Notes under the pieces: generated by a model
Databases searched by the model: none
Told to the model about the DNA's origin: nothing
The model's input: the letters and a program-made list of their open reading frames with translations, nothing else
Program-made: the position numbers and the translations under genes
Shown: positions 1 through 53,836 of the stretch, one piece after another
How positions within the stretch are numbered: the stretch's first letter is position 1
Layout: each line of letters begins with the position of its first letter
NCBI GenBank assembly: GCA_903642275.1
Contig: CAHJWK010000019.1
Location: 1-53,836, forward strand
Reading direction: 5' to 3'
From: Chitinophagaceae bacterium
GTDB lineage: Bacteria; Bacteroidota; Bacteroidia; Chitinophagales; Chitinophagaceae
DNA length: 53,836 nucleotides

Positions 1-237
1 GGTTTATACTCTGATAAAGAAACAGTAAGCGAAGTGTTCATCAACTTTGCAGAAAGTATAAATAATCATGAAACGCTGCAAACGATTCATGATGAGAAAG
101 AAGATTTATATCAATCGTTATGGCAAACTTATTTCGACAATGTAAATATCAAAGCAAGAAAAAATATGAAGCTGCATATTCAGCACATGCCAAAACGTTA
201 CTGGAAATACCTGGTAGAAAAGCAACCGAAAATGTAA
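1..237 (+). CDS. TIGR03915-type putative DNA repair protein, C-terminal part
   Basis: The frame is open from the first base, so the gene starts outside the window and only about 78 C-terminal residues are seen. The end, with NIKARKNMKLHIQHMPKRYW, matches the conserved tail of the TIGR03915/DUF4130 family. Proteins of that family are encoded beside a radical-SAM-like protein (TIGR03916) and are thought to act on DNA damage; the role is predicted only. The partner would lie upstream, outside the window. The next gene is convergent and ends 7 bases away. Family assignment is fairly sure; function is not. Confidence 0.75.
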   Translation, partial: GLYSDKETVSEVFINFAESINNHETLQTIHDEKEDLYQSLWQTYFDNVNIKARKNMKLHIQHMPKRYWKYLVEKQPKM

Positions 238-243
238 GCGCAT

Positions 244-981
244 TTAAAGTTTACATCGCACACCAAGCGTTGGATAAATCTCGAACAAATTTTGATTTGT
301 ATACACATGATAATACATGTTCAGTTTTGTTCCAACAGAAAACTGCTTGTTCAAATTGTACCAGTATTGTGGTTCAGCAAAAAAGAAGAACCGTTTGCCA
401 TGCATATCTTTTGTAAAATCGTCACCATGATTTTTATTTTCTGTCCAGATAGAAAAATCACCTGAAAATTCCTGTTTGTAATTACTCAATCCTTTCCACC
501 AATACAACGTATAAAGAAAATCAGAACTTGATTTTTTGTAAGGAATATATTTATAATTTATCACGCTGCTTAAATAAGCGTTCTTCCATTTAAAAGGATA
601 AGCAAGTCCCAGCGAAAATGTGTTATTGATATAGTAACTGTATTCTTTCGGCACAGTAATTCCCAGCCCGCCGCTGTATTGAACATTTAAAAAAATCTTT
701 GGCTGCCACAAACGAAATGTTTCAGAAACCTGCATATAAAATTTACCCAGGTTGCTTTGTTCACCCAAAAAATCAGCCTGCATTTTTAATAAGAAAGAAC
801 CGGGTTTAAAAAAAGCTTTGCCTGAATCCTGTGTTTTAAAATATTCAAAATAAAGTGTGGCAAAATTCTTTGCATTATATGATGGGTCAATTGTGTGGCG
901 TGCATCATAATGTAATTGCAACTGTTGGCAGAACGCAGACGCAAAACAAAAGCAAAATGAAAAGGCAATTATGTACTTCAT
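244..981 (-). CDS. DUF5020-like secreted or outer-membrane protein
   Basis: This is a 245-residue protein. I chose the ATG at 981 because it gives a clean signal peptide (residues 1-19, ending SAFCQ), whereas the longer frame adds an unconvincing lead-in. The body is rich in aromatic residues and alternating beta strands, with short motifs such as YFEYFKTQD, as expected of a small outer-membrane beta barrel. It resembles DUF5020, a family related to Tsx-like nucleoside channels. No transport substrate can be read from the sequence. It is divergent from the next gene across about 110 bases. Confidence 0.6.
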   Translation of the reverse strand: MKYIIAFSFCFCFASAFCQQLQLHYDARHTIDPSYNAKNFATLYFEYFKTQDSGKAFFKPGSFLLKMQADFLGEQSNLGKFYMQVSETFRLWQPKIFLNVQYSGGLGITVPKEYSYYINNTFSLGLAYPFKWKNAYLSSVINYKYIPYKKSSSDFLYTLYWWKGLSNYKQEFSGDFSIWTENKNHGDDFTKDMHGKRFFFFAEPQYWYNLNKQFSVGTKLNMYYHVYTNQNLFEIYPTLGVRCKL

Positions 982-1093
982 ATTTTTGTGTTTTAACTTG
1001 ATTGTAAAACTGCCTTTATTAAAATGTGGAATGCGGAACCGCAGCGGAAACATTGCGTAAATGCAACGGAAACTGCGTAAACATTGAGTAATT

Positions 1094-2263
1094 ATGGATG
1101 CCGGAAGTAAAAAAGTATTTGTGATTTTGTTTAAAGAAGCAACTGAAAAATGTTTCGGGCATGCGTTGGAACAACCGCTTACAGAAACAGAAAGCAAGGT
1201 TTTATACAACCAGGTTTTTGAAAAAACTGGTTTGGTTGTTGGTTGGAAAAGTCTGAAGAATTATTCATTTTTTGTTTTAGATGTCAGCGGCGACAAAGAA
1301 GAAAACCCATCCGTATCCACATTAGATTCTTTAGCGCGTTATGTGTTAAACGTACCATATACAACGGAAACGGAACGTAAATCAACAGCAAATCATTTTC
1401 CATACTGGTTTCAATATAAAGAACAACACATTTCAAATAACAAGGCAGCTGCTGCAAAACCTCAATCAAAAAAAAACATAGCTCCTATTTTTATAATTAT
1501 TATATTGATAACTGCTGTAATATTTTTTTTCCTGCATGCTTCCAAAACAAAAAATTTTACAGATAATTTTCATTCTTTAAATGATGATTCATTAAACCGA
1601 AATGGATGGTTTGTAAAAAACAAAAACGAAATGTTTTGGAACAAGCGTTCGCAAAAACCAAATGCACTTTCACTGTTTACATTAACAGGTGATAACTGGC
1701 CGGATTCAATTCATCAGCCACAAATACAAAACTTACTACTCAGAAAAATTAATGCGGATTGTTTTACAACGGAAGTGCATCTTCAAAATTTCTTTCCGCA
1801 ACATGAATGGCAACAGGCTGGCATTTTATTAATGGAAGACACGAATTATAATTATAAAAGCCTGCGTTTATCATTAGCTTATAACGATTTCTTCGGCGGC
1901 TTTTCAAGGCCAAAAGAAATAATTATACAGGCAATAAAGTCAATAGGAAATGGCTTATCTCAACCGGAAGAAGTAGCACACATTCCTTTATTTACACTTG
2001 ATTCAACAAGCAAAAATCTTGTAGCCAACAATCTTACTTATTCTGCATTGCGTATTGAAAAATCTGGTGACAAATTCCGTTTGTTATATTCCAGCAGTTC
2101 TACAAAAAACTTTGCTTTTAAAGATGCCGCTGTTACTGAATTTAATTTTCAACCTAAATACATTGGCTTGTTTGCTTTACAGGGGTTTGGCAACACTTCT
2201 AATATTATACCTGCTTACTTTACTTACTTTGCTTTAGCACCGCAGCCTTGCAATCATGATTAG
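1094..2263 (+). CDS. Membrane-anchored protein with concanavalin-like (DUF1349-like) domain
   Basis: This 389-residue protein has three parts. Residues 1-115 are a soluble module with the segment GLVVGWKSLKNYSFFVLD and a short helical part around 72-95. Residues 129-148 form a hydrophobic membrane helix. Residues 155-385 look like a beta-sandwich of the DUF1349/concanavalin type (NGWFVKNKNEMFWN near the start, EWQQAGILLMED in the middle). The layout suggests a cytoplasmic sensor or effector head tied to a periplasmic sugar-binding-like domain. I do not recognise a characterised relative and the function is unknown. Confidence 0.5.
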   Translation: MDAGSKKVFVILFKEATEKCFGHALEQPLTETESKVLYNQVFEKTGLVVGWKSLKNYSFFVLDVSGDKEENPSVSTLDSLARYVLNVPYTTETERKSTANHFPYWFQYKEQHISNNKAAAAKPQSKKNIAPIFIIIILITAVIFFFLHASKTKNFTDNFHSLNDDSLNRNGWFVKNKNEMFWNKRSQKPNALSLFTLTGDNWPDSIHQPQIQNLLLRKINADCFTTEVHLQNFFPQHEWQQAGILLMEDTNYNYKSLRLSLAYNDFFGGFSRPKEIIIQAIKSIGNGLSQPEEVAHIPLFTLDSTSKNLVANNLTYSALRIEKSGDKFRLLYSSSSTKNFAFKDAAVTEFNFQPKYIGLFALQGFGNTSNIIPAYFTYFALAPQPCNHD

Positions 2264-2296
2264 ATAAACCGGTTATATTTCATAATAGAATCTATT

Positions 2297-2304
2297 TATA
2301 TTTG
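2297..2304 (+). promoter_or_regulatory. -7 box (TATATTTG) for the amidohydrolase gene
   Basis: The octamer TATATTTG fits the Bacteroidota -7 consensus TAnnTTTG and lies 22 bases before the ATG at 2327. No good -33 TTG is seen at the usual distance, so this is a partial promoter call. Confidence 0.4.
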
Positions 2305-2326
2305 GTTCATCACGTTAAAACTAATT

Positions 2327-4315
2327 ATGAAAAAGCTGCTGCTGCTAATATTATTATACAGCCAATTTTTAAGTGCGCAAACAGATACAGCAAATTATGT
2401 TGTGGTAAGTCATGGCAAGGTGAAAGGTGTTCAAACGGTTTGGAAAACTTCACCTAAAACGTATAACTATTTTTATAGTTATAATGACAGAGGCCGTGGT
2501 GACAGCATTGCTACTATACTGAAAACAAATAGTTCGGGCAATATTATCAGCGTAAACACAAATGGTGTTAGCTATGATAAAAATTCCTATGCTGAAACAT
2601 TCAATGTTCAGGATGATTCAGCGGTATGGATAATTAATGGTATAAGAAAAGCTGCAACGTTTGAAAACAAATTTTATAGTGTGGGAGATGGCGGTCCTGC
2701 CATGATGGAATTACTTTTGAAATATCTTTTACAACAACCGAATAGAAGCGCATCAATCTTACCGGATGGAGTTGCACATGCGGGTGAACCGCTGTCTAAA
2801 ACTATCAGCATAAATAATAAACCATTAAACCTGAAATTATACCCTGTATATTTTGATCCGTCACCCACGCCGCAATATATATGGTTTGATGACAGCCTCA
2901 ACTTTTTTGCAGCTGCTTCTGCATGGTTTTCAACTGTAAAAAAAGGATATGAATCATGGACAGACTCATTGTTTACCTGGCAGGAATTAGCCGGTGAAGG
3001 TTATTATGAATCACAGGAAAATGCAAACTCAAAGCCACAACCTTCATACATTTTATTCAGGCATGCAAATTTGTTTGAATCTTCCACTGCAACTGTTAAA
3101 AAGAATGTAGATGTGGAAGTGCGTGATGGAAAAATCAATGCCATTTATCCATCACAAAAAGCAGCAGTAAAAGCAGATACAGTTATTGATTGCACCGGTA
3201 AATTTTTAATGCCCGGCTTGTGGGATATGCATGCTCATTATAATAAAGAAGAAGGTGTGATGTATATGGCAGGTGGTGTTACGCATGTACGTGACATGGG
3301 TAATGAAAAGATTTTGCTCACTTACAAAAAAGAGATTGCCGGCAACAAAATGCTTGGCCCGGATTTAAGTTATTTGTCTGGATTTATCGATAAAGAAGAC
3401 CCTTTCCAGGGACCAACAGGAACGATAATTTCTTCGCTTGATGAAGGTATAAAAGCTATTGATGATTATCATGCTTTGGGTTATCAGCAGATAAAATTAT
3501 ACAGCGCCATTAAACCGGACTGGGTTGCGCCAATGGCTGCTCATGCACATAGTTTAGGCATGCGTGTGTGCGGGCATATACCATCTTTCATGACTGCTGA
3601 GCAAGCAATTAATGCGGGCTATAACGAAATAACACACATGAATTTTATCTTCTTAAATTTTATGGGTGATACAATTGATACAAGAACCCCGGCACGCTTC
3701 AGGTTAGTTGGAGAAAATGCAGGTAAGCTTGACTTAAACAGTAAAGAAGTAAAAGATTTTATAGCGCTGATGAAAGAAAAACATATTTCGCTTGACCCAA
3801 CCCTGAATGTATGGCAAGGTATGTTTGATGAATTTAAAGGTGATACCAGCAACTATTTAAAGCCTGTTGTTAACTGGTTGCCGGATGCATGGAAAACTGA
3901 TTTAGCTATTCAAACACCATTTGGAGATGATTCTAATAAAGCTGATTACAAGGCTGCATTTGCCAACATGATGAAGATGCTGAAGCTGTTATATGATAAT
4001 GGTATTTTGTTAGTAGCAGGAACAGATGGCGGAGAAGCACTTGCAGTACATCATGAGCTGGAGTTGTATGTGCAGGCAGGCATTCCTTCAAACGAAGTAT
4101 TAAAGATTGCTACGTATAATGCAGCGCTTGATTGCAACCTGCAGGATAAATATGGTTCTGTTATGATTGGAAAAGATGCAGACCTTATTTTAGTTGATGG
4201 TAATCCTGTTTATAATATAAGCGATATAAGAAAAGTGCAGCTTGTAATAAAAAACAACAGGATGTATCAGCCAAAACAATTACTGCAGTCGCAGGGCTGG
4301 AAGTATTATTATTAA
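2327..4315 (+). CDS. Secreted metal-dependent amidohydrolase
   Basis: This 662-residue protein begins with a signal peptide (residues 1-18, ending FLSAQ). Residues 19-235 are a family-specific N-terminal region. The amidohydrolase fold follows, with the metal-binding HxH pair at His302/His304 (DMHAHY), further metal histidines near 417 (CGHIPSF) and 437 (EITHMNF), and the catalytic Asp near 567 (AGTDGG). The C-terminal GKDADLILVDGNP strand is typical of imidazolonepropionase/prolidase-like members. It probably hydrolyses an amide or ring substrate in the periplasm; the substrate cannot be read. It converges on the DUF1080 gene across a shared terminator. Confidence 0.85.
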   Translation: MKKLLLLILLYSQFLSAQTDTANYVVVSHGKVKGVQTVWKTSPKTYNYFYSYNDRGRGDSIATILKTNSSGNIISVNTNGVSYDKNSYAETFNVQDDSAVWIINGIRKAATFENKFYSVGDGGPAMMELLLKYLLQQPNRSASILPDGVAHAGEPLSKTISINNKPLNLKLYPVYFDPSPTPQYIWFDDSLNFFAAASAWFSTVKKGYESWTDSLFTWQELAGEGYYESQENANSKPQPSYILFRHANLFESSTATVKKNVDVEVRDGKINAIYPSQKAAVKADTVIDCTGKFLMPGLWDMHAHYNKEEGVMYMAGGVTHVRDMGNEKILLTYKKEIAGNKMLGPDLSYLSGFIDKEDPFQGPTGTIISSLDEGIKAIDDYHALGYQQIKLYSAIKPDWVAPMAAHAHSLGMRVCGHIPSFMTAEQAINAGYNEITHMNFIFLNFMGDTIDTRTPARFRLVGENAGKLDLNSKEVKDFIALMKEKHISLDPTLNVWQGMFDEFKGDTSNYLKPVVNWLPDAWKTDLAIQTPFGDDSNKADYKAAFANMMKMLKLLYDNGILLVAGTDGGEALAVHHELELYVQAGIPSNEVLKIATYNAALDCNLQDKYGSVMIGKDADLILVDGNPVYNISDIRKVQLVIKNNRMYQPKQLLQSQGWKYYY

Positions 4316-4337
4316 TAACACTAATCAATACAAAACA

Positions 4338-4370
4338 TAAAAAACCCACTCTTTTGAAGCGGGATTTTTA
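4338..4370. terminator. Bidirectional terminator between convergent genes
   Basis: A hairpin with A-rich and T-rich flanks (AAAAAACCC pairing with GGGATTTTT) lies between the rightward amidohydrolase stop and the leftward DUF1080 stop. It has a T-run on both strands, so it can serve both genes. Confidence 0.6.
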
Positions 4371-4384
4371 AAATATAAAAGCAA

Positions 4385-5155
4385 TTACATTTTTTTAATC
4401 ATGATGTTTTTATACCATACATCAAACCCATGATCCTGTAAAGCAATATGCCCTGTTTTAAACGTACCGAATGGCGGCCATTCTTTAAACTTACTTTTTG
4501 CTATCATTTGTTTCCATCCATCATCCCACATCGTTGTGTTTACAACATGCACACTGTTTAAATAAAAATCAAGCTTGCCATTGTTACTTGTAATTTCAAC
4601 ATGATTCCATTGTTCAGCAGGTTTAACTGCACCGGGTGTTGCCTGTATCATATCATATAAACTGCCCGCACGGTGTGTTGGGGTATGGCGGTCATCATTT
4701 CTTTCATCATCCAGCACCTGCATTTCAGGACCACTATGCCAGGTTTCCTCATACTTTGGTTTATCATCCTGAACATAAATTAAAATACCGCTATTACCAC
4801 CTTTTGATATTTTCCAGTCAACTTTAAAATCATAGTTGGAAAAGCTGTCGTTGGTTACAACATCTCCGCCCCCTGAAGTTTGATACCCTTGCTTTTTACT
4901 TGAGTTAAGATGGATAGCGCCACTATCAACATCCCATGCACTTCCAACACTGTCTGAACCGAATGTATGCCAGCCTTTAAGTGTTGTGCCATCAAACAAG
5001 CTTATCCATCCTGTATCATTACCTCTTACTTTAACAGAAGATGCATTCATGCTATCTGATGATGCATCCGCAGTGGCGGTAGTTTGATTGGTTGCAGCAG
5101 AATTGCATGCTGCAAAAATTGTTATAGCAAGTACAATTGTTAATGTTGTTTTCAT
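4385..5155 (-). CDS. DUF1080 family lipoprotein (3-keto-disaccharide hydrolase fold)
   Basis: This 256-residue protein has a lipobox ending at Cys16 (TIFAAC), so it should be a lipoprotein. The DUF1080/PF06439 domain covers residues about 48-254, with the hallmark GWISLFDGTTLKGWHTF near its start and GNSGILIYVQD plus GSLYDM in the middle. The family has been linked to hydrolysis of 3-keto-glycosides. Its ATG overlaps the stop of the upstream cytochrome c gene by one base (TAATG), so translation is probably coupled. It is the last gene of the four-gene leftward operon. Confidence 0.85.
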   Translation of the reverse strand: MKTTLTIVLAITIFAACNSAATNQTTATADASSDSMNASSVKVRGNDTGWISLFDGTTLKGWHTFGSDSVGSAWDVDSGAIHLNSSKKQGYQTSGGGDVVTNDSFSNYDFKVDWKISKGGNSGILIYVQDDKPKYEETWHSGPEMQVLDDERNDDRHTPTHRAGSLYDMIQATPGAVKPAEQWNHVEITSNNGKLDFYLNSVHVVNTTMWDDGWKQMIAKSKFKEWPPFGTFKTGHIALQDHGFDVWYKNIMIKKM

Positions 5156-5547
5156 TATTTGTTTGTTCTTAGTAATAAAATATATTTTACCATTTGTTCA
5201 GCATCTCCTTCTGCAAGTGCAGGATGTGGCGTCATTGGCACTGTGCCCCAATTGCCTGAACCACCAGCTATGATTTTGCCTGCCAGCATTTTTACATTCT
5301 CATCTGTGTTCTTATATTTATTTGCTACATCCTGGTAAGCCGGGCCTGTAAGTTTTTCATCTATCTTATGGCAACCAAGGCAATCATTTGTTGTGACAAG
5401 TTTAATCCCTTTGCTGTAATCAGGATTTGATGACGGATCACTTGCTGAAGATGAAGCAGAAGTATCTGTAGTACTGTCGTTACTGCTGCTGTTATTGCAT
5501 GCTGCAACCAAGGCAAGCATAGCAATCATTACAAAATACTTTTTCAA
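5155..5547 (-). CDS. Lipoprotein cytochrome c (c-551/c-552 type)
   Basis: A 130-residue monohaem cytochrome. The lipobox ends at Cys17 (ALVAAC), a low-complexity Ser/Asp/Thr linker spans 18-45, and the haem site CLGCH is at 56-60. The likely Met ligand lies in VPMTPHP, followed by the usual C-terminal helix (AEQMVKYILLL). It should sit on a membrane facing the periplasm and take electrons from a dehydrogenase. It is translationally coupled to the DUF1080 gene downstream, which suggests that it serves oxidation of the same sugar substrate. Confidence 0.9.
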   Translation of the reverse strand: MKKYFVMIAMLALVAACNNSSSNDSTTDTSASSSASDPSSNPDYSKGIKLVTTNDCLGCHKIDEKLTGPAYQDVANKYKNTDENVKMLAGKIIAGGSGNWGTVPMTPHPALAEGDAEQMVKYILLLRTNK

Positions 5548-5617
5548 TTGTTATTTTTTAAATGAAGTAAATGTTCCTACAAATGTATTGATGACAACCA
5601 ATCAACCACAAATTATT

Positions 5618-6034
5618 TTATTGACCGGATGCGTTTCTTAAAGTTAATATGTAACGCACCATTTCCTGTGCCTGAGCCTGGTTAATTGTGGGGTGTGGCG
5701 TCATTGCATTTTGACCCCATAAACCTTTACCGCCCTTTATTATTTTATCTGCCAGATTTTGAACATTGCCTTCATTATTCTCATATTTATTTGCAATTTG
5801 TTCGTACGAAGGGCCAAAAGCATGCTTATTTATATTATGGCAGGTGAGGCAATCACTTGTTGCTATTAAATTACTGCCAGACATATTCTTTGCTGTATCA
5901 ACAGCAACACCTCCTGTATTTACAATAGCATTCTGAACTGCGTTTGCAGTATCGCTTGCTGCTGTTTTGCCTGCACCGGATTTACATGCAGCAAATAAAA
6001 TAACAGCAGCAACAATTAAATTCAATTTCTTCAT
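5618..6034 (-). CDS. Lipoprotein cytochrome c, paralogue of the next gene
   Basis: A 138-residue monohaem cytochrome with a lipobox ending at Cys17 (LFAAC), the haem site CLTCH at 62-66, and a Met ligand in AMTPHP. It is similar over its whole length to the cytochrome encoded just downstream, so the pair arose by duplication. It lies 17 bases after the sugar isomerase gene and 70 bases before the second cytochrome. Two cytochromes beside an isomerase and a DUF1080 protein suggest a periplasmic sugar-oxidation route, with the dehydrogenase missing from this window. Confidence 0.9.
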   Translation of the reverse strand: MKKLNLIVAAVILFAACKSGAGKTAASDTANAVQNAIVNTGGVAVDTAKNMSGSNLIATSDCLTCHNINKHAFGPSYEQIANKYENNEGNVQNLADKIIKGGKGLWGQNAMTPHPTINQAQAQEMVRYILTLRNASGQ

Positions 6035-6051
6035 AAAGTATGTTTACATAC

Positions 6052-7107
6052 CTATTGCAATCCTAATACCAACCTGTTTAAATTTTCATCTGCTCCTGTT
6101 CCAGCAAAATCATCAAAGGCTTTTTCTGTTACATGAATAATGTGCTCTTTAATAAATTTTGCCCCTTCTGTTGCACCATCAATGGGATGCTTTAAAGCAC
6201 ACTCCCACTCCATCACCGCCCAGCCTTTAAAATTATACTGCGCCAGTTTGCTGAAGATGGACTTAAAATCAACCTGCCCGTCACCAAGAGAACGAAACCT
6301 TCCTGCCCTGTCAATCCAGCTTTGATAACCACCATACACACCCTGCTTACCGGTTGGGTTAAACTCAGCATCTTTTACATGAAACATACGGATGCGTTCA
6401 TGATAGTTATCAATATATTCAAGATAGTTTAAGCATTGCAATACAAAATGAGACGGGTCATATAACAAACAGGCACGTGCATGGTTATTCACTTTCTCTA
6501 AAAACATTTCATAGCTTATGCCATCATGCAAATCCTCACCCGGATGAATTTCATAACAAACATCAACGCCACACTCATCAAAATAATTTAAGATGGGCAA
6601 CCAGCGGTTCGCCAGTTCTGTAAAACCGGTTTCCACCAAACCAGCCGGGCGTTGCGGCCATGGATACATGGTGTGCCACAGCAGCGCACCACTAAAAGTT
6701 CCATGTGCATTTAAGCCTAAATTTTGCGAAGCCTTTGCTGCATATTTTAATTGCTGAACTGCCCATTCTGTTCTTGCTTTTGGGTTATTACGCAATGGCT
6801 CCGGTGCAAAGCCATCAAACAAAACATCATACGCCGGGTTTACCGCAATAAGCTGGCCTTGCAAATGTGTTGACAGCTCTGTTATTTCCAAACCACATGC
6901 ATTAATGGTTCCCTTTAATTCATCACAATACGTTTTGCTTTCCGCTGCTTTTTGCAGGTCAATGCAACGGGCATCCCAGGTTGGCAACTGTACACCTGCA
7001 AACCCTAAATTTTTACTCCACTCACAAATAGTTTTTAAATCATTAAACGGCGCTTCATCACCCATAAACTGTGCAAGAAAAATTCCGGGGCCTTTAAGTG
7101 TTGTCAT
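6052..7107 (-). CDS. Sugar phosphate isomerase/epimerase family TIM-barrel protein
   Basis: This 351-residue protein has the xylose-isomerase-like TIM barrel (AP endonuclease family 2). Metal-site motifs are visible: CYEIHPGEDLHD (metal Glu) near residue 190, LLYDPSHF near 220, FHVKDAEF near 245, and AVMEWECAL near 300. There is no signal peptide, so it is cytoplasmic. It is the first gene of the leftward operon with the two cytochromes and the DUF1080 hydrolase. It is likely an isomerase or epimerase of a keto-sugar made by the pathway; the exact substrate is unknown. Confidence 0.85.
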   Translation of the reverse strand: MTTLKGPGIFLAQFMGDEAPFNDLKTICEWSKNLGFAGVQLPTWDARCIDLQKAAESKTYCDELKGTINACGLEITELSTHLQGQLIAVNPAYDVLFDGFAPEPLRNNPKARTEWAVQQLKYAAKASQNLGLNAHGTFSGALLWHTMYPWPQRPAGLVETGFTELANRWLPILNYFDECGVDVCYEIHPGEDLHDGISYEMFLEKVNNHARACLLYDPSHFVLQCLNYLEYIDNYHERIRMFHVKDAEFNPTGKQGVYGGYQSWIDRAGRFRSLGDGQVDFKSIFSKLAQYNFKGWAVMEWECALKHPIDGATEGAKFIKEHIIHVTEKAFDDFAGTGADENLNRLVLGLQ

Positions 7108-7203
7108 ATAAAAAGTTTAAGCAATCCTGTAATGCTGCAAAAGAAAATATTTCAGCTGATATAGAAAATTATCTCTGCGCTTACCTTTCACCTGCCATAA
7201 ATT

Positions 7204-7230
7204 AAAGGCTGCCCGGTTAAGACAGCCTTT
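7204..7230 (-). terminator. Terminator of the FN3 protein gene
   Basis: The arms AAAGGCTG and CAGCCTTT form a perfect 8-bp stem with an 11-base loop. On the minus strand it follows the FN3 gene and leads into an A/T-rich stretch, and it lies before the isomerase gene. Confidence 0.5.
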
Positions 7231-7309
7231 CAATGTGCAATCATGGTTTTTAAGTTACCCGTTTATTTATAATCTGCAACGTATAGCTGCAACCTGGCAA
7301 TCCCGGTTC

Positions 7310-7921
7310 TTACAGCACATAGCTTGTAATTACATCACTGTAAATAACAGTTGGGTTAGCGCCAATGCCTGCTACACGAAATGCATATTGTGTGCCGCTC
7401 ACCAGGTCTTTAATAACCGTACTGGCACGGGTGCTGTTTACACTTATCCAGCCTGTTTCTTCTTTACTTGCCGCAGGTGCATACTGGTAGCAATAGCTGT
7501 CTGCGCCAAAGATTTTTTTGTTGGATAATTTAATCATGCAATTGTGCAAAGGTGTTGCTTTAAAATTGTTTGCCTTAGTCAGCACACCCACCGGCTGCTT
7601 TGTTTTGGCCAGCGGAAAGCCCGAAGAAAGCGCAATGGTTTCATCGTTGTTGCAGTTCATCTGTACATACAAAGCAAGCAGGTTAACCACCGCGGCCAGT
7701 TTAATGCGCAACTGCTTTTTTAAAGCCGTGTTTGCCTTGCTCGCCGGGTTGGCAAGGGCCTCGCTGTAAGCATCAATAGCATCACCAAGCGTTTTAAGGT
7801 CTGGTGCTGGCGTGGGAAAATTTACATTACCTGTCATGCATTGTAAAATCATCATTACATTTTGCAGCACTTTGGTTTGTGCCAGGCGCAGGAAGCGCGT
7901 AATAATTCTAACTTTTTTCAT
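7310..7921 (-). CDS. Fibronectin type III domain protein
   Basis: A 203-residue protein without a clear signal peptide. Residues 1-100 look helical (GDAIDAYSEALANPASKAN). Residues about 110-203 resemble one FN3 sandwich: GWISVNSTRASTVIKDLVSG followed by TQYAFRVAGIG, a common FN3 signature. Similar small proteins are common in Chitinophagaceae, with no known job. It stands alone, with a -7-like box upstream and a hairpin downstream. Confidence 0.6.
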   Translation of the reverse strand: MKKVRIITRFLRLAQTKVLQNVMMILQCMTGNVNFPTPAPDLKTLGDAIDAYSEALANPASKANTALKKQLRIKLAAVVNLLALYVQMNCNNDETIALSSGFPLAKTKQPVGVLTKANNFKATPLHNCMIKLSNKKIFGADSYCYQYAPAASKEETGWISVNSTRASTVIKDLVSGTQYAFRVAGIGANPTVIYSDVITSYVL

Positions 7922-7943
7922 AATATTAAATTTTATTGAAACA

Positions 7944-7951
7944 CAAACTTA
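7944..7951 (-). promoter_or_regulatory. -7 box (TAAGTTTG) for the FN3 gene
   Basis: On the minus strand TAAGTTTG fits TAnnTTTG and lies 22 bases before the ATG at 7921. The -33 element is not clear. Confidence 0.4.
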
Positions 7952-8020
7952 CAGCCTCTGCAAAGCGGTAACAGTGTGCAAATACACTCAAAAAAACAGA
8001 GTATTAATACTCATTTCAAC

Positions 8021-8272
8021 ACTGAAATGCCACATTGCAGGTGAATAATGCAATAAAACAGGTGTGAAATGAAATAAAACAGATGTGAAATGAAACAGAA
8101 CAGGTGTGAAATGAAACAGAACAGATGTTGAATTAAAATAAAACAATGTTGAATTGAAGTAAAACAATACTGAAATGCAACAAAACAATGTTGAATTAAA
8201 ACAAAACAATATTGAAATGAGGTATTACAATTTTGAAATGAAATGAAACACATATGTTTTGAAACAAAACAA
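8021..8272. repeat. Twelve tandem 21-bp repeats
   Basis: Exactly 12 head-to-tail units of 21 bases can be laid out with no indels. The core is TGTTGAAATGAAA followed by CAAAACAA, with several substitutions per unit; units at 8084 and 8105 differ at one base. The period equals two helical turns and also seven codons, so both strands stay open over long stretches, but the encoded heptads look like an artefact. The rest of the 596-base gap between the FN3 gene and the methyltransferase holds only a hairpin near 8370. The array may be a curved or protein-binding block. Confidence 0.9.
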
Positions 8273-8368
8273 ATAATCTATAAATGAAATTGAAATTTCA
8301 TAACTGGTTTTGTATAAGTGATGATAATGATGTTCAACCTTGTTAAGCATTACGTGTATAAAGTTGTG

Positions 8369-8386
8369 TTCCCGTGAAAACGGGAA
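8369..8386 (+). terminator. Hairpin with short T-rich tail
   Basis: TTCCCGT pairs with ACGGGAA around a GAAA tetraloop, followed by TCTTTATT. It lies between the repeat array and the restriction-modification-like cassette. It could be a terminator shielding the cassette or part of its leader. Confidence 0.4.
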
Positions 8387-8517
8387 TCTTTATTATAACG
8401 TTTAAGTGTTTACTTAACAACACTGAAGGCGGAATCTCATAATTAACAACGGGGAAATGTAATACAGCAATGTTTAATTATAAATTAGAACGTTTATTTT
8501 TACGTTGATAACGATAC

Positions 8518-10911
8518 ATGATGACTCTTTACCAAAAACTGCAATTAGCCAAAAGTGAAGAAGACGTAAAAGATGCTTACATAAAAGCTTTAGGGCTTAA
8601 AGATTATTCTAAAAATCTTTACGACATACAAACTAAGGAAATATGGTTTGAGGCTAAAGACGGTTATAAGCATAGCACATACCAAATGTTTACTCAATTG
8701 TTACATTACGTGCAGCAAGCTTTTAATAAAGGTGAAGATGTACCGCCGCTTTTATGTGTGATTGATGCAAAGAAAGCTGCTATAATGAAAACAGCAGATG
8801 CAATTCCACTTATATCTAATAAAAAGCAACCCATTAAATGGGGCAAAAGTGCAAGTGGATATACGCAGGAAGCATTAGACGTTGTATCAGCTTATATTGG
8901 TACTTACCTGGTAAGTTTTAAAATAGAAACGCATGAAACAGAATTTATAAACACTATTAAAAATGCTATAAAAACCGGCGAAATCATTCGCACACAAATA
9001 ACGCCGGACAATTTAAAGCAGGTGTTTGATAAATGGGTATTGATGATAGGTAAAGAAATAAAGGGTGTGGCTGCTGAAGATTATGCCTTATTGTTTTTTG
9101 CTGATATTATGAGCGATGGTATTGTAAGCACACATGAAAACCTGCCTGCTGAATTATTACATAAAGGCAATGCACCAGTATTTAGTTTGAATGGCAAATT
9201 ATATGAGTTAGGCAGTCGTGAAGGTTACAGACAGTTTTGGGCAATCTATCATCGTCCGCCAAAAGCCGAGTATAGAAATTACTTGCTTGAAAGAAAGGAT
9301 AGTCTTATTCCGCTTGACGAACGCAGCTTTAAAGGCGCATACTACACACCGTTAACCGTAGTGGATAAAGCGTATGATAAACTCACAGAAACATTGGGCA
9401 ATAACTGGCAGAAAGAATATATAGTTTGGGATATGTGTTGTGGCGTTGGTAATCTTGAAGTAAAGCACAGCAACGCACGCAATGTTTTTATGAGCACATT
9501 AGATAATGAAGATGTTGATATAATGAGAGCTACTAAAACATGTGTTGCAGCTACCCGTTTTCAATATGATTATTTGAATGATGACATTACTGATGATGGC
9601 AACATAGATTACTCTCTCACAAATAAAATTCCAAGCGCATTACGCAAAGCAATTGCTGAAAAGAAAAAGATTTTGGTTTTGATGAATCCACCTTACGCTG
9701 AATCAAGGGCAGGAGTAGGAAGTAATAGTAAATTAGGTGTTGCTAAAACAAAATTAGCAGCTACAGCAATAGAAAAATTTGGAAAGGCGAGTAATGAACT
9801 TTATACTCAGTTTGTAGCGAGAATAGCTATTGAAATTCCGACGGCAACACTTGCAATGTTTAGCACATTAAAATATATCATTTCTCCAACGCTTACTGAA
9901 TTTAGAAATAGTTGGAACGCAAAGTATTTAGATGGTTTTGTAGTTCATAGTCGAGCATTCGATGGCATCAACGGAGATTTTCCAATTGGTTTTTTAATTT
10001 GGAAAACAAATCAAACGTCTAAAACGAAACAGCAAATCTCAATGATTGAAGCAGAAGTTTTTGATAAAAATGCAAAGCCTATTGGAGAAAAAAAATTTTA
10101 TGTTTTACCAAATATTGTTCTTCTAACGAATTGGATAAAGCGTCCTCGAACAAACAAGACAGAAGTTATTCCATTAAAAAATGCAATAATTCCAGCAACT
10201 TCGACGAAGGATTTAAGAGGCACTAAATGGTCTGACAACGCGATTGCATTTTTTTGGAGTAAGAGCAACGATGTTCAACATGCAAATCAAACTGCTTTTT
10301 TTTCATCTGGTTTTGGTGATGGTCATGGCATCTTTATTAATGAAAAAAATTTATTAGAAACTGTAATAGTATTTGCTGTAAGAAGATTAATCAAGCCAAC
10401 ATGGCTAAATGATAGAGATCAATTCCTACAACCTACACAATCACTTTCAGAAGAATTTAAAACTGATTGTTTAATATGGATGTTATTTAATGGAAGCAAT
10501 CTTACTGCAAGTGCTAACGACTTAGAATGGAATGGAAAACATTGGAGCATCGTTAATCATTTCATTCCTTTTACAGAAGAAAAAGTAAATGCACCGGAAC
10601 GTTTTGAAAGTGATTTCATGGTACAATATTTAGCTGATAAAATCTTAAGCAAAGAAGCGCAACAGGTATTAGCAGAAGGTAAAAAATTATGGCAGGCATA
10701 TTTTGCACATGTAGATGTACATACTGTAAGAGATGAATTAAAATTAAACAGAGCGGATGTTGGCTGGTATCAAATAAGAAAAGCGTTACAAGCTCGAAAT
10801 AACAGCGGAGATGTTCCTTTTGTATCATTTAAATCGCTTGAAGAAGCTTATAAAATACTTACGGAAAAACTGCAACCACAAGTATATGAATTAGGGTTTT
10901 TGAAGAATTGA
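8518..10911 (+). CDS. Type IIG-like restriction-modification enzyme, adenine-N6 methyltransferase
   Basis: This 797-residue protein has a SAM-binding motif I at Asp305 (WDMCCGVGNLE) and a catalytic NPPY at 390-393, the order of a gamma-type N6-adenine methyltransferase. Near the N-terminus, Asp36 and Glu45-Ala-Lys47 fit a PD-(D/E)xK nuclease signature (inference). Residues 520-797 are a likely target-recognition and helical region. Nuclease, methylase and recognition in one chain is the type IIG plan. A five-gene cluster on the same strand follows. The start is the first ATG of two (8518 or 8521). It could instead be a stand-alone methylase. Confidence 0.8.
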   Translation: MMTLYQKLQLAKSEEDVKDAYIKALGLKDYSKNLYDIQTKEIWFEAKDGYKHSTYQMFTQLLHYVQQAFNKGEDVPPLLCVIDAKKAAIMKTADAIPLISNKKQPIKWGKSASGYTQEALDVVSAYIGTYLVSFKIETHETEFINTIKNAIKTGEIIRTQITPDNLKQVFDKWVLMIGKEIKGVAAEDYALLFFADIMSDGIVSTHENLPAELLHKGNAPVFSLNGKLYELGSREGYRQFWAIYHRPPKAEYRNYLLERKDSLIPLDERSFKGAYYTPLTVVDKAYDKLTETLGNNWQKEYIVWDMCCGVGNLEVKHSNARNVFMSTLDNEDVDIMRATKTCVAATRFQYDYLNDDITDDGNIDYSLTNKIPSALRKAIAEKKKILVLMNPPYAESRAGVGSNSKLGVAKTKLAATAIEKFGKASNELYTQFVARIAIEIPTATLAMFSTLKYIISPTLTEFRNSWNAKYLDGFVVHSRAFDGINGDFPIGFLIWKTNQTSKTKQQISMIEAEVFDKNAKPIGEKKFYVLPNIVLLTNWIKRPRTNKTEVIPLKNAIIPATSTKDLRGTKWSDNAIAFFWSKSNDVQHANQTAFFSSGFGDGHGIFINEKNLLETVIVFAVRRLIKPTWLNDRDQFLQPTQSLSEEFKTDCLIWMLFNGSNLTASANDLEWNGKHWSIVNHFIPFTEEKVNAPERFESDFMVQYLADKILSKEAQQVLAEGKKLWQAYFAHVDVHTVRDELKLNRADVGWYQIRKALQARNNSGDVPFVSFKSLEEAYKILTEKLQPQVYELGFLKN

Positions 10912-10959
10912 TTGTTATTTAATTTGCAATGCAATTGAGAAATTGAATAAATAAAATGT

Positions 10960-12115
10960 ATGACGGCTGCTGAAGAAGAAAAGTTTTGGGCTTCCCAAAG
11001 ACCCGAGTCTCGAGTTAAAGCTTTACTAGTAAGCGATTATTTTCCTCAATATTGTCGTATTGTTGATCGGGGAAAAGGTGAAGGATTTGCTTACATCGAT
11101 CTTTGGGCAGGAAGAGGAAAATATGGAGACGGAAATCTTTCTACACCATTATTACTTGCAGATATCATTGCTAAAGATGTATACTTAAAAGAAAAGATAA
11201 CGTTCGCTTTTAATGATTTAAATAACATTGAAATTTTAAAAAAGAATTTTAAAGACCGATACGGCGATCAAACATTTGCAAAAAAACCACGTTGGGGAAA
11301 TTATGATGTTGAGAAGTCTGAAGTTATAAAAAAATATTTTAATAAAATACACAACACGGACAAGGTTAACAATCCAACTTTACTTTTTTTTGATCCTTTT
11401 GGTTATGCTGGTATTGATACTTTAGGTCTTGCAAATTTTTTAAAGCCGTGGGGGAAATGAACTTTTTTTGTTTTTAAATGTAAATCGTGTTGTTCCTGCA
11501 CTAACAAATCCAAAAGTTCAAGAACATATTGATTTTATGTTTCCAACACAAAAAGCGGAAGTAGTTAAACAGGTTAGGTCTGCAACAAACGATGAGAAAA
11601 GAGTTTCAATTCTTTTAAAGAATCTTGAATTGGAGTTTAGAAAAATTATTGGTGATAAGCTTATTACCTGTGCTTTTAAATTTATGGAAAATGGTGCTAA
11701 GAAGACATCTCATTTAATTATCCATTTTACAAAGCATCCAAAAGGCTTTAAGTTAGTTAAGCAAGTGTTTTATGATTATGATAATATTGGTGCTGTATTA
11801 AATGCCGATGGCACTTTTACCTTTGATGCAAAGAAAGCGTACCCAACCGGTATCATTGATTTTTCAATGGATGATAATCACATTAATCTTGCTGAAGACC
11901 TTTCAAAAAAATATGCTGGCAAACAACTTTCTGCTGCCATTTTAATTGACATGCATCAGGCAAATAGTAAATATGCACCCACGCATTACGTGAAAGCTTT
12001 ACGCTTGTTACATGACCAGGGTAGGTTGCAAGCAACTTTTACAGATTCAGATAAAGTTCAACATAAAGTTTCAATACTTCCTTCAACAACTTGTATTCTT
12101 AAATTTCCAAACTAA
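10960..12115 (+). pseudogene. tcmP: Three-Cys-motif partner protein TcmP, frameshifted
   Basis: Two frames together make one TcmP-like protein (TIGR04474) of about 384 residues. The first (10960-11460) carries YIDLWAGRGKY and LLFFDPFGYAG and stops just after KPWGK. The second resumes as ELFLFLNVNRVVPALTNP. Removing one G from the run of five at 11450-11454 restores a single frame, reading KPWGNELFLFLNVN. The TTG at 11468 is unlikely to be a true start. TcmP is known only as the neighbour of three-Cys-motif proteins, and that partner follows at once. Real mutation and a homopolymer error cannot be told apart here. Confidence 0.8.
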
Positions 12116-12116
12116 A

Positions 12117-12851
12117 TTGGCACAATCACACATAGAATGGACTGAAATGACATGGAATCCAACTACTGGATGCAATAAGATTTCTGCAGGTTGTAAGTTC
12201 TGCTATGCAGAAGTAATGTCGAAGAGATTAAAAGCAATGGGACAAACAAAATACTCTAATGGGTTTAAGCTTACTCTTCATGAGGATGCTTTAAACATAC
12301 CTTATACTTGGAAACAACCCAAGATCGTATTTGTAAATTCTATGAGCGACTTATTTCATAAAGACGTTCCATTTGCATTTCTTAAAAAGGTGTTTAAAGT
12401 TATGAATGATTGTCCGCAACATGTTTTTCAGGTTTTAACTAAGCGAAGCGACATTCTTTTAAAATATAATAACAAACTTAAGTGGACTCACAATATATGG
12501 ATGGGAGTTTCAGTCGAGAATCAAAAGGTAATGCATCGAATAGATGATTTGAGTCAAACAAGTGCATTGGTAAAATTCTTATCATGTGAACCTCTTATAG
12601 GACCTTTACCCAAAATGAATTTAAAAAATATAAATTGGGTAATAGTTGGTGGTGAAAGTGGAAGAACACCAAGACCCATGAATGAAGACTGGGTATTAGA
12701 CATTTTAGATCAATGCGATGCAGCTGATGTCAAATTTTTCTTTAAACAATGGGGCGGTACAAATAAGAAAAAAACAGGGAGAACTTTACTAAATAAAACA
12801 TGGGATGAAATGCCGGAAACTTTTAGAATTATGGAACAAGAAGAAGAATAA
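12117..12851 (+). CDS. Three-Cys-motif phage Gp37/Gp68 family protein (DUF5131)
   Basis: This 244-residue protein starts at TTG 12117, one base after the TcmP stop. That start gives the conserved opening [18 protein letters not shown], whereas any ATG is either far upstream inside tcmP or inside this motif. The three cysteines are Cys19, Cys26 and Cys29 (C-x6-C-x2-C, GCKFCYAE), likely holding a metal or Fe-S cluster. Other family motifs are [25 protein letters not shown] and VIVGGESG. The family resembles radical SAM proteins and is paired with TcmP; the reaction is unknown. Confidence 0.85.
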
Positions 12852-12866
12852 TCGTTTATTGAAATT

Positions 12867-13259
12867 ATGACAACCAAAATAGAACCGCGACTTATAATTT
12901 TAGAAGCAGTAAAAAACTATTTAGATTATGAGATATTTAATAGGTTGCAACATGAACTTTATTATAATTATAATAGACGAGACTTTGAGTTTATAAAAAC
13001 CATACAGAAATATTTTGATTTTAATTCATTTAATAAAAATCCAAAGAATCCAGAAGATGCCTGGCTTTTTAATTATTTGATGTATGAAACAAAAAGGAGT
13101 AAAAATCAAAATTCTTTAAAAATTGGTGAGCAAATTTATTTTGTTGGTAATCTTCCAAAGAGAGGTTTAATTGTTAGGTATAAAAACTTTTTAGAATCCA
13201 TACCAAATCGAATACCTTTTAAATTCAATATAACAAATGCTTCAACCAAAATTTTTTAA
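12867..13259 (+). CDS. Hypothetical protein of the restriction-modification-like cassette
   Basis: A 130-residue protein I do not recognise. It starts 15 bases after the three-Cys gene and its stop overlaps the next start by one base, so it belongs to the same transcript. It has no signal peptide or membrane helix. The N-terminal half is helical and rich in Tyr/Phe/Asn, and the C-terminal half (GEQIYFVGNLPKRG) looks beta-rich. Its codons seem more AT-rich than those of the flanking chromosome genes, which fits transfer with the cassette. Confidence 0.6.
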   Translation: MTTKIEPRLIILEAVKNYLDYEIFNRLQHELYYNYNRRDFEFIKTIQKYFDFNSFNKNPKNPEDAWLFNYLMYETKRSKNQNSLKIGEQIYFVGNLPKRGLIVRYKNFLESIPNRIPFKFNITNASTKIF

Positions 13260-13510
13260 TGAAAGGAAAAATATTATTTAAAGGAAATTTCGAAATAGAA
13301 AACCAATTATCTCAAATTGAAGTTTATTTGCTTTATAATAATCAACAAGACGTTAGGTATAGGTGCGTAATTAACAAAAAAATTTCTTACGAAGTATCAA
13401 AAGGATTTGAAGGTGAATGGTTTGATTCAGAGGATGGTTCTATCACAAATATTAGTGAGAAATTAGGAAACATAATAGATGAAAATTATGATGCTCCAAA
13501 TGCAGTATAA
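13259..13510 (+). CDS. Small hypothetical protein, last gene of the cassette
   Basis: An 83-residue protein without recognised domain. Its ATG overlaps the previous stop (TAATG), a sign of translational coupling. The sequence is acidic, with short beta-like strands (EVYLLYNN, VRYRCVINKK) and a Ser/Asp-rich middle. No signal peptide is seen. Immediately after its stop the DNA turns into the rearranged repeat region, so this gene marks the right edge of the cassette. Confidence 0.6.
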   Translation: MKGKILFKGNFEIENQLSQIEVYLLYNNQQDVRYRCVINKKISYEVSKGFEGEWFDSEDGSITNISEKLGNIIDENYDAPNAV

Positions 13511-13567
13511 GTATTGACTACTTCCTCGTCCACCATCATCTCCTGCTAAGAAACAATATATTAAACG

Positions 13568-13743
13568 TTATTTTCCTTCACTATCCTTCTCCTCATTCAA
13601 CCATCCCGCCTGTTTGGCAAAAATCAGTAAGCAGGTAGTGTTGTGTGTGCCTGTTTTTTGTAAGAGGTGGTTGCGGTAGTTCTCAGCGGTTCTTTTGCCA
13701 ATAAACAAAGCATTAGCTATTTGTTTGGTGGTAAAACCTTTAT
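13568..13743 (-). pseudogene. 3' fragment of a LuxR-type response regulator
   Basis: About 176 bases match the last 58 codons of the intact response regulator at 17653-18324 without visible gaps and with scattered substitutions, including the same stop codon region. It covers the end of the helix-turn-helix (RTAENYRNHLLQ) and the C-terminal tail. Beyond 13743 the match breaks into a repeat that is also found near 16497. It is a dead duplicate left by a rearrangement, not a gene. It fills most of the gap between the cassette and the tandem units. Confidence 0.85.
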
Positions 13744-13892
13744 CAAAGCGGGGTCTTCAATGAAGAGCCTTGCGCAAGGCTGAAACCCTGCGTTGCCAAA
13801 ACCACAACTGCCTGGTAATTTAGATAATTCTACCTTTAAAAAAGCAGTAAGGAAGAAGGCAAAAGTGTGAGTAAGGGTTTGTTTGATTAAGC
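13744..13892. repeat. Direct repeat shared with 16497-16647
   Basis: Starting at a CGGGGTCTTCAATGAAG segment, this stretch matches 16497-16647 nearly base for base. The copy includes the perfect palindrome AGCCTTGCGCAAGGCT at 13766-13781, then a shared run through TAAAAAAGCAGTAAGGAAG. The match continues into the neighbouring palindrome (13893 and 16648). The two copies flank the tandem units and the gene at 15141-16301, as homologous recombination or segmental duplication would leave them. Confidence 0.85.
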
Positions 13893-13974
13893 GTCATTGC
13901 GAGGAGGAACGACGAAGCAATCTGCATGAAACATCAAATAAATCATTAGATTGCTTCGTTGCACTCGCAATGAC
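13893..13974. repeat. Palindromic REP-like element, copy 1
   Basis: The element opens with GTCATTGCGAG and closes with CTCGCAATGAC, with inner arms AGCAATCT and AGATTGCT. It can fold into a long cruciform or hairpin. Related copies are at 14338, 14783 (cut short) and 16648. Confidence 0.9.
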
Positions 13975-14024
13975 GAACGCTTTGCACCCGCAATAACGAA
14001 TGCTTCGTTTGCAATAACGTTTAT

Positions 14025-14323
14025 ATGACTAAAGGTGGTACTGTTTATATGATGGCAAGTTTAAATAATGAAGCGTTATATACTGGTGTAACATCTGATT
14101 TAATTGCACGAGTTCAGGAGCATAAAAATAAAGTGCGTGATTTTTCTTTCACATCTAAATACAACTGTGTAAAGCTGGTGTATTATAATCTTTTTCTACG
14201 ATTGATGAAGCAATAATGGAAGAAAAACGCATTAAAGGTGGAAGCAGGAAGAAAAAAGAAATTTTAGTCAATTCCATGAACCCTGAATGGAAAGATTTAT
14301 GGGAGGAAGTCAGGAACTGGTAA
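14025..14323 (+). pseudogene. GIY-YIG nuclease domain gene, frameshifted, copy 1
   Basis: The frame encodes the opening of a small GIY-YIG protein: GGTVYMMASLNNEALYTGVT contains the two signature strands, followed by the Arg/Glu helix IARVQEHK. It stops early after LVYYNLFLRLMKQ. Adding one T to the T5 run near 14191-14195 restores the family's normal ending: STIDEAIMEEKRIKGGSRKK, then a tail with SMNPEWKDLWEEV. The full protein would be 99 residues. The family is widespread in Bacteroidota; its members are single-strand or junction nucleases by relation, not proven here. Confidence 0.85.
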
Positions 14324-14337
14324 AGCAGATTGGTGTC

Positions 14338-14419
14338 GTCATTGCGAGGAGGAACGACGAAGCAATCTGCATGAAACATCAAATAAATCAATAGATTGCT
14401 TCGTTGCACTCGCAATGAC
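14338..14419. repeat. Palindromic REP-like element, copy 2
   Basis: It is the same as copy 1 except for one base near the centre. It opens unit 2 of the tandem duplication and follows the first GIY-YIG stop by 14 bases. Confidence 0.9.
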
Positions 14420-14469
14420 GAACGCTTTGCACCCGCAATAACGAATGCTTCGTTTGCAATAACGTTTAT

Positions 14470-14768
14470 ATGACTAAAGGTGGTACTGTTTATATGATGG
14501 CAAGTTTAAATAATGAAGCGTTATATACTGGTGTAACATCTGATTTAATTGCACGAGTTCAGGAGCATAAAAATAAAGTGCGTGATTTTTCTTTCACATC
14601 TAAATACAACTGTGTAAAGCTGGTGTATTATAATCTTTTTCTACGATTGATGAAGCAATAATGGAAGAAAAACGCATTAAAGGTGGAAGCAGGAAGAAAA
14701 AAGAAATTTTAGTCAATTCCATGAACCCTGAATGGAAAGATTTATGGGAGGAAGTCAGGAACTGGTAA
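14470..14768 (+). pseudogene. GIY-YIG nuclease domain gene, frameshifted, copy 2
   Basis: It appears identical to the copy at 14025, including the missing T in the homopolymer, so the duplication came after the frameshift, or one copy overwrote the other. The readable frame ends after 63 residues; the restored frame would give 99. An alternative is that the short form is expressed on purpose, but it lacks the conserved C-terminal half. Confidence 0.85.
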
Positions 14769-14782
14769 AGCAGATTGGTGTC

Positions 14783-14846
14783 GTCATTGCGAGGAGGAAT
14801 GACGAAGCAATCTGCATGAAACATAAAATAAATCATTAGATTGCTT
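14783..14846. repeat. Palindromic REP-like element, copy 3, truncated
   Basis: The left arm and centre match the other copies; the right arm breaks after AGATTGCTT. The following 290 bases up to the gene at 15141 hold only degenerate pieces of similar sequence (for example CATTGCGAGATTAATCTG near 14905) and no gene. Confidence 0.8.
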
Positions 14847-15140
14847 TCCTTTTTCCTTTACTTCTTCGCAATGTCTCTTAGCTAAGCAATGTGTGTGAGC
14901 AGGACATTGCGAGATTAATCTGAATGCATCAGCAGTAAAATATTATTCAGCTTCCTTCGCATGGTTTTCGTAAAGGCTTCCTTTTTCCGCAATGTATCTT
15001 TCGCAAAGAATAAGCGCAGGCAAAGGACATTATGATTTCTTGTATACAATTCTGTCAGATCAATTTGCTTTACTGCATAAACCAGTTACAGTATAAACAA
15101 GCATAAATAAAAGATGCTGCCTTAATAAAAGATGCGGAGG

Positions 15141-16301
15141 CTATAACGTTTCTGTAAAATAAATAAAATTGTCCACTGCTTTTTCATCTTTGCCATTTTG
15201 CAGGTTTATAAACTCACGGAGATTTTTAAATTCAGGTGCAAAGTGATAACCATTGTCTGAAAAATTCTTAAAGCCGTTTAAGGGGCCGTTTCTTTGTTTT
15301 TCCACGGCTTTTGATAATGCGATACGCATACTTCTAACTGGGCTTTGTTCGCGGTTAAACACTTCAGTATCACAGGCAATAATGCGGCTTAAATTTTTTA
15401 GCAACAAGCCATTCTTCAATTCAAGTGCAACAGCAAACCCATAATGGATGCTTGCAAATAAATTTCTAAGCAGATCACTTTTATAATCCTTTTCATCTAT
15501 TGCGGTGTAGCTGCAATCATCAAATGTTTTCAGCGCTTCATCCTGTTCATCAAGGTAGCAAAGACAAAAAGCTAACTTGCACTTTGCCGCCATCCGGTCA
15601 AACTCTGCAAAAGCAGTATTTTCTGTAACTGCCGTAATGCGGCTAAGAATTTCTATTGCTTTTTGTATTCCCCTTCCTTTTTCAACCGAAGAAATATCCG
15701 GTAACATCATTTTGCTCATAAGCGCTGTTGACCAGTCAAAACAACACCAGCGTTGCGTTTGTTTGTCAATGTCTCCCCAAGCAGTTTCAAAGTATTCGTC
15801 AGCCATATCAAATTTAAATACAGCGGTTGCCATTTTTCCTTTCAGCAAAGAAACAATTCCAAATAAATGTTTGGTGTTTTTATAGTGTTCAGGAGTTTCG
15901 GTTGCCAGTATCTCATCCATTCTGAAAAAATCACTTTCTGAAATAATGCGCTCTAAATAATTAACCAGGTCCTGTGCGCTGAATGGTTCATCAGCACCCG
16001 GTGGTACAGTGGTTTTATAAGGCCCGTAATCCTGCACTTTAAAACCACTTTCTGCCTGCCCGATATTTTTTAAATGAAAAAGAACGTTGGTGTCGTTAAC
16101 CATATTAAGATCGGTTCCGGGAGGAAATAATTCAAGTAGTGTAATTAATTCGGCTGAGTTGGGTGAGATGGTTATTTTACTGCCTGTGGTTATTTCATCA
16201 GGTTTTACGGATACGGTTACTTCCAACACTCCTTTACCAAAATTAATGAGTCGCAACCGTGTATCAGGTATCCATTTATGATAATCGAGTGGCATGGTCA
16301 T
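15141..16301 (-). CDS. Hypothetical protein with TPR-like helical repeats
   Basis: A 386-residue cytoplasmic protein I do not recognise. Residues 1-110 form a beta-rich head (LRLINFGKGVLEVTVSVKPD). Residues about 120-386 are helical in TPR/SEL1-like fashion, for example LFGIVSLLKGKMATAVFKFD and KLAFCLCYLDEQDEALKTFD. No catalytic motif is visible. It lies between the tandem GIY-YIG units and a second copy of the flanking repeat, so it may have moved with them. Two ATGs (16301 and 16295) are possible starts. Confidence 0.6.
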   Translation of the reverse strand: MTMPLDYHKWIPDTRLRLINFGKGVLEVTVSVKPDEITTGSKITISPNSAELITLLELFPPGTDLNMVNDTNVLFHLKNIGQAESGFKVQDYGPYKTTVPPGADEPFSAQDLVNYLERIISESDFFRMDEILATETPEHYKNTKHLFGIVSLLKGKMATAVFKFDMADEYFETAWGDIDKQTQRWCCFDWSTALMSKMMLPDISSVEKGRGIQKAIEILSRITAVTENTAFAEFDRMAAKCKLAFCLCYLDEQDEALKTFDDCSYTAIDEKDYKSDLLRNLFASIHYGFAVALELKNGLLLKNLSRIIACDTEVFNREQSPVRSMRIALSKAVEKQRNGPLNGFKNFSDNGYHFAPEFKNLREFINLQNGKDEKAVDNFIYFTETL

Positions 16302-16310
16302 GTTTTACAG

Positions 16311-16318
16311 CAAATCTA
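16311..16318 (-). promoter_or_regulatory. -7 box (TAGATTTG) for the TPR-like gene
   Basis: On the minus strand TAGATTTG fits TAnnTTTG and lies 9 bases before the ATG at 16301, giving a very short leader. No clear -33 is seen. Confidence 0.35.
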
Positions 16319-16434
16319 AACAAGTAAATTTTTTGTTGACTTCTGGCGGCTTAGACGGTTCTTAAAGTATTTATACAATTAAACATTTTGCAGAGATAAT
16401 TACACAAGTATTTTCTGTTGCAGCAGGGTTTTTG

Positions 16435-16647
16435 CAGCAAAGCCGTAAGCAAGGCTTAAACCCTGCGTTATTTCCCTTCACCATCCTTTTCCTCATTTTA
16501 TCAAAACGGGGTCTTCAATGAAGAGCCTTGCAAGGCTGAGACCCTGCGTTGCAAAAACCACAACTGCCTGGTAATTCAGATGATTCTACCTTTAAAAAAG
16601 CAGTAAGGAAGAAGGCAAAGTGTGAGTAAGGGTTTGTTTGATTGAGC
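16435..16647. repeat. Intergenic repeat cluster, second copy of the 13744 repeat
   Basis: This gap holds a 50-base piece similar to the sequence just 3' of the response regulator at 17653 (AAACCCTGCGTTATTTCCC), then the copy of 13744-13892 from 16497 on. It includes the palindrome AGCCTTGCAAGGCT at 16524-16537. No gene is present between 16302 and 16772. Confidence 0.8.
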
Positions 16648-16729
16648 GTCATTGCGAGGAGGCACGACAAAGCAATCTGCATGAAACATCAATTAAATCA
16701 TTAGATTGCTTCATTTTGCTCACAATGAC
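16648..16729. repeat. Palindromic REP-like element, copy 4
   Basis: This is the same element as at 13893 with several substitutions (GGCACGACAA instead of GGAACGACGA). The right arm is degraded (TTCATTTTGCTCACAATGAC). It sits just before the gene at 16773, where it creates a false N-terminal extension in that frame. Confidence 0.85.
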
Positions 16730-16772
16730 ATTGGATTATTCAACTGTTTATTGTTCACTTAAAAAAATAAAT

Positions 16773-17507
16773 ATGAAAACTAAATTTCTACTCTTTATTG
16801 CTCTTTTTTTTGTGATTAATTATAAAACAATTGCGCAGGTTACTGATGAAGATGCTATAAGGCAAACTATAAAAATGGAAACAGATGCCAGATTAAAAGG
16901 CGATACAACTGCCTGGAAAAACTTTTTTGTACAGGATGAAAAAACAACATTCGGTTCCAGCGGCAGCGGTTACCAGTATAATTTAATTGGCTGGCAAAAT
17001 ATTAGCCCCCTGGCTGCAGATATTTACAATCAGCGTGACAGTACTAACAAATACAGGTTTGCAGATGCAAATTTTATAATTAATGAAAGCAGTAATCTTG
17101 CAACTATAGAGCATGACCGGCATTATATAGTCAGTAATGACACCCTAACATCGTCTCACGAATACATAACATTGGTTAAAGTAAATAATAGCTGGAAATT
17201 TGTTACATTTTTCACAGTTGACTTAGGGTCTTATACTAACGCAGATTCCGGCACCATAGAAAATAATCTAAATGCAACAGGCTATCAATTGCTGAACGCA
17301 AAGAAATATAATGATGCTATCGAAGTGCTTATGCTGAATGTAAAACTGTTTCCAAAATCGTGGAATGTATATGATAGTTTAGGTGAAGCTTATGCAGATA
17401 ACAAAAACAAAAGCGAAGCAATTAAGAATTATGAGATGTCAGTAAAAATTAATCCTAAAAATGATAGTGGCAGGCAAAAACTTGAAAAGCTGAAGAATAA
17501 CAACTGA
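16773..17507 (+). CDS. Secreted NTF2/SnoaL-like protein with TPR repeats
   Basis: A 244-residue protein. The ATG at 16773 gives a good signal peptide (ending KTIAQ, near residue 22); the frame is open further upstream only because it runs through the palindromic repeat. Residues about 25-145 look like an NTF2-fold domain (MKGDTTAW-like region, LATIEHDRHYIVSND, WKFVTFFTVD). Residues 155-240 form two TPR-type repeats (AKKYNDAIEVLMLNVKLFP; WNVYDSLGEAYADNKNKSE). It is likely periplasmic, with a binding or scaffold role; no active site can be named. Confidence 0.65.
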   Translation: MKTKFLLFIALFFVINYKTIAQVTDEDAIRQTIKMETDARLKGDTTAWKNFFVQDEKTTFGSSGSGYQYNLIGWQNISPLAADIYNQRDSTNKYRFADANFIINESSNLATIEHDRHYIVSNDTLTSSHEYITLVKVNNSWKFVTFFTVDLGSYTNADSGTIENNLNATGYQLLNAKKYNDAIEVLMLNVKLFPKSWNVYDSLGEAYADNKNKSEAIKNYEMSVKINPKNDSGRQKLEKLKNNN

Positions 17508-17652
17508 AAATTTATCTTTCTTGCTGTACTTTTTAAAATGATAGCAGGTAAGTGCTTTAAACTTAACCTGTATTTGTTCAATTAAAATTTCATTGCCTTT
17601 TGTCGTAGCGGTGTCTTCATTGCATAGCCATAAGCAAAGCTAAAACCCTGCG

Positions 17653-18324
17653 TTACTTTCCTTCATCATCATTCTCCTCATTTAACCATCCAGCCTGTTT
17701 GGCAAAAAGCAATAAGCAGGTAGTGTTGTGCGTGCCTGTTTTTTGTAATAGGTGGTTGCGGTAGTTCTCAGCGGTTCTTTTGCCAATAAACAAAGTATCT
17801 GCTATTTGTTTGGTGGTATAACCTTTTGCCAGCAGTGCCAGTTCCTGTTTTTCTCTTTTGGTTAATGGCGGCAGTTTGCTTTGCTGTTTGCGCTGTTGCT
17901 GTGCGCTGCGTATAAGCTGCATTTGTTCCTGCGTTATATACAGGCGGTGTTCCATCACTTCCTGCACGGTATGCAGTATGTGCGCAGCATCGTTTTGCCA
18001 GCTAAAAAACGCGGCTGCATTACTCATTAAAGCTTCAGTAGCATCCTGTTTGTTGCAGTCTGCGCCAAATAATATAACCGTATTGCCGGGGCGGTGTTGT
18101 GCAAGCTGTTCAAGGGCATTAAAGCCGTTAAGCGGTGGCAGGCAATGGTCAATAAAAATTATGTCGTAATAATTTGCGGCAGCAGCCTCTAAAAGTTTTT
18201 CTGTATCAGGCACCTGTTTAATGGTACACTGCATAAACCTGCTTATAAGCAACTTGTATAAGGTGTAACGCAGGTTGGATCTATGGTCTGCAATTAAAAA
18301 TGCAGCACGGTTGTAAAGGATCAT
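17653..18324 (-). CDS. LuxR/NarL-type response regulator
   Basis: A 223-residue two-domain regulator. The receiver domain covers residues 1-125, with the phospho-acceptor Asp in IIFIDHCLPPLNG near 60, although the usual N-terminal acidic pair is replaced by ADHRSN, so phosphorylation is uncertain. The DNA-binding domain covers 150-215 (LTKREKQELALLAKGYTTKQ, then IADTLFIGKRTAENYRNHL). No histidine kinase is adjacent. A 58-codon 3' fragment of this gene occurs at 13568-13743. The 562-base gap upstream (18325-18886) has no gene. Confidence 0.85.
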   Translation of the reverse strand: MILYNRAAFLIADHRSNLRYTLYKLLISRFMQCTIKQVPDTEKLLEAAAANYYDIIFIDHCLPPLNGFNALEQLAQHRPGNTVILFGADCNKQDATEALMSNAAAFFSWQNDAAHILHTVQEVMEHRLYITQEQMQLIRSAQQQRKQQSKLPPLTKREKQELALLAKGYTTKQIADTLFIGKRTAENYRNHLLQKTGTHNTTCLLLFAKQAGWLNEENDDEGK

Positions 18325-18704
18325 CAGCTTGGTTTAAGAATATTGGGTTATTAAATTAAGGATTTTAAATATTTCCCAAAAATTTGTTAGTGTACAGCAT
18401 TTTTGTTTTATAGCATAATCATTTTACAGGCTTATAAAACTGTCTTGTATAAACCGGGCATGTATTTATACAGCCTGTTTATCAAAAATGACGGATTGAT
18501 TAATACCCTTATAAATTAAACCACTCTTTGCCTGTGCATTTAAATATTAATGCCGGGTAATTACTGAATTGTACTAAAATGTTCCCTGAGGTACGGAATC
18601 AGCAGGTTTATGATAACCCGGCACAAGTTGATTGAACATAAAGCAATTACCTGTTTCCCTGTATATCTATTGCTTGCAGTGCATGGTTTAGAAAATATTG
18701 TGGC

Positions 18705-18769
18705 TGCATGTATGCAATTGTTTGCTGATAAAAATAAGAAAGTATTTCAAGTGCCTTGCATGCATGCAA
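18705..18769. promoter_or_regulatory. Two related palindromes upstream of alcohol dehydrogenase
   Basis: TGCATGTATGCA (18705-18716, near-perfect) and TTGCATGCATGCAA (18756-18769, perfect) have centres 52 bases apart, about five helical turns. They lie 120-180 bases before the alcohol dehydrogenase start and could be regulator sites. Part of this stretch is repeated near 21485. Confidence 0.35.
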
Positions 18770-18855
18770 AGCCGCCCCGGTTAACGATAGACTTTTAACC
18801 TGCCTTTCAATACTAAAATAATAAAAAGAAATTATTAAAACATCAATAGCCGCTA

Positions 18856-18863
18856 TAATTTTG
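18856..18863 (+). promoter_or_regulatory. -7 box (TAATTTTG) for alcohol dehydrogenase
   Basis: It fits TAnnTTTG and lies 23 bases before the ATG at 18887. The -33 TTG is not evident. Confidence 0.45.
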
Positions 18864-18886
18864 CACCTCACTTAAATTTTAAAATT

Positions 18887-19927
18887 ATGATTCAGTCAAA
18901 AGGATATGCGGCGCAAACCCCGGAAACAGATTTAGCGCCATGGAATTTTGAGCGCAGAGAAGTTGGTTCAAATGATATACAGATAGAAATATTATTCTGC
19001 GGTGTTTGCCATTCAGACCTGCACCAGATAAAAAATGAATGGTTTCCCGGAATATTCCCTATGGTGCCCGGGCATGAAATTGTTGGCAGAATAACTAAAG
19101 TGGGCGACCAGGTTAAAAACTTTAAGGTTGATGATCTTGCCGGCGTTGGCTGTTTGGTTGATTCCTGCCAGCATTGCGAAAACTGTAAGCAGGGGCTTGA
19201 ACAATACTGCCTGGAAGGCAACACAGCAACTTATAATGGAAAAGATAAAAATGGTGCGCCAACGTATGGCGGTTATTCAAACAACATTGTAGTGCGGGAA
19301 GAATTTGCACTGCACATTTCAGATAAGCTTAATCTTGCTGCAACAGCACCTTTGCTTTGTGCAGGCATTACAACATATTCACCGTTGCGCTACTGGAAAG
19401 TTGGCAAAGGCCATAAGCTTGCTGTTTTAGGCCTTGGTGGTTTAGGCCATATGGGCGTAAAATGGGGCGTGGCTTTTGGTGCTGATGTTACAGTGCTCAG
19501 CACATCGCCTTCAAAAGAACAGGCAGCCAAAGATTTGGGCGCGCATCATTTTGTGGTAACCTCAGATAAAGAACAGTTGGATGCAGTTAAAGGCTCATTT
19601 GATTTCATCCTTGATACCGTTTCTGCAGAACATGATATGAACCTGTATTTATCCTTACTTAAAACAAGCGGCACGCTTATATGTGTTGGCGTTCCCACAA
19701 AACCTTACGCCATACAACCTTTCTCGTTGTTGGCTGGCCGTAAAAATATTATGGGCTCAGGAATCGGGGGCATACCTGAAACTCAGGAAATGCTTGATTT
19801 TTGCGCCGAACATAATATCGTCTGTGATATTGAAATGATAGATATAAAAGATATTACGCCTTCCTATGAACGAATGGTAAAAGGTGATGTACGTTACCGG
19901 TTTGTAATTGACATGGCAACCTTATAG
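18887..19927 (+). CDS. Zinc-dependent NAD(P) alcohol dehydrogenase (YahK/CAD type)
   Basis: A 346-residue cytoplasmic medium-chain dehydrogenase. Catalytic zinc ligands are Cys38 (CGVCHSD) and His63-Glu64 (PGHEIVG), with a third Cys in the LLCAGITTYSP segment. The structural zinc site has Cys94, 97, 100 and 108 (DSCQHCENCKQGLEQYC). The Rossmann motif is GLGGLGHMGVK. The family reduces aldehydes with NADPH or oxidises primary alcohols. A paralogue is at 25384-26463. It is a single-gene unit with its own promoter box and terminator. Confidence 0.9.
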   Translation: MIQSKGYAAQTPETDLAPWNFERREVGSNDIQIEILFCGVCHSDLHQIKNEWFPGIFPMVPGHEIVGRITKVGDQVKNFKVDDLAGVGCLVDSCQHCENCKQGLEQYCLEGNTATYNGKDKNGAPTYGGYSNNIVVREEFALHISDKLNLAATAPLLCAGITTYSPLRYWKVGKGHKLAVLGLGGLGHMGVKWGVAFGADVTVLSTSPSKEQAAKDLGAHHFVVTSDKEQLDAVKGSFDFILDTVSAEHDMNLYLSLLKTSGTLICVGVPTKPYAIQPFSLLAGRKNIMGSGIGGIPETQEMLDFCAEHNIVCDIEMIDIKDITPSYERMVKGDVRYRFVIDMATL

Positions 19928-19953
19928 CCACGATAATCTTAGATAATTACTTT

Positions 19954-19987
19954 AACAGCGAAACTTAAACTTCGCTGTTTTTGTTTT
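19954..19987 (+). terminator. Terminator of the alcohol dehydrogenase gene
   Basis: A perfect 9-bp stem (AACAGCGAA / TTCGCTGTT) with an 8-base loop is followed by TTTGTTTT. The 218-base gap after the gene holds nothing else. Confidence 0.8.
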
Positions 19988-20145
19988 AGTGTATAGAGCT
20001 ACCGTCATTATAATCAAATTATAAACGCAAATTGAAATATTGCAACAAATAAATTCTTGATTAGCAATCAGCAAAGACATAAATCTACAGAACAAAAGTG
20101 TAACCTACCAAATCATTATTCTTATCATCAATCTATAAAACAGAA

Positions 20146-21489
20146 TTATTTTTTCTGAAGTGTAATAGCTTCCAAGGCATCTATAAAATTGTGAATTTTA
20201 TCTGTATGCGCATCCTCCTGCCATCCACCACGACAAGCATATCCTGCCTGTTCGCAGGGGCATCCATCATCATTAAGTGCATAGGTTACAAAATTAAGCG
20301 CCTGTATGCCCAAGCTCTTATATTCATCTGAGCCCGTTGCAGCCGTGTACATAATAAGCACAGCGCCATACGTTGACAAGATACCGCTCCATGGGTCTTT
20401 ATCATGATCCTGTTCCCCGCAAATAGTTACACCTTGGCGAATTCCCGTGAAATTTTTATTTACAAATTCAATCAGGTCATATGCATATTTCTGCCAGGCT
20501 GTATCTAACTTTTCTTTTTTTTCTAAAAGATAACGCGCCATATTTAGCGGCGCCCATGCAGTACGATCATTTGCTTCATCATGATCTTCAAAAAAGTTCT
20601 CCCAAAGCTTCCCTTCCTTAGATAAATCCGGCAGTTGATAATCCCGTATCCATATCCATAATTGTTTACGGGAACTATCAAATTCAGCATAACCCATGTC
20701 ATGCAATACATCAAACAAACGCAGGATATACACCATATTTCCGGATGTAGTACCACGTTCTTCACCGGTACGGTAATCTGCCCTGAATGGCCATGGTGAT
20801 TTTACTGAATCACCCTGTATCATATTTGCTTTAAGTACAGTAGCATTATGCACTGCCTGGTCCAGGTATTGTTTATTTTTTGTCTGTTGATATAGCAATA
20901 GAAGTGCATAGCCGGCCAGGCCTCCTTTATCCGGTTCAATTTCAAAAGGCCGGTCGCCCTGTGTTCCGCAATTTACAGGTTGCGGAAACAAATCTCTTAT
21001 ACCTGTTGAACGTGTAAAACCAGGATAGCGGCCTTCGTTTGGTGTATTGCTTTCTTTAACCAGGTAATCACCCATACTGATTGCCTGCGCTAATACTTTT
21101 TCATTCCTGCTGCCTTCAAATTTATAATATTTCAGGTAAGATATAATGCCCATACCATTTTGTGTGGCAGGTATAAAATCTTTACGTTTTGGGTCAGGCT
21201 GGTAATTGCCATCCATAAAGGTTATGCATACAAAATTGGGGTACCCATGCTCAACCGGGCTTTTTAAATACCATTGCATTTCTTTGCTTATAACATCCTG
21301 CCATGGCATCCATGGTAACAGCATTCCTTTATTATCATATAAAGCTGTATGATTGCCTATCATTACCTGGTGGTTTGAAGCAAGAGCTTTGTTTTTGTCC
21401 TGGGCTGTAACGTTCAACACAACACTATAACAAAGGATAAACGTTATTAGCTTTTTAATTATCGTCCTGAAAAACATATTGATTGGCAT
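20146..21489 (-). CDS. Secreted alpha/alpha-barrel protein, glycosidase- or lyase-like
   Basis: A 447-residue protein with a signal peptide at residues about 8-29 (ending NVTAQ). The rest shows repeated helix pairs of an (alpha/alpha)6 barrel, with aromatic and acidic patches typical of carbohydrate-active enzymes: GMGIISYLKYYKFEGSRNEK, GGLAGYALLLLYQQTKNKQY, FFEDHDEANDRTAWAPLN. The last 40 residues have a Cys-rich piece (CPCEQAGYACRGGWQEDAH). I do not recognise a named GH or PL family; catalytic residues cannot be fixed. It probably acts on sugars in the periplasm. Confidence 0.55.
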   Translation of the reverse strand: MPINMFFRTIIKKLITFILCYSVVLNVTAQDKNKALASNHQVMIGNHTALYDNKGMLLPWMPWQDVISKEMQWYLKSPVEHGYPNFVCITFMDGNYQPDPKRKDFIPATQNGMGIISYLKYYKFEGSRNEKVLAQAISMGDYLVKESNTPNEGRYPGFTRSTGIRDLFPQPVNCGTQGDRPFEIEPDKGGLAGYALLLLYQQTKNKQYLDQAVHNATVLKANMIQGDSVKSPWPFRADYRTGEERGTTSGNMVYILRLFDVLHDMGYAEFDSSRKQLWIWIRDYQLPDLSKEGKLWENFFEDHDEANDRTAWAPLNMARYLLEKKEKLDTAWQKYAYDLIEFVNKNFTGIRQGVTICGEQDHDKDPWSGILSTYGAVLIMYTAATGSDEYKSLGIQALNFVTYALNDDGCPCEQAGYACRGGWQEDAHTDKIHNFIDALEAITLQKK

Positions 21490-21732
21490 ATATGCAATTG
21501 TTTATTATAAAATTAAGAAAGTATCACATATGTATGAATGCATATTAAATTGCCTTGTATTTACTTAATTATTGACTAAGTTTTTGTTTGGCTCCCTTGC
21601 ATATGCTGATAATGCATTGAAATGTCTTTTATCAATCCTAATGTATAAACTTAACCAACTACAGGCTTGAATAAAGCAGCGCCTGAATATATTATCTTCA
21701 TGTGCTATTTATATTTCCATTTACATGCTAAA

Positions 21733-21740
21733 TATATTTG
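21733..21740 (+). promoter_or_regulatory. -7 box (TATATTTG) that sets the antiporter start
   Basis: It fits TAnnTTTG. It lies downstream of the first possible ATG (21725) and 36 bases before the ATG at 21776, so it argues for the later start. Confidence 0.45.
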
Positions 21741-21775
21741 TTGTTTCCTATTGCTTAAATCATATTTACTTAATT

Positions 21776-23356
21776 ATGCATGAACAGTTACCTTTTTTGT
21801 TGGCGCTTGTGGCTGCCATTGTGCTGATAGAGATGCTGGCAACAAAAATGCGGATTGCCTACCCGGTGCTACTGGTAGTAGCAGGATTGTTCATTAGCTT
21901 TATACCTGGTTTACCTAAAGTGCAGGTAAACCCAAACATGATATTTTTTATTTTTTTGCCGCCGCTTTTATTTGAAGCAGCGTGGAACATTTCATTCAAA
22001 GAAATGAAAAAATGGTGGCGCATCATTGGCAGTTTTGCCTTCCTGGTGGTGCTTTTTTCCGCTTTTGCCGTAGCTGTATTGACTAACTATTTTATCCCGG
22101 GTTTTACACTGGCCTTAGGTTTTTTGCTTGGCGGCATAGTATCTCCGCCAGACGCTGTTAGCACAGGAGCCATTATGAAATTTGTAAAAATTCCCAAGAC
22201 CACCGCTGCCATTTTGGAAGGCGAAAGCTTATTGAATGATGCGTCATCACTCATTATTTTCAGATTTGCATTGGTGGCTGTGGGCACAGGCCAGTTTATT
22301 TTTCACCAGGCATTAGTAAGTTTTTCATGGATGGTGGCAGGTGGTATTGGCATCGGTTTAGTTTTTGGATGGATATTTATGCAGGCGCATAAACGACTGC
22401 CTACTGATGCTCCTTCAGACATCGCCTTTACTTTAATTGAACCTTACTTTCTTTATTGGATTGCCGAACAGTTACACAGTTCAGGTGTATTAGCTGTTGT
22501 AACCGGAGGATTGTTTTTAGCCAACAGGCGACTTGTGTTTTTATCCAGTGCCAGTCGTGTGCGAGGTTATAGTTTTTGGGAAGCTTTTGTATTTATTCTG
22601 AATGGAATTGTATTTATGCTTATCGGCCTGCAATTACCGCATGTAATAGCAGGGCTTCATGCAAATGGTATTCCGCTTAGCACAGCCATTAAGTATGGTG
22701 TTTTGGTGACTATAATTTTAGTAGCGGCAAGAATTATCAGTTCCTACGTTGCACTTGTATCAACAATGATTTTCAGGCCCAGTGTAACGTCCAGCAGGGA
22801 AAACCGGGGCAGAATGTGGCGTGTACCACTCTTACTGGGATGGACGGGTATGCGCGGCGTTGTATCACTGGCGGCTGCATTAGCCATTCCACTAACACTG
22901 CAGAACGGCGAACCTTTCCCTTACAGAAACTTAATTCTCTTTATAACATTTGTGGTTATCCTGTTAACACTGCTTCTCCAGGGACTTACACTACCGTATT
23001 TAATCAAGCGGTATAAATTTTTTGAGAATCCTGCTGAATTATCAGAGGACGAAACAAAACTGAAAATAAGAAATGAGTTAGCCGTTTATACGGTAAGATT
23101 ATTAAAAGAAAAGCAGGGAAAAGGTTTGTTTAAAGATGCTCATTTGTTACGTATGGTTGACCAGTGGGAAAATAAAATTAAACAGCCTGAAAACTTTAAG
23201 ATGAGTGCAGAGGCGAAACGGCATTATCTTGAAGTACTGGAAACACAGCGGAAATTTTTAGCAGGATTGAATAAAGATGCAGAATTAGATGAAAATTGTA
23301 TCCGCGACCAGGTTTTCCAGATTGATCTTGAAGAAGAGCGGATTAAATTGCTTTAA
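21776..23356 (+). CDS. CPA1 family Na+/H+ antiporter
   Basis: A 526-residue inner-membrane transporter. I place the start at 21776 (MHEQLPFLLALVAAIVLIEM), since the 17-residue longer form begins upstream of a promoter-like box and has no family match. About 12 hydrophobic helices fill residues 5-415. The ion-binding core is visible in the PPDAVSTGAIMKF and EGESLLNDASSLIIF segments, and WTGMRGVVSLAAALAIPL marks a later helix. Residues 420-526 form a soluble helical tail (LYTVRLLKEKQ-like). It exchanges Na+ or K+ for protons. It stands alone and converges on the next gene. Confidence 0.88.
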   Translation: MHEQLPFLLALVAAIVLIEMLATKMRIAYPVLLVVAGLFISFIPGLPKVQVNPNMIFFIFLPPLLFEAAWNISFKEMKKWWRIIGSFAFLVVLFSAFAVAVLTNYFIPGFTLALGFLLGGIVSPPDAVSTGAIMKFVKIPKTTAAILEGESLLNDASSLIIFRFALVAVGTGQFIFHQALVSFSWMVAGGIGIGLVFGWIFMQAHKRLPTDAPSDIAFTLIEPYFLYWIAEQLHSSGVLAVVTGGLFLANRRLVFLSSASRVRGYSFWEAFVFILNGIVFMLIGLQLPHVIAGLHANGIPLSTAIKYGVLVTIILVAARIISSYVALVSTMIFRPSVTSSRENRGRMWRVPLLLGWTGMRGVVSLAAALAIPLTLQNGEPFPYRNLILFITFVVILLTLLLQGLTLPYLIKRYKFFENPAELSEDETKLKIRNELAVYTVRLLKEKQGKGLFKDAHLLRMVDQWENKIKQPENFKMSAEAKRHYLEVLETQRKFLAGLNKDAELDENCIRDQVFQIDLEEERIKLL

Positions 23357-23385
23357 TAGTAAGTTGCTGCCGGTTAAGTTTGAGA

Positions 23386-24111
23386 TTATTTACCCATTAA
23401 TTTTTTACCAAGGGTTTGAATTTCTACGGGTGTTTTACTCTTCCCGTCCCCACTATGCACAAAATAAAATATCTTTAAATGATTATTCTTCATACCTACA
23501 TACCTTTTCACCGTTTTAGTTCCATCATACGACTTTGCCATTCTTGTTGTTACCGGTATTTCAAGGCCATTTGCCAATGCCAATGATAATTCAATTTCAT
23601 TGTCGTTGTTTCTTGCATCTGCAAAAATTGCCGCAAATTCTTTCCCATTATCAATATTTGTTACGTAAGCTATATCACCTAACCTTATTCCTTTGTACCT
23701 CCAACCCGGGCTTATAGCAATGTAAGGAATGGTTTCAGCATCTGCATAACGATCAGGGTTTCCTTCAGTTTTTGTTTTATCATATACTGTAGTTTGAGAA
23801 ACAAAATAGCCATCAGGGGTAATATAACCTTCATAGAAAGTTTTATCCGCAGACAACTTTTTGGCAATGCCGTAGCCCCTGTTATCTGTTTTTGCAAAAT
23901 GATTTTGCGTTGCCTCAGCCTGGCTTATACCGCCATTCAGGTTGTTGTCTATGCCTTCATTATTTGGATGATAAGCGTGTTTTGCTCCATCAAGGTCTAA
24001 TGCAAGTTTGGTGGTGAGCACAAATTTACCTGAGTCAGCAATTATTGTTTGAGAATATAATTTATGAACGCATAGTAAAAAAAGGAAAGACAGGCTTAAT
24101 ATAACTTTCAT
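23386..24111 (-). CDS. Secreted GH75-like (chitosanase fold) protein
   Basis: A 241-residue protein. The ATG at 24111 gives a clean signal peptide (MKVILSLSFLFLLCVHKLYS, then Q); the ORF's earlier ATG adds six residues. The body has motifs reminiscent of glycoside hydrolase family 75: an Asp-rich start (LALDLDGAKHAYHPNNEG), ETIPYIAISPGW, IRLGDIAYVTN and AAIFADARNNDNEIELSLA. GH75 enzymes cleave chitosan, but catalytic residues are not certain here. It converges on the antiporter gene, 30 bases away. An immunity-like or binding role is possible. Confidence 0.55.
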   Translation of the reverse strand: MKVILSLSFLFLLCVHKLYSQTIIADSGKFVLTTKLALDLDGAKHAYHPNNEGIDNNLNGGISQAEATQNHFAKTDNRGYGIAKKLSADKTFYEGYITPDGYFVSQTTVYDKTKTEGNPDRYADAETIPYIAISPGWRYKGIRLGDIAYVTNIDNGKEFAAIFADARNNDNEIELSLALANGLEIPVTTRMAKSYDGTKTVKRYVGMKNNHLKIFYFVHSGDGKSKTPVEIQTLGKKLMGK

Positions 24112-24380
24112 AGCAGGTGTTTTAGACAATGAAGTTAAATTAATTTTAAAAGTTGGGTTGGATTGATTTCGACATATTAACCTTTTAAATTTTACGTGAT
24201 TAAAACATTACAACAGATGGCTTAATACCGTTGTCCGGGCAGGCGGCGCAACAACAGGTTTTCTATCATTTGAATATTATAGTATCAATAATTTTTAATC
24301 AGTATAAAATATATATAAATGTGTTTGTGGGCTGGCATAATTATCGTTTGCACTTAAACATAACTTATAAAAATAATTGT

Positions 24381-25181
24381 ATGAAATCAAACAAAAATTA
24401 TGTGTTGATCACAGGTGGCACCAGCGGAATTGGATTTGAGTTATCAAAGCTGTTTGCGAAAGATGGATATAATTTAATTCTTGTTGCCAGGAACGAAAAT
24501 GAACTGAAGAAAGTCAGCGATGAGTTGCAACAACAAAATGATATAGATGTTGTAACAATATCAAAAGATCTTTTTTATCCCGGAAATGCATTTGAGTTAT
24601 ATGATGAGGTGAAAGCCAAAAATTATGCAGTAGAAATTTTAGTGAATGACGCCGGACAAGGTTTGTATGGCGAATTTGCAGATACGGATATACAAAAAGA
24701 AATTGACATCATTAATTTAAACATAACAAGTCTTGTTGTGATTACCAAGCAATTTGTAAAAGACATGAAAAAAAGAGGCAGTGGCAAAATATTACAACTT
24801 GCTTCTGTTGCCAGTAAAATTCCCGGCCCGTTTCAGTCGGTATATCATGGTACAAAGGCTTTTGTATTATCCTTTACTGAAGCTATAAGAAATGAATTGA
24901 AAGATACTGGTGTAACTATAACTGCATTAATGCCTGGCGCAACAGATACTGATTTCTTTAATAAAGCAGATATGCAGAATGCAAAAATTGTTCAGGAAGG
25001 CAAACTTGCACCAGCAGCTGATGTTGCAAAAGACGGTTACAAAGCTTTAATGGCCGGTGATGATAAAGTTGTTTCTGGCTTTATGAATAAAGTGCAGGTA
25101 GCCATGAGCAATATTTCTCCGGATGAAACGGTTGCCAAAATGGTACATAAACAACAGGAGCCGGTTAATTCAGATAAGTAA
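24381..25181 (+). CDS. Short-chain dehydrogenase/reductase
   Basis: A 266-residue classical SDR. I chose the ATG at 24381 because it sits just before the cofactor site TGGTSGIG (residues 11-18); the frame upstream is noise. NDAG marks strand 4, the catalytic Ser is in LASVASK, and the YxxxK pair is in VYHGTKAF. The motif RNENEL after strand 2 suggests NADP preference. It reduces or oxidises a small alcohol or ketone; the substrate is unknown. It stands alone and has a terminator behind it. Confidence 0.9.
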   Translation: MKSNKNYVLITGGTSGIGFELSKLFAKDGYNLILVARNENELKKVSDELQQQNDIDVVTISKDLFYPGNAFELYDEVKAKNYAVEILVNDAGQGLYGEFADTDIQKEIDIINLNITSLVVITKQFVKDMKKRGSGKILQLASVASKIPGPFQSVYHGTKAFVLSFTEAIRNELKDTGVTITALMPGATDTDFFNKADMQNAKIVQEGKLAPAADVAKDGYKALMAGDDKVVSGFMNKVQVAMSNISPDETVAKMVHKQQEPVNSDK

Positions 25182-25252
25182 TTATTAAAATTTAGTTTAT
25201 TATTCTCTCTATCAGAATATTCTTATTATTAGTTTAGAATGAAACATAAAAT

Positions 25253-25288
25253 AAAGCAGGAATTGTTTAAAAACTATACCTGCTTTTT
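25253..25288 (+). terminator. Terminator of the SDR gene
   Basis: AAAGCAGG pairs with CCTGCTTT, followed by TT. It lies between the SDR gene and the convergent alcohol dehydrogenase and may serve both. Confidence 0.65.
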
Positions 25289-25383
25289 ATAACCCGTTTA
25301 AAAATTGCTTCTACGCGTGCTTTGGAGTTATTGTATCCTTTTACTAATTACCACTTAGAATATAGAGCTGGTAATACATTTTT

Positions 25384-26463
25384 TTAATTTTTTAAACTTT
25401 GCATATCTATTACATACCTGAAGCGGACATCTTCATCTTTTACCTTATCGAAAGCATCATTAATATTCTTGATGTCAATCATCTCAACTTCCGGTAAGAT
25501 ATTATGTTTGGCACAAAAGTCAAGAACTTCCTGCGTTTCTTTAATACCACCAATCAGTGAGCCGCCAACAGTCCTTGAATATTTTGCCACTTCCATGTTG
25601 TTGGTAGCAGATTTATACTTAGACAATAACCCAACAGTAACAAGGCTTCCCCGCCATTTCAATAAACAGATATATGGATTAATATCAAACGCATCAGGTA
25701 TAGTAACAAGAATATAATTCATTGTTTTTTCTTTTGCCTCCATGGCATCTTTATCTTCTGAAATAAGTACCTCGTCAGCACCTAAAGCCAAAGCAACTTC
25801 ACGCTTTTCTTCTTTGGTAGTAATGGCAACAACATGTGCGCCCATAGCTTTTGCAATTTTTACTCCCATATGTCCCAGGCCACCAATACCTACCACACCA
25901 ACGGTATCGCCTTTCTGTACATTCCAATGATGCAAAGGAGAATAGGTAGTAACGCCTGCGCACAAAATTGGTGCGGTAGCAGATATGTCAAGCACTTCAG
26001 GAATACTCAATAAAAATGCTTCGTTTGCAACAATATGTGTTGAATAACCGCCAAAGGTGTTAAACTTTTTATCTTCAGGGCGGAAGTAACCATTATAAGT
26101 CATCGTTGGTCCAACCGGCCCCTGGCAAAATTGTTCTTCGTTTTCCTGGCATGCCTCGCAGGTTTGACAACTGTCAATCATACATCCAACACCTACAATA
26201 TCTCCTTCTTTAAATTTGGTAACGCTGCTGCCCTTTGATATTATTTTACCAATAACCTCATGCCCGGGCACACAGGGATAAATTGTATTCATCCAGTCGT
26301 TCTCAACCTGGTGAATATCTGAATGGCAAACACCGCAATACATTACTTCAATTAATACTTCATCTTCTTTTGGCTGTTGTCTTTCAACCTCCATTGCTTC
26401 CAGTTTTTTTCCTATTAACGGCGTTCCTGTGGCGCCATAAGCTTTCGTTTTAAATGTGCTCAT
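25384..26463 (-). CDS. Zinc-dependent NAD(P) alcohol dehydrogenase (second copy)
   Basis: A 359-residue medium-chain dehydrogenase, paralogue of the one at 18887. It shows CGVCHSD, PGHEVIG, the structural zinc cysteines in DSCQTCEACQENEEQFC and the Rossmann motif GIGGLGHMGVK. It is about 13 residues longer, with an N-terminal YGATGTPLIGKKL stretch and an insert after QGPVGPTMTYNG, features of the subgroup that reduces cinnamyl-type aldehydes. Likely a broad aldehyde reductase in detoxification. It is a single-gene unit. Confidence 0.9.
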   Translation of the reverse strand: MSTFKTKAYGATGTPLIGKKLEAMEVERQQPKEDEVLIEVMYCGVCHSDIHQVENDWMNTIYPCVPGHEVIGKIISKGSSVTKFKEGDIVGVGCMIDSCQTCEACQENEEQFCQGPVGPTMTYNGYFRPEDKKFNTFGGYSTHIVANEAFLLSIPEVLDISATAPILCAGVTTYSPLHHWNVQKGDTVGVVGIGGLGHMGVKIAKAMGAHVVAITTKEEKREVALALGADEVLISEDKDAMEAKEKTMNYILVTIPDAFDINPYICLLKWRGSLVTVGLLSKYKSATNNMEVAKYSRTVGGSLIGGIKETQEVLDFCAKHNILPEVEMIDIKNINDAFDKVKDEDVRFRYVIDMQSLKN

Positions 26464-26632
26464 AAATTTTTGTTTAGTGATTGAGCAACATAAATCATAA
26501 ATAGTACCTGATATTTTACAAGGCAGGTTTTTGATACAGATTGTCTATGCTAAATATTATGGAAATTTTCTACCCATTTGAAGTAGCATCATGCAACAAT
26601 ATTGTTTTAAAGCTTAGAATATTATTTGATTA

Positions 26633-26640
26633 TATTTTTG
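26633..26640 (+). promoter_or_regulatory. -7 box (TATTTTTG) immediately before the Smr gene
   Basis: It fits TAnnTTTG, and only four bases separate it from the GTG at 26645, so the transcript would be leaderless or nearly so. No -33 TTG at the usual spacing is seen. Confidence 0.35.
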
Positions 26641-26644
26641 TGTT

Positions 26645-26902
26645 GTGGCACGTATTAAAATTGACCTGCATGATATATATAATAACAGTGCTGCTATTGA
26701 TAAAGCCTTGCAACAGGCTTTTGATGATGCTGTAAAAAAGAAAATTCACGAAGTAGAAATTATACCCGGCAAAGGAAGCGGGCAATTGCGTAAAAAAGTA
26801 GAACGCTTTTTACAGCAACCTCATATCAAACCCTTATACCATCGCATTGAAAACGACAGCAAAAACTTTGGGAGGCTGTTTGTTTATTTTAAGTATAAAT
26901 AA
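26645..26902 (+). CDS. Stand-alone Smr domain protein
   Basis: An 85-residue protein that is one Smr domain, as at the C-terminus of MutS2. It begins at GTG and shows KIDLHDI (the DLH motif), VEIIPGKGSGQLRKKV (the nucleic-acid-binding GKGSG loop) and GRLFVYFKY at the end. Smr domains nick or bind branched nucleic acids or stalled-ribosome mRNA. Small single-domain forms are common in Bacteroidota. The start rests on the fold, since no ATG is available upstream in the frame. It converges on the next gene across 8 bases. Confidence 0.8.
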   Translation: MARIKIDLHDIYNNSAAIDKALQQAFDDAVKKKIHEVEIIPGKGSGQLRKKVERFLQQPHIKPLYHRIENDSKNFGRLFVYFKYK

Positions 26903-26910
26903 AAGAAAAA

Positions 26911-27408
26911 TTAATTCCTATGCTTGCCTGTTACAACACTATCAATTTTTTTTCCTACGTGCTTTGCAGTTTTTCCAACCGCAGTGCCGGCATTTGAAAC
27001 AGCGTCTTTGGTAGCGCCCCATGCGTTAGCAATAGCGTGCCCTGATTTATCAAAGAAATTACCTGTTTTGTTTACCACTTCGCCGTCTTCAAGTTTTACC
27101 ATTTTACCATCTCTTTTGGCTGTACCATCACGGTATATTACTGTACCGTTATTAAGAGTGACCACTTTATCTGTCGCCACCCAGTTGCCGTTTTTCATCA
27201 CATATAATTTATTATCCCTGTACACAACATCCCCATCTGCGGGAGCATACGTGATAGTTGTTGTAGTAACTGTATCTGTGGTTACAGATGGAGCAACCAC
27301 AGTACCGGTATCTGCCATTGTTGTGTCGGTGGTTGAAGTGGTTGTACTGTTGTTATTACATGCGGTGAAAGATGCGGCTGTTAATAGAATAGCAAAAATT
27401 CTTTTCAT
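26911..27408 (-). CDS. DUF6799 lipoprotein
   Basis: A 165-residue lipoprotein: lipobox ending at Cys17 (AASFTAC), a Thr/Ser/Asp-rich linker at 18-52, then the DUF6799-like beta unit (DGDVVYRDNKLYVMKNGNW, repeated in shorter form as NGTVIYRDGTAKRDGKMVKL). The C-terminal helix (ATKDAVSNAGTAVGKTAKHV) resembles stress-related YtxH-like tails. Function is unknown; such proteins often accompany envelope-stress genes. The antisense frame of similar length is a shadow. Confidence 0.7.
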   Translation of the reverse strand: MKRIFAILLTAASFTACNNNSTTTSTTDTTMADTGTVVAPSVTTDTVTTTTITYAPADGDVVYRDNKLYVMKNGNWVATDKVVTLNNGTVIYRDGTAKRDGKMVKLEDGEVVNKTGNFFDKSGHAIANAWGATKDAVSNAGTAVGKTAKHVGKKIDSVVTGKHRN

Positions 27409-27522
27409 GGTGATGATTTTGATTTATAATCTGAGCCGAATATAGACGTTTTTATAAAGAACCTTACTTAAACATTTTAAACCGCCAATAAAAAACTGTT
27501 TCGCATGTACCTGACAAGCACA

Positions 27523-27553
27523 AAAAAAAGGCTGCATTATTTGCAACCTTTTT
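27523..27553 (-). terminator. Terminator of katE
   Basis: An A-run, a GCA/TGC stem with GG/CC pairs and a T-run on the minus strand lie 40 bases after the katE stop. Confidence 0.6.
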
Positions 27554-27592
27554 ACCCCATACTTTTCAAATTATTTTATGAAAATCTTATTA

Positions 27593-29776
27593 TCATGCAG
27601 GCACTTTCCTGGCCTTCTCTCTTTCCCAAAAACGGTGCTGCGCTATGGCTGATATAAACTTTGTTGCTAGAGCAGATGCATCATCACTCATAATTATACC
27701 TTCCATGAGAACAGTTTCATCACTATTATCCTCCGGTAGTTTTCTTCCGAAGTACGTTGCTTTAATTACCTGCATTGCATCAGCGTCAAAAGCAATGGCT
27801 TTGCAATGTTTAAATGCTTCATTTAAAAAATGAATAGCATCAGGGTCAGCCTCCAGTGTGGCAACACTATTTGTTCCGCCAGGCACATACACAGCATCAT
27901 AAAAAACAGATGCAGTGGTAAGTAATGATTTGGCAACGGCAACCGGTGTATCGTCAACGCCTGCAATAAAACCAAGCTTTGGTGCAATCACTTCACATGT
28001 AGCGCCCGCAGCCATTAATGCATTTTTTACGGCCTGAATGTTTGCTGCGTTTACCCCATCAGTTGCAAGTATGGCAATTTTACGGGTTTCTATAATATCT
28101 GTTGGTGAATTCTTCATGCTTAGTGCTACCGACTTATCCAGCGAACCTTCTTTAACAACAGATGCATATTCTTCATCACTTGCATCAGCGGGCTTTGTTT
28201 GGTTCAAAAGGGTTTTTACTTCTTTTGGAACATGCATTCCTACATTATAGGCTACTGCACCAGCAAGACCTTCATCAATCTGCGCAAGAAAATATAACAT
28301 GCGTTCTCTTACAGATAAAGTTTCAACCTTACCCAATTCAAAGCTTAAGGCATCGGTAAGATGATTTTTTTCAGGGTCACTTTGGCTGTTCAAAAACAAT
28401 TTAGCCTGGCTGAAATGGTCAAAGAAACTTTTACTTCTTCCACGAATTTTACTCGCTTCGATGCGTTCAGGATAACTTGTAAACCCTCCCTGCATTTTGC
28501 CAGCCTGAAAAGGGCAACCACCACTCATGCCGTTAGGGCTATGCGCTGTTTTACTTTTATTAATTTGTTGCCGCATGTGACCGTCGCGCTGGTTATTATG
28601 TATAGGTGCAATCGGACGATTGATGGGGATCTCATGAAAATTAGGTCCGCCGAGGCGCAGCAACTGCGTATCAGTATAAGAGAATAACCGTCCCTGCAAT
28701 AAAGGGTCATTTGTAAAATCAATACCCGGCACTACATGACCCAGATGAAAAGCCACCTGTTCAGTCTCAGCAAAATAATTGTCCGTGTTACGGTTTAAAG
28801 TCATTGTACCGATTCTTCTTACAGGCACCAGTTCTTCAGGTATTAATTTGGTTGAATCAAGCAAATCAAATTCATATTTATGCTCATCTTCTTCGGGTAC
28901 AATCTGTACACCAAAATCCCATTCCGGAAAGTTACCGTTCTCAATAGCTTCCCATAAATCACGTCGGTGAAAGTCAGGGTCTTTGCCTGAAATAGTCTGC
29001 GCTTCAGTCCAGGCTACAGAATGCACACCTAACTTAGGTTTCCAGTGAAATTTTACAAAACATGATTTGCCTTCTTCATTCACAAAGCGGAATGAATGAA
29101 CACCGAATCCTTCCATCATGCGTAAGCTGCGTGGAATGGCACGGTCGCTCATCAGCCACATAATCATGTGTGCAGATTCAGGTGTATTGGATATATAATC
29201 CCAAAAAGTATCATGAGCTGATGCTGCCTGAGGAATCTCGTTGTGTGGCTCCGGTTTTACGGCATGAATAAGGTCAGGAAATTTAATAGAATCCTGTATA
29301 AAAAACACCGGTATATTATTTCCCACCAAATCAAAATTGCCTTCATCTGTATAAAACTTTACAGCAAAGCCGCGTACATCTCTCGCCAAATCTGAGGAAC
29401 CTCTTGAACCGGCAACCGTAGAAAAGCGTACGAATACAGGCGTTTCTCTTAATGTGTCCGTTAAAAAACCTGCTTTGGTAAATTCACTTAAATCTTCATT
29501 TAGTTTAAACACGCCATGTGCACCTGCACCCCGCGCATGTACAACTCTTTCGGGTATGCGTTCATGGTCAAAGTGCGTAATCTTTTCACGCAGTATAAAA
29601 TCTTCTAACAAGCTTGGGCCGCGTTCACCTGCTTTTAAAGAATTCTGGTCGTCATTTATACGTAAACCCTGGTTGGTGGTTAAAAACTGGCCTGTTGAAT
29701 CTTCGGTGTTTTGCTGCAGGTCTTGTACCTTCTTGTTATCTGTTGTTATATCTTGTTTTGTTGAATCAGTTGGCAT
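27593..29776 (-). CDS. katE: Large-subunit catalase HPII with C-terminal flavodoxin-like domain
   Basis: A 727-residue monofunctional haem catalase that splits hydrogen peroxide. The active-site His80 lies in VVHARGAGAHG, Asn153 in FDLVGNNIPVFF, and the haem-ligand Tyr367 in RLFSYTDTQLLRLGGPNFHE. After about residue 560 comes the class I glutamine-amidotransferase/DJ-1-like domain typical of large catalases (KIAILATDGVNAANI, AVYVPGGTNS). Length matches E. coli HPII. It follows the DUF892 gene by 43 bases on the same strand, which suggests a stress operon. Confidence 0.95.
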   Translation of the reverse strand: MPTDSTKQDITTDNKKVQDLQQNTEDSTGQFLTTNQGLRINDDQNSLKAGERGPSLLEDFILREKITHFDHERIPERVVHARGAGAHGVFKLNEDLSEFTKAGFLTDTLRETPVFVRFSTVAGSRGSSDLARDVRGFAVKFYTDEGNFDLVGNNIPVFFIQDSIKFPDLIHAVKPEPHNEIPQAASAHDTFWDYISNTPESAHMIMWLMSDRAIPRSLRMMEGFGVHSFRFVNEEGKSCFVKFHWKPKLGVHSVAWTEAQTISGKDPDFHRRDLWEAIENGNFPEWDFGVQIVPEEDEHKYEFDLLDSTKLIPEELVPVRRIGTMTLNRNTDNYFAETEQVAFHLGHVVPGIDFTNDPLLQGRLFSYTDTQLLRLGGPNFHEIPINRPIAPIHNNQRDGHMRQQINKSKTAHSPNGMSGGCPFQAGKMQGGFTSYPERIEASKIRGRSKSFFDHFSQAKLFLNSQSDPEKNHLTDALSFELGKVETLSVRERMLYFLAQIDEGLAGAVAYNVGMHVPKEVKTLLNQTKPADASDEEYASVVKEGSLDKSVALSMKNSPTDIIETRKIAILATDGVNAANIQAVKNALMAAGATCEVIAPKLGFIAGVDDTPVAVAKSLLTTASVFYDAVYVPGGTNSVATLEADPDAIHFLNEAFKHCKAIAFDADAMQVIKATYFGRKLPEDNSDETVLMEGIIMSDDASALATKFISAIAQHRFWEREKARKVPA

Positions 29777-29819
29777 AATTAAAATAGTAATTATAATTAA
29801 TAGATAATAGTCAGCGTAA

Positions 29820-30476
29820 CTATTTTTCTGTATCGCTGCTTATTTTTATATCATTGTCTGCAACGCCGGCTAACGTTTCATCAGCCTGTTGCTCTTCTGC
29901 GAGTGTTTCGCTAAGGATGTTTGCTGCATCATTCAAACCCAGCTTGACGGCAAGTTTGCTTAAACCGGTGTAAGCAGAAATTTCATAATGTTCCACCTTT
30001 TGTGAGGCCATAATAATACCCAGATCTCTTGCAGGCGTACCTATGTCAGTATCTTCAATAACGCCTTCACCTTCTTTGGTTAGCCCTTCCATAGCATCAC
30101 ATTTTTCTGCCTGCGGTTTTTTACCTAATAATTCAAACACCTGCTCCAATCTTTCAACATGTGTTTTTGTTTGTTCAAGATGATTTGAAATTGCATCTTT
30201 CAATGAAGATGCGGAAGCTGCATTAATCATTTTGGGCAAAGCCTTAACCAAATGATTTTCTGCCCAGTATAAATCCTTTACTGAATCGGTAAATAATTTA
30301 AATAGGCCATCTTCAGGGTCTAATGATTGTGTGTTCATTTCAGCATTTTCAGTAGGTTGATATTTTGAATCGTTATCTGCTGCGGGTGTAATTGTATCTG
30401 CATCTGTTGTTGAATAAGAAGCAGGTGTTTTTTTACCTAGTTTAACATCAGCGTTTTTTGAACTTAACTTAGCCAT
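29820..30476 (-). CDS. DUF892 ferritin-like stress protein (YciE/YciF family)
   Basis: A 218-residue protein. Residues 1-50 are a Lys/Ser/Thr-rich leader unlike the family core. Residues 55-215 are the DUF892 four-helix bundle: FTDSVKDLYWAENHLVKALP (metal-site Glu and the LYWAE motif), SNHLEQTKTHVERLEQVF, and SQKVEHYEISAYTGL plus LAEEQQADETL at the end. The family is ferritin-like and stress-induced. It is probably co-transcribed with katE. The 320 bases upstream hold no gene or clear site. Confidence 0.88.
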   Translation of the reverse strand: MAKLSSKNADVKLGKKTPASYSTTDADTITPAADNDSKYQPTENAEMNTQSLDPEDGLFKLFTDSVKDLYWAENHLVKALPKMINAASASSLKDAISNHLEQTKTHVERLEQVFELLGKKPQAEKCDAMEGLTKEGEGVIEDTDIGTPARDLGIIMASQKVEHYEISAYTGLSKLAVKLGLNDAANILSETLAEEQQADETLAGVADNDIKISSDTEK

Positions 30477-30795
30477 AAAAGAATATATGTTTAAAAGTGA
30501 ACTGATATTATTACAATTGTTATGCTACGATACAAAACAGCCGGGCTTTTATAGCTGAGCATAAACGCTTTGCTTCTTATAGCTGTTTCGTATTGTAGTT
30601 GGCAACTTTATGATAAACTTTTTCAGGCTGAAAACAACATTTGCAACCAGTTGCAAAAAATAATAATTATATAGAGTTATAATAGTAGTAAGATTAGGTA
30701 GCGAATAGAAGTAATTATAATTTGTTCTCTATAATAAAAGCTGATTGTTTTACTGTAATTACAATTACTTAATCTCATCACCGTTAATTAATCCC

Positions 30796-31643
30796 ATGAA
30801 ATATTATTTGCTCCTTTTTTATCAGTATGCACAGTATGGCTGCATGCACAAAGAACTATTATTTACTGCGGTAAAATGATAGATGTAAGAAATATAAAAA
30901 TGCTTACTGAAGTTACCATTGTTGTTGACAGCGGTGTTATAACAGATGTTTCAAAAGGGTATATGCAGGCAAATTACAGCTTCCGGTGGTGTGCTTAGTT
31001 TGGAAAAAGATGGAACCGGCGCACAGTTTTCAGAAGAAGAAATAAAAGCAATTGTGCAAACTGCCAAGGATTACAAAATGAAGGTAGCGGCACACGCACA
31101 TGGAGCTGAAGCTATAAAACGCGCCATACTTGCCGGCGTTGCTTCAATTGAACATGGTATTTATATGAATGATGAAGATATTACCTTGTTTAAACAATAC
31201 GGCACTTACTACATACCAACAATAATTGCAGGTAAATCGGTTGCTGATTCCGCGTTAAAGCCCGGTTATTTTCCTGATATAGTTGCACATAAAGCAAGAG
31301 CAGTTGGTCCGGTAATTCAAGCAACTTTTGGCAAAGCTTACAAGGCAGGTGTAAAGATTGCTTTTGGTACCGATGCAGGCGTGTATGCGCATGACAAAAA
31401 CTGGATGGAGTTTGTATATATGAATGAAGCAGTATGCCTGCATTGGAAGCTATTAAAGCTGCTACTTTAAGCGCAGCAGATTTAATTGGTGTAAGTGATG
31501 ACAGCGGCGTACTGGAAAAAGGAAAGCGTGCTGATATAATCGCAGTTGATGGAGACCCAACACAAGACATTCATGTTATGGGAAATGTTGTATTTGTGAT
31601 GAAGGTGGGAATAATATATAAAAACATTACAACTGGTAATTGA
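30796..31643 (+). pseudogene. Decayed secreted amidohydrolase
   Basis: Fragments of one amidohydrolase in three frames. ATG 30796 starts a signal peptide (MKYYLLLF) that loses frame in the T6 run at 30815-30820; one more T restores LSVCTVWLHAQRTIIYCGKM. A large internal deletion near 30950 (about 150 codons by family length, taking the HxH site) joins VSKGY to [11 protein letters not shown] missing G near 31430 shifts frame again, before [19 protein letters not shown]. The rest keeps [20 protein letters not shown] and FGTDAGVY. The large deletion means this is true decay. Confidence 0.85.
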
Positions 31644-31857
31644 GAATTGGTTGTACATTTTTATCATCATCACTAAATATTATCGCTATATTATTTATTT
31701 GTAAAAACATAACAGCTATTGTAAACATTATCAGAATATATTTTTTAAAACTTTTCTATATATCAGTCAAACTTCACAATAGCTAATAAAAAAATTATAT
31801 ATTTATTTTTTAGCGGGAAAGTAATTTAATTTTTACCCTTTTCTATTACCATACTAA

Positions 31858-34800
31858 ATGCATAGTTGTCATAAGATTATTTTATTGATTTTATTATTGG
31901 TATGCACAGGCAATGTCGCTAAAGCAATTGTAAAAGCTGGTATTTCGGCCAACGGAAAAAATTTAAGTAAGGGAGACACAGTTAAAGTCTGCAAAGGCAG
32001 CAGTATTATTTTTGTATCAAATGCCCAGGGCGTAACTGATGATAGCATCAGATGGACATTTCAAAACGGTACTCCGCCAACTTATATAGGTGCATCAACA
32101 TCTGTGTCATATAGCAATAATGGCGTAAATAAAGTCACCCAGCGCGTTAGTAACGAAATACAAAAAGACTCGCTTATAGTTTATGTTGCAGTATCAGATG
32201 CAACGCCGCCGTCATCCTTTATATTTTCGCCAAATAATGTATGTGCAAGCTCATCCATAAAATTTACAGGCCCTGCTGGTAATAAATTAAGTTACCTGTG
32301 GGATTTTAGTGATGGCACAACATCTGATTCAACAAATCCTGTTCATATATTTACTTCTGCAACAGGCAACGGTTCGCAAACTTTTAATGTTATGCTTACT
32401 ACTACTAATGAATATAGCTGCACAAGTACATCAACCCAAACAGTAACAGTAAAACAAATACCGGATGCAAGTTTAGACAGAGGAGATAATAATGAAAATT
32501 TCAGCATTTTTAATGGCATTCCAACTTTTAGCAGGTGTGATGTACAGAGCAGTTATATGTTTTCTTTTAAAAACGTTTCAACCACAACTGCGACAAATAC
32601 AAGTTATGATATAGACTGGGGAGATGGAAGCCCTCATGCATTTTTTGATAAGACGTGGGCTTTAGGTTCAATTATAACGCATACTTTTTCTAAAGGTAAT
32701 ACTATTGTAACATTAACGGTTAAAGGCCTGGATGGCTGCCTTTCAAATATCAAATACAATGTTTATTTAGGCACTGACGCAGCGGTAACATTAGGCAAGC
32801 CTAAAGACACCAATATCTGCCAGGATTCATCTGTTTCTTTTCCGCTTGATAAATCAGTTTTAACAAGTAATTCTTTTGGTACTTACTATACGTTTAGTGT
32901 TGATGACGGTTCACCAACAATATATTATCCTTCGTTTGATGCATTGCCTTCTTCCTTTCTTATTACACATACTTTTTTAAAGTCATCCTGTGGCTTACCC
33001 AATAATGCTTTTACGGCAAATTTCATTGCTTATAATGCCTGCTCTGCTACTGGAAGTTCAGCCACTGTTCAGCCAATTTATGTATCCGGTAAAACAGCTG
33101 CCGCTGTATCTTTTCCTTTCGGTAATGTAGCCTGCCTGGGTTCTTCAGCGCTTGTTACTGATAATTCTTTTTTAGGAGGAGAGCCACCGGCGTGTAATCA
33201 AACATCAACACGTGTCTGGGTTATATCTCCATCTGCAGGCGTTACTGTAACTGGAATGCCGGGTTCATTTAAAGGTGATAACACACACACAAATTCCTCA
33301 CAGTGGATGTCAGGTGATGCTACATTAAGTCTGGCATTTACAAAGACAGGAACATATAACGTTACGCTTTACGTATCCAATCAAAGCCATTGCAGCGGCG
33401 GTACAGATAGTACTACGAATACCATTTGCGTTCGCAATCCACCGAAGGCATCTTTTACGATAGATAAGCTATTTGCCTGTGATGATACAACCATAACACT
33501 GCAAAACAAATCCGCGGCCGGTGGCTGTGATGGTGATACTTATTTCTGGGATATTAACTCTAAAGATATTTTTGGTTGCAGCCCTTCCCAGAACTACAAT
33601 TTTGTTCAAAATACAACCAATGTTTCTGTGTCGCCTAAAGTACAATTTATGGGTGCTGGGCAATATTATATCAGCTTAACAGCATCAGCTCTTAATGCAG
33701 GTTCCAGCTGTGCTGTTTCAACATTTAATGATACGTTTACTGTAAAAACAAAACCTGTTGTAAACCTAAATGATTTGTCGCCGGTCTGTATTGGCAATCC
33801 TTTAAATGCAACGGCAACCGTTACAAATTGTTATTCAGTGCAGGCACCAAAGTATGCATGGACGTTCACCGGCAGCACCACGCCAACCTCCACTGCCGAT
33901 ACGCCAAAAAATATAATTTATACAACAGCAGGTACATATCCTGTTAAGCTTTCAGTTCAAAACGAATGTGGTATTTCAACTGATGTTGACAGTGCTCATA
34001 TAATTGCCAAGCCTGTTGCCCTTGCCGGCGCAAATAAAACTGTTTGCAGTGGTAACATTTTTTCCATCGGAAAGAATACTGAAACCGGCTTTATTTATAA
34101 ATGGTCACCTTCAACCGGCTTAAGTGATGCCACTGTTGCACAACCAACAATAACACTTGCATACAACGGTAAAAATGATGATACTACTTATAAATATATA
34201 CTTAATGTTTCAGCCGGTGCAAGCTGCCAAGACAATGACACCGTTTTAGTTAAAGTAAAAAAATCACCTTCATTAATCATCAACCCAATTGATACAATTA
34301 TATGCAGCGGGTCAAGTGCAAGAATTATTGCTTCAGGTGCTGATACTTATCTGTGGTCTCCCTCCGCAGGATTAAACACTTCAATCAATGATACAGTAAT
34401 TGCGAAGCCCTCCACAACAACTGCATATACATTGATAGGAACTTTAAACAATGGTTGTAAAGACACTGTTGTATCAACCATAAATATTGCACCGGCAGCT
34501 AAAGCATCTTTTACAGCAACGCACAACTCAGGCTGTATAAATTTTCATCTCGAAGATGTTATAAGTGTACATATTTATCCTGATACAAATGGTATTTATT
34601 ATTGGTATGCAAACAATAAGCTCATAGATTCAACAACCGGTAACTTCCCCGGTTATGTAATGACAATTCCGGGCGATTCTGTTATCATCAAGCTGGTTGT
34701 ATCAAGCAAGTATGGTTGCAAGAAAGATAGTATGCAGATGAAATTTTACAGCCTGCCTTCTGTATTGGCACAATTCAAATCAAGTATAACTTCTGGTTGC

Positions 34801-37644
34801 GGACCTTTAAAAGTTTCATTCACGAATACTTCAAGTTTGATTAACAATGTTGAGTTCTTTTGGGATTTTGGCAATGGTATTATATCAACACAAACACAAC
34901 CCGGTACTATCACTTATAACAATAGTCCTTTTAATAATGATACCAGTTATTATGTAATACTTAAAGCATACAACGGTTGCGATACAACAAGATGGTTTGA
35001 CACCATTAACGTTAGTGCAAACCCAAAAGCAAGGTTTGGTATTGACAGTACATTTGGTTGCTCACCTTATACATTTACTGTCACAAACACATCGCTTGGT
35101 CATCCATCAATATATTACTGGAATTTAGGCGATGGCACAACATTCAATACAGCATCAAATGCACCATTCAAACATACATATTCAACCGGCGTGCTTGACA
35201 CGTTTAATATTCAGTTGATTGCTGTAAATAATTGCGCAAGAGATACGCAAACCATTGCTGTAATTGTATCCCCGAATCCTGTGAAACCGCAGATAAATAT
35301 AAACGGTAACCAGGCAAGCGGATGCGCACCTGCTACCATAACTTTTAATAACAACACAACCGGCGCAACAAAATATACATGGGATTTTGGGGATTCTTCT
35401 GCTTTGTTGATTACGACAAACAACGATGCAGAAGTGTTGCATACCTATACGCAGCCTGGCAGCTTTACCGTTAAAACAGAAATTACCAATGGTTGCAGCG
35501 ATACTACTGTTTTTAATACGGTAATGGTATTTCAAAAACCAGTGGCCGCATTCTCTGTAAACAAAACTAATTTTTGTTTTGGAGATACCGTTAAAACAAC
35601 TGCCACTATAACCAATGCAGATAGCTACCGCTGGGATTGGGGTGATGACACTGTTTCCTCAGGCACTGAGGCTGCACATGTTTATGCAAACAGTGGCACT
35701 TACAATATTACCTTATTCGCAGACCGCATCAATAATTTTGGTATTGTTTGTTCTGATGAAACTCAGAAAACAATTAACGTTATTGCAAAGCCAAATACTA
35801 CAATCAGTGCAAACAATAATGCTGTTAATTGTGCGCCATTTATATTAAATGCAACTGCTCCTGGCTTAACTAAGGAAAGCCTGCAATGGAGTATTATTGA
35901 CAGTACAAATGGAAGTAACATTTTTAGTTCAAACAATAAAGAATTAAGCTATACTTTTTCAAACCAGGGAACTTATTATATAAGATTGAGTGCTGAAAAT
36001 ACTGCAACCTGTTCAGACAGCAGTAAAATTAAACTGCATGTTTACTTTACGCCAGTTGCAGCGTTCACTGCTGCTCAAGGTGCTTGTACAAATGATACGA
36101 TTGTTAACTTCGCAAATACTGGTACGTATAAAGGCTTTGATGCATTGAATTATACATGGCTGGTTAACAATCAAATAATATCATCTCAACAAAACACAAG
36201 CTACCATTTTGTTGCCAATGCAGCTTTGCCGCAAACTTTCAATACTGCTTTGATTGAAAAAAATACAGTTGGCTGCAGCGATACAGCTACGTCAACATTT
36301 ACATTATATCCAAGAGCAACGGCGGCCTTCACTTTAAATAATCCGCAAACCTGCGTGCCGTTTGTCACTTCCATAAACAATACTTCAACAAATGCAATTG
36401 CTTATAAATGGTTAATCAATAATATTTCGGCAAGCACCAGCCAAAATCCAACATTGGTAATTGATAAACCTGCTACTGATTATACGGTTAGTTTAATTGT
36501 ACAAAGCCCGTTTACTTGTCCTTCAGATACTGCTTCTTATAATTTTAAAACATTACCAAAACCGGCAGCATTTTTTATTGCATCAGATACACTTGGTTGC
36601 AGCGGCAGCTTAAGTGTGTCTATCAACAACACTACAACAGGCGCTGTAAACTATACATGGATTTGGGGTGATGGAACGCTAAACAGCAACCTTCAATCAC
36701 CTTCGCATTTTTATGCTAATTCAGGCCAATATCAAATCAATTTAATTGCTGATGATAACACCTGCAAAGACACTGCAACGCAAACAATAAGCATTGAACA
36801 AAATCCCATAGCAGATTTTTCCACAAACACAATAAAAGGTTGCGATACAGTTGTTGTACAGTTCAGTAACCTCAGTTCGAATGCATTCTCATACCTGTGG
36901 TCATTTAGCGATAATACAACAAGCACTTTAGCAGAGCCTGTTAAAAGTTTCCCGCCATCTGCCAATGCATATACAGTTAAGCTTATTGCATACGGAAAAT
37001 ATGGCTGTTCAGCAACAGCCACAAAGCCTACTTATATAAATGCTGTGGTTGCACCAAATGCAGACTTTACAGTATTCCCATCACAAATAGTTAATACGCC
37101 AAACTATACGTTGCAATTCATCAATAATACACTTGAGCTAACTACGTACAGTTATTTATGGAATATGGGTGATGGTTCACACTTCACTACACGTGATGTA
37201 CAGAAATATAATTATAAAGATACCGGCGTTTATCCTGTTAGCCTTGCTGTTACTGATGCAGCTACCAACTGTACGGACACAGCTATAAAGATTGTTCAAA
37301 TAACAGGTGTGCCTGGTTATTTATACGTGCCAAATGCTTTTTGTACAAAATGTGCTGACATTAATTTAAGAACATTCCTGCCGAAAGGCAAAGGTTTGCA
37401 GACTTATCATTTGCAGATTCTTACAACCTGGGGGCAATTATTATTTGAAACAACAGCGCTTGATGCAACCGGCGCACCCAACCAGCCATGGAACGGTTCT
37501 GATGTAAAAGGCAGAGGCCTTGAACAGGATGTTTATATATGGAAGATTGATGCAACGTTTATAAACGGCACTGAGTGGAAAGGCATGAAGTATCCGTATG
37601 CAAACAATTATAAACGCACAGGAACAATAACCATTATAAAATAA
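31858..37644 (+). CDS. Giant PKD-repeat adhesin with gliding/type IX C-terminal domain (SprB-like)
   Basis: A 1928-residue secreted protein. A signal peptide ends near residue 23. Residues about 90-1830 are many PKD-type beta domains, seen as repeats of YLWDFSDGTTSDSTNP, FFWDFGNGI, YYWNLGDGTTF, YTWDFGDSSALL, YRWDWGDDTV and YTWIWGDGTL. Paired cysteines appear regularly (GCSPY, GCAPA). The last 85 residues (YVPNAFCTKCADINL, then HLQILTTWGQLLFET) are the gliding-motility-associated domain that targets the protein to type IX secretion. It is likely a cell-surface adhesin or filament. The PorP/SprF gene follows within 31 bases. Confidence 0.9.
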   Translation: MHSCHKIILLILLLVCTGNVAKAIVKAGISANGKNLSKGDTVKVCKGSSIIFVSNAQGVTDDSIRWTFQNGTPPTYIGASTSVSYSNNGVNKVTQRVSNEIQKDSLIVYVAVSDATPPSSFIFSPNNVCASSSIKFTGPAGNKLSYLWDFSDGTTSDSTNPVHIFTSATGNGSQTFNVMLTTTNEYSCTSTSTQTVTVKQIPDASLDRGDNNENFSIFNGIPTFSRCDVQSSYMFSFKNVSTTTATNTSYDIDWGDGSPHAFFDKTWALGSIITHTFSKGNTIVTLTVKGLDGCLSNIKYNVYLGTDAAVTLGKPKDTNICQDSSVSFPLDKSVLTSNSFGTYYTFSVDDGSPTIYYPSFDALPSSFLITHTFLKSSCGLPNNAFTANFIAYNACSATGSSATVQPIYVSGKTAAAVSFPFGNVACLGSSALVTDNSFLGGEPPACNQTSTRVWVISPSAGVTVTGMPGSFKGDNTHTNSSQWMSGDATLSLAFTKTGTYNVTLYVSNQSHCSGGTDSTTNTICVRNPPKASFTIDKLFACDDTTITLQNKSAAGGCDGDTYFWDINSKDIFGCSPSQNYNFVQNTTNVSVSPKVQFMGAGQYYISLTASALNAGSSCAVSTFNDTFTVKTKPVVNLNDLSPVCIGNPLNATATVTNCYSVQAPKYAWTFTGSTTPTSTADTPKNIIYTTAGTYPVKLSVQNECGISTDVDSAHIIAKPVALAGANKTVCSGNIFSIGKNTETGFIYKWSPSTGLSDATVAQPTITLAYNGKNDDTTYKYILNVSAGASCQDNDTVLVKVKKSPSLIINPIDTIICSGSSARIIASGADTYLWSPSAGLNTSINDTVIAKPSTTTAYTLIGTLNNGCKDTVVSTINIAPAAKASFTATHNSGCINFHLEDVISVHIYPDTNGIYYWYANNKLIDSTTGNFPGYVMTIPGDSVIIKLVVSSKYGCKKDSMQMKFYSLPSVLAQFKSSITSGCGPLKVSFTNTSSLINNVEFFWDFGNGIISTQTQPGTITYNNSPFNNDTSYYVILKAYNGCDTTRWFDTINVSANPKARFGIDSTFGCSPYTFTVTNTSLGHPSIYYWNLGDGTTFNTASNAPFKHTYSTGVLDTFNIQLIAVNNCARDTQTIAVIVSPNPVKPQININGNQASGCAPATITFNNNTTGATKYTWDFGDSSALLITTNNDAEVLHTYTQPGSFTVKTEITNGCSDTTVFNTVMVFQKPVAAFSVNKTNFCFGDTVKTTATITNADSYRWDWGDDTVSSGTEAAHVYANSGTYNITLFADRINNFGIVCSDETQKTINVIAKPNTTISANNNAVNCAPFILNATAPGLTKESLQWSIIDSTNGSNIFSSNNKELSYTFSNQGTYYIRLSAENTATCSDSSKIKLHVYFTPVAAFTAAQGACTNDTIVNFANTGTYKGFDALNYTWLVNNQIISSQQNTSYHFVANAALPQTFNTALIEKNTVGCSDTATSTFTLYPRATAAFTLNNPQTCVPFVTSINNTSTNAIAYKWLINNISASTSQNPTLVIDKPATDYTVSLIVQSPFTCPSDTASYNFKTLPKPAAFFIASDTLGCSGSLSVSINNTTTGAVNYTWIWGDGTLNSNLQSPSHFYANSGQYQINLIADDNTCKDTATQTISIEQNPIADFSTNTIKGCDTVVVQFSNLSSNAFSYLWSFSDNTTSTLAEPVKSFPPSANAYTVKLIAYGKYGCSATATKPTYINAVVAPNADFTVFPSQIVNTPNYTLQFINNTLELTTYSYLWNMGDGSHFTTRDVQKYNYKDTGVYPVSLAVTDAATNCTDTAIKIVQITGVPGYLYVPNAFCTKCADINLRTFLPKGKGLQTYHLQILTTWGQLLFETTALDATGAPNQPWNGSDVKGRGLEQDVYIWKIDATFINGTEWKGMKYPYANNYKRTGTITIIK

Positions 37645-37675
37645 ATTAACACAGCTTATCAGCCAAACCAGTTAT

Positions 37676-38698
37676 ATGCTTAAGTATTTTTTTGTTTTTA
37701 TATTGATGATTACAGGCGTTTGCATACAGGCGCAGGATCATATTTATTCGCAGCCTTACATGGCGCCGTTGTATATGAACCCTGCTGAAGCCGGTGCTGC
37801 TGATAATGATTTACGTTTTAATGCCATCTTCCGTAAGCAATGGATAAGCTTACCGGGTGATATGAATTACTGGACAGTTTCCGTTGATAAATATGTTCCA
37901 TCTTTAGGCGGTGGCTTAGGCCTGATAGCAACAAGTTCCTATGAAGGTTTTATACGTGGTACAAACTTCGCTGCGCAATATTCTTACGAAATATGTAATG
38001 ACGTCTGGGAATTAAGATTGGGCATACAGGCAGGTTTAGGTAACCGCCGTTTAGATTACAGCCACTTAATTTTTGATGACCAGATTGATAATACAGGAAT
38101 TATTCAAGGCTCTGTTTCAGATGCTGATATTGTGATAAATAACAGCCGCTATTTTTTAGATGCTGGCGTTGGCAGTTTATTTTTTTATAAGAATATGTTC
38201 AAGATAGGTATCAGTGCAAACCATATCAACCAGCCGGATGAATCTTTTACCGGCGGTACAGAAAGCAAGTTGCCTGTAAGATGGAACGTTGCAGCACGTG
38301 CTTTTTTTGAAGAAGATAATTGGTACATAGTGCCGGGTGCTGCTTATTACAAACAGGCAAATAATACTTCATGGACGTTGGGCTGCGAAGTAAAAAGCCA
38401 TTATGTATCGCTTGGCACATGGTACAGGGGAAATGTAAATTTTCATGGCAGTAATGCAATTGTTATTACACTTACACTTGATAATTTTTTAGGAAGAGGT
38501 GAAGGTTATAATAAGCTGCGCATGGGTTTTAGTGATGATGCAACAACCGGTGTGTTGCCGTTTACAAGAACGTCTGGCAGTGCCGAAGGCGCAATAGAAT
38601 ACCAGATATTAACAAATGCAAATCTTTCTGCTGAAAACAGGTGCAGGCAAGGTTATTCCGACCGTGGTTCTGTAAAATGTTATGGCGGCTTTAATTAA
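37676..38698 (+). CDS. PorP/SprF family type IX membrane protein
   Basis: A 340-residue outer-membrane barrel protein with a signal peptide (ending CIQAQ). The opening HIYSQPYMAPLYMNPAEAGA is the PorP/SprF hallmark, followed by RFNAIFRKQWISLPGDMN. Such proteins are encoded directly after adhesins with the gliding C-terminal domain and are needed to export and attach that particular partner. Gene order and the 31-base gap point to the 1928-residue adhesin as its client. Confidence 0.93.
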   Translation: MLKYFFVFILMITGVCIQAQDHIYSQPYMAPLYMNPAEAGAADNDLRFNAIFRKQWISLPGDMNYWTVSVDKYVPSLGGGLGLIATSSYEGFIRGTNFAAQYSYEICNDVWELRLGIQAGLGNRRLDYSHLIFDDQIDNTGIIQGSVSDADIVINNSRYFLDAGVGSLFFYKNMFKIGISANHINQPDESFTGGTESKLPVRWNVAARAFFEEDNWYIVPGAAYYKQANNTSWTLGCEVKSHYVSLGTWYRGNVNFHGSNAIVITLTLDNFLGRGEGYNKLRMGFSDDATTGVLPFTRTSGSAEGAIEYQILTNANLSAENRCRQGYSDRGSVKCYGGFN

Positions 38699-38702
38699 GC
38701 CT

Positions 38703-39326
38703 TTAAAAATTATAATTAATTGCTGCGGTATAAAAAGCATACTTTGATATTGGATTAAAGTAGTAGGCATCAAACAAAAATTTTCCTGTTATATATTCTG
38801 AATAAACGCCTTTTTGTATATCAAATTTTGTTTTATAAAATCTTAATGATTGAGCCACTAAACCAATGCTAAGATTTTTAATAACAGGCATACTTAACTG
38901 CGACCATGAGTAAAAGAAATTGCCGTACTTGCCTGCAAAACTAAGCAGGTATTCATTTTCAGAATACAGCTTAAAAACTGACTTATCAATTTCAAATTCA
39001 AGACCGGGCAAAACACCATCTGTTCTTCCGGCCAAAGCACCAATCATTGGCGTAATACTAATTGTAAGATCATTTTTATCTTCTTCAAATTTATGGCCTG
39101 CAAAAAGGGAAAGGCCGTTTATATCTTCATAATTAAATCTTGCTTCTATATGTAAATTATTATGTTCTGTGTAGCCTGTGAATGTTGGCGGAATTTTATC
39201 TCCCGGAAAATAATAGTAATACATAGCAACATTACCAGACCATTTTTTTTTAGAAGAATCTGCTGCTTGGGCATGCACAAAAAAAGGCAGCAATAACAAC
39301 GCAGTTATATAATAAAGCTTGTGCAT
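38703..39326 (-). CDS. Putative small outer-membrane protein
   Basis: A 207-residue protein with a signal peptide (residues 1-19, ending VHAQ). The rest is alternating beta structure with many Tyr/Phe residues (GNVAMYYYYFPGDK, HIEARFNYED) and ends in AAINYNF, an aromatic end typical of outer-membrane barrels. I do not recognise the family. It converges on the PorP/SprF gene four bases away and is not clearly part of the adhesin unit. Confidence 0.6.
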   Translation of the reverse strand: MHKLYYITALLLLPFFVHAQAADSSKKKWSGNVAMYYYYFPGDKIPPTFTGYTEHNNLHIEARFNYEDINGLSLFAGHKFEEDKNDLTISITPMIGALAGRTDGVLPGLEFEIDKSVFKLYSENEYLLSFAGKYGNFFYSWSQLSMPVIKNLSIGLVAQSLRFYKTKFDIQKGVYSEYITGKFLFDAYYFNPISKYAFYTAAINYNF

Positions 39327-39370
39327 TGGTTCATCACCAAATACCGGATTTTAAATTGGCTGCTATATAA

Positions 39371-39407
39371 ATGAAAAACAGGAGCTTTTATTGTAATGCT
39401 CCTGTTT
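39371..39407 (-). terminator. Terminator of the BlaR1-amidase gene
   Basis: A perfect 10-bp stem (AAACAGGAGC / GCTCCTGTTT) with a 12-base loop. On the minus strand it lies 23 bases after the stop at 39430 and is followed by a T-rich tail. Confidence 0.75.
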
Positions 39408-39429
39408 GAAAGTTGAATAACAGGTCTTA

Positions 39430-41517
39430 TCAATCTACGCTAAAACTTATATTTTGTTTTTCTTTGTAAACTACTTTTTGTCCATTTTGAACGGCAGGAA
39501 TCCAATCAGGCCCTTTTGAAATTACACGCACAGCTTCTTCTGCAGTGCCATAACCGGGATCTTTTAACGTTTTTACTTCAGATACCTTTCCATTTTCATC
39601 GATCAGAAATGAAAGTGTAACAGTATAGATTCCTTTTGGTGCATGTTTCTTCGCCGGAATATTAGCGTTCAGGTTTGCTTCAAGAAATTTTTGCCATCCA
39701 TTCAAACCGCCAGGAAATTCCGGCTCTTTTTGCGCTGAAGTAAAAATCGGTTTTGTTGATGTATCTGTTTCCATTTGCCTTAAATTATTATGCTTAAGGG
39801 TTACTTCAATAACACCATTATTTCCCTTATCTCCGTATTTATTTGTTGCCATTGGTCCTTTTAAAACATCTACACTTAAAATATTATTAGGATCATGTGT
39901 TTGCTTATCAGCAGCAGACTGGTCAACAATTTTTCCATCTATAACATATAACGGCATTGGTTGCATTTGCATTGAACTTGACTTAAGAGGCGCATTGGTA
40001 TCGGTCTTGTTTTGGTCTTGAATTTTATACAGTTTCGATTTATCAACTTTATTGTTTGCGTACATGGTAACACCTTGTAAAATATTTTTTGCTATCAGTT
40101 CAATATTTGCATTTTGCTTCAAAAGTTTTACATCTGCAGGGTTTGTCATATAGCCACATTCAATTAGTGTACAGGGAATTTTACTTTGATCCAAAACCCA
40201 TATACCAACGTCACGTTGCATTAAAACCGGTGCAACTGTAAAATCAGTTTGCAGGTTTTGAATAATAGCCGAACCTAACACCTCACTATTTGATAAAACG
40301 TCAGAATTTCTTTTTGATAATATCACTTCCATTCCTGACCTCATTGGTTGATCTTTTGTAGAAGCATTAATATGTACAGATATAAACGCATCTGCATTTT
40401 GTGCATTTACAAAATTTACTTTTTCATGCGGTGACATGTACACATCATTATTACGTGTGAGTATAACATCAATATTATATTCAGGCGATAGTTTTTTTAT
40501 CTCTTTAGATATTTTCAGGCTTAAATCTTTTTCGTTTAAATCGTCGTCAACTGTGCCAAAGTCTTTGCCTCCGTGCCCGGCATCAACCACTAAAACAAAT
40601 GGTTTTGCTGCTTTTATTTTTTGTAATGATGAGGCCTTGTTTTGATTTTTAATTGAGAACGCAGACAGGCAAACAACGGCTGCAATTAACGGAAGCACCA
40701 TAACGCGGCGCAGGTAACTGAATTGTGTCTTTTTTGATGTAGTAAGCATAATTAATCTTCTTTTGATTGATGAATAAAAAATTGACTGTGCAGGTAAAAA
40801 TTCAAACTTTCCATATTTGGCGGCAAGCAGCATTTGGGCAAAAGATGCAGCATTATTATTACCGATGGCTTTTTCATCAGCAATAAACTCATGTATTAAA
40901 TACAATTCTTTTTTAAGCCACCAGAAAAACGGGTTTATCCAATAAAAGCAAAGCACCAGCTGCATACATATTTTATCAAGCGAATGTTTTTGTTTGATGT
41001 GGGTTATTTCATGTTGCAGGATTTGTTTTCCATCATGCGTATTCATATCAATATCATTACGCCAGAAAATATTTTTGAAAAATGAAAAAGGTGCGCTTTG
41101 CAGGTCAGTCTGAATGAAATCAAATTCACTGAATTTACTAAGCGGGTAAACTTTTTTAAGTCTGTAAATTTTAATGATACTTATTGCCAACTGCAATAAC
41201 AACAATATGCTTGTTGCAGTAAGAAGTATTATAATTAATGGTTGCCAGTTATAAGTGTCTTTATCATGTATGATAAAATCTTCACCTTCTGCTGAATAAA
41301 TAAGATGATACATTTTAATTGCACCTGATGAACTGCTATTGAATGAAAACCATTGAAATTGCAGTAGCGGCAGCATCAGGCTTATTGTTACAGTAAGCAG
41401 CAAATAAAATCTATTATAATGATGAAAGCGTTTGTTACGCAAACCAATATAATAGTACATCAGCAATATGCCGCTGATAATGATCACTTTCAGGATATAG
41501 ATAAGTAGTTGTTGCAT
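39430..41517 (-). CDS. BlaR1-type M56 peptidase fused to an amidase, plug motif and TonB domain
   Basis: A 695-residue fusion; ATG 41517 is one base after the blaI-like stop. Residues 1-290 resemble BlaR1/MecR1: membrane helices near 3-22, 36-54, 93-117 and 272-290, with zinc motif HEITH (His169, Glu170, His173) and Glu210 in LIHEFIADE. Residues 305-488 are an N-acetylmuramoyl-L-alanine amidase with all four key residues: His315 (DAGHGG), Glu329, His382 (SVHIN) and Glu453 (LIECG). A SusC-type plug motif follows (521-576, PLYVIDGKI; NNGVIEVTLK), then a TonB C-terminal domain (595-695). Probably a cell-wall sensor whose peptidase clears the repressor. Confidence 0.85.
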   Translation of the reverse strand: MQQLLIYILKVIIISGILLMYYYIGLRNKRFHHYNRFYLLLTVTISLMLPLLQFQWFSFNSSSSGAIKMYHLIYSAEGEDFIIHDKDTYNWQPLIIILLTATSILLLLQLAISIIKIYRLKKVYPLSKFSEFDFIQTDLQSAPFSFFKNIFWRNDIDMNTHDGKQILQHEITHIKQKHSLDKICMQLVLCFYWINPFFWWLKKELYLIHEFIADEKAIGNNNAASFAQMLLAAKYGKFEFLPAQSIFYSSIKRRLIMLTTSKKTQFSYLRRVMVLPLIAAVVCLSAFSIKNQNKASSLQKIKAAKPFVLVVDAGHGGKDFGTVDDDLNEKDLSLKISKEIKKLSPEYNIDVILTRNNDVYMSPHEKVNFVNAQNADAFISVHINASTKDQPMRSGMEVILSKRNSDVLSNSEVLGSAIIQNLQTDFTVAPVLMQRDVGIWVLDQSKIPCTLIECGYMTNPADVKLLKQNANIELIAKNILQGVTMYANNKVDKSKLYKIQDQNKTDTNAPLKSSSMQMQPMPLYVIDGKIVDQSAADKQTHDPNNILSVDVLKGPMATNKYGDKGNNGVIEVTLKHNNLRQMETDTSTKPIFTSAQKEPEFPGGLNGWQKFLEANLNANIPAKKHAPKGIYTVTLSFLIDENGKVSEVKTLKDPGYGTAEEAVRVISKGPDWIPAVQNGQKVVYKEKQNISFSVD

Positions 41518-41518
41518 C

Positions 41519-41875
41519 TTATTTCTTTTTAAGTTGCTGAAGTAAAAGTTCAAGATCCTGAACACTTAATTTTTTTTCATCTATCAAAAAAGAAACTGCC
41601 TTGCTGTAAGAGCCGCCGAAATAAGCTTTCACCATTGTGTTTAATGTATTTTTTGAATAGGCATCTTTACTAACTGCTGGCTTATATTCATTCATTCTGC
41701 CATAAATTGTTGTTTGCACAAAACTTTTTTCAATAAGAATTTTAAGCAAGGTGGCAACAGTGTTGCTGTGCGGTTTCGGTGCAGGCATTGCATCAATCAC
41801 ATCTTTTAAAAAACCTTTTTCTATTTTCCAAAGCGCCTGCATTACCTGTTCTTCAGCCTTGGTGAGTGTCTTCAT
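41519..41875 (-). CDS. BlaI/MecI/CopY family repressor
   Basis: A 118-residue winged-helix repressor. LTKAEEQVMQALWKIEKGF and KPHSNTVATLLKILIEKSFV cover the helix-turn-helix and recognition helix, followed by the wing (YGRMNEYKPAVSKDAY) and the C-terminal dimer helix. It is inactivated in relatives by proteolysis through an M56 membrane partner, and that partner is the next gene, one base away. Three dyads and the promoter sit directly upstream, so it probably represses its own operon. Confidence 0.93.
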   Translation of the reverse strand: MKTLTKAEEQVMQALWKIEKGFLKDVIDAMPAPKPHSNTVATLLKILIEKSFVQTTIYGRMNEYKPAVSKDAYSKNTLNTMVKAYFGGSYSKAVSFLIDEKKLSVQDLELLLQQLKKK

Positions 41876-41907
41876 ATAATTGTTTTTTGTTTGATAAATA
41901 ATTTATA

Positions 41908-41966
41908 ACTAAAAAATTAGTCAAATGTATAACTATTAAATTAGTTATACAACTATTTTTTTAGTT
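41908..41966. promoter_or_regulatory. Triple operator of the BlaI-like repressor
   Basis: Three dyads share the form ACTA-N6-TAGT: 41908-41921 (4-bp arms), 41927-41950 (perfect 9-bp arms GTATAACTA / TAGTTATAC) and 41951-41966 region (arms AACTA / TAGTT at 41951-41955 and 41962-41966). Centres lie near 41914, 41938 and 41958. They surround the promoter boxes of the leftward blaI-like gene. Confidence 0.7.
41922..41952 (-). promoter_or_regulatory. Promoter of the blaI-blaR1-amidase operon
   Basis: On the minus strand TTG (41950-41952) is followed by 20 bases and then TACATTTG (41922-41929), a full Bacteroidota -33/-7 pair. The middle dyad lies between the two boxes and the first dyad covers the expected transcription start, so a bound repressor would block RNA polymerase. 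Confidence 0.7.
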
Positions 41967-42021
41967 AATGTTATTATAAACCGGTTTTAGTATGTTTTAA
42001 TTCAGGTTGATATTTTATTTT

Positions 42022-42029
42022 TACTTTTG
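42022..42029 (+). promoter_or_regulatory. -7 box (TACTTTTG) for ftsE
   Basis: It fits TAnnTTTG and lies 42 bases before the ATG at 42072. The -33 element is unclear. Confidence 0.4.
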
Positions 42030-42071
42030 CCTACCTGCCAATAACAGCAGGATTTTTAAATTAATGAGCAC

Positions 42072-42758
42072 ATGTTTGATCCGGTAGTTTCAGTAAGCAA
42101 TGCCAATATTTACCAGGGTAATAGCCTGATTTTAAGTGACGTGAATTTTACGGTAAACCGCGGCGAGTTTGTTTATCTTGTTGGTAAAACGGGAACAGGC
42201 AAAAGCAGTTTGCTTAAAACTTTATATGGTGAACTACCCTTGAAAGAAGGCAGTGCAAATGTTACCGGTTATGATCTTACACAAATGACCTGGAAAAAAG
42301 TTCCGTTCCTGCGCCGCAATCTTGGCGTTATTTTTCAGGACTTTCAGTTATTAAGTGACAGAAATGTAAATGAAAACCTGCGTTTTGTTTTAAAAGCTAC
42401 AGGCTGGAAAGATGAAAAACTGGTTGATGAAAAAATAGCGGATGTATTGGATAAAGTAGGTTTGAAAAGCAAGGGCTTTAAAATGACTTATGAACTAAGT
42501 GGCGGCGAACAGCAACGTGTTGATATTGCCAGGGCTTTACTTAATTCACCCAAGCTTATTTTAGCTGATGAACCTACAGGCAACCTTGACCCCGAAACGA
42601 GTGATGAAATAATGCAACTGCTTATTAATATATCAAGAGATTACGGCACTTCGGTAATTATGGCTACGCATGATTTTATTGTAATCAGTAAGTATCCGTC
42701 ACGCATGTTGAAAACAGAAAGATCCAAAGTGTTTGATAGTGCGGTAGCTGAAGTTTAA
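42072..42758 (+). CDS. ftsE: Cell division ABC transporter ATP-binding protein FtsE
   Basis: A 228-residue ABC ATPase. Walker A is [12 protein letters not shown], the Q-loop is VIFQDFQLL, the signature is [15 protein letters not shown], Walker B is [12 protein letters not shown] and the switch His is in MATHDF. Length and the [15 protein letters not shown] segment fit FtsE, which with FtsX controls cell-wall hydrolases at the septum. No ftsX lies next to it, as is common in Bacteroidota. An earlier ATG at 42064 is out of frame. tRNA-Arg follows 7 bases after the stop. Confidence 0.88.
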
Positions 42759-42765
42759 ATTACTT

Positions 42766-42837
42766 GGTCTCGTAGTACAACGGATAGTATAAGGGCCTCC
42801 GAAGCCTTTGATTCAGGTTCGATTCCTGACGAGATCA
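42766..42837 (+). tRNA. tRNA-Arg, anticodon CCG
   Basis: The cloverleaf folds fully: acceptor GGTCTCG with CGAGATC (one G-T pair), D stem GTAC/GTAT, anticodon stem AGGGC/GCCTT with loop CTCCGAA, T stem TCAGG/CCTGA with loop TTCGATT, and discriminator A. The anticodon CCG reads the CGG Arg codon. CCA is not encoded. Its 3' end is copied with one mismatch at 47764-47780. Confidence 0.95.
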
Positions 42838-42841
42838 CAAA
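42825..42841. other. Possible attachment site in the tRNA-Arg 3' end
   Basis: CCTGACGAGATCACAAA matches 16 of 17 bases of 47764-47780 (CCTGACAAGATCACAAA) in the same orientation. The 4.9 kb between them could be an integrated or formerly integrated segment. No integrase is visible. Confidence 0.35.
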
Positions 42842-42889
42842 ATTTTTGAATTTGCCTATAGGCATAAAATAATCTAAGCAATTATTTTA

Positions 42890-43301
42890 TTACTTCACAA
42901 CCAACACCTGGAAACTTCCTGGTATCATTGGTGGACGTTTTGTTGCATCTGTTGACGGACCAAAGTTTGCTGTAGGTGTGTAAATGATATGTGTCTTTGA
43001 ATCTACTGTTAACGTTCTTGCGCCGCGTTTCGTTGTAACATTTGCAGCAACTTCAAATTTATCTTTTGATATTTCTTTTATAACTGTTAAACTGCCTTTA
43101 CCATTGGAAGAATAAATTGTTTTTATAGACGGGTCAAATGCGGTTCCATCGCAGCCATCACCAATAGGTAACTTTGAAATTACATGTCCGTTGGTTGCAT
43201 CAATTACCATTAATACTTTATTATCACAGCCTGCAAATAATCGCTTTGTGGTTCTGTCTATGGATAAGCCTGATGGCGATTCACCCGACGCAAATTGTAT
43301 G
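42890..43301 (-). pseudogene. C-terminal fragment of a YncE-like beta-propeller protein
   Basis: The readable frame starts after a stop near 43302 and encodes FASGESPSGLSIDRTTKRLF, then VLMVIDATNGHVISKLPIGD and HIIYTPTANFGPSTD. These are YVTN/YncE-type propeller blades. A complete protein would be about three times longer, with a signal peptide; only about two or three blades remain and no proper start is present (the ATG at 43210 falls mid-blade). The fragment lies just after tRNA-Arg, so the missing part was probably lost at an insertion or deletion boundary. Confidence 0.8.
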
Positions 43302-43410
43302 AGTTTTCAATTTTAAGAACTATACGTTGTACACTTTTTAAGTATCACAAAGCAATTTAGCTTAATAATTTGTTGCAGCCGTTCAAGTGAAACAGGTTCA
43401 AGATTTATTC

Positions 43411-43440
43411 TGCAAAACCTTGTGTTTTGCAATTTTTTTT
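43411..43440 (+). terminator. Strong hairpin with T-run, no gene upstream on its strand
   Basis: TGCAAAAC pairs with GTTTTGCA around five bases, followed by ATTTTTTTT. It lies between the YncE fragment and the PHP gene, both on the other strand. It may be a relic of a lost gene. Confidence 0.45.
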
Positions 43441-43586
43441 GCAGCAGCTACAACTTTTTTGTGTGGTTAATATTGTGAAATGCAAACTGATGATTTATTT
43501 TTCTGAAAATAAATCAGTAACCAAATCCTCTACTTCACTTATAATTTTTTCTTTTTTTGAGTCATCTTGAATAATCAAGTAAACCT

Positions 43587-44798
43587 CTACTCCAGATTCA
43601 AAACAATGATGTCTTCATTTAACGACAACTTATTTTTTAACCATTTTAAAACATGTTTTATAATGCCAGGATTCAACGGCGCTGCTAAAATCATCCAGCA
43701 TAATAGTAAAATGCTCCTATAGAGTACAGTATCAAACGCATTAACGGTTGCTGTTAGAATATTTTGTGGCTTTGATTTACCGTTGTAGCGTATTACAGGG
43801 TTTAAGTACATCGTACTGTGTTTATTATAGATTACGGCGCGTATATAAGTATCGTTATTAAGAAATGTGTAATCCATTTTATTGGTATTGAAAACCACTT
43901 GTTTAACTATCCCGTTTTGTCCAATCAGTTGAATGCTGTCTGCTTTGTTTTGTACCTGTAAAAAAATATGCATGTTTTCTGCTTTCACAGCAAGCAGCCT
44001 GTTATTATTAATTGCATTTTTACCGTTAACAGCATAAGCATTTCCGTTTATAAGATTATTGACCAATGAATCTTTATTATGCTGATGGCAATCAATCATT
44101 GTCCAGTTAGTAAAAGTTTGAGCTGTATCTAAAATATTATGTGTGTCATCATCACCAATTATCCAAACAGGTTTGCCGGAAGATAATGCAACATCCCATT
44201 TCTGTGATGAGTTAACTGAATGATTAAGCACTTCAATTAAATTGTAACCGCTAAGTTTTTTTAGGTCTTCATCACTATAACCATTTTTTATTAAAGGATG
44301 CGGCAATACAACCGCTTTGGCAGAAGCACCAAGCTTATTTATAATAAATTGTTTAGCGCTTGTAAACTGCCACAAGGGGAAATCAGTATAACAGACTTTC
44401 GTTGGCATTATAACCAAATGATGCACTTTACGAATGTTACAGCCATGTTCATATACATTAATAGCACCAGGCTGCACATTTTGTTTTGCCAGCTTTTCAT
44501 AATTTGATATACTTGCATAAGCATATCCCTTTTGTTTATAGGCGTTTAAAATAGTTTGCGCTGATTGCCTGCCGTTTGTAACGCCTTTCCAGGCAGTAGA
44601 ATGCGCATGAAAATTTGTTTTGTTCCAGGCTGACAAAGAATCACTGTAAGGATTGTATAAAAAGCACCCCTGAAATTTTTGTGGCGATGAAAAATTATAA
44701 ATATTACAAGGCAGGTAAATTAAAATGATAATGGTAAAAAGAATAAACAATAAAGAAGCTATACCTGCTTTTAAATTTTTTCGGAAGCGTGTTTTCAT
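43587..44798 (-). CDS. Membrane-anchored PHP-domain hydrolase, 3' end probably frameshifted
   Basis: A 403-residue protein with an N-terminal membrane helix (residues about 12-33). The PHP metal site is visible in NFHAHSTAWKG (HxH near 63-65), INVYEHGCNI and VWIIGDDDTHN. PHP proteins hydrolyse phosphoesters or related bonds. A second hydrophobic helix lies near 362-380. The frame stops in NEDIIVLNLE, but one extra T in the TTTT run near 43603-43606 would continue it as FESGVEVYLIIQDDSKKEK and end at 43495, a coherent tail. Expression and substrate are unknown. Confidence 0.7.
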   Translation of the reverse strand: MKTRFRKNLKAGIASLLFILFTIIILIYLPCNIYNFSSPQKFQGCFLYNPYSDSLSAWNKTNFHAHSTAWKGVTNGRQSAQTILNAYKQKGYAYASISNYEKLAKQNVQPGAINVYEHGCNIRKVHHLVIMPTKVCYTDFPLWQFTSAKQFIINKLGASAKAVVLPHPLIKNGYSDEDLKKLSGYNLIEVLNHSVNSSQKWDVALSSGKPVWIIGDDDTHNILDTAQTFTNWTMIDCHQHNKDSLVNNLINGNAYAVNGKNAINNNRLLAVKAENMHIFLQVQNKADSIQLIGQNGIVKQVVFNTNKMDYTFLNNDTYIRAVIYNKHSTMYLNPVIRYNGKSKPQNILTATVNAFDTVLYRSILLLCWMILAAPLNPGIIKHVLKWLKNKLSLNEDIIVLNLE

Positions 44799-44966
44799 GT
44801 TTGGTTATTACACCAAGCAGATGCAAAAATTTTCGAAGTGGTTGGGAAGGTTAAAAACTCAAAGCCATACTTAACAATAAAATTAATACAGATTTATTTC
44901 AGAAATAAAATTAACCTTTAGCAATAATTATTTTTCTTACCAAACCATTGTATTCAATAACGCATC

Positions 44967-45551
44967 ATGCTGTTTATACACAGTTTAAACTTGAAGAATG
45001 AAGAAGCACTTATAAAAGGCTGTATCAAGGAGGATCGCATTTATCAAAATCAATTATATAAATCCTGCGCTGCCAAAATGTTAGGTGTATGTATGCGTTA
45101 TGCAAAAACCAAAGAAGATGCAGAAGATATTTTGCAGGAGGGTTTTATGCAGGTGTTTAAAAACATCAGGCAGTTTAAAAACACAGGCACTTTAGAATCA
45201 TGGATGAAAAGAATATTTATTAATTGCGCATTGCAAAAATTAAGAGATAGGAAAAATCAATATGTTTTTATAGAAATTGATATTATACATGAAAAATATA
45301 TGATTGATCACACAGTTGAGCAGGATATAGATGCAAAGATTTTAATCAGGTGCATACAAAATCTTCCACTTGTAAGCAGGCTTGTTTTTAATCTATATGT
45401 TTTTGAAGGATTTAAGCATAGGGAAATTGCACAAATGCTTAAAATATCTGAAGGCACCTCTAAATCAAACTTGTTTGATGCCAGGAGCAATCTAAAAAAA
45501 CAACTAAAGTATTATAACCTATTTTTTATTAAAAGCGCTGCCAATGGCTAA
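44967..45551 (+). CDS. ECF-type RNA polymerase sigma factor
   Basis: A 194-residue sigma-70 family protein. Region 2 covers residues 25-95 (YAKTKEDAEDILQEGFMQVF, the -10 and core-binding helices; ESWMKRIFINCALQKLRD). Region 4 covers 120-180 (LPLVSRLVFNLYVFEGFKHR, EIAQMLKISEGTSKSNLFDA). It directs transcription of a small regulon, here likely with the membrane partner whose gene overlaps its end by eight bases. The TTTA-rich 5' region has no clear promoter. Confidence 0.9.
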   Translation: MLFIHSLNLKNEEALIKGCIKEDRIYQNQLYKSCAAKMLGVCMRYAKTKEDAEDILQEGFMQVFKNIRQFKNTGTLESWMKRIFINCALQKLRDRKNQYVFIEIDIIHEKYMIDHTVEQDIDAKILIRCIQNLPLVSRLVFNLYVFEGFKHREIAQMLKISEGTSKSNLFDARSNLKKQLKYYNLFFIKSAANG

Positions 45552-46818
45552 ACATTTACTTAATAAAACAGATGACCTTTTTCTGCAGCATTTAAAAGAT
45601 TATAGTGAAGAGCCAGAAAAAAAAATATGGTCAGCCATCGATAAAAGATTATCTGATTATGAAAATGAAAAGCCTGCAAATTCAATCTTAATAACATCAG
45701 GCAAAGCAGCAGCTGTTATATTTTTATTGTTTTTGCCATTGCTGTTAATTGATTCATTATTGTTACAAAAAATTACAACAAAGACTATAGTAAGTAGTAA
45801 TGTGTATCATCAAAATAAAGTAATTCAATTTACATCAAACACATCTCAGCCAGTACAGAATTTAAAAGTTAAAACGTTTGTAACCGTAATCGATAAAAAA
45901 TTAAATTCATTAAATAACTCTCAAAAAAATTCTTCTATTGTTGAGATAGTTCCATCAGATAATTTAAAGAATTTGGCAGTAAATAATAAACAGCAAAAAA
46001 TAATTGAAGTTCATCCTTTACTTTTTTTAAAAAATGATTCAGGTAAAAATGGTAAAGAAAATGAAGGTAAGGTTGCGTCAACAATAATTAAACTTCCTAC
46101 TAAACATAGCTTTTATATCATACCATTCTTTTCAGCAGATCATATCTCCGGAAGGTTTATTGAGCAATATGAATTTGACAATTTAAATAAAAATGATTAT
46201 GACAAGAGAGAGAACCCTGATATGTCTTTTACAGGAGGCTTACTTGCTTCATATAAATTAAACAAAAGATTCAGTATATTAACTGGAGCTTCTTTTTCAA
46301 TATCCAATCTTTCAATAACAACTACGGCAGTTAAAGCATTTGCAGATGCAAGCGGTGTGTATAAATTCAAGTTAGCAACATCGTATGGTTTTGCTGAAAT
46401 AGACAAGTCAGGAATTACTCCAAATGCAGGTGATTCTTTATTGGTATCAAGTGCGTCTATGCAGTTTAATTATATATCTTTTCCATTGCTGGTTAGTTAT
46501 AATTTAGGTGGTAAAAAAATAAAATACAGCGTACACGGCGGCTATGCTATTAATAAGTTAGTGAGCGAAAAAGTAAAAGCTGAATATGAAGTGCAAAACA
46601 ATGAGGAAAATGAAACTATAAATAAGATTGAAGGTATAAGAAAAACTTTTTTTACGTTGAATACCGGTGCTGAAGCAAAATATTCAGTGAGCAAAAAAAT
46701 AGATATTTCAATTAGTCCTGAACTGCGTTACGGGCTTAACTCTATCAACAAAAAAACGCCTATCAAAACATTTCCTGTCAATTATGGTTTGTCATTGGAT
46801 GCATACCTCAAATTATAA
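45544..46818 (+). CDS. Predicted anti-sigma-like membrane protein with outer-membrane beta-barrel-type domain
   Basis: A 424-residue protein whose ATG overlaps the sigma gene by eight bases. Residues 1-48 are a soluble head (LFLQHLKDYSEEPEKKIWSA), a membrane helix lies near 51-73, a Lys/Asn/Ser-rich linker follows to 185, and residues 190-424 look like a PorT-type beta barrel (GGLLASYKLNKRFSILTGAS, FNYISFPLLVSYNLG, YGLSLDAYLKL). A sigma-binding head joined to a barrel-like sensor is common in Bacteroidota, but whether the barrel spans a membrane is unclear. Confidence 0.7.
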   Translation: MAKHLLNKTDDLFLQHLKDYSEEPEKKIWSAIDKRLSDYENEKPANSILITSGKAAAVIFLLFLPLLLIDSLLLQKITTKTIVSSNVYHQNKVIQFTSNTSQPVQNLKVKTFVTVIDKKLNSLNNSQKNSSIVEIVPSDNLKNLAVNNKQQKIIEVHPLLFLKNDSGKNGKENEGKVASTIIKLPTKHSFYIIPFFSADHISGRFIEQYEFDNLNKNDYDKRENPDMSFTGGLLASYKLNKRFSILTGASFSISNLSITTTAVKAFADASGVYKFKLATSYGFAEIDKSGITPNAGDSLLVSSASMQFNYISFPLLVSYNLGGKKIKYSVHGGYAINKLVSEKVKAEYEVQNNEENETINKIEGIRKTFFTLNTGAEAKYSVSKKIDISISPELRYGLNSINKKTPIKTFPVNYGLSLDAYLKL

Positions 46819-46860
46819 CAGGATAATTAGCGGCTTCAATTATGCAACAACTACATGTTT

Positions 46861-47449
46861 TTACCGGTAAAAGAAACGGAAGAATGAGTTATCGGCAATA
46901 TCCATATCATCGCCCCAAAGATGTTCAGCAATAGCAGATTTGCTGATCACTTTATTTTTATTACTGATAAAGTATAATAACAACTCATATTCTTTTTTAG
47001 TCAGGTCTAAAATTTCACCCTCTACAAACGCATTTTTTTCAGACGTATTTATTTGTAGCTCACCAAACTTAATTATGTTGCTGCCGCCAAAAGATTTTTT
47101 GGGGATGATTGCCGCCACTCTTGCACTTAATTCAGATAAATGAAATGGTTTGGTAAGGTAATCATCAGCACCTGCTTTTAATGGATTTACTTTATCATCA
47201 AGAGAATTTTTAGCAGAAATTATAATAATGCCATCTGCCTTATCTGCGGCTTTTAATTCTTTTAAATATGCAGGCCGTTGCCGTTTGGCAGTGTAATATC
47301 AAGAATAATACAAGCATAATCGTATAAAGAAATTTTTCGAACGCAGTATTAAAATCGTAAGCCGTTTCTGTAGAAAACTGCTCATTCGCCAGGTATTGGC
47401 AAATACTCTTTGAAAGTTCTTGTTCATCTTCAATTACAAGTATTTTCAT
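46861..47449 (-). pseudogene. OmpR-type response regulator, multiply disrupted
   Basis: The start (47449, MKILVIEDEQELSKSICQYL) and the end show receiver and winged-helix domains, but the frame is broken twice: one base lost near 47331-47336 (a T-run; restored frame SLYDYACIILDITLPNGNG) and one near 47261-47266 (restored LKELKAADKADGIII). The C-terminus is cut after DIADNSFFRFFYR, before the last wing. The receiver Asp is in CIILDITLP. Two indels and a 3' truncation make this dead. No histidine kinase remains nearby. Confidence 0.85.
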
Positions 47450-47763
47450 TGACTTTTTAAAGATAATGCTTGCCATTTCAAAGCGAATAATTATAAGTTG
47501 CAACTAACTTAGTAGCAGGCTTATAGCATTTCTTTTTGCAGAACAAACTTAAATATCTTTTATACTTATTGCTTGCTTAATCCAAAGTGATACTTTAGAA
47601 TTTCAGAGTCAGGAAATTTTAGATTATGATTTAACTCACTTATATAAGTTAATGCATTAGTAAATTAGGAGTAGGAATTCCGAATTTACTAAGTCTGAAA
47701 TCTTTAATCAGTAAAATAAAAAAGCTAAAAATATTCAACAAAAACCAATAAGGATTTATAAGA

Positions 47764-47780
47764 CCTGACAAGATCACAAA
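47764..47780. other. Imperfect copy of the tRNA-Arg 3' end
   Basis: CCTGACAAGATCACAAA differs at one of 17 bases from the tRNA 3' end. It lies five bases after the gap's last base before the lycopene cyclase stop. The 280 bases of gap between the broken regulator and this site hold no gene. Confidence 0.4.
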
Positions 47781-47784
47781 CAAC

Positions 47785-48945
47785 TTAAAACTTTATAATC
47801 TCTTTTATTGCTGCCGGTAAAAATGTGGTTAATGATACGCTGTTCATAATTTTTAACTCTTCGGTAAGTGTTGTTTCATTGTCTAAAAACTTTAAAATGG
47901 TTTGTGGTAAATTATTTTTAAAGAGTTGTGCAAACAGTTTATCGCCGTTTATTTTTTTATTAACTAATACATTTAATAAAATGCTGTCGTAATAATGAAA
48001 GCGCTTATCAAAAGCATTTTTTTCTATTAATGGATTTTTGTTTTCAAGCAGTGCATCAATAATTTTTGCTGAATGTTTTTGTATAAATTGAAATGTATAA
48101 CCGCTGCTTGCTTTAGTCTGGTTGCCTGCTGTGCCAATGTTTACAATTCGTTCTCTTCCTTCTGAAAAATTATAGTTTGTCATTGGAATAACACCAAACT
48201 CTGTATGCGTTTTTATATATTTTTTTATGTTGAGAAATGAATAAATATAATTTTCAAGCGCTTTATCATAATCATCCTGTTGTAAAGTTTTTTCTGAAAA
48301 CAAAGTGTATTCAACAAGCGCCTTGTTACCAGCAACAGGTAACACATACACGAATGTTGTTCCGTTAGACTGATCTACCCTAAAATCCATAAAGGTTGCA
48401 ATACGTTCATCAAATACGTCTTCATTTGTTTCAATCATCAAGCCTTTAAAATGTTGTAATAAAATATGGATATTATTTTGTAATAAAGCCTGTTGTTTCC
48501 AATCATTAAAAATTATACTGTTGAAAATATAAGTTGCATGAAACTCATTGTTTGCTGTTTTTACAACTGCATAACTTTCATTGCTAAAAACTGTATACAC
48601 TTCATTATATATAATGTCTATGTTAGTATGTTGCTTTGCTTCATTTAAAACGGTTGAATACAAATCAATACCACGAATCATTTTATATTGATATGGTTGC
48701 AGATCAAAACGCGCAGAAAAATCGTCTGTATAAAAATCTATCTGTTGCCAGCGATGATAAACAATATCTTCAAAAACACCTTGCTGCTTTTCCCAGAAGC
48801 ACCAAGTTCTGTCATTATTATTTTTTTTGTCTTTATCTATTAATAAAATTTTCTTGTTGCAGAAGTATTTATGCATCATCATTCGCTTTAGCAAGCTTAA
48901 GCCGGCACAACCTGCGCCGGTAATTATATAATCGTAATGTTGCAT
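47785..48945 (-). CDS. crtY: Lycopene beta-cyclase-like flavoprotein
   Basis: A 386-residue protein. The N-terminal YDYIITGAGCAGLSLL is the FAD/NAD Rossmann site (GxGxxG). NDRTWCFWE, VEYTLFSEKTL, GVIPMT and NIGTAGNQTKASSGYTF are the motifs of bacterial CrtY lycopene cyclases, which close the carotenoid rings at the membrane. Length is normal. No other carotenoid gene (crtE, crtB, crtI) is within the window, so the rest of the pathway must lie elsewhere. The assignment of substrate is by family only. Confidence 0.85.
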   Translation of the reverse strand: MQHYDYIITGAGCAGLSLLKRMMMHKYFCNKKILLIDKDKKNNNDRTWCFWEKQQGVFEDIVYHRWQQIDFYTDDFSARFDLQPYQYKMIRGIDLYSTVLNEAKQHTNIDIIYNEVYTVFSNESYAVVKTANNEFHATYIFNSIIFNDWKQQALLQNNIHILLQHFKGLMIETNEDVFDERIATFMDFRVDQSNGTTFVYVLPVAGNKALVEYTLFSEKTLQQDDYDKALENYIYSFLNIKKYIKTHTEFGVIPMTNYNFSEGRERIVNIGTAGNQTKASSGYTFQFIQKHSAKIIDALLENKNPLIEKNAFDKRFHYYDSILLNVLVNKKINGDKLFAQLFKNNLPQTILKFLDNETTLTEELKIMNSVSLTTFLPAAIKEIIKF

Positions 48946-48987
48946 GAAGCTGATAAAGATAAGGTTTGATGTTGTGTGTAATCAACA

Positions 48988-49959
48988 TCATTCATACGCT
49001 ACAAGATGTATCACTTCGTTATTATAATAATACATCCTTCCGTTGGTAGTAAGATATTTTTTTTGCGTTGGTTTATCCGGCAGAAATTTATCAGTAAAAA
49101 ATTTTATTTCATCGTGCGTTTTAACCGGAATGCCATCATCTGGTAAAATAGAATGTACATAACTTTTCACCATATCTATATAAGCAGAGAGGCAAAGGTC
49201 TGAACCCGAAAAAATTTCTGAATTTATAATACGTTTACCGGTTACAGCAATGAAACCTGCATAACTGCTATCGCTTTGCTTCATCTTATTTATAAAAAAG
49301 CGCAGATAAGATGTATCATCAATCAGGCTATCGTTGTATGCTTTCAAATATTCAGAAGTCTGGTTCTTTTTATTTTTAGCCGCCAGTTCGTTATCAATCT
49401 GCTTCCAGACTTTGCTTTGCCTTTGCGTAATATCAATCTGTTTCCTTACACCGGCATCTGCAGTGCCTGCATGTTTAAAGGGCCGCACCTTATCATCCCA
49501 TCTTCCTTTTTCAATACAAAAAACCGGCACATAATTTTTGCCTTTACCTGCAGGAATGATTATTGTTTTTCCAAAAGCCCTGTCTTGTTTTCCACCTTGC
49601 ACCATATCACCACTCAGCAGCAATACGTTATCATTGGATTTGTTTTTTATCATTAATGTAGAAACATCAGCACCGCCATCCGAAGTATTTTCTTTGATAA
49701 CAATTTTATGTTGTTTTAATGCCTGATTAAAACTTATAACAGGTTTATTGAATGCATTAATTTGTATAGCAGCATTTGTATCACCACCTTTACCTTTAAA
49801 GCGGATTGGAATGAGTTGCAATTTTTTAAACGTCCATGGACTATCATATTGCACAGTCAACTCATTATATGTTAACTGTGCTGTTGCAAATTGACAAATG
49901 CTTCCAAACAGCAATATAAAAAAACATACCCGGATATAAAGCAGTTTAAACATCAGCAA
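48988..49959 (-). CDS. Secreted ARPP-1 (DUF6569) domain protein
   Basis: A 323-residue protein with a signal peptide (MLMFKLLYIRVCFFILLFGS, ending FATAQ near residue 28). The ARPP-1 domain covers most of the rest: NVLLLSGDMVQGGKQDRAFG, IIIPAGKGKNYVPVFCIEKG and the tail LRFFINKMKQSDSSYAG. The family's biochemical role is unknown. It follows the receptor gene's terminator and is oriented like it, but it is a separate unit. Confidence 0.7.
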   Translation of the reverse strand: MLMFKLLYIRVCFFILLFGSICQFATAQLTYNELTVQYDSPWTFKKLQLIPIRFKGKGGDTNAAIQINAFNKPVISFNQALKQHKIVIKENTSDGGADVSTLMIKNKSNDNVLLLSGDMVQGGKQDRAFGKTIIIPAGKGKNYVPVFCIEKGRWDDKVRPFKHAGTADAGVRKQIDITQRQSKVWKQIDNELAAKNKKNQTSEYLKAYNDSLIDDTSYLRFFINKMKQSDSSYAGFIAVTGKRIINSEIFSGSDLCLSAYIDMVKSYVHSILPDDGIPVKTHDEIKFFTDKFLPDKPTQKKYLTTNGRMYYYNNEVIHLVAYE

Positions 49960-50011
49960 AATCTTAAACTCATTTATTAATTTGAATTATTATATAAAAA
50001 TATCAAATAAA

Positions 50012-50032
50012 AAAGCCACATTATGTGGCTTT
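50012..50032 (-). terminator. Terminator of the receptor gene
   Basis: AAAGCCACA and TGTGGCTTT form a 9-bp stem with a short loop. Read on the minus strand it is followed by TTTTTTATTT and lies 31 bases after the receptor stop at 50064. Confidence 0.75.
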
Positions 50033-50063
50033 ATACAAATGCTATTAAAGTGTTGATAATATA

Positions 50064-52637
50064 TTATTTACTGCCGCCCATCTGCGATGCATCCTGCAAT
50101 CCCTGGTTTGCATTTTTGCTTTGGCGCTTGAATACAGAAACATCTATCTTACCAAAACGGTACGAAAAGTTCACACGTACCAATTGCGGATTACTCAAGC
50201 GTGAATAATCCTGGTAGAAAGAAGATGCTGAAGATATTTGTTCGTTTCTTCTTGTTCTGAAAATATCGCTCATGCTAACAGTTACAGCAGCGTTCTGTTT
50301 TTTAAGAAATGTTTTCTTAACAGCAACATCAGTAAACCAAAAAGCTTTTGTATAACCTTGTGATGATGATTGTGCACCGGAAGGAGGGCCAAACATTTGA
50401 CCACCGCCACTAACAGGCAAATTTGTTTTGCTTTGATAGTTTCCTGAAAGCTGTATGCTAAAGTTTGCAGGCAGTTTAAAATTATTATTCAGTTTTCCAA
50501 AATAGCTAAACCTTGTGGGCTGAACATCTGCACTCAAGCTATCATTTCCAATATTAATTTTTGATTCATACAGATTCACATTAGCAGTAACATCCCACCA
50601 TTTTGTTACGTAATCAACCAATGTAAATTCTGCACCATAAGAATAACTTGAATTGGCGTTTATATAGGAATTGATATAATCAATTTTACCTGTTGATACA
50701 TTCCTTTCACTATCTATAAAACGCGTAATTAAATCGTTTGTATGCTTATAATATAATGAAGCTAGAAAAGTATTGTTCTTCGCAAATGTTTTGCTGTATG
50801 ATACCTCAAATGAATTGGTAAATTCCGGAACAAGGTTAGGATTACCACGTGTAATATTTAAGCTATCCGTACGATCAGTATAAGGAATTAACTGGAAAAA
50901 ATTAGGCCTGTTTATTCTGCGTGAAAAATTGGCCTGCAATTCCTGCCTGTTCTTTAATTTATAACTTAAAAACACGGAAGGAAATAAACTTACCGGGTAA
51001 TCATGTCTGAAACTTTGTGTATCATTCAACTCACCTTTATACCGGCTGCTTTCCACTCTTAAACCAACTTCATAACCAAAATTCTTTATTGAACTTGTAA
51101 TGGTTGTATAAGCTGCATATACTTCGTTTGTGTTGTGATAATTAATACTCTGTTCGGGCAGCTTATAAAACTCACCGTTATATTGGTTTAGTAAATCAGT
51201 ATTGTTTGAAAGTTTATTTATTTGTGCTCTTAAACCAGCTTCCAGTTTTGTATTTTTTGTAAGCGGGTTAGTATAATCTGTTTGAACAGTTAAAAACTTA
51301 TTAGTACCACCGGCAATCTGTTGTTGTATAAAATTACCAGTATAAGTTCCTGACTGATCGTAATACTCATTTGTATAAAGTGAATTACCGCTGTTTTTGC
51401 CAGAGAAATAATTTCCATCCGCAGTTAATTGCTCACCATCTTTTGGAAAGTTATGTATAAAGCCACCTTGCAGGCCGGTTGCATTAAAAGTCCTGTCATT
51501 ATTAGTAAAGCGATTGCTGTTAAAATTTTTGGCAGTTGCATTATAAATACTATCTGTACTTATAGCACTTGCATCATGCGGTTTAAATTCGCCATGTACT
51601 TTTACAAGAGAAAGAGAAAGCGTAGTACGATTGGTAACATAATAATCAAGACCCACCTTTCCAAAAATAAACTGTCCATTATTTTTTGTAACACTGTTTT
51701 GAAGTGTATGAACTGTTGTATCGCTTATAAACTGATCCCGGTCTGTTGTGCCGGTTGTTCTATCTTTTCTGTCATTGGCAAATGCTGCAGCAGAGAAATT
51801 TATTTTGTTTTGACGAAGGCTGAAATTGCCACCTAAATTATAACCGCCGCGACTATCAACCCCCGTCATTAAGTTACCATTATATCCTTTTTGCCTGTTC
51901 TTTTTTAATACGATATTTAAAATACCGCCCGGACCGCCGCTTGCATCATATTTTGCTGAAGGGTTAGTTATAACCTCTACGCTTTGAATGGCGTCTGCCG
52001 GAATCTGGTCTAACGATAAAGTAGTTGGCCTTCCGTCAACATAAATCTGTGGTGACGCATTACGCACTTTTACATTGCCATCAATATCAACCTGTACAGA
52101 TGGCACATTTTTCATTACATCAATTGCAGTTCCTCCACTGGTTACAATATTCTTATCTACGTTAAACGTTTTTTTATCAATATCCATTTTTAATGATGAC
52201 ACACTTGTTGAAACAGTAACGTTCTGCAACTGGTTTACATCAGACAACATTTTTATATTACCAAGATCTTTATCTAAAGCACCAGGTAAAACAATTATTG
52301 ACTGATCAATTTCTTTAAACCCGACAGTAGAAATTTTTAATTGCAAAGAAGTAAATAGCGGAAGCTGGTTGAAATCAAATTACCCATTATTATTGGTAGT
52401 ACCACCTTTTAATAAAACTTCTTTTTTCTTTTTTGCAGATGAGTCAAATTTACTTTGAAGCAATACGACAGAGGCTTGTACAACCGGCTTACCTGTACTA
52501 TCAACAACCTTCCCGTAAACGTGCCCTATTGCAGGTGCTTTACCCTGTGCTCCGCTACCTCGTGCACCACCCGGAAACTGGGCTGATAAATTAAAACTGA
52601 TAATTATTATTGCCAAAAAAGTAGATAGATGCTTCAT
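50064..52637 (-). pseudogene. TonB-type outer-membrane beta-barrel receptor interrupted by in-frame TAA
   Basis: One frame of 858 codons, broken only by TAA at 52380-52382. The first part has a signal peptide (ending NLSAQ) and a carboxypeptidase-like domain (HVYGKVVDSTGKPVVQASVV), ending in TTNNNG. The same frame resumes as FDFNQLPLFTSLQLKIS, then plug (SPQIYVDGRPTTLSLDQ; KYDASGGPGGILNIVLKKN) and a long beta barrel. No base change other than the stop is needed, so this is a nonsense mutation, a sequencing error, or readthrough. It would import or bind an outer ligand. The TTG at 52346 is an unlikely start. Confidence 0.8.
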
Positions 52638-52658
52638 GATATAAGTTTAATTGCAGTA

Positions 52659-52666
52659 CAAAATTA
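52659..52666 (-). promoter_or_regulatory. -7 box (TAATTTTG) for the receptor gene
   Basis: On the minus strand it fits TAnnTTTG, 21 bases before the ATG at 52637. The -33 is not clear. Confidence 0.4.
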
Positions 52667-52750
52667 TTTTCAAGAATAGAGCCGGATTTATAAATGAGAC
52701 GAGTTTATAAAATGATGCGACAAAGACTCAGATGTTAAGCGAATAAAAAA

Positions 52751-52770
52751 AGCTTACATTTCTGTAAGCT
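52751..52770 (-). terminator. Terminator of the lipoprotein-sorting-like gene
   Basis: A perfect 8-bp stem (AGCTTACA / TGTAAGCT) with a TTTC loop, followed by a T-run on the minus strand, 28 bases after the stop at 52799. Confidence 0.8.
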
Positions 52771-52798
52771 CAATCCGATTAAAAAATGTTAGTGTTTA

Positions 52799-53509
52799 TT
52801 ATTGTTTAGGCATAGCAAAAACAGAGGTATCAACCGGTTTATTAAAATCAATTTTATTAATAGTGTAATTTATAGTCATGCCCTGAGGTATGGTTAATTC
52901 TTCATTATAAGCCATCAGAACACCTGCATCTGTTTGTTTATAATTTGAATATTTTACAGTGGTTGTTTGGCCACTGGCCGATACTATCTTTTCATCTACA
53001 TAGTTTGTTGCAGAATCAATGTAGTACGTTGTACTAACACTGTCTTTTGTAAATACAATTTTTTTTGCAGGCTTCCCATCTATGTTTTCCATTCCTGCAT
53101 ATTGAACATTTGCATCATTGGATTTATAACTAAATAAAGAACCGCCAATAAAAATCTCATCTTTCATTGCTCCATATTGTTCTGCAGGTATAGCAGTTGG
53201 TACAGATGAACCCATAAAAGGATTTATCATCCAGGCTCCGGTATCTGTAATGCTTTGTACAATATTCTGCCCGTTGAAACTCATTTCGCTTTTGTAAGCT
53301 TTACCGTTTATAATAGTAATTTTATTAGGAGCTGAATTTCCCATTACTTCCATACTACCATCAATGGTCATCGTATTTATTGCAGCAACTTTATCTTTTC
53401 CGCCAATTGCTTTAAAATAAGCCGTAATAATTGCATCCGGAGATGTTTGTGAAAAAACTTTACAAGTAAATAGTAATGCAATAATTTATAGCGTGTTTCT
53501 TAGTTTCAT
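52799..53509 (-). pseudogene. LolA-like/lipoprotein-sorting-like secreted protein with in-frame TAA in the signal peptide
   Basis: ATG 53509 begins MKLRNTL, then TAA (53486-53488), then the same frame continues IIALLFTCKVFSQTSPDAII, an obvious rest of a signal peptide, and DKVAAINTMTIDG into the body. The body (about 200 residues) resembles the LolA/LolB-like or DUF4292-type fold (VYAGMENIDGKPAKKIVFTK, then TTYYIDSATNYVDEK). A translation start at 53371 would lose the signal peptide. The change of one base (for example TTA to TAA) explains the block. Its job may be envelope lipoprotein handling. Confidence 0.75.
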
Positions 53510-53590
53510 GTATTTATTTTATTGTTTGATTTAGTAATCAAAAATGCTTCCATTATTTGCAATAAATTATTAATTTTCAGGAGCGGCAAT

Positions 53591-53836
53591 TTAGTGTTTT
53601 CCAGTTAGGGATGCGATTGCATTTTTATAGTTATCGCCAACCGGTATTTCAACTTCATTAATAAAAACACTGTTCTTTCTTACCGAAGTAATATGTTCAT
53701 TTGATACAATAAAAGATTTTTGCACTCTCGTAAACATATTGGCCGGTAATTGCTCTTCTATTGATTTCATTGTAATGCGCGCCACAAGTGGCTTTGATGT
53801 GCTTTTCAAATGAATTTTTAAATAATCTTTCAAGAT
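53591..53836 (-). CDS. LytTR-type response regulator, C-terminal part
   Basis: The frame runs out of the window's right end; 81 residues of the LytTR DNA-binding domain are visible (ILKDYLKIHLKSTSKPLVAR, ARITMKSIEEQLPANMFTRV, QKSFIVSNEHITSVRKN). The receiver domain, expected upstream, is outside. LytTR regulators bind promoter repeats and are usually paired with a LytS-like kinase. The ATG/TTG inside the visible part is not a real start. It may regulate the two damaged genes downstream. Confidence 0.85.
   Translation of the reverse strand: MLKDYLKIHLKSTSKPLVARITMKSIEEQLPANMFTRVQKSFIVSNEHITSVRKNSVFINEVEIPVGDNYKNAIASLTGKH

Follow-up and report, generated by a model that had tools for sequence, protein, structure and literature searches.

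The window (the whole stretch of DNA that was analysed, 53,836 nucleotides) carries an operon for which there is strong sequence evidence of an autoregulated proteolytic circuit of the BlaI/BlaR1 type, with a peptidoglycan amidase as its periplasmic module. Receptors of the BlaR1 type are known for sensing antibiotics, and a signalling protease of this kind controls penicillin resistance in other bacteria. That the periplasmic module, a short zinc-type N-acetylmuramoyl-L-alanine amidase, would act as the sensor of the circuit is in our judgement an evenly balanced proposition. The features of the locus are the following:

39439–39624, minus strand: TonB C-terminal domain, residues 632–693, optional (TonB_C, Pfam, E 3.6e-8)
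39793–39960, minus strand: SusC/RagA plug-like segment, about residues 520–575, optional, limits approximate (sub-threshold matches and a profile match)
40054–40602, minus strand: Amidase_3 domain, residues 306–488 (metal ligands His315, Glu329 and His382; catalytic Glu453)
40603–41517, minus strand: membrane/M56 module, residues 1–305 (hydrophobic segments, HEITH, E210xxxD214)
39430–41517, minus strand: sensor gene, 695 aa, a single open frame (M56 protease, amidase, plug-like segment, TonB_C)
41519–41875, minus strand: BlaI/MecI-family repressor gene, 118 aa (Penicillinase_R, E 3.3e-27)
41907–41922, no strand: candidate operator dyad 3, ACTA-N6-TAGT, with a difference at one outer base
41922–41952, minus strand: putative blaI promoter TTG-N20-TACATTTG, Bacteroidetes -33/-7 type, interleaved with the dyads
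41931–41946, no strand: candidate operator dyad 2, AACTA-N6-TAGTT, within the spacer of the putative promoter
41951–41966, no strand: candidate operator dyad 1, AACTA-N6-TAGTT
42072–42758, plus strand: ftsE-like ABC ATPase gene, divergent from blaI (best NCBIfam model: TIGR02673 FtsE)

The sensor gene starts with an ATG at 41517 and its stop codon ends at 39430. The coordinates confirm that the BlaI-like gene lies one base upstream of it, as the first-pass annotation had stated, both genes being on the minus strand. The repressor matches the Penicillinase_R profile of its family with 95.5 bits (Pfam cut-off 22.6). No beta-lactamase or PBP gene was found among the neighbouring genes read at the locus. 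The divergent ftsE-like gene scores 231 bits against TIGR02673, below the cut-off of 264.85. A divergent ftsE at most three genes upstream was found at 25 of 60 loci where M56 and amidase are fused and at 15 of 46 M56 genes without this fusion; as it accompanies both, it belongs to the locus and not to the amidase. It is a conserved neighbour and at most a possible target of BlaI; the dyads are interleaved with the promoter of blaI. M56 and BlaI genes occur together at three places in the window genome, three of each, and there are two Amidase_3 matches, i.e., the fused domain and one match of longer span (C34).

Peptidase_M56 was matched at residues 157–258 (Pfam, E 1.3e-9). The first-pass annotation had reported that this peptidase keeps HEITH and a downstream Glu; HEITH was found at residues 169–173 and the Glu as E210 in E210xxxD214, 41 residues after H169, which is the spacing of H201 and E242 in BlaR1. 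H169, E170, H173, E210, and D214, i.e., the gluzincin site of M56 (HExxH and ExxxD), are invariant in an alignment of 59 sequences, and HExxH is present in 60/60 rows of a second alignment that holds 59 distinct proteins (L035 and L079 are identical). By offset, the position of Asp210 in BlaR1 is taken by an invariant His (His178) in fused members. Phe is found at columns 246 and 247 in 57/60 and 54/60 rows, respectively (Ile246-Phe247 in the window protein), within a loop before the invariant Arg254 that seems to resemble the self-cleavage loop of BlaR1. Four hydrophobic segments were located by hydropathy near residues 4–22, 37–57, 94–120, and 272–290, and an Nout/Cout topology is given for BlaR1 in an excerpt of PMC9834060. 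Together these would place the amidase outside the inner membrane, an orientation that we infer from hydropathy and from the analogy with BlaR1. An AlphaFold model made from three sequences had a mean pLDDT of 45 and was too poor for use.

The amidase is the second best conserved segment, after the cytosolic part of M56; mean pairwise identity is 43% for cytosolic M56, 35% for the amidase, 30% for TM1–3, and 27–30% for the tail, where it was computed over fewer rows as only members having a tail are included. The domain was matched at residues 310–484 (Amidase_3, Pfam, E 5.9e-40). All four amidase residues named in the first-pass annotation (His315, Glu329, His382, and Glu453) are present, with the numbering from the ATG confirmed, and their conservation across homologues, which had been proposed as a check, is high: the metal ligands H315, E329, and H382 are found in 60/60 aligned rows (59 distinct proteins) and the catalytic Glu453 in 55/60, including the window protein, which keeps the full residue set. 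The same amidase invariants were seen in the 59-sequence alignment. Glu453 is replaced by Q in L054 and L083, by G in L057, by A in L084, and by S in L092. As the metal ligands are retained in every row while Glu453 is replaced in five, the amidase could serve purely for binding and recognize stem peptides as an inactive or slow enzyme, but with all four residues kept in 55 of the 60 rows, the window protein included, we find this highly improbable.

The amidase is of the short type, without the inhibitory helix insert of AmiA and AmiC. The alignment runs unbroken through 4rn7 and 5emi, whereas in 8c2o (AmiA) and 4bin (AmiC) additional residues interrupt it, and the same amidase profile spans 525 bases in the fused gene compared to 765 in C34. 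Solved relatives of the domain also include CwlD and LytH (7tj4). LytH requires ActH, a transmembrane protein, for its activity, and CwlD of C. difficile is activated by a partner protein, as described in an excerpt of PMC8496864. It is therefore conceivable that the polytopic M56 part holds and activates the amidase in the way that ActH does for LytH, while BlaI merely sets the level. Such a role is improbable, as a pure tether would not need the catalytic residues of M56, which are invariant.

The tail of the protein is more variable in its make-up. The TonB C-terminal domain stands at the end of the chain, as annotated in the first pass. The SusC-like plug motif reported along with it is retained in part: the 59-sequence profile matches solved SusC over the plug-like region (E 5.6e-8), and solved SusC/RagA chains were matched, but the Pfam Plug score (21.2 bits, cut-off 23.9) and the SusC_RagA signature score (26.7, cut-off 46.2) are both below threshold. 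No outer-membrane barrel family was found in the Pfam scan of the window protein, which does not have the architecture of a SusC/RagA receptor. Both core domains, M56 and amidase, were present in 59/59 scanned members, TonB_C in 27/59, and Plug in 18/59; four members have a secretion-type C-terminal domain and two have GldM_3rd. The four-domain architecture first described is thus found in the window protein, with the plug as its weakest element, but as the plug/TonB tail is optional in the family this form is one version of a two-domain M56-amidase core.

The fusion is widespread. When the whole protein was searched against 195 family genomes, window genome included and with at most five candidates scored in each, 194 of them matched, many through one module only. 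At least 59 of the 195, from at least 42 of the 101 genera, have M56 and amidase in a single frame, and the fused frame was recorded at 60 distinct loci, i.e., 59 from family genomes and one from a named Niastella record. This record nests among the family rows in the M56 tree and so points to Chitinophagaceae as the family. These counts are lower bounds, as they come from stretches around chosen matches among those listed, with matches at contig ends uncounted. One fused locus, L227, stands outside both alignments; Pfam gives both domains and its sequence has all four amidase residues. An assembly artefact is ruled out by this recurrence across genomes, and the recurrence of the same frame in 42 genera excludes chance. 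The concern that the fusion might be a local assembly join is thereby answered by the 60 loci; nothing was found in favour of a join or of chance adjacency, and with the fused frame recurring among the family genomes and in the Niastella record the probability of either is negligible. The search for M56 proteins with an Amidase_3 domain, as suggested in the first pass, thus gave a recurrent architecture. In an order-level search of 119 genomes, none of the matches listed outside the family covers both HExxH and the amidase. A search of 247 genomes of the phylum, with a strict threshold and at most four candidates scored per genome, returned one genome of another family with BlaI and an M56-amidase fusion; nine of the ten other-family loci examined are BlaI-M56 loci without amidase. 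Confinement of the fusion to one family is ruled out by that one genome, which belongs to the same class. A search by title and abstract of open-access papers, a scope that leaves most subscription journals aside, found no literature on an M56-amidase fusion.

The three dyads are candidate operators over the promoter of blaI itself, and their core, ACTA-N6-TAGT, is one that we take to resemble the staphylococcal mec/bla operator. The interval 39430–41966 ends exactly at the outermost dyad (dyad 1), which is absent from the text of the first-pass annotation. Within 250 bp upstream, dyads were found at 53 of the 56 fused loci that were testable for having enough upstream sequence, and two or more at 49 of the 56, where 0.0046 per 250 bp would be expected by chance; at least one was found at 36 of the 41 testable non-fused loci. 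The commonest spacing between dyads is 20 bp (54 pairs, fused and non-fused loci taken together). At L039 and L042 an additional gene stands in front of blaI, and the dyads lie immediately ahead of that gene; at L039 it encodes a MacB/FtsX-like permease, with which the additional gene of L042 clusters. L092 is the only one of the 56 testable fused loci without dyads. The Bacteroidetes promoter consensus is given as TTTG (-33) and TAnnTTTG (-7) in an excerpt of PMC7366714, which also gives the -33 motif as not found in Flavobacterium johnsoniae. TTG-N20-TACATTTG fits the -7 consensus, and the -33 motif roughly. The strict promoter pattern is present in 26 of 97 blaI upstream regions, and in 25 of these 26 a dyad lies in the promoter spacer, compared to 0.5% of base-shuffled sequences.

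Tandem dyads were found in 12 of 13 chosen genomes, at the BlaI-M56 locus only save for one extra place in G063, while a reversed control pattern gave a single hit in total. In the window genome there are 20 strict sites (48 for the reversed control pattern), of which 2 are at the blaI promoter, 15 inside ORFs, and 3 intergenic. None of the 18 strict sites away from blaI lies before an evident wall gene, the strict pattern being one that misses weaker sites. Within the reach of the strict pattern these positions, with 15 of the 18 remaining sites inside ORFs, make a larger BlaI regulon unlikely. For the strict pattern, the natural reading is that BlaI would repress its own operon and little else.

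The BlaI-M56 pair also occurs without the amidase. All 45 further M56 proteins of the family that lack it, chosen as strong matches so that no proportion is implied, have a BlaI gene at most three genes upstream, and BlaI is upstream at 57 of the 60 fused loci; L074 and L083 have no BlaI in the stretch examined, and L087 is cut by a contig end. Since M56 genes lacking the amidase retain BlaI and, in most cases, the operators, the circuit should be able to operate in its absence. The 45 proteins with BlaI, and the dyads at 36 of 41 such loci, count against the amidase as the only sensor. The first-pass interpretation as a whole is partly supported: that the amidase is the sensor, and that muropeptide or wall damage would be its signal, are possible readings of the locus.

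On a tree of 105 M56 domains (60 fused, and 45 non-fused from the strong matches) the amidase label has to change 18 times, at least five of these forced by well-supported branches; with nine outside rows added and two long rows dropped there are 19 changes, nine of them forced. On the amidase tree two changes suffice: one separates the fused domains from free amidases sampled from ten genomes, and the other concerns the free amidase found in genus g13, which falls inside the clade of the window with strong support. The trees are unrooted and many forks are open. Genus g13 is the only place where a separate amidase of the same lineage was found, and the amidase is therefore not normally a separate gene, which had been raised as a possible objection. 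In G013, of this genus, it is encoded between ftsE and the operators, beside blaI, and hence not behind the operators; in its relative G112 the split-off amidase is on a different contig from the M56 gene found there. Within the family the simplest history would be one fusion, repeated loss, and one split. In a single quick tree, which has long branches, the M56 of the fusion from the other family clusters with non-family M56s. When this protein is added, the amidase tree takes three label changes instead of two, and its amidase stays unplaced. This is a hint that the M56-amidase pairing may have arisen more than once, with a second origin outside the family.

It is possible, though doubtful, that the amidase is the regulated output of the circuit and not its sensor. 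BlaI would then control little but its own operon, the signal would enter via the membrane part, the variable tail, or a cytoplasmic peptidoglycan dipeptide binding BlaI directly, and derepression would deliver a tethered amidase. The placing of the strict sites (2 of 20 at the blaI promoter, 15 of the other 18 inside ORFs) with tandem sites nearly only at the locus is in agreement with this, as is the fact that non-fused relatives mostly keep both circuit and operators. So is the short form of the amidase, since without an AmiA/AmiC-type insert control by expression would make sense. Direct binding of a peptidoglycan dipeptide, with millimolar affinity and loosening of the DNA complex, is described for B. 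licheniformis BlaI and S. aureus MecI in an excerpt of PMC3305447 and would fit as well; a third possibility is that the amidase could raise the supply of peptidoglycan peptides that bind BlaI. On the other hand, the amidase holds the position in the chain that the sensor holds in BlaR1, five members keep the metal site yet have lost the catalytic Glu, which is hard to explain for a payload enzyme, and the split-off amidase gene of G013 is not behind the tandem operator.

With the amidase as sensor, the circuit would work as follows. At rest BlaI would occupy the three dyads interleaved with the promoter of its own operon, as the sequence supports. The M56 domain would face the cytoplasm and, once active, would cut BlaI near Ser95-Phe96, as BlaR1 does; Ser95-Phe96 of the window BlaI aligns with the Asn-Phe pair of MecI where BlaI is known to be cleaved, Asn101-Phe102 according to an excerpt of PMC9834060, where BlaR1 is also described as cutting BlaI directly. 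Ser95 is conserved in 55/57 and Phe96 in 45/57 BlaI rows, and it is from these conserved residues that cleavage by M56 at this point may be inferred. Outside the inner membrane the amidase would meet accessible stem peptides, binding or cutting them, and this contact may shift the membrane helices and so switch the protease. Cleavage of BlaI would then derepress the operon and give more sensor-amidase, so that sensing and wall cutting would rise and fall together. The BlaI/BlaR1-type circuit proposed in the first-pass annotation is supported, as is the placing of the amidase where BlaR1 has its penicillin-binding sensor. Against the amidase-sensor reading we count the amidase-less M56 loci with BlaI and operators, the absence of the strict promoter pattern from 71 of 97 regions, the loss of Glu453 in 5 of 60 rows, the 18 label changes, and the separate amidase gene of G013, which does not follow the operators. 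It is tempting to speculate, and here we are tentative, that the amidase is a catalytic wall sensor: by cutting uncrosslinked stem peptides, or by engaging them, it would cause the protease to which it is linked to destroy the repressor of their common operon. One polypeptide would then be receptor, wall enzyme, and switch of its own gene, a self-contained wall-trimming homeostat that needs no other target genes.

The locus places a wall-cutting enzyme where BlaR1-type proteases have a drug-binding domain, and does so across a large bacterial family, which suggests an unstudied means by which cells may keep watch on their wall or adjust it. With the amidase as sensor, the locus would provide a direct route from the state of peptidoglycan to gene expression and a clue to the signals other than beta-lactams of M56 receptors; if it is the payload, the locus would be a simple self-controlled wall-enzyme circuit. 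The system is compact in either case.

Among known systems, BlaI/BlaR1 and MecI/MecR1 of Staphylococcus aureus and Bacillus licheniformis are alike in having a repressor of the BlaI family next to an M56 protein with four hydrophobic segments and the same spacing of HExxH and ExxxD, dyads before the operon, and, in most members, Phe at the cleavage point of the repressor. In contrast, BlaR1 and MecR1 end in a penicillin-binding (class D-like) sensor domain where the window protein has Amidase_3, the plug-like segment, and TonB_C, the tandem operators of the fused loci are almost only at the locus itself, and His178 stands at the Asp210 position. The window protein scores 21.9 bits against blaR1_generic (cut-off 400), and as the penicillin-binding domain is absent the pair is not a BlaR1 beta-lactam sensor but a BlaI-M56 pair. 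Amidase_3 enzymes of the CwlD/CwlV/LytH type have the same four residues and are likewise short zinc amidases without the AmiA/AmiC insert, whereas the fused amidase is part of one chain with a transmembrane protease, and the gene for this chain directly follows that of the protease's repressor. The AmiA/B/C division amidases have the inhibitory helix insert, which the fused amidase lacks. Also related are the BlaI-M56 pairs of Bacteroidota with plug, TonB_C, or unrelated tails, here the non-fused loci of the family and the nine amidase-less loci from other families, which belong to the same BlaI and M56 families and mostly have ACTA-N6-TAGT dyads; they have no amidase, while the tail of the window protein is of their kind.

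The ACTA-N6-TAGT dyad, the candidate BlaI operator, was also seen beyond the fused M56-amidase loci of the Chitinophagaceae. In families of the same class outside the Chitinophagaceae it lies close upstream of the BlaI-M56 pairs at nine loci (L256-L263 and L265), where most of the pairs carry unrelated tails, and it is absent at the BlaI-M56 pair of L264, likewise from another family of the class. In genome G063 a second tandem operator (L154:2362-2400) is found close upstream of a 386-aa open reading frame. The window's own genome has two more BlaI-M56 pairs, L152 on contig C41 and L153 on contig C102. There is no ACTA-N6-TAGT dyad in L153 and the sole dyad of L152 is located about 2.4 kb before its blaI gene, and the repressors of these two pairs may therefore use other operators.

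At two loci, each from a single genome of a different genus (G141 and G070), a permease-like gene is situated between the tandem operators and blaI (L039:3320-5713 and L042:4042-6435, respectively). The L039 gene is MacB/FtsX-like and the L042 gene was placed with it by clustering. Given this position, the permease-like gene may belong to the same operon as blaI.

A single BlaI gene followed by two tandem M56 genes was observed at four loci. The amidase is present on the second M56 gene only in L089 and L091, and both M56 genes are without it in L203 and L231. Among the 59 aligned fused proteins, a secretion-type C-terminal sorting domain was matched in four and a GldM-like domain in two; such domains are odd on an inner-membrane protein.

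Elsewhere in the window (44967-46818), a gene for an ECF-type sigma factor, assigned by Pfam, overlaps a second gene, of 424 aa, at the latter's start, and the two possibly form a regulator pair. At 31858-38698 Pfam identifies a PKD-rich protein of 1928 aa with many PKD domains, followed by a PorP/SprF-type gene, a pair that is typical of type IX secretion.
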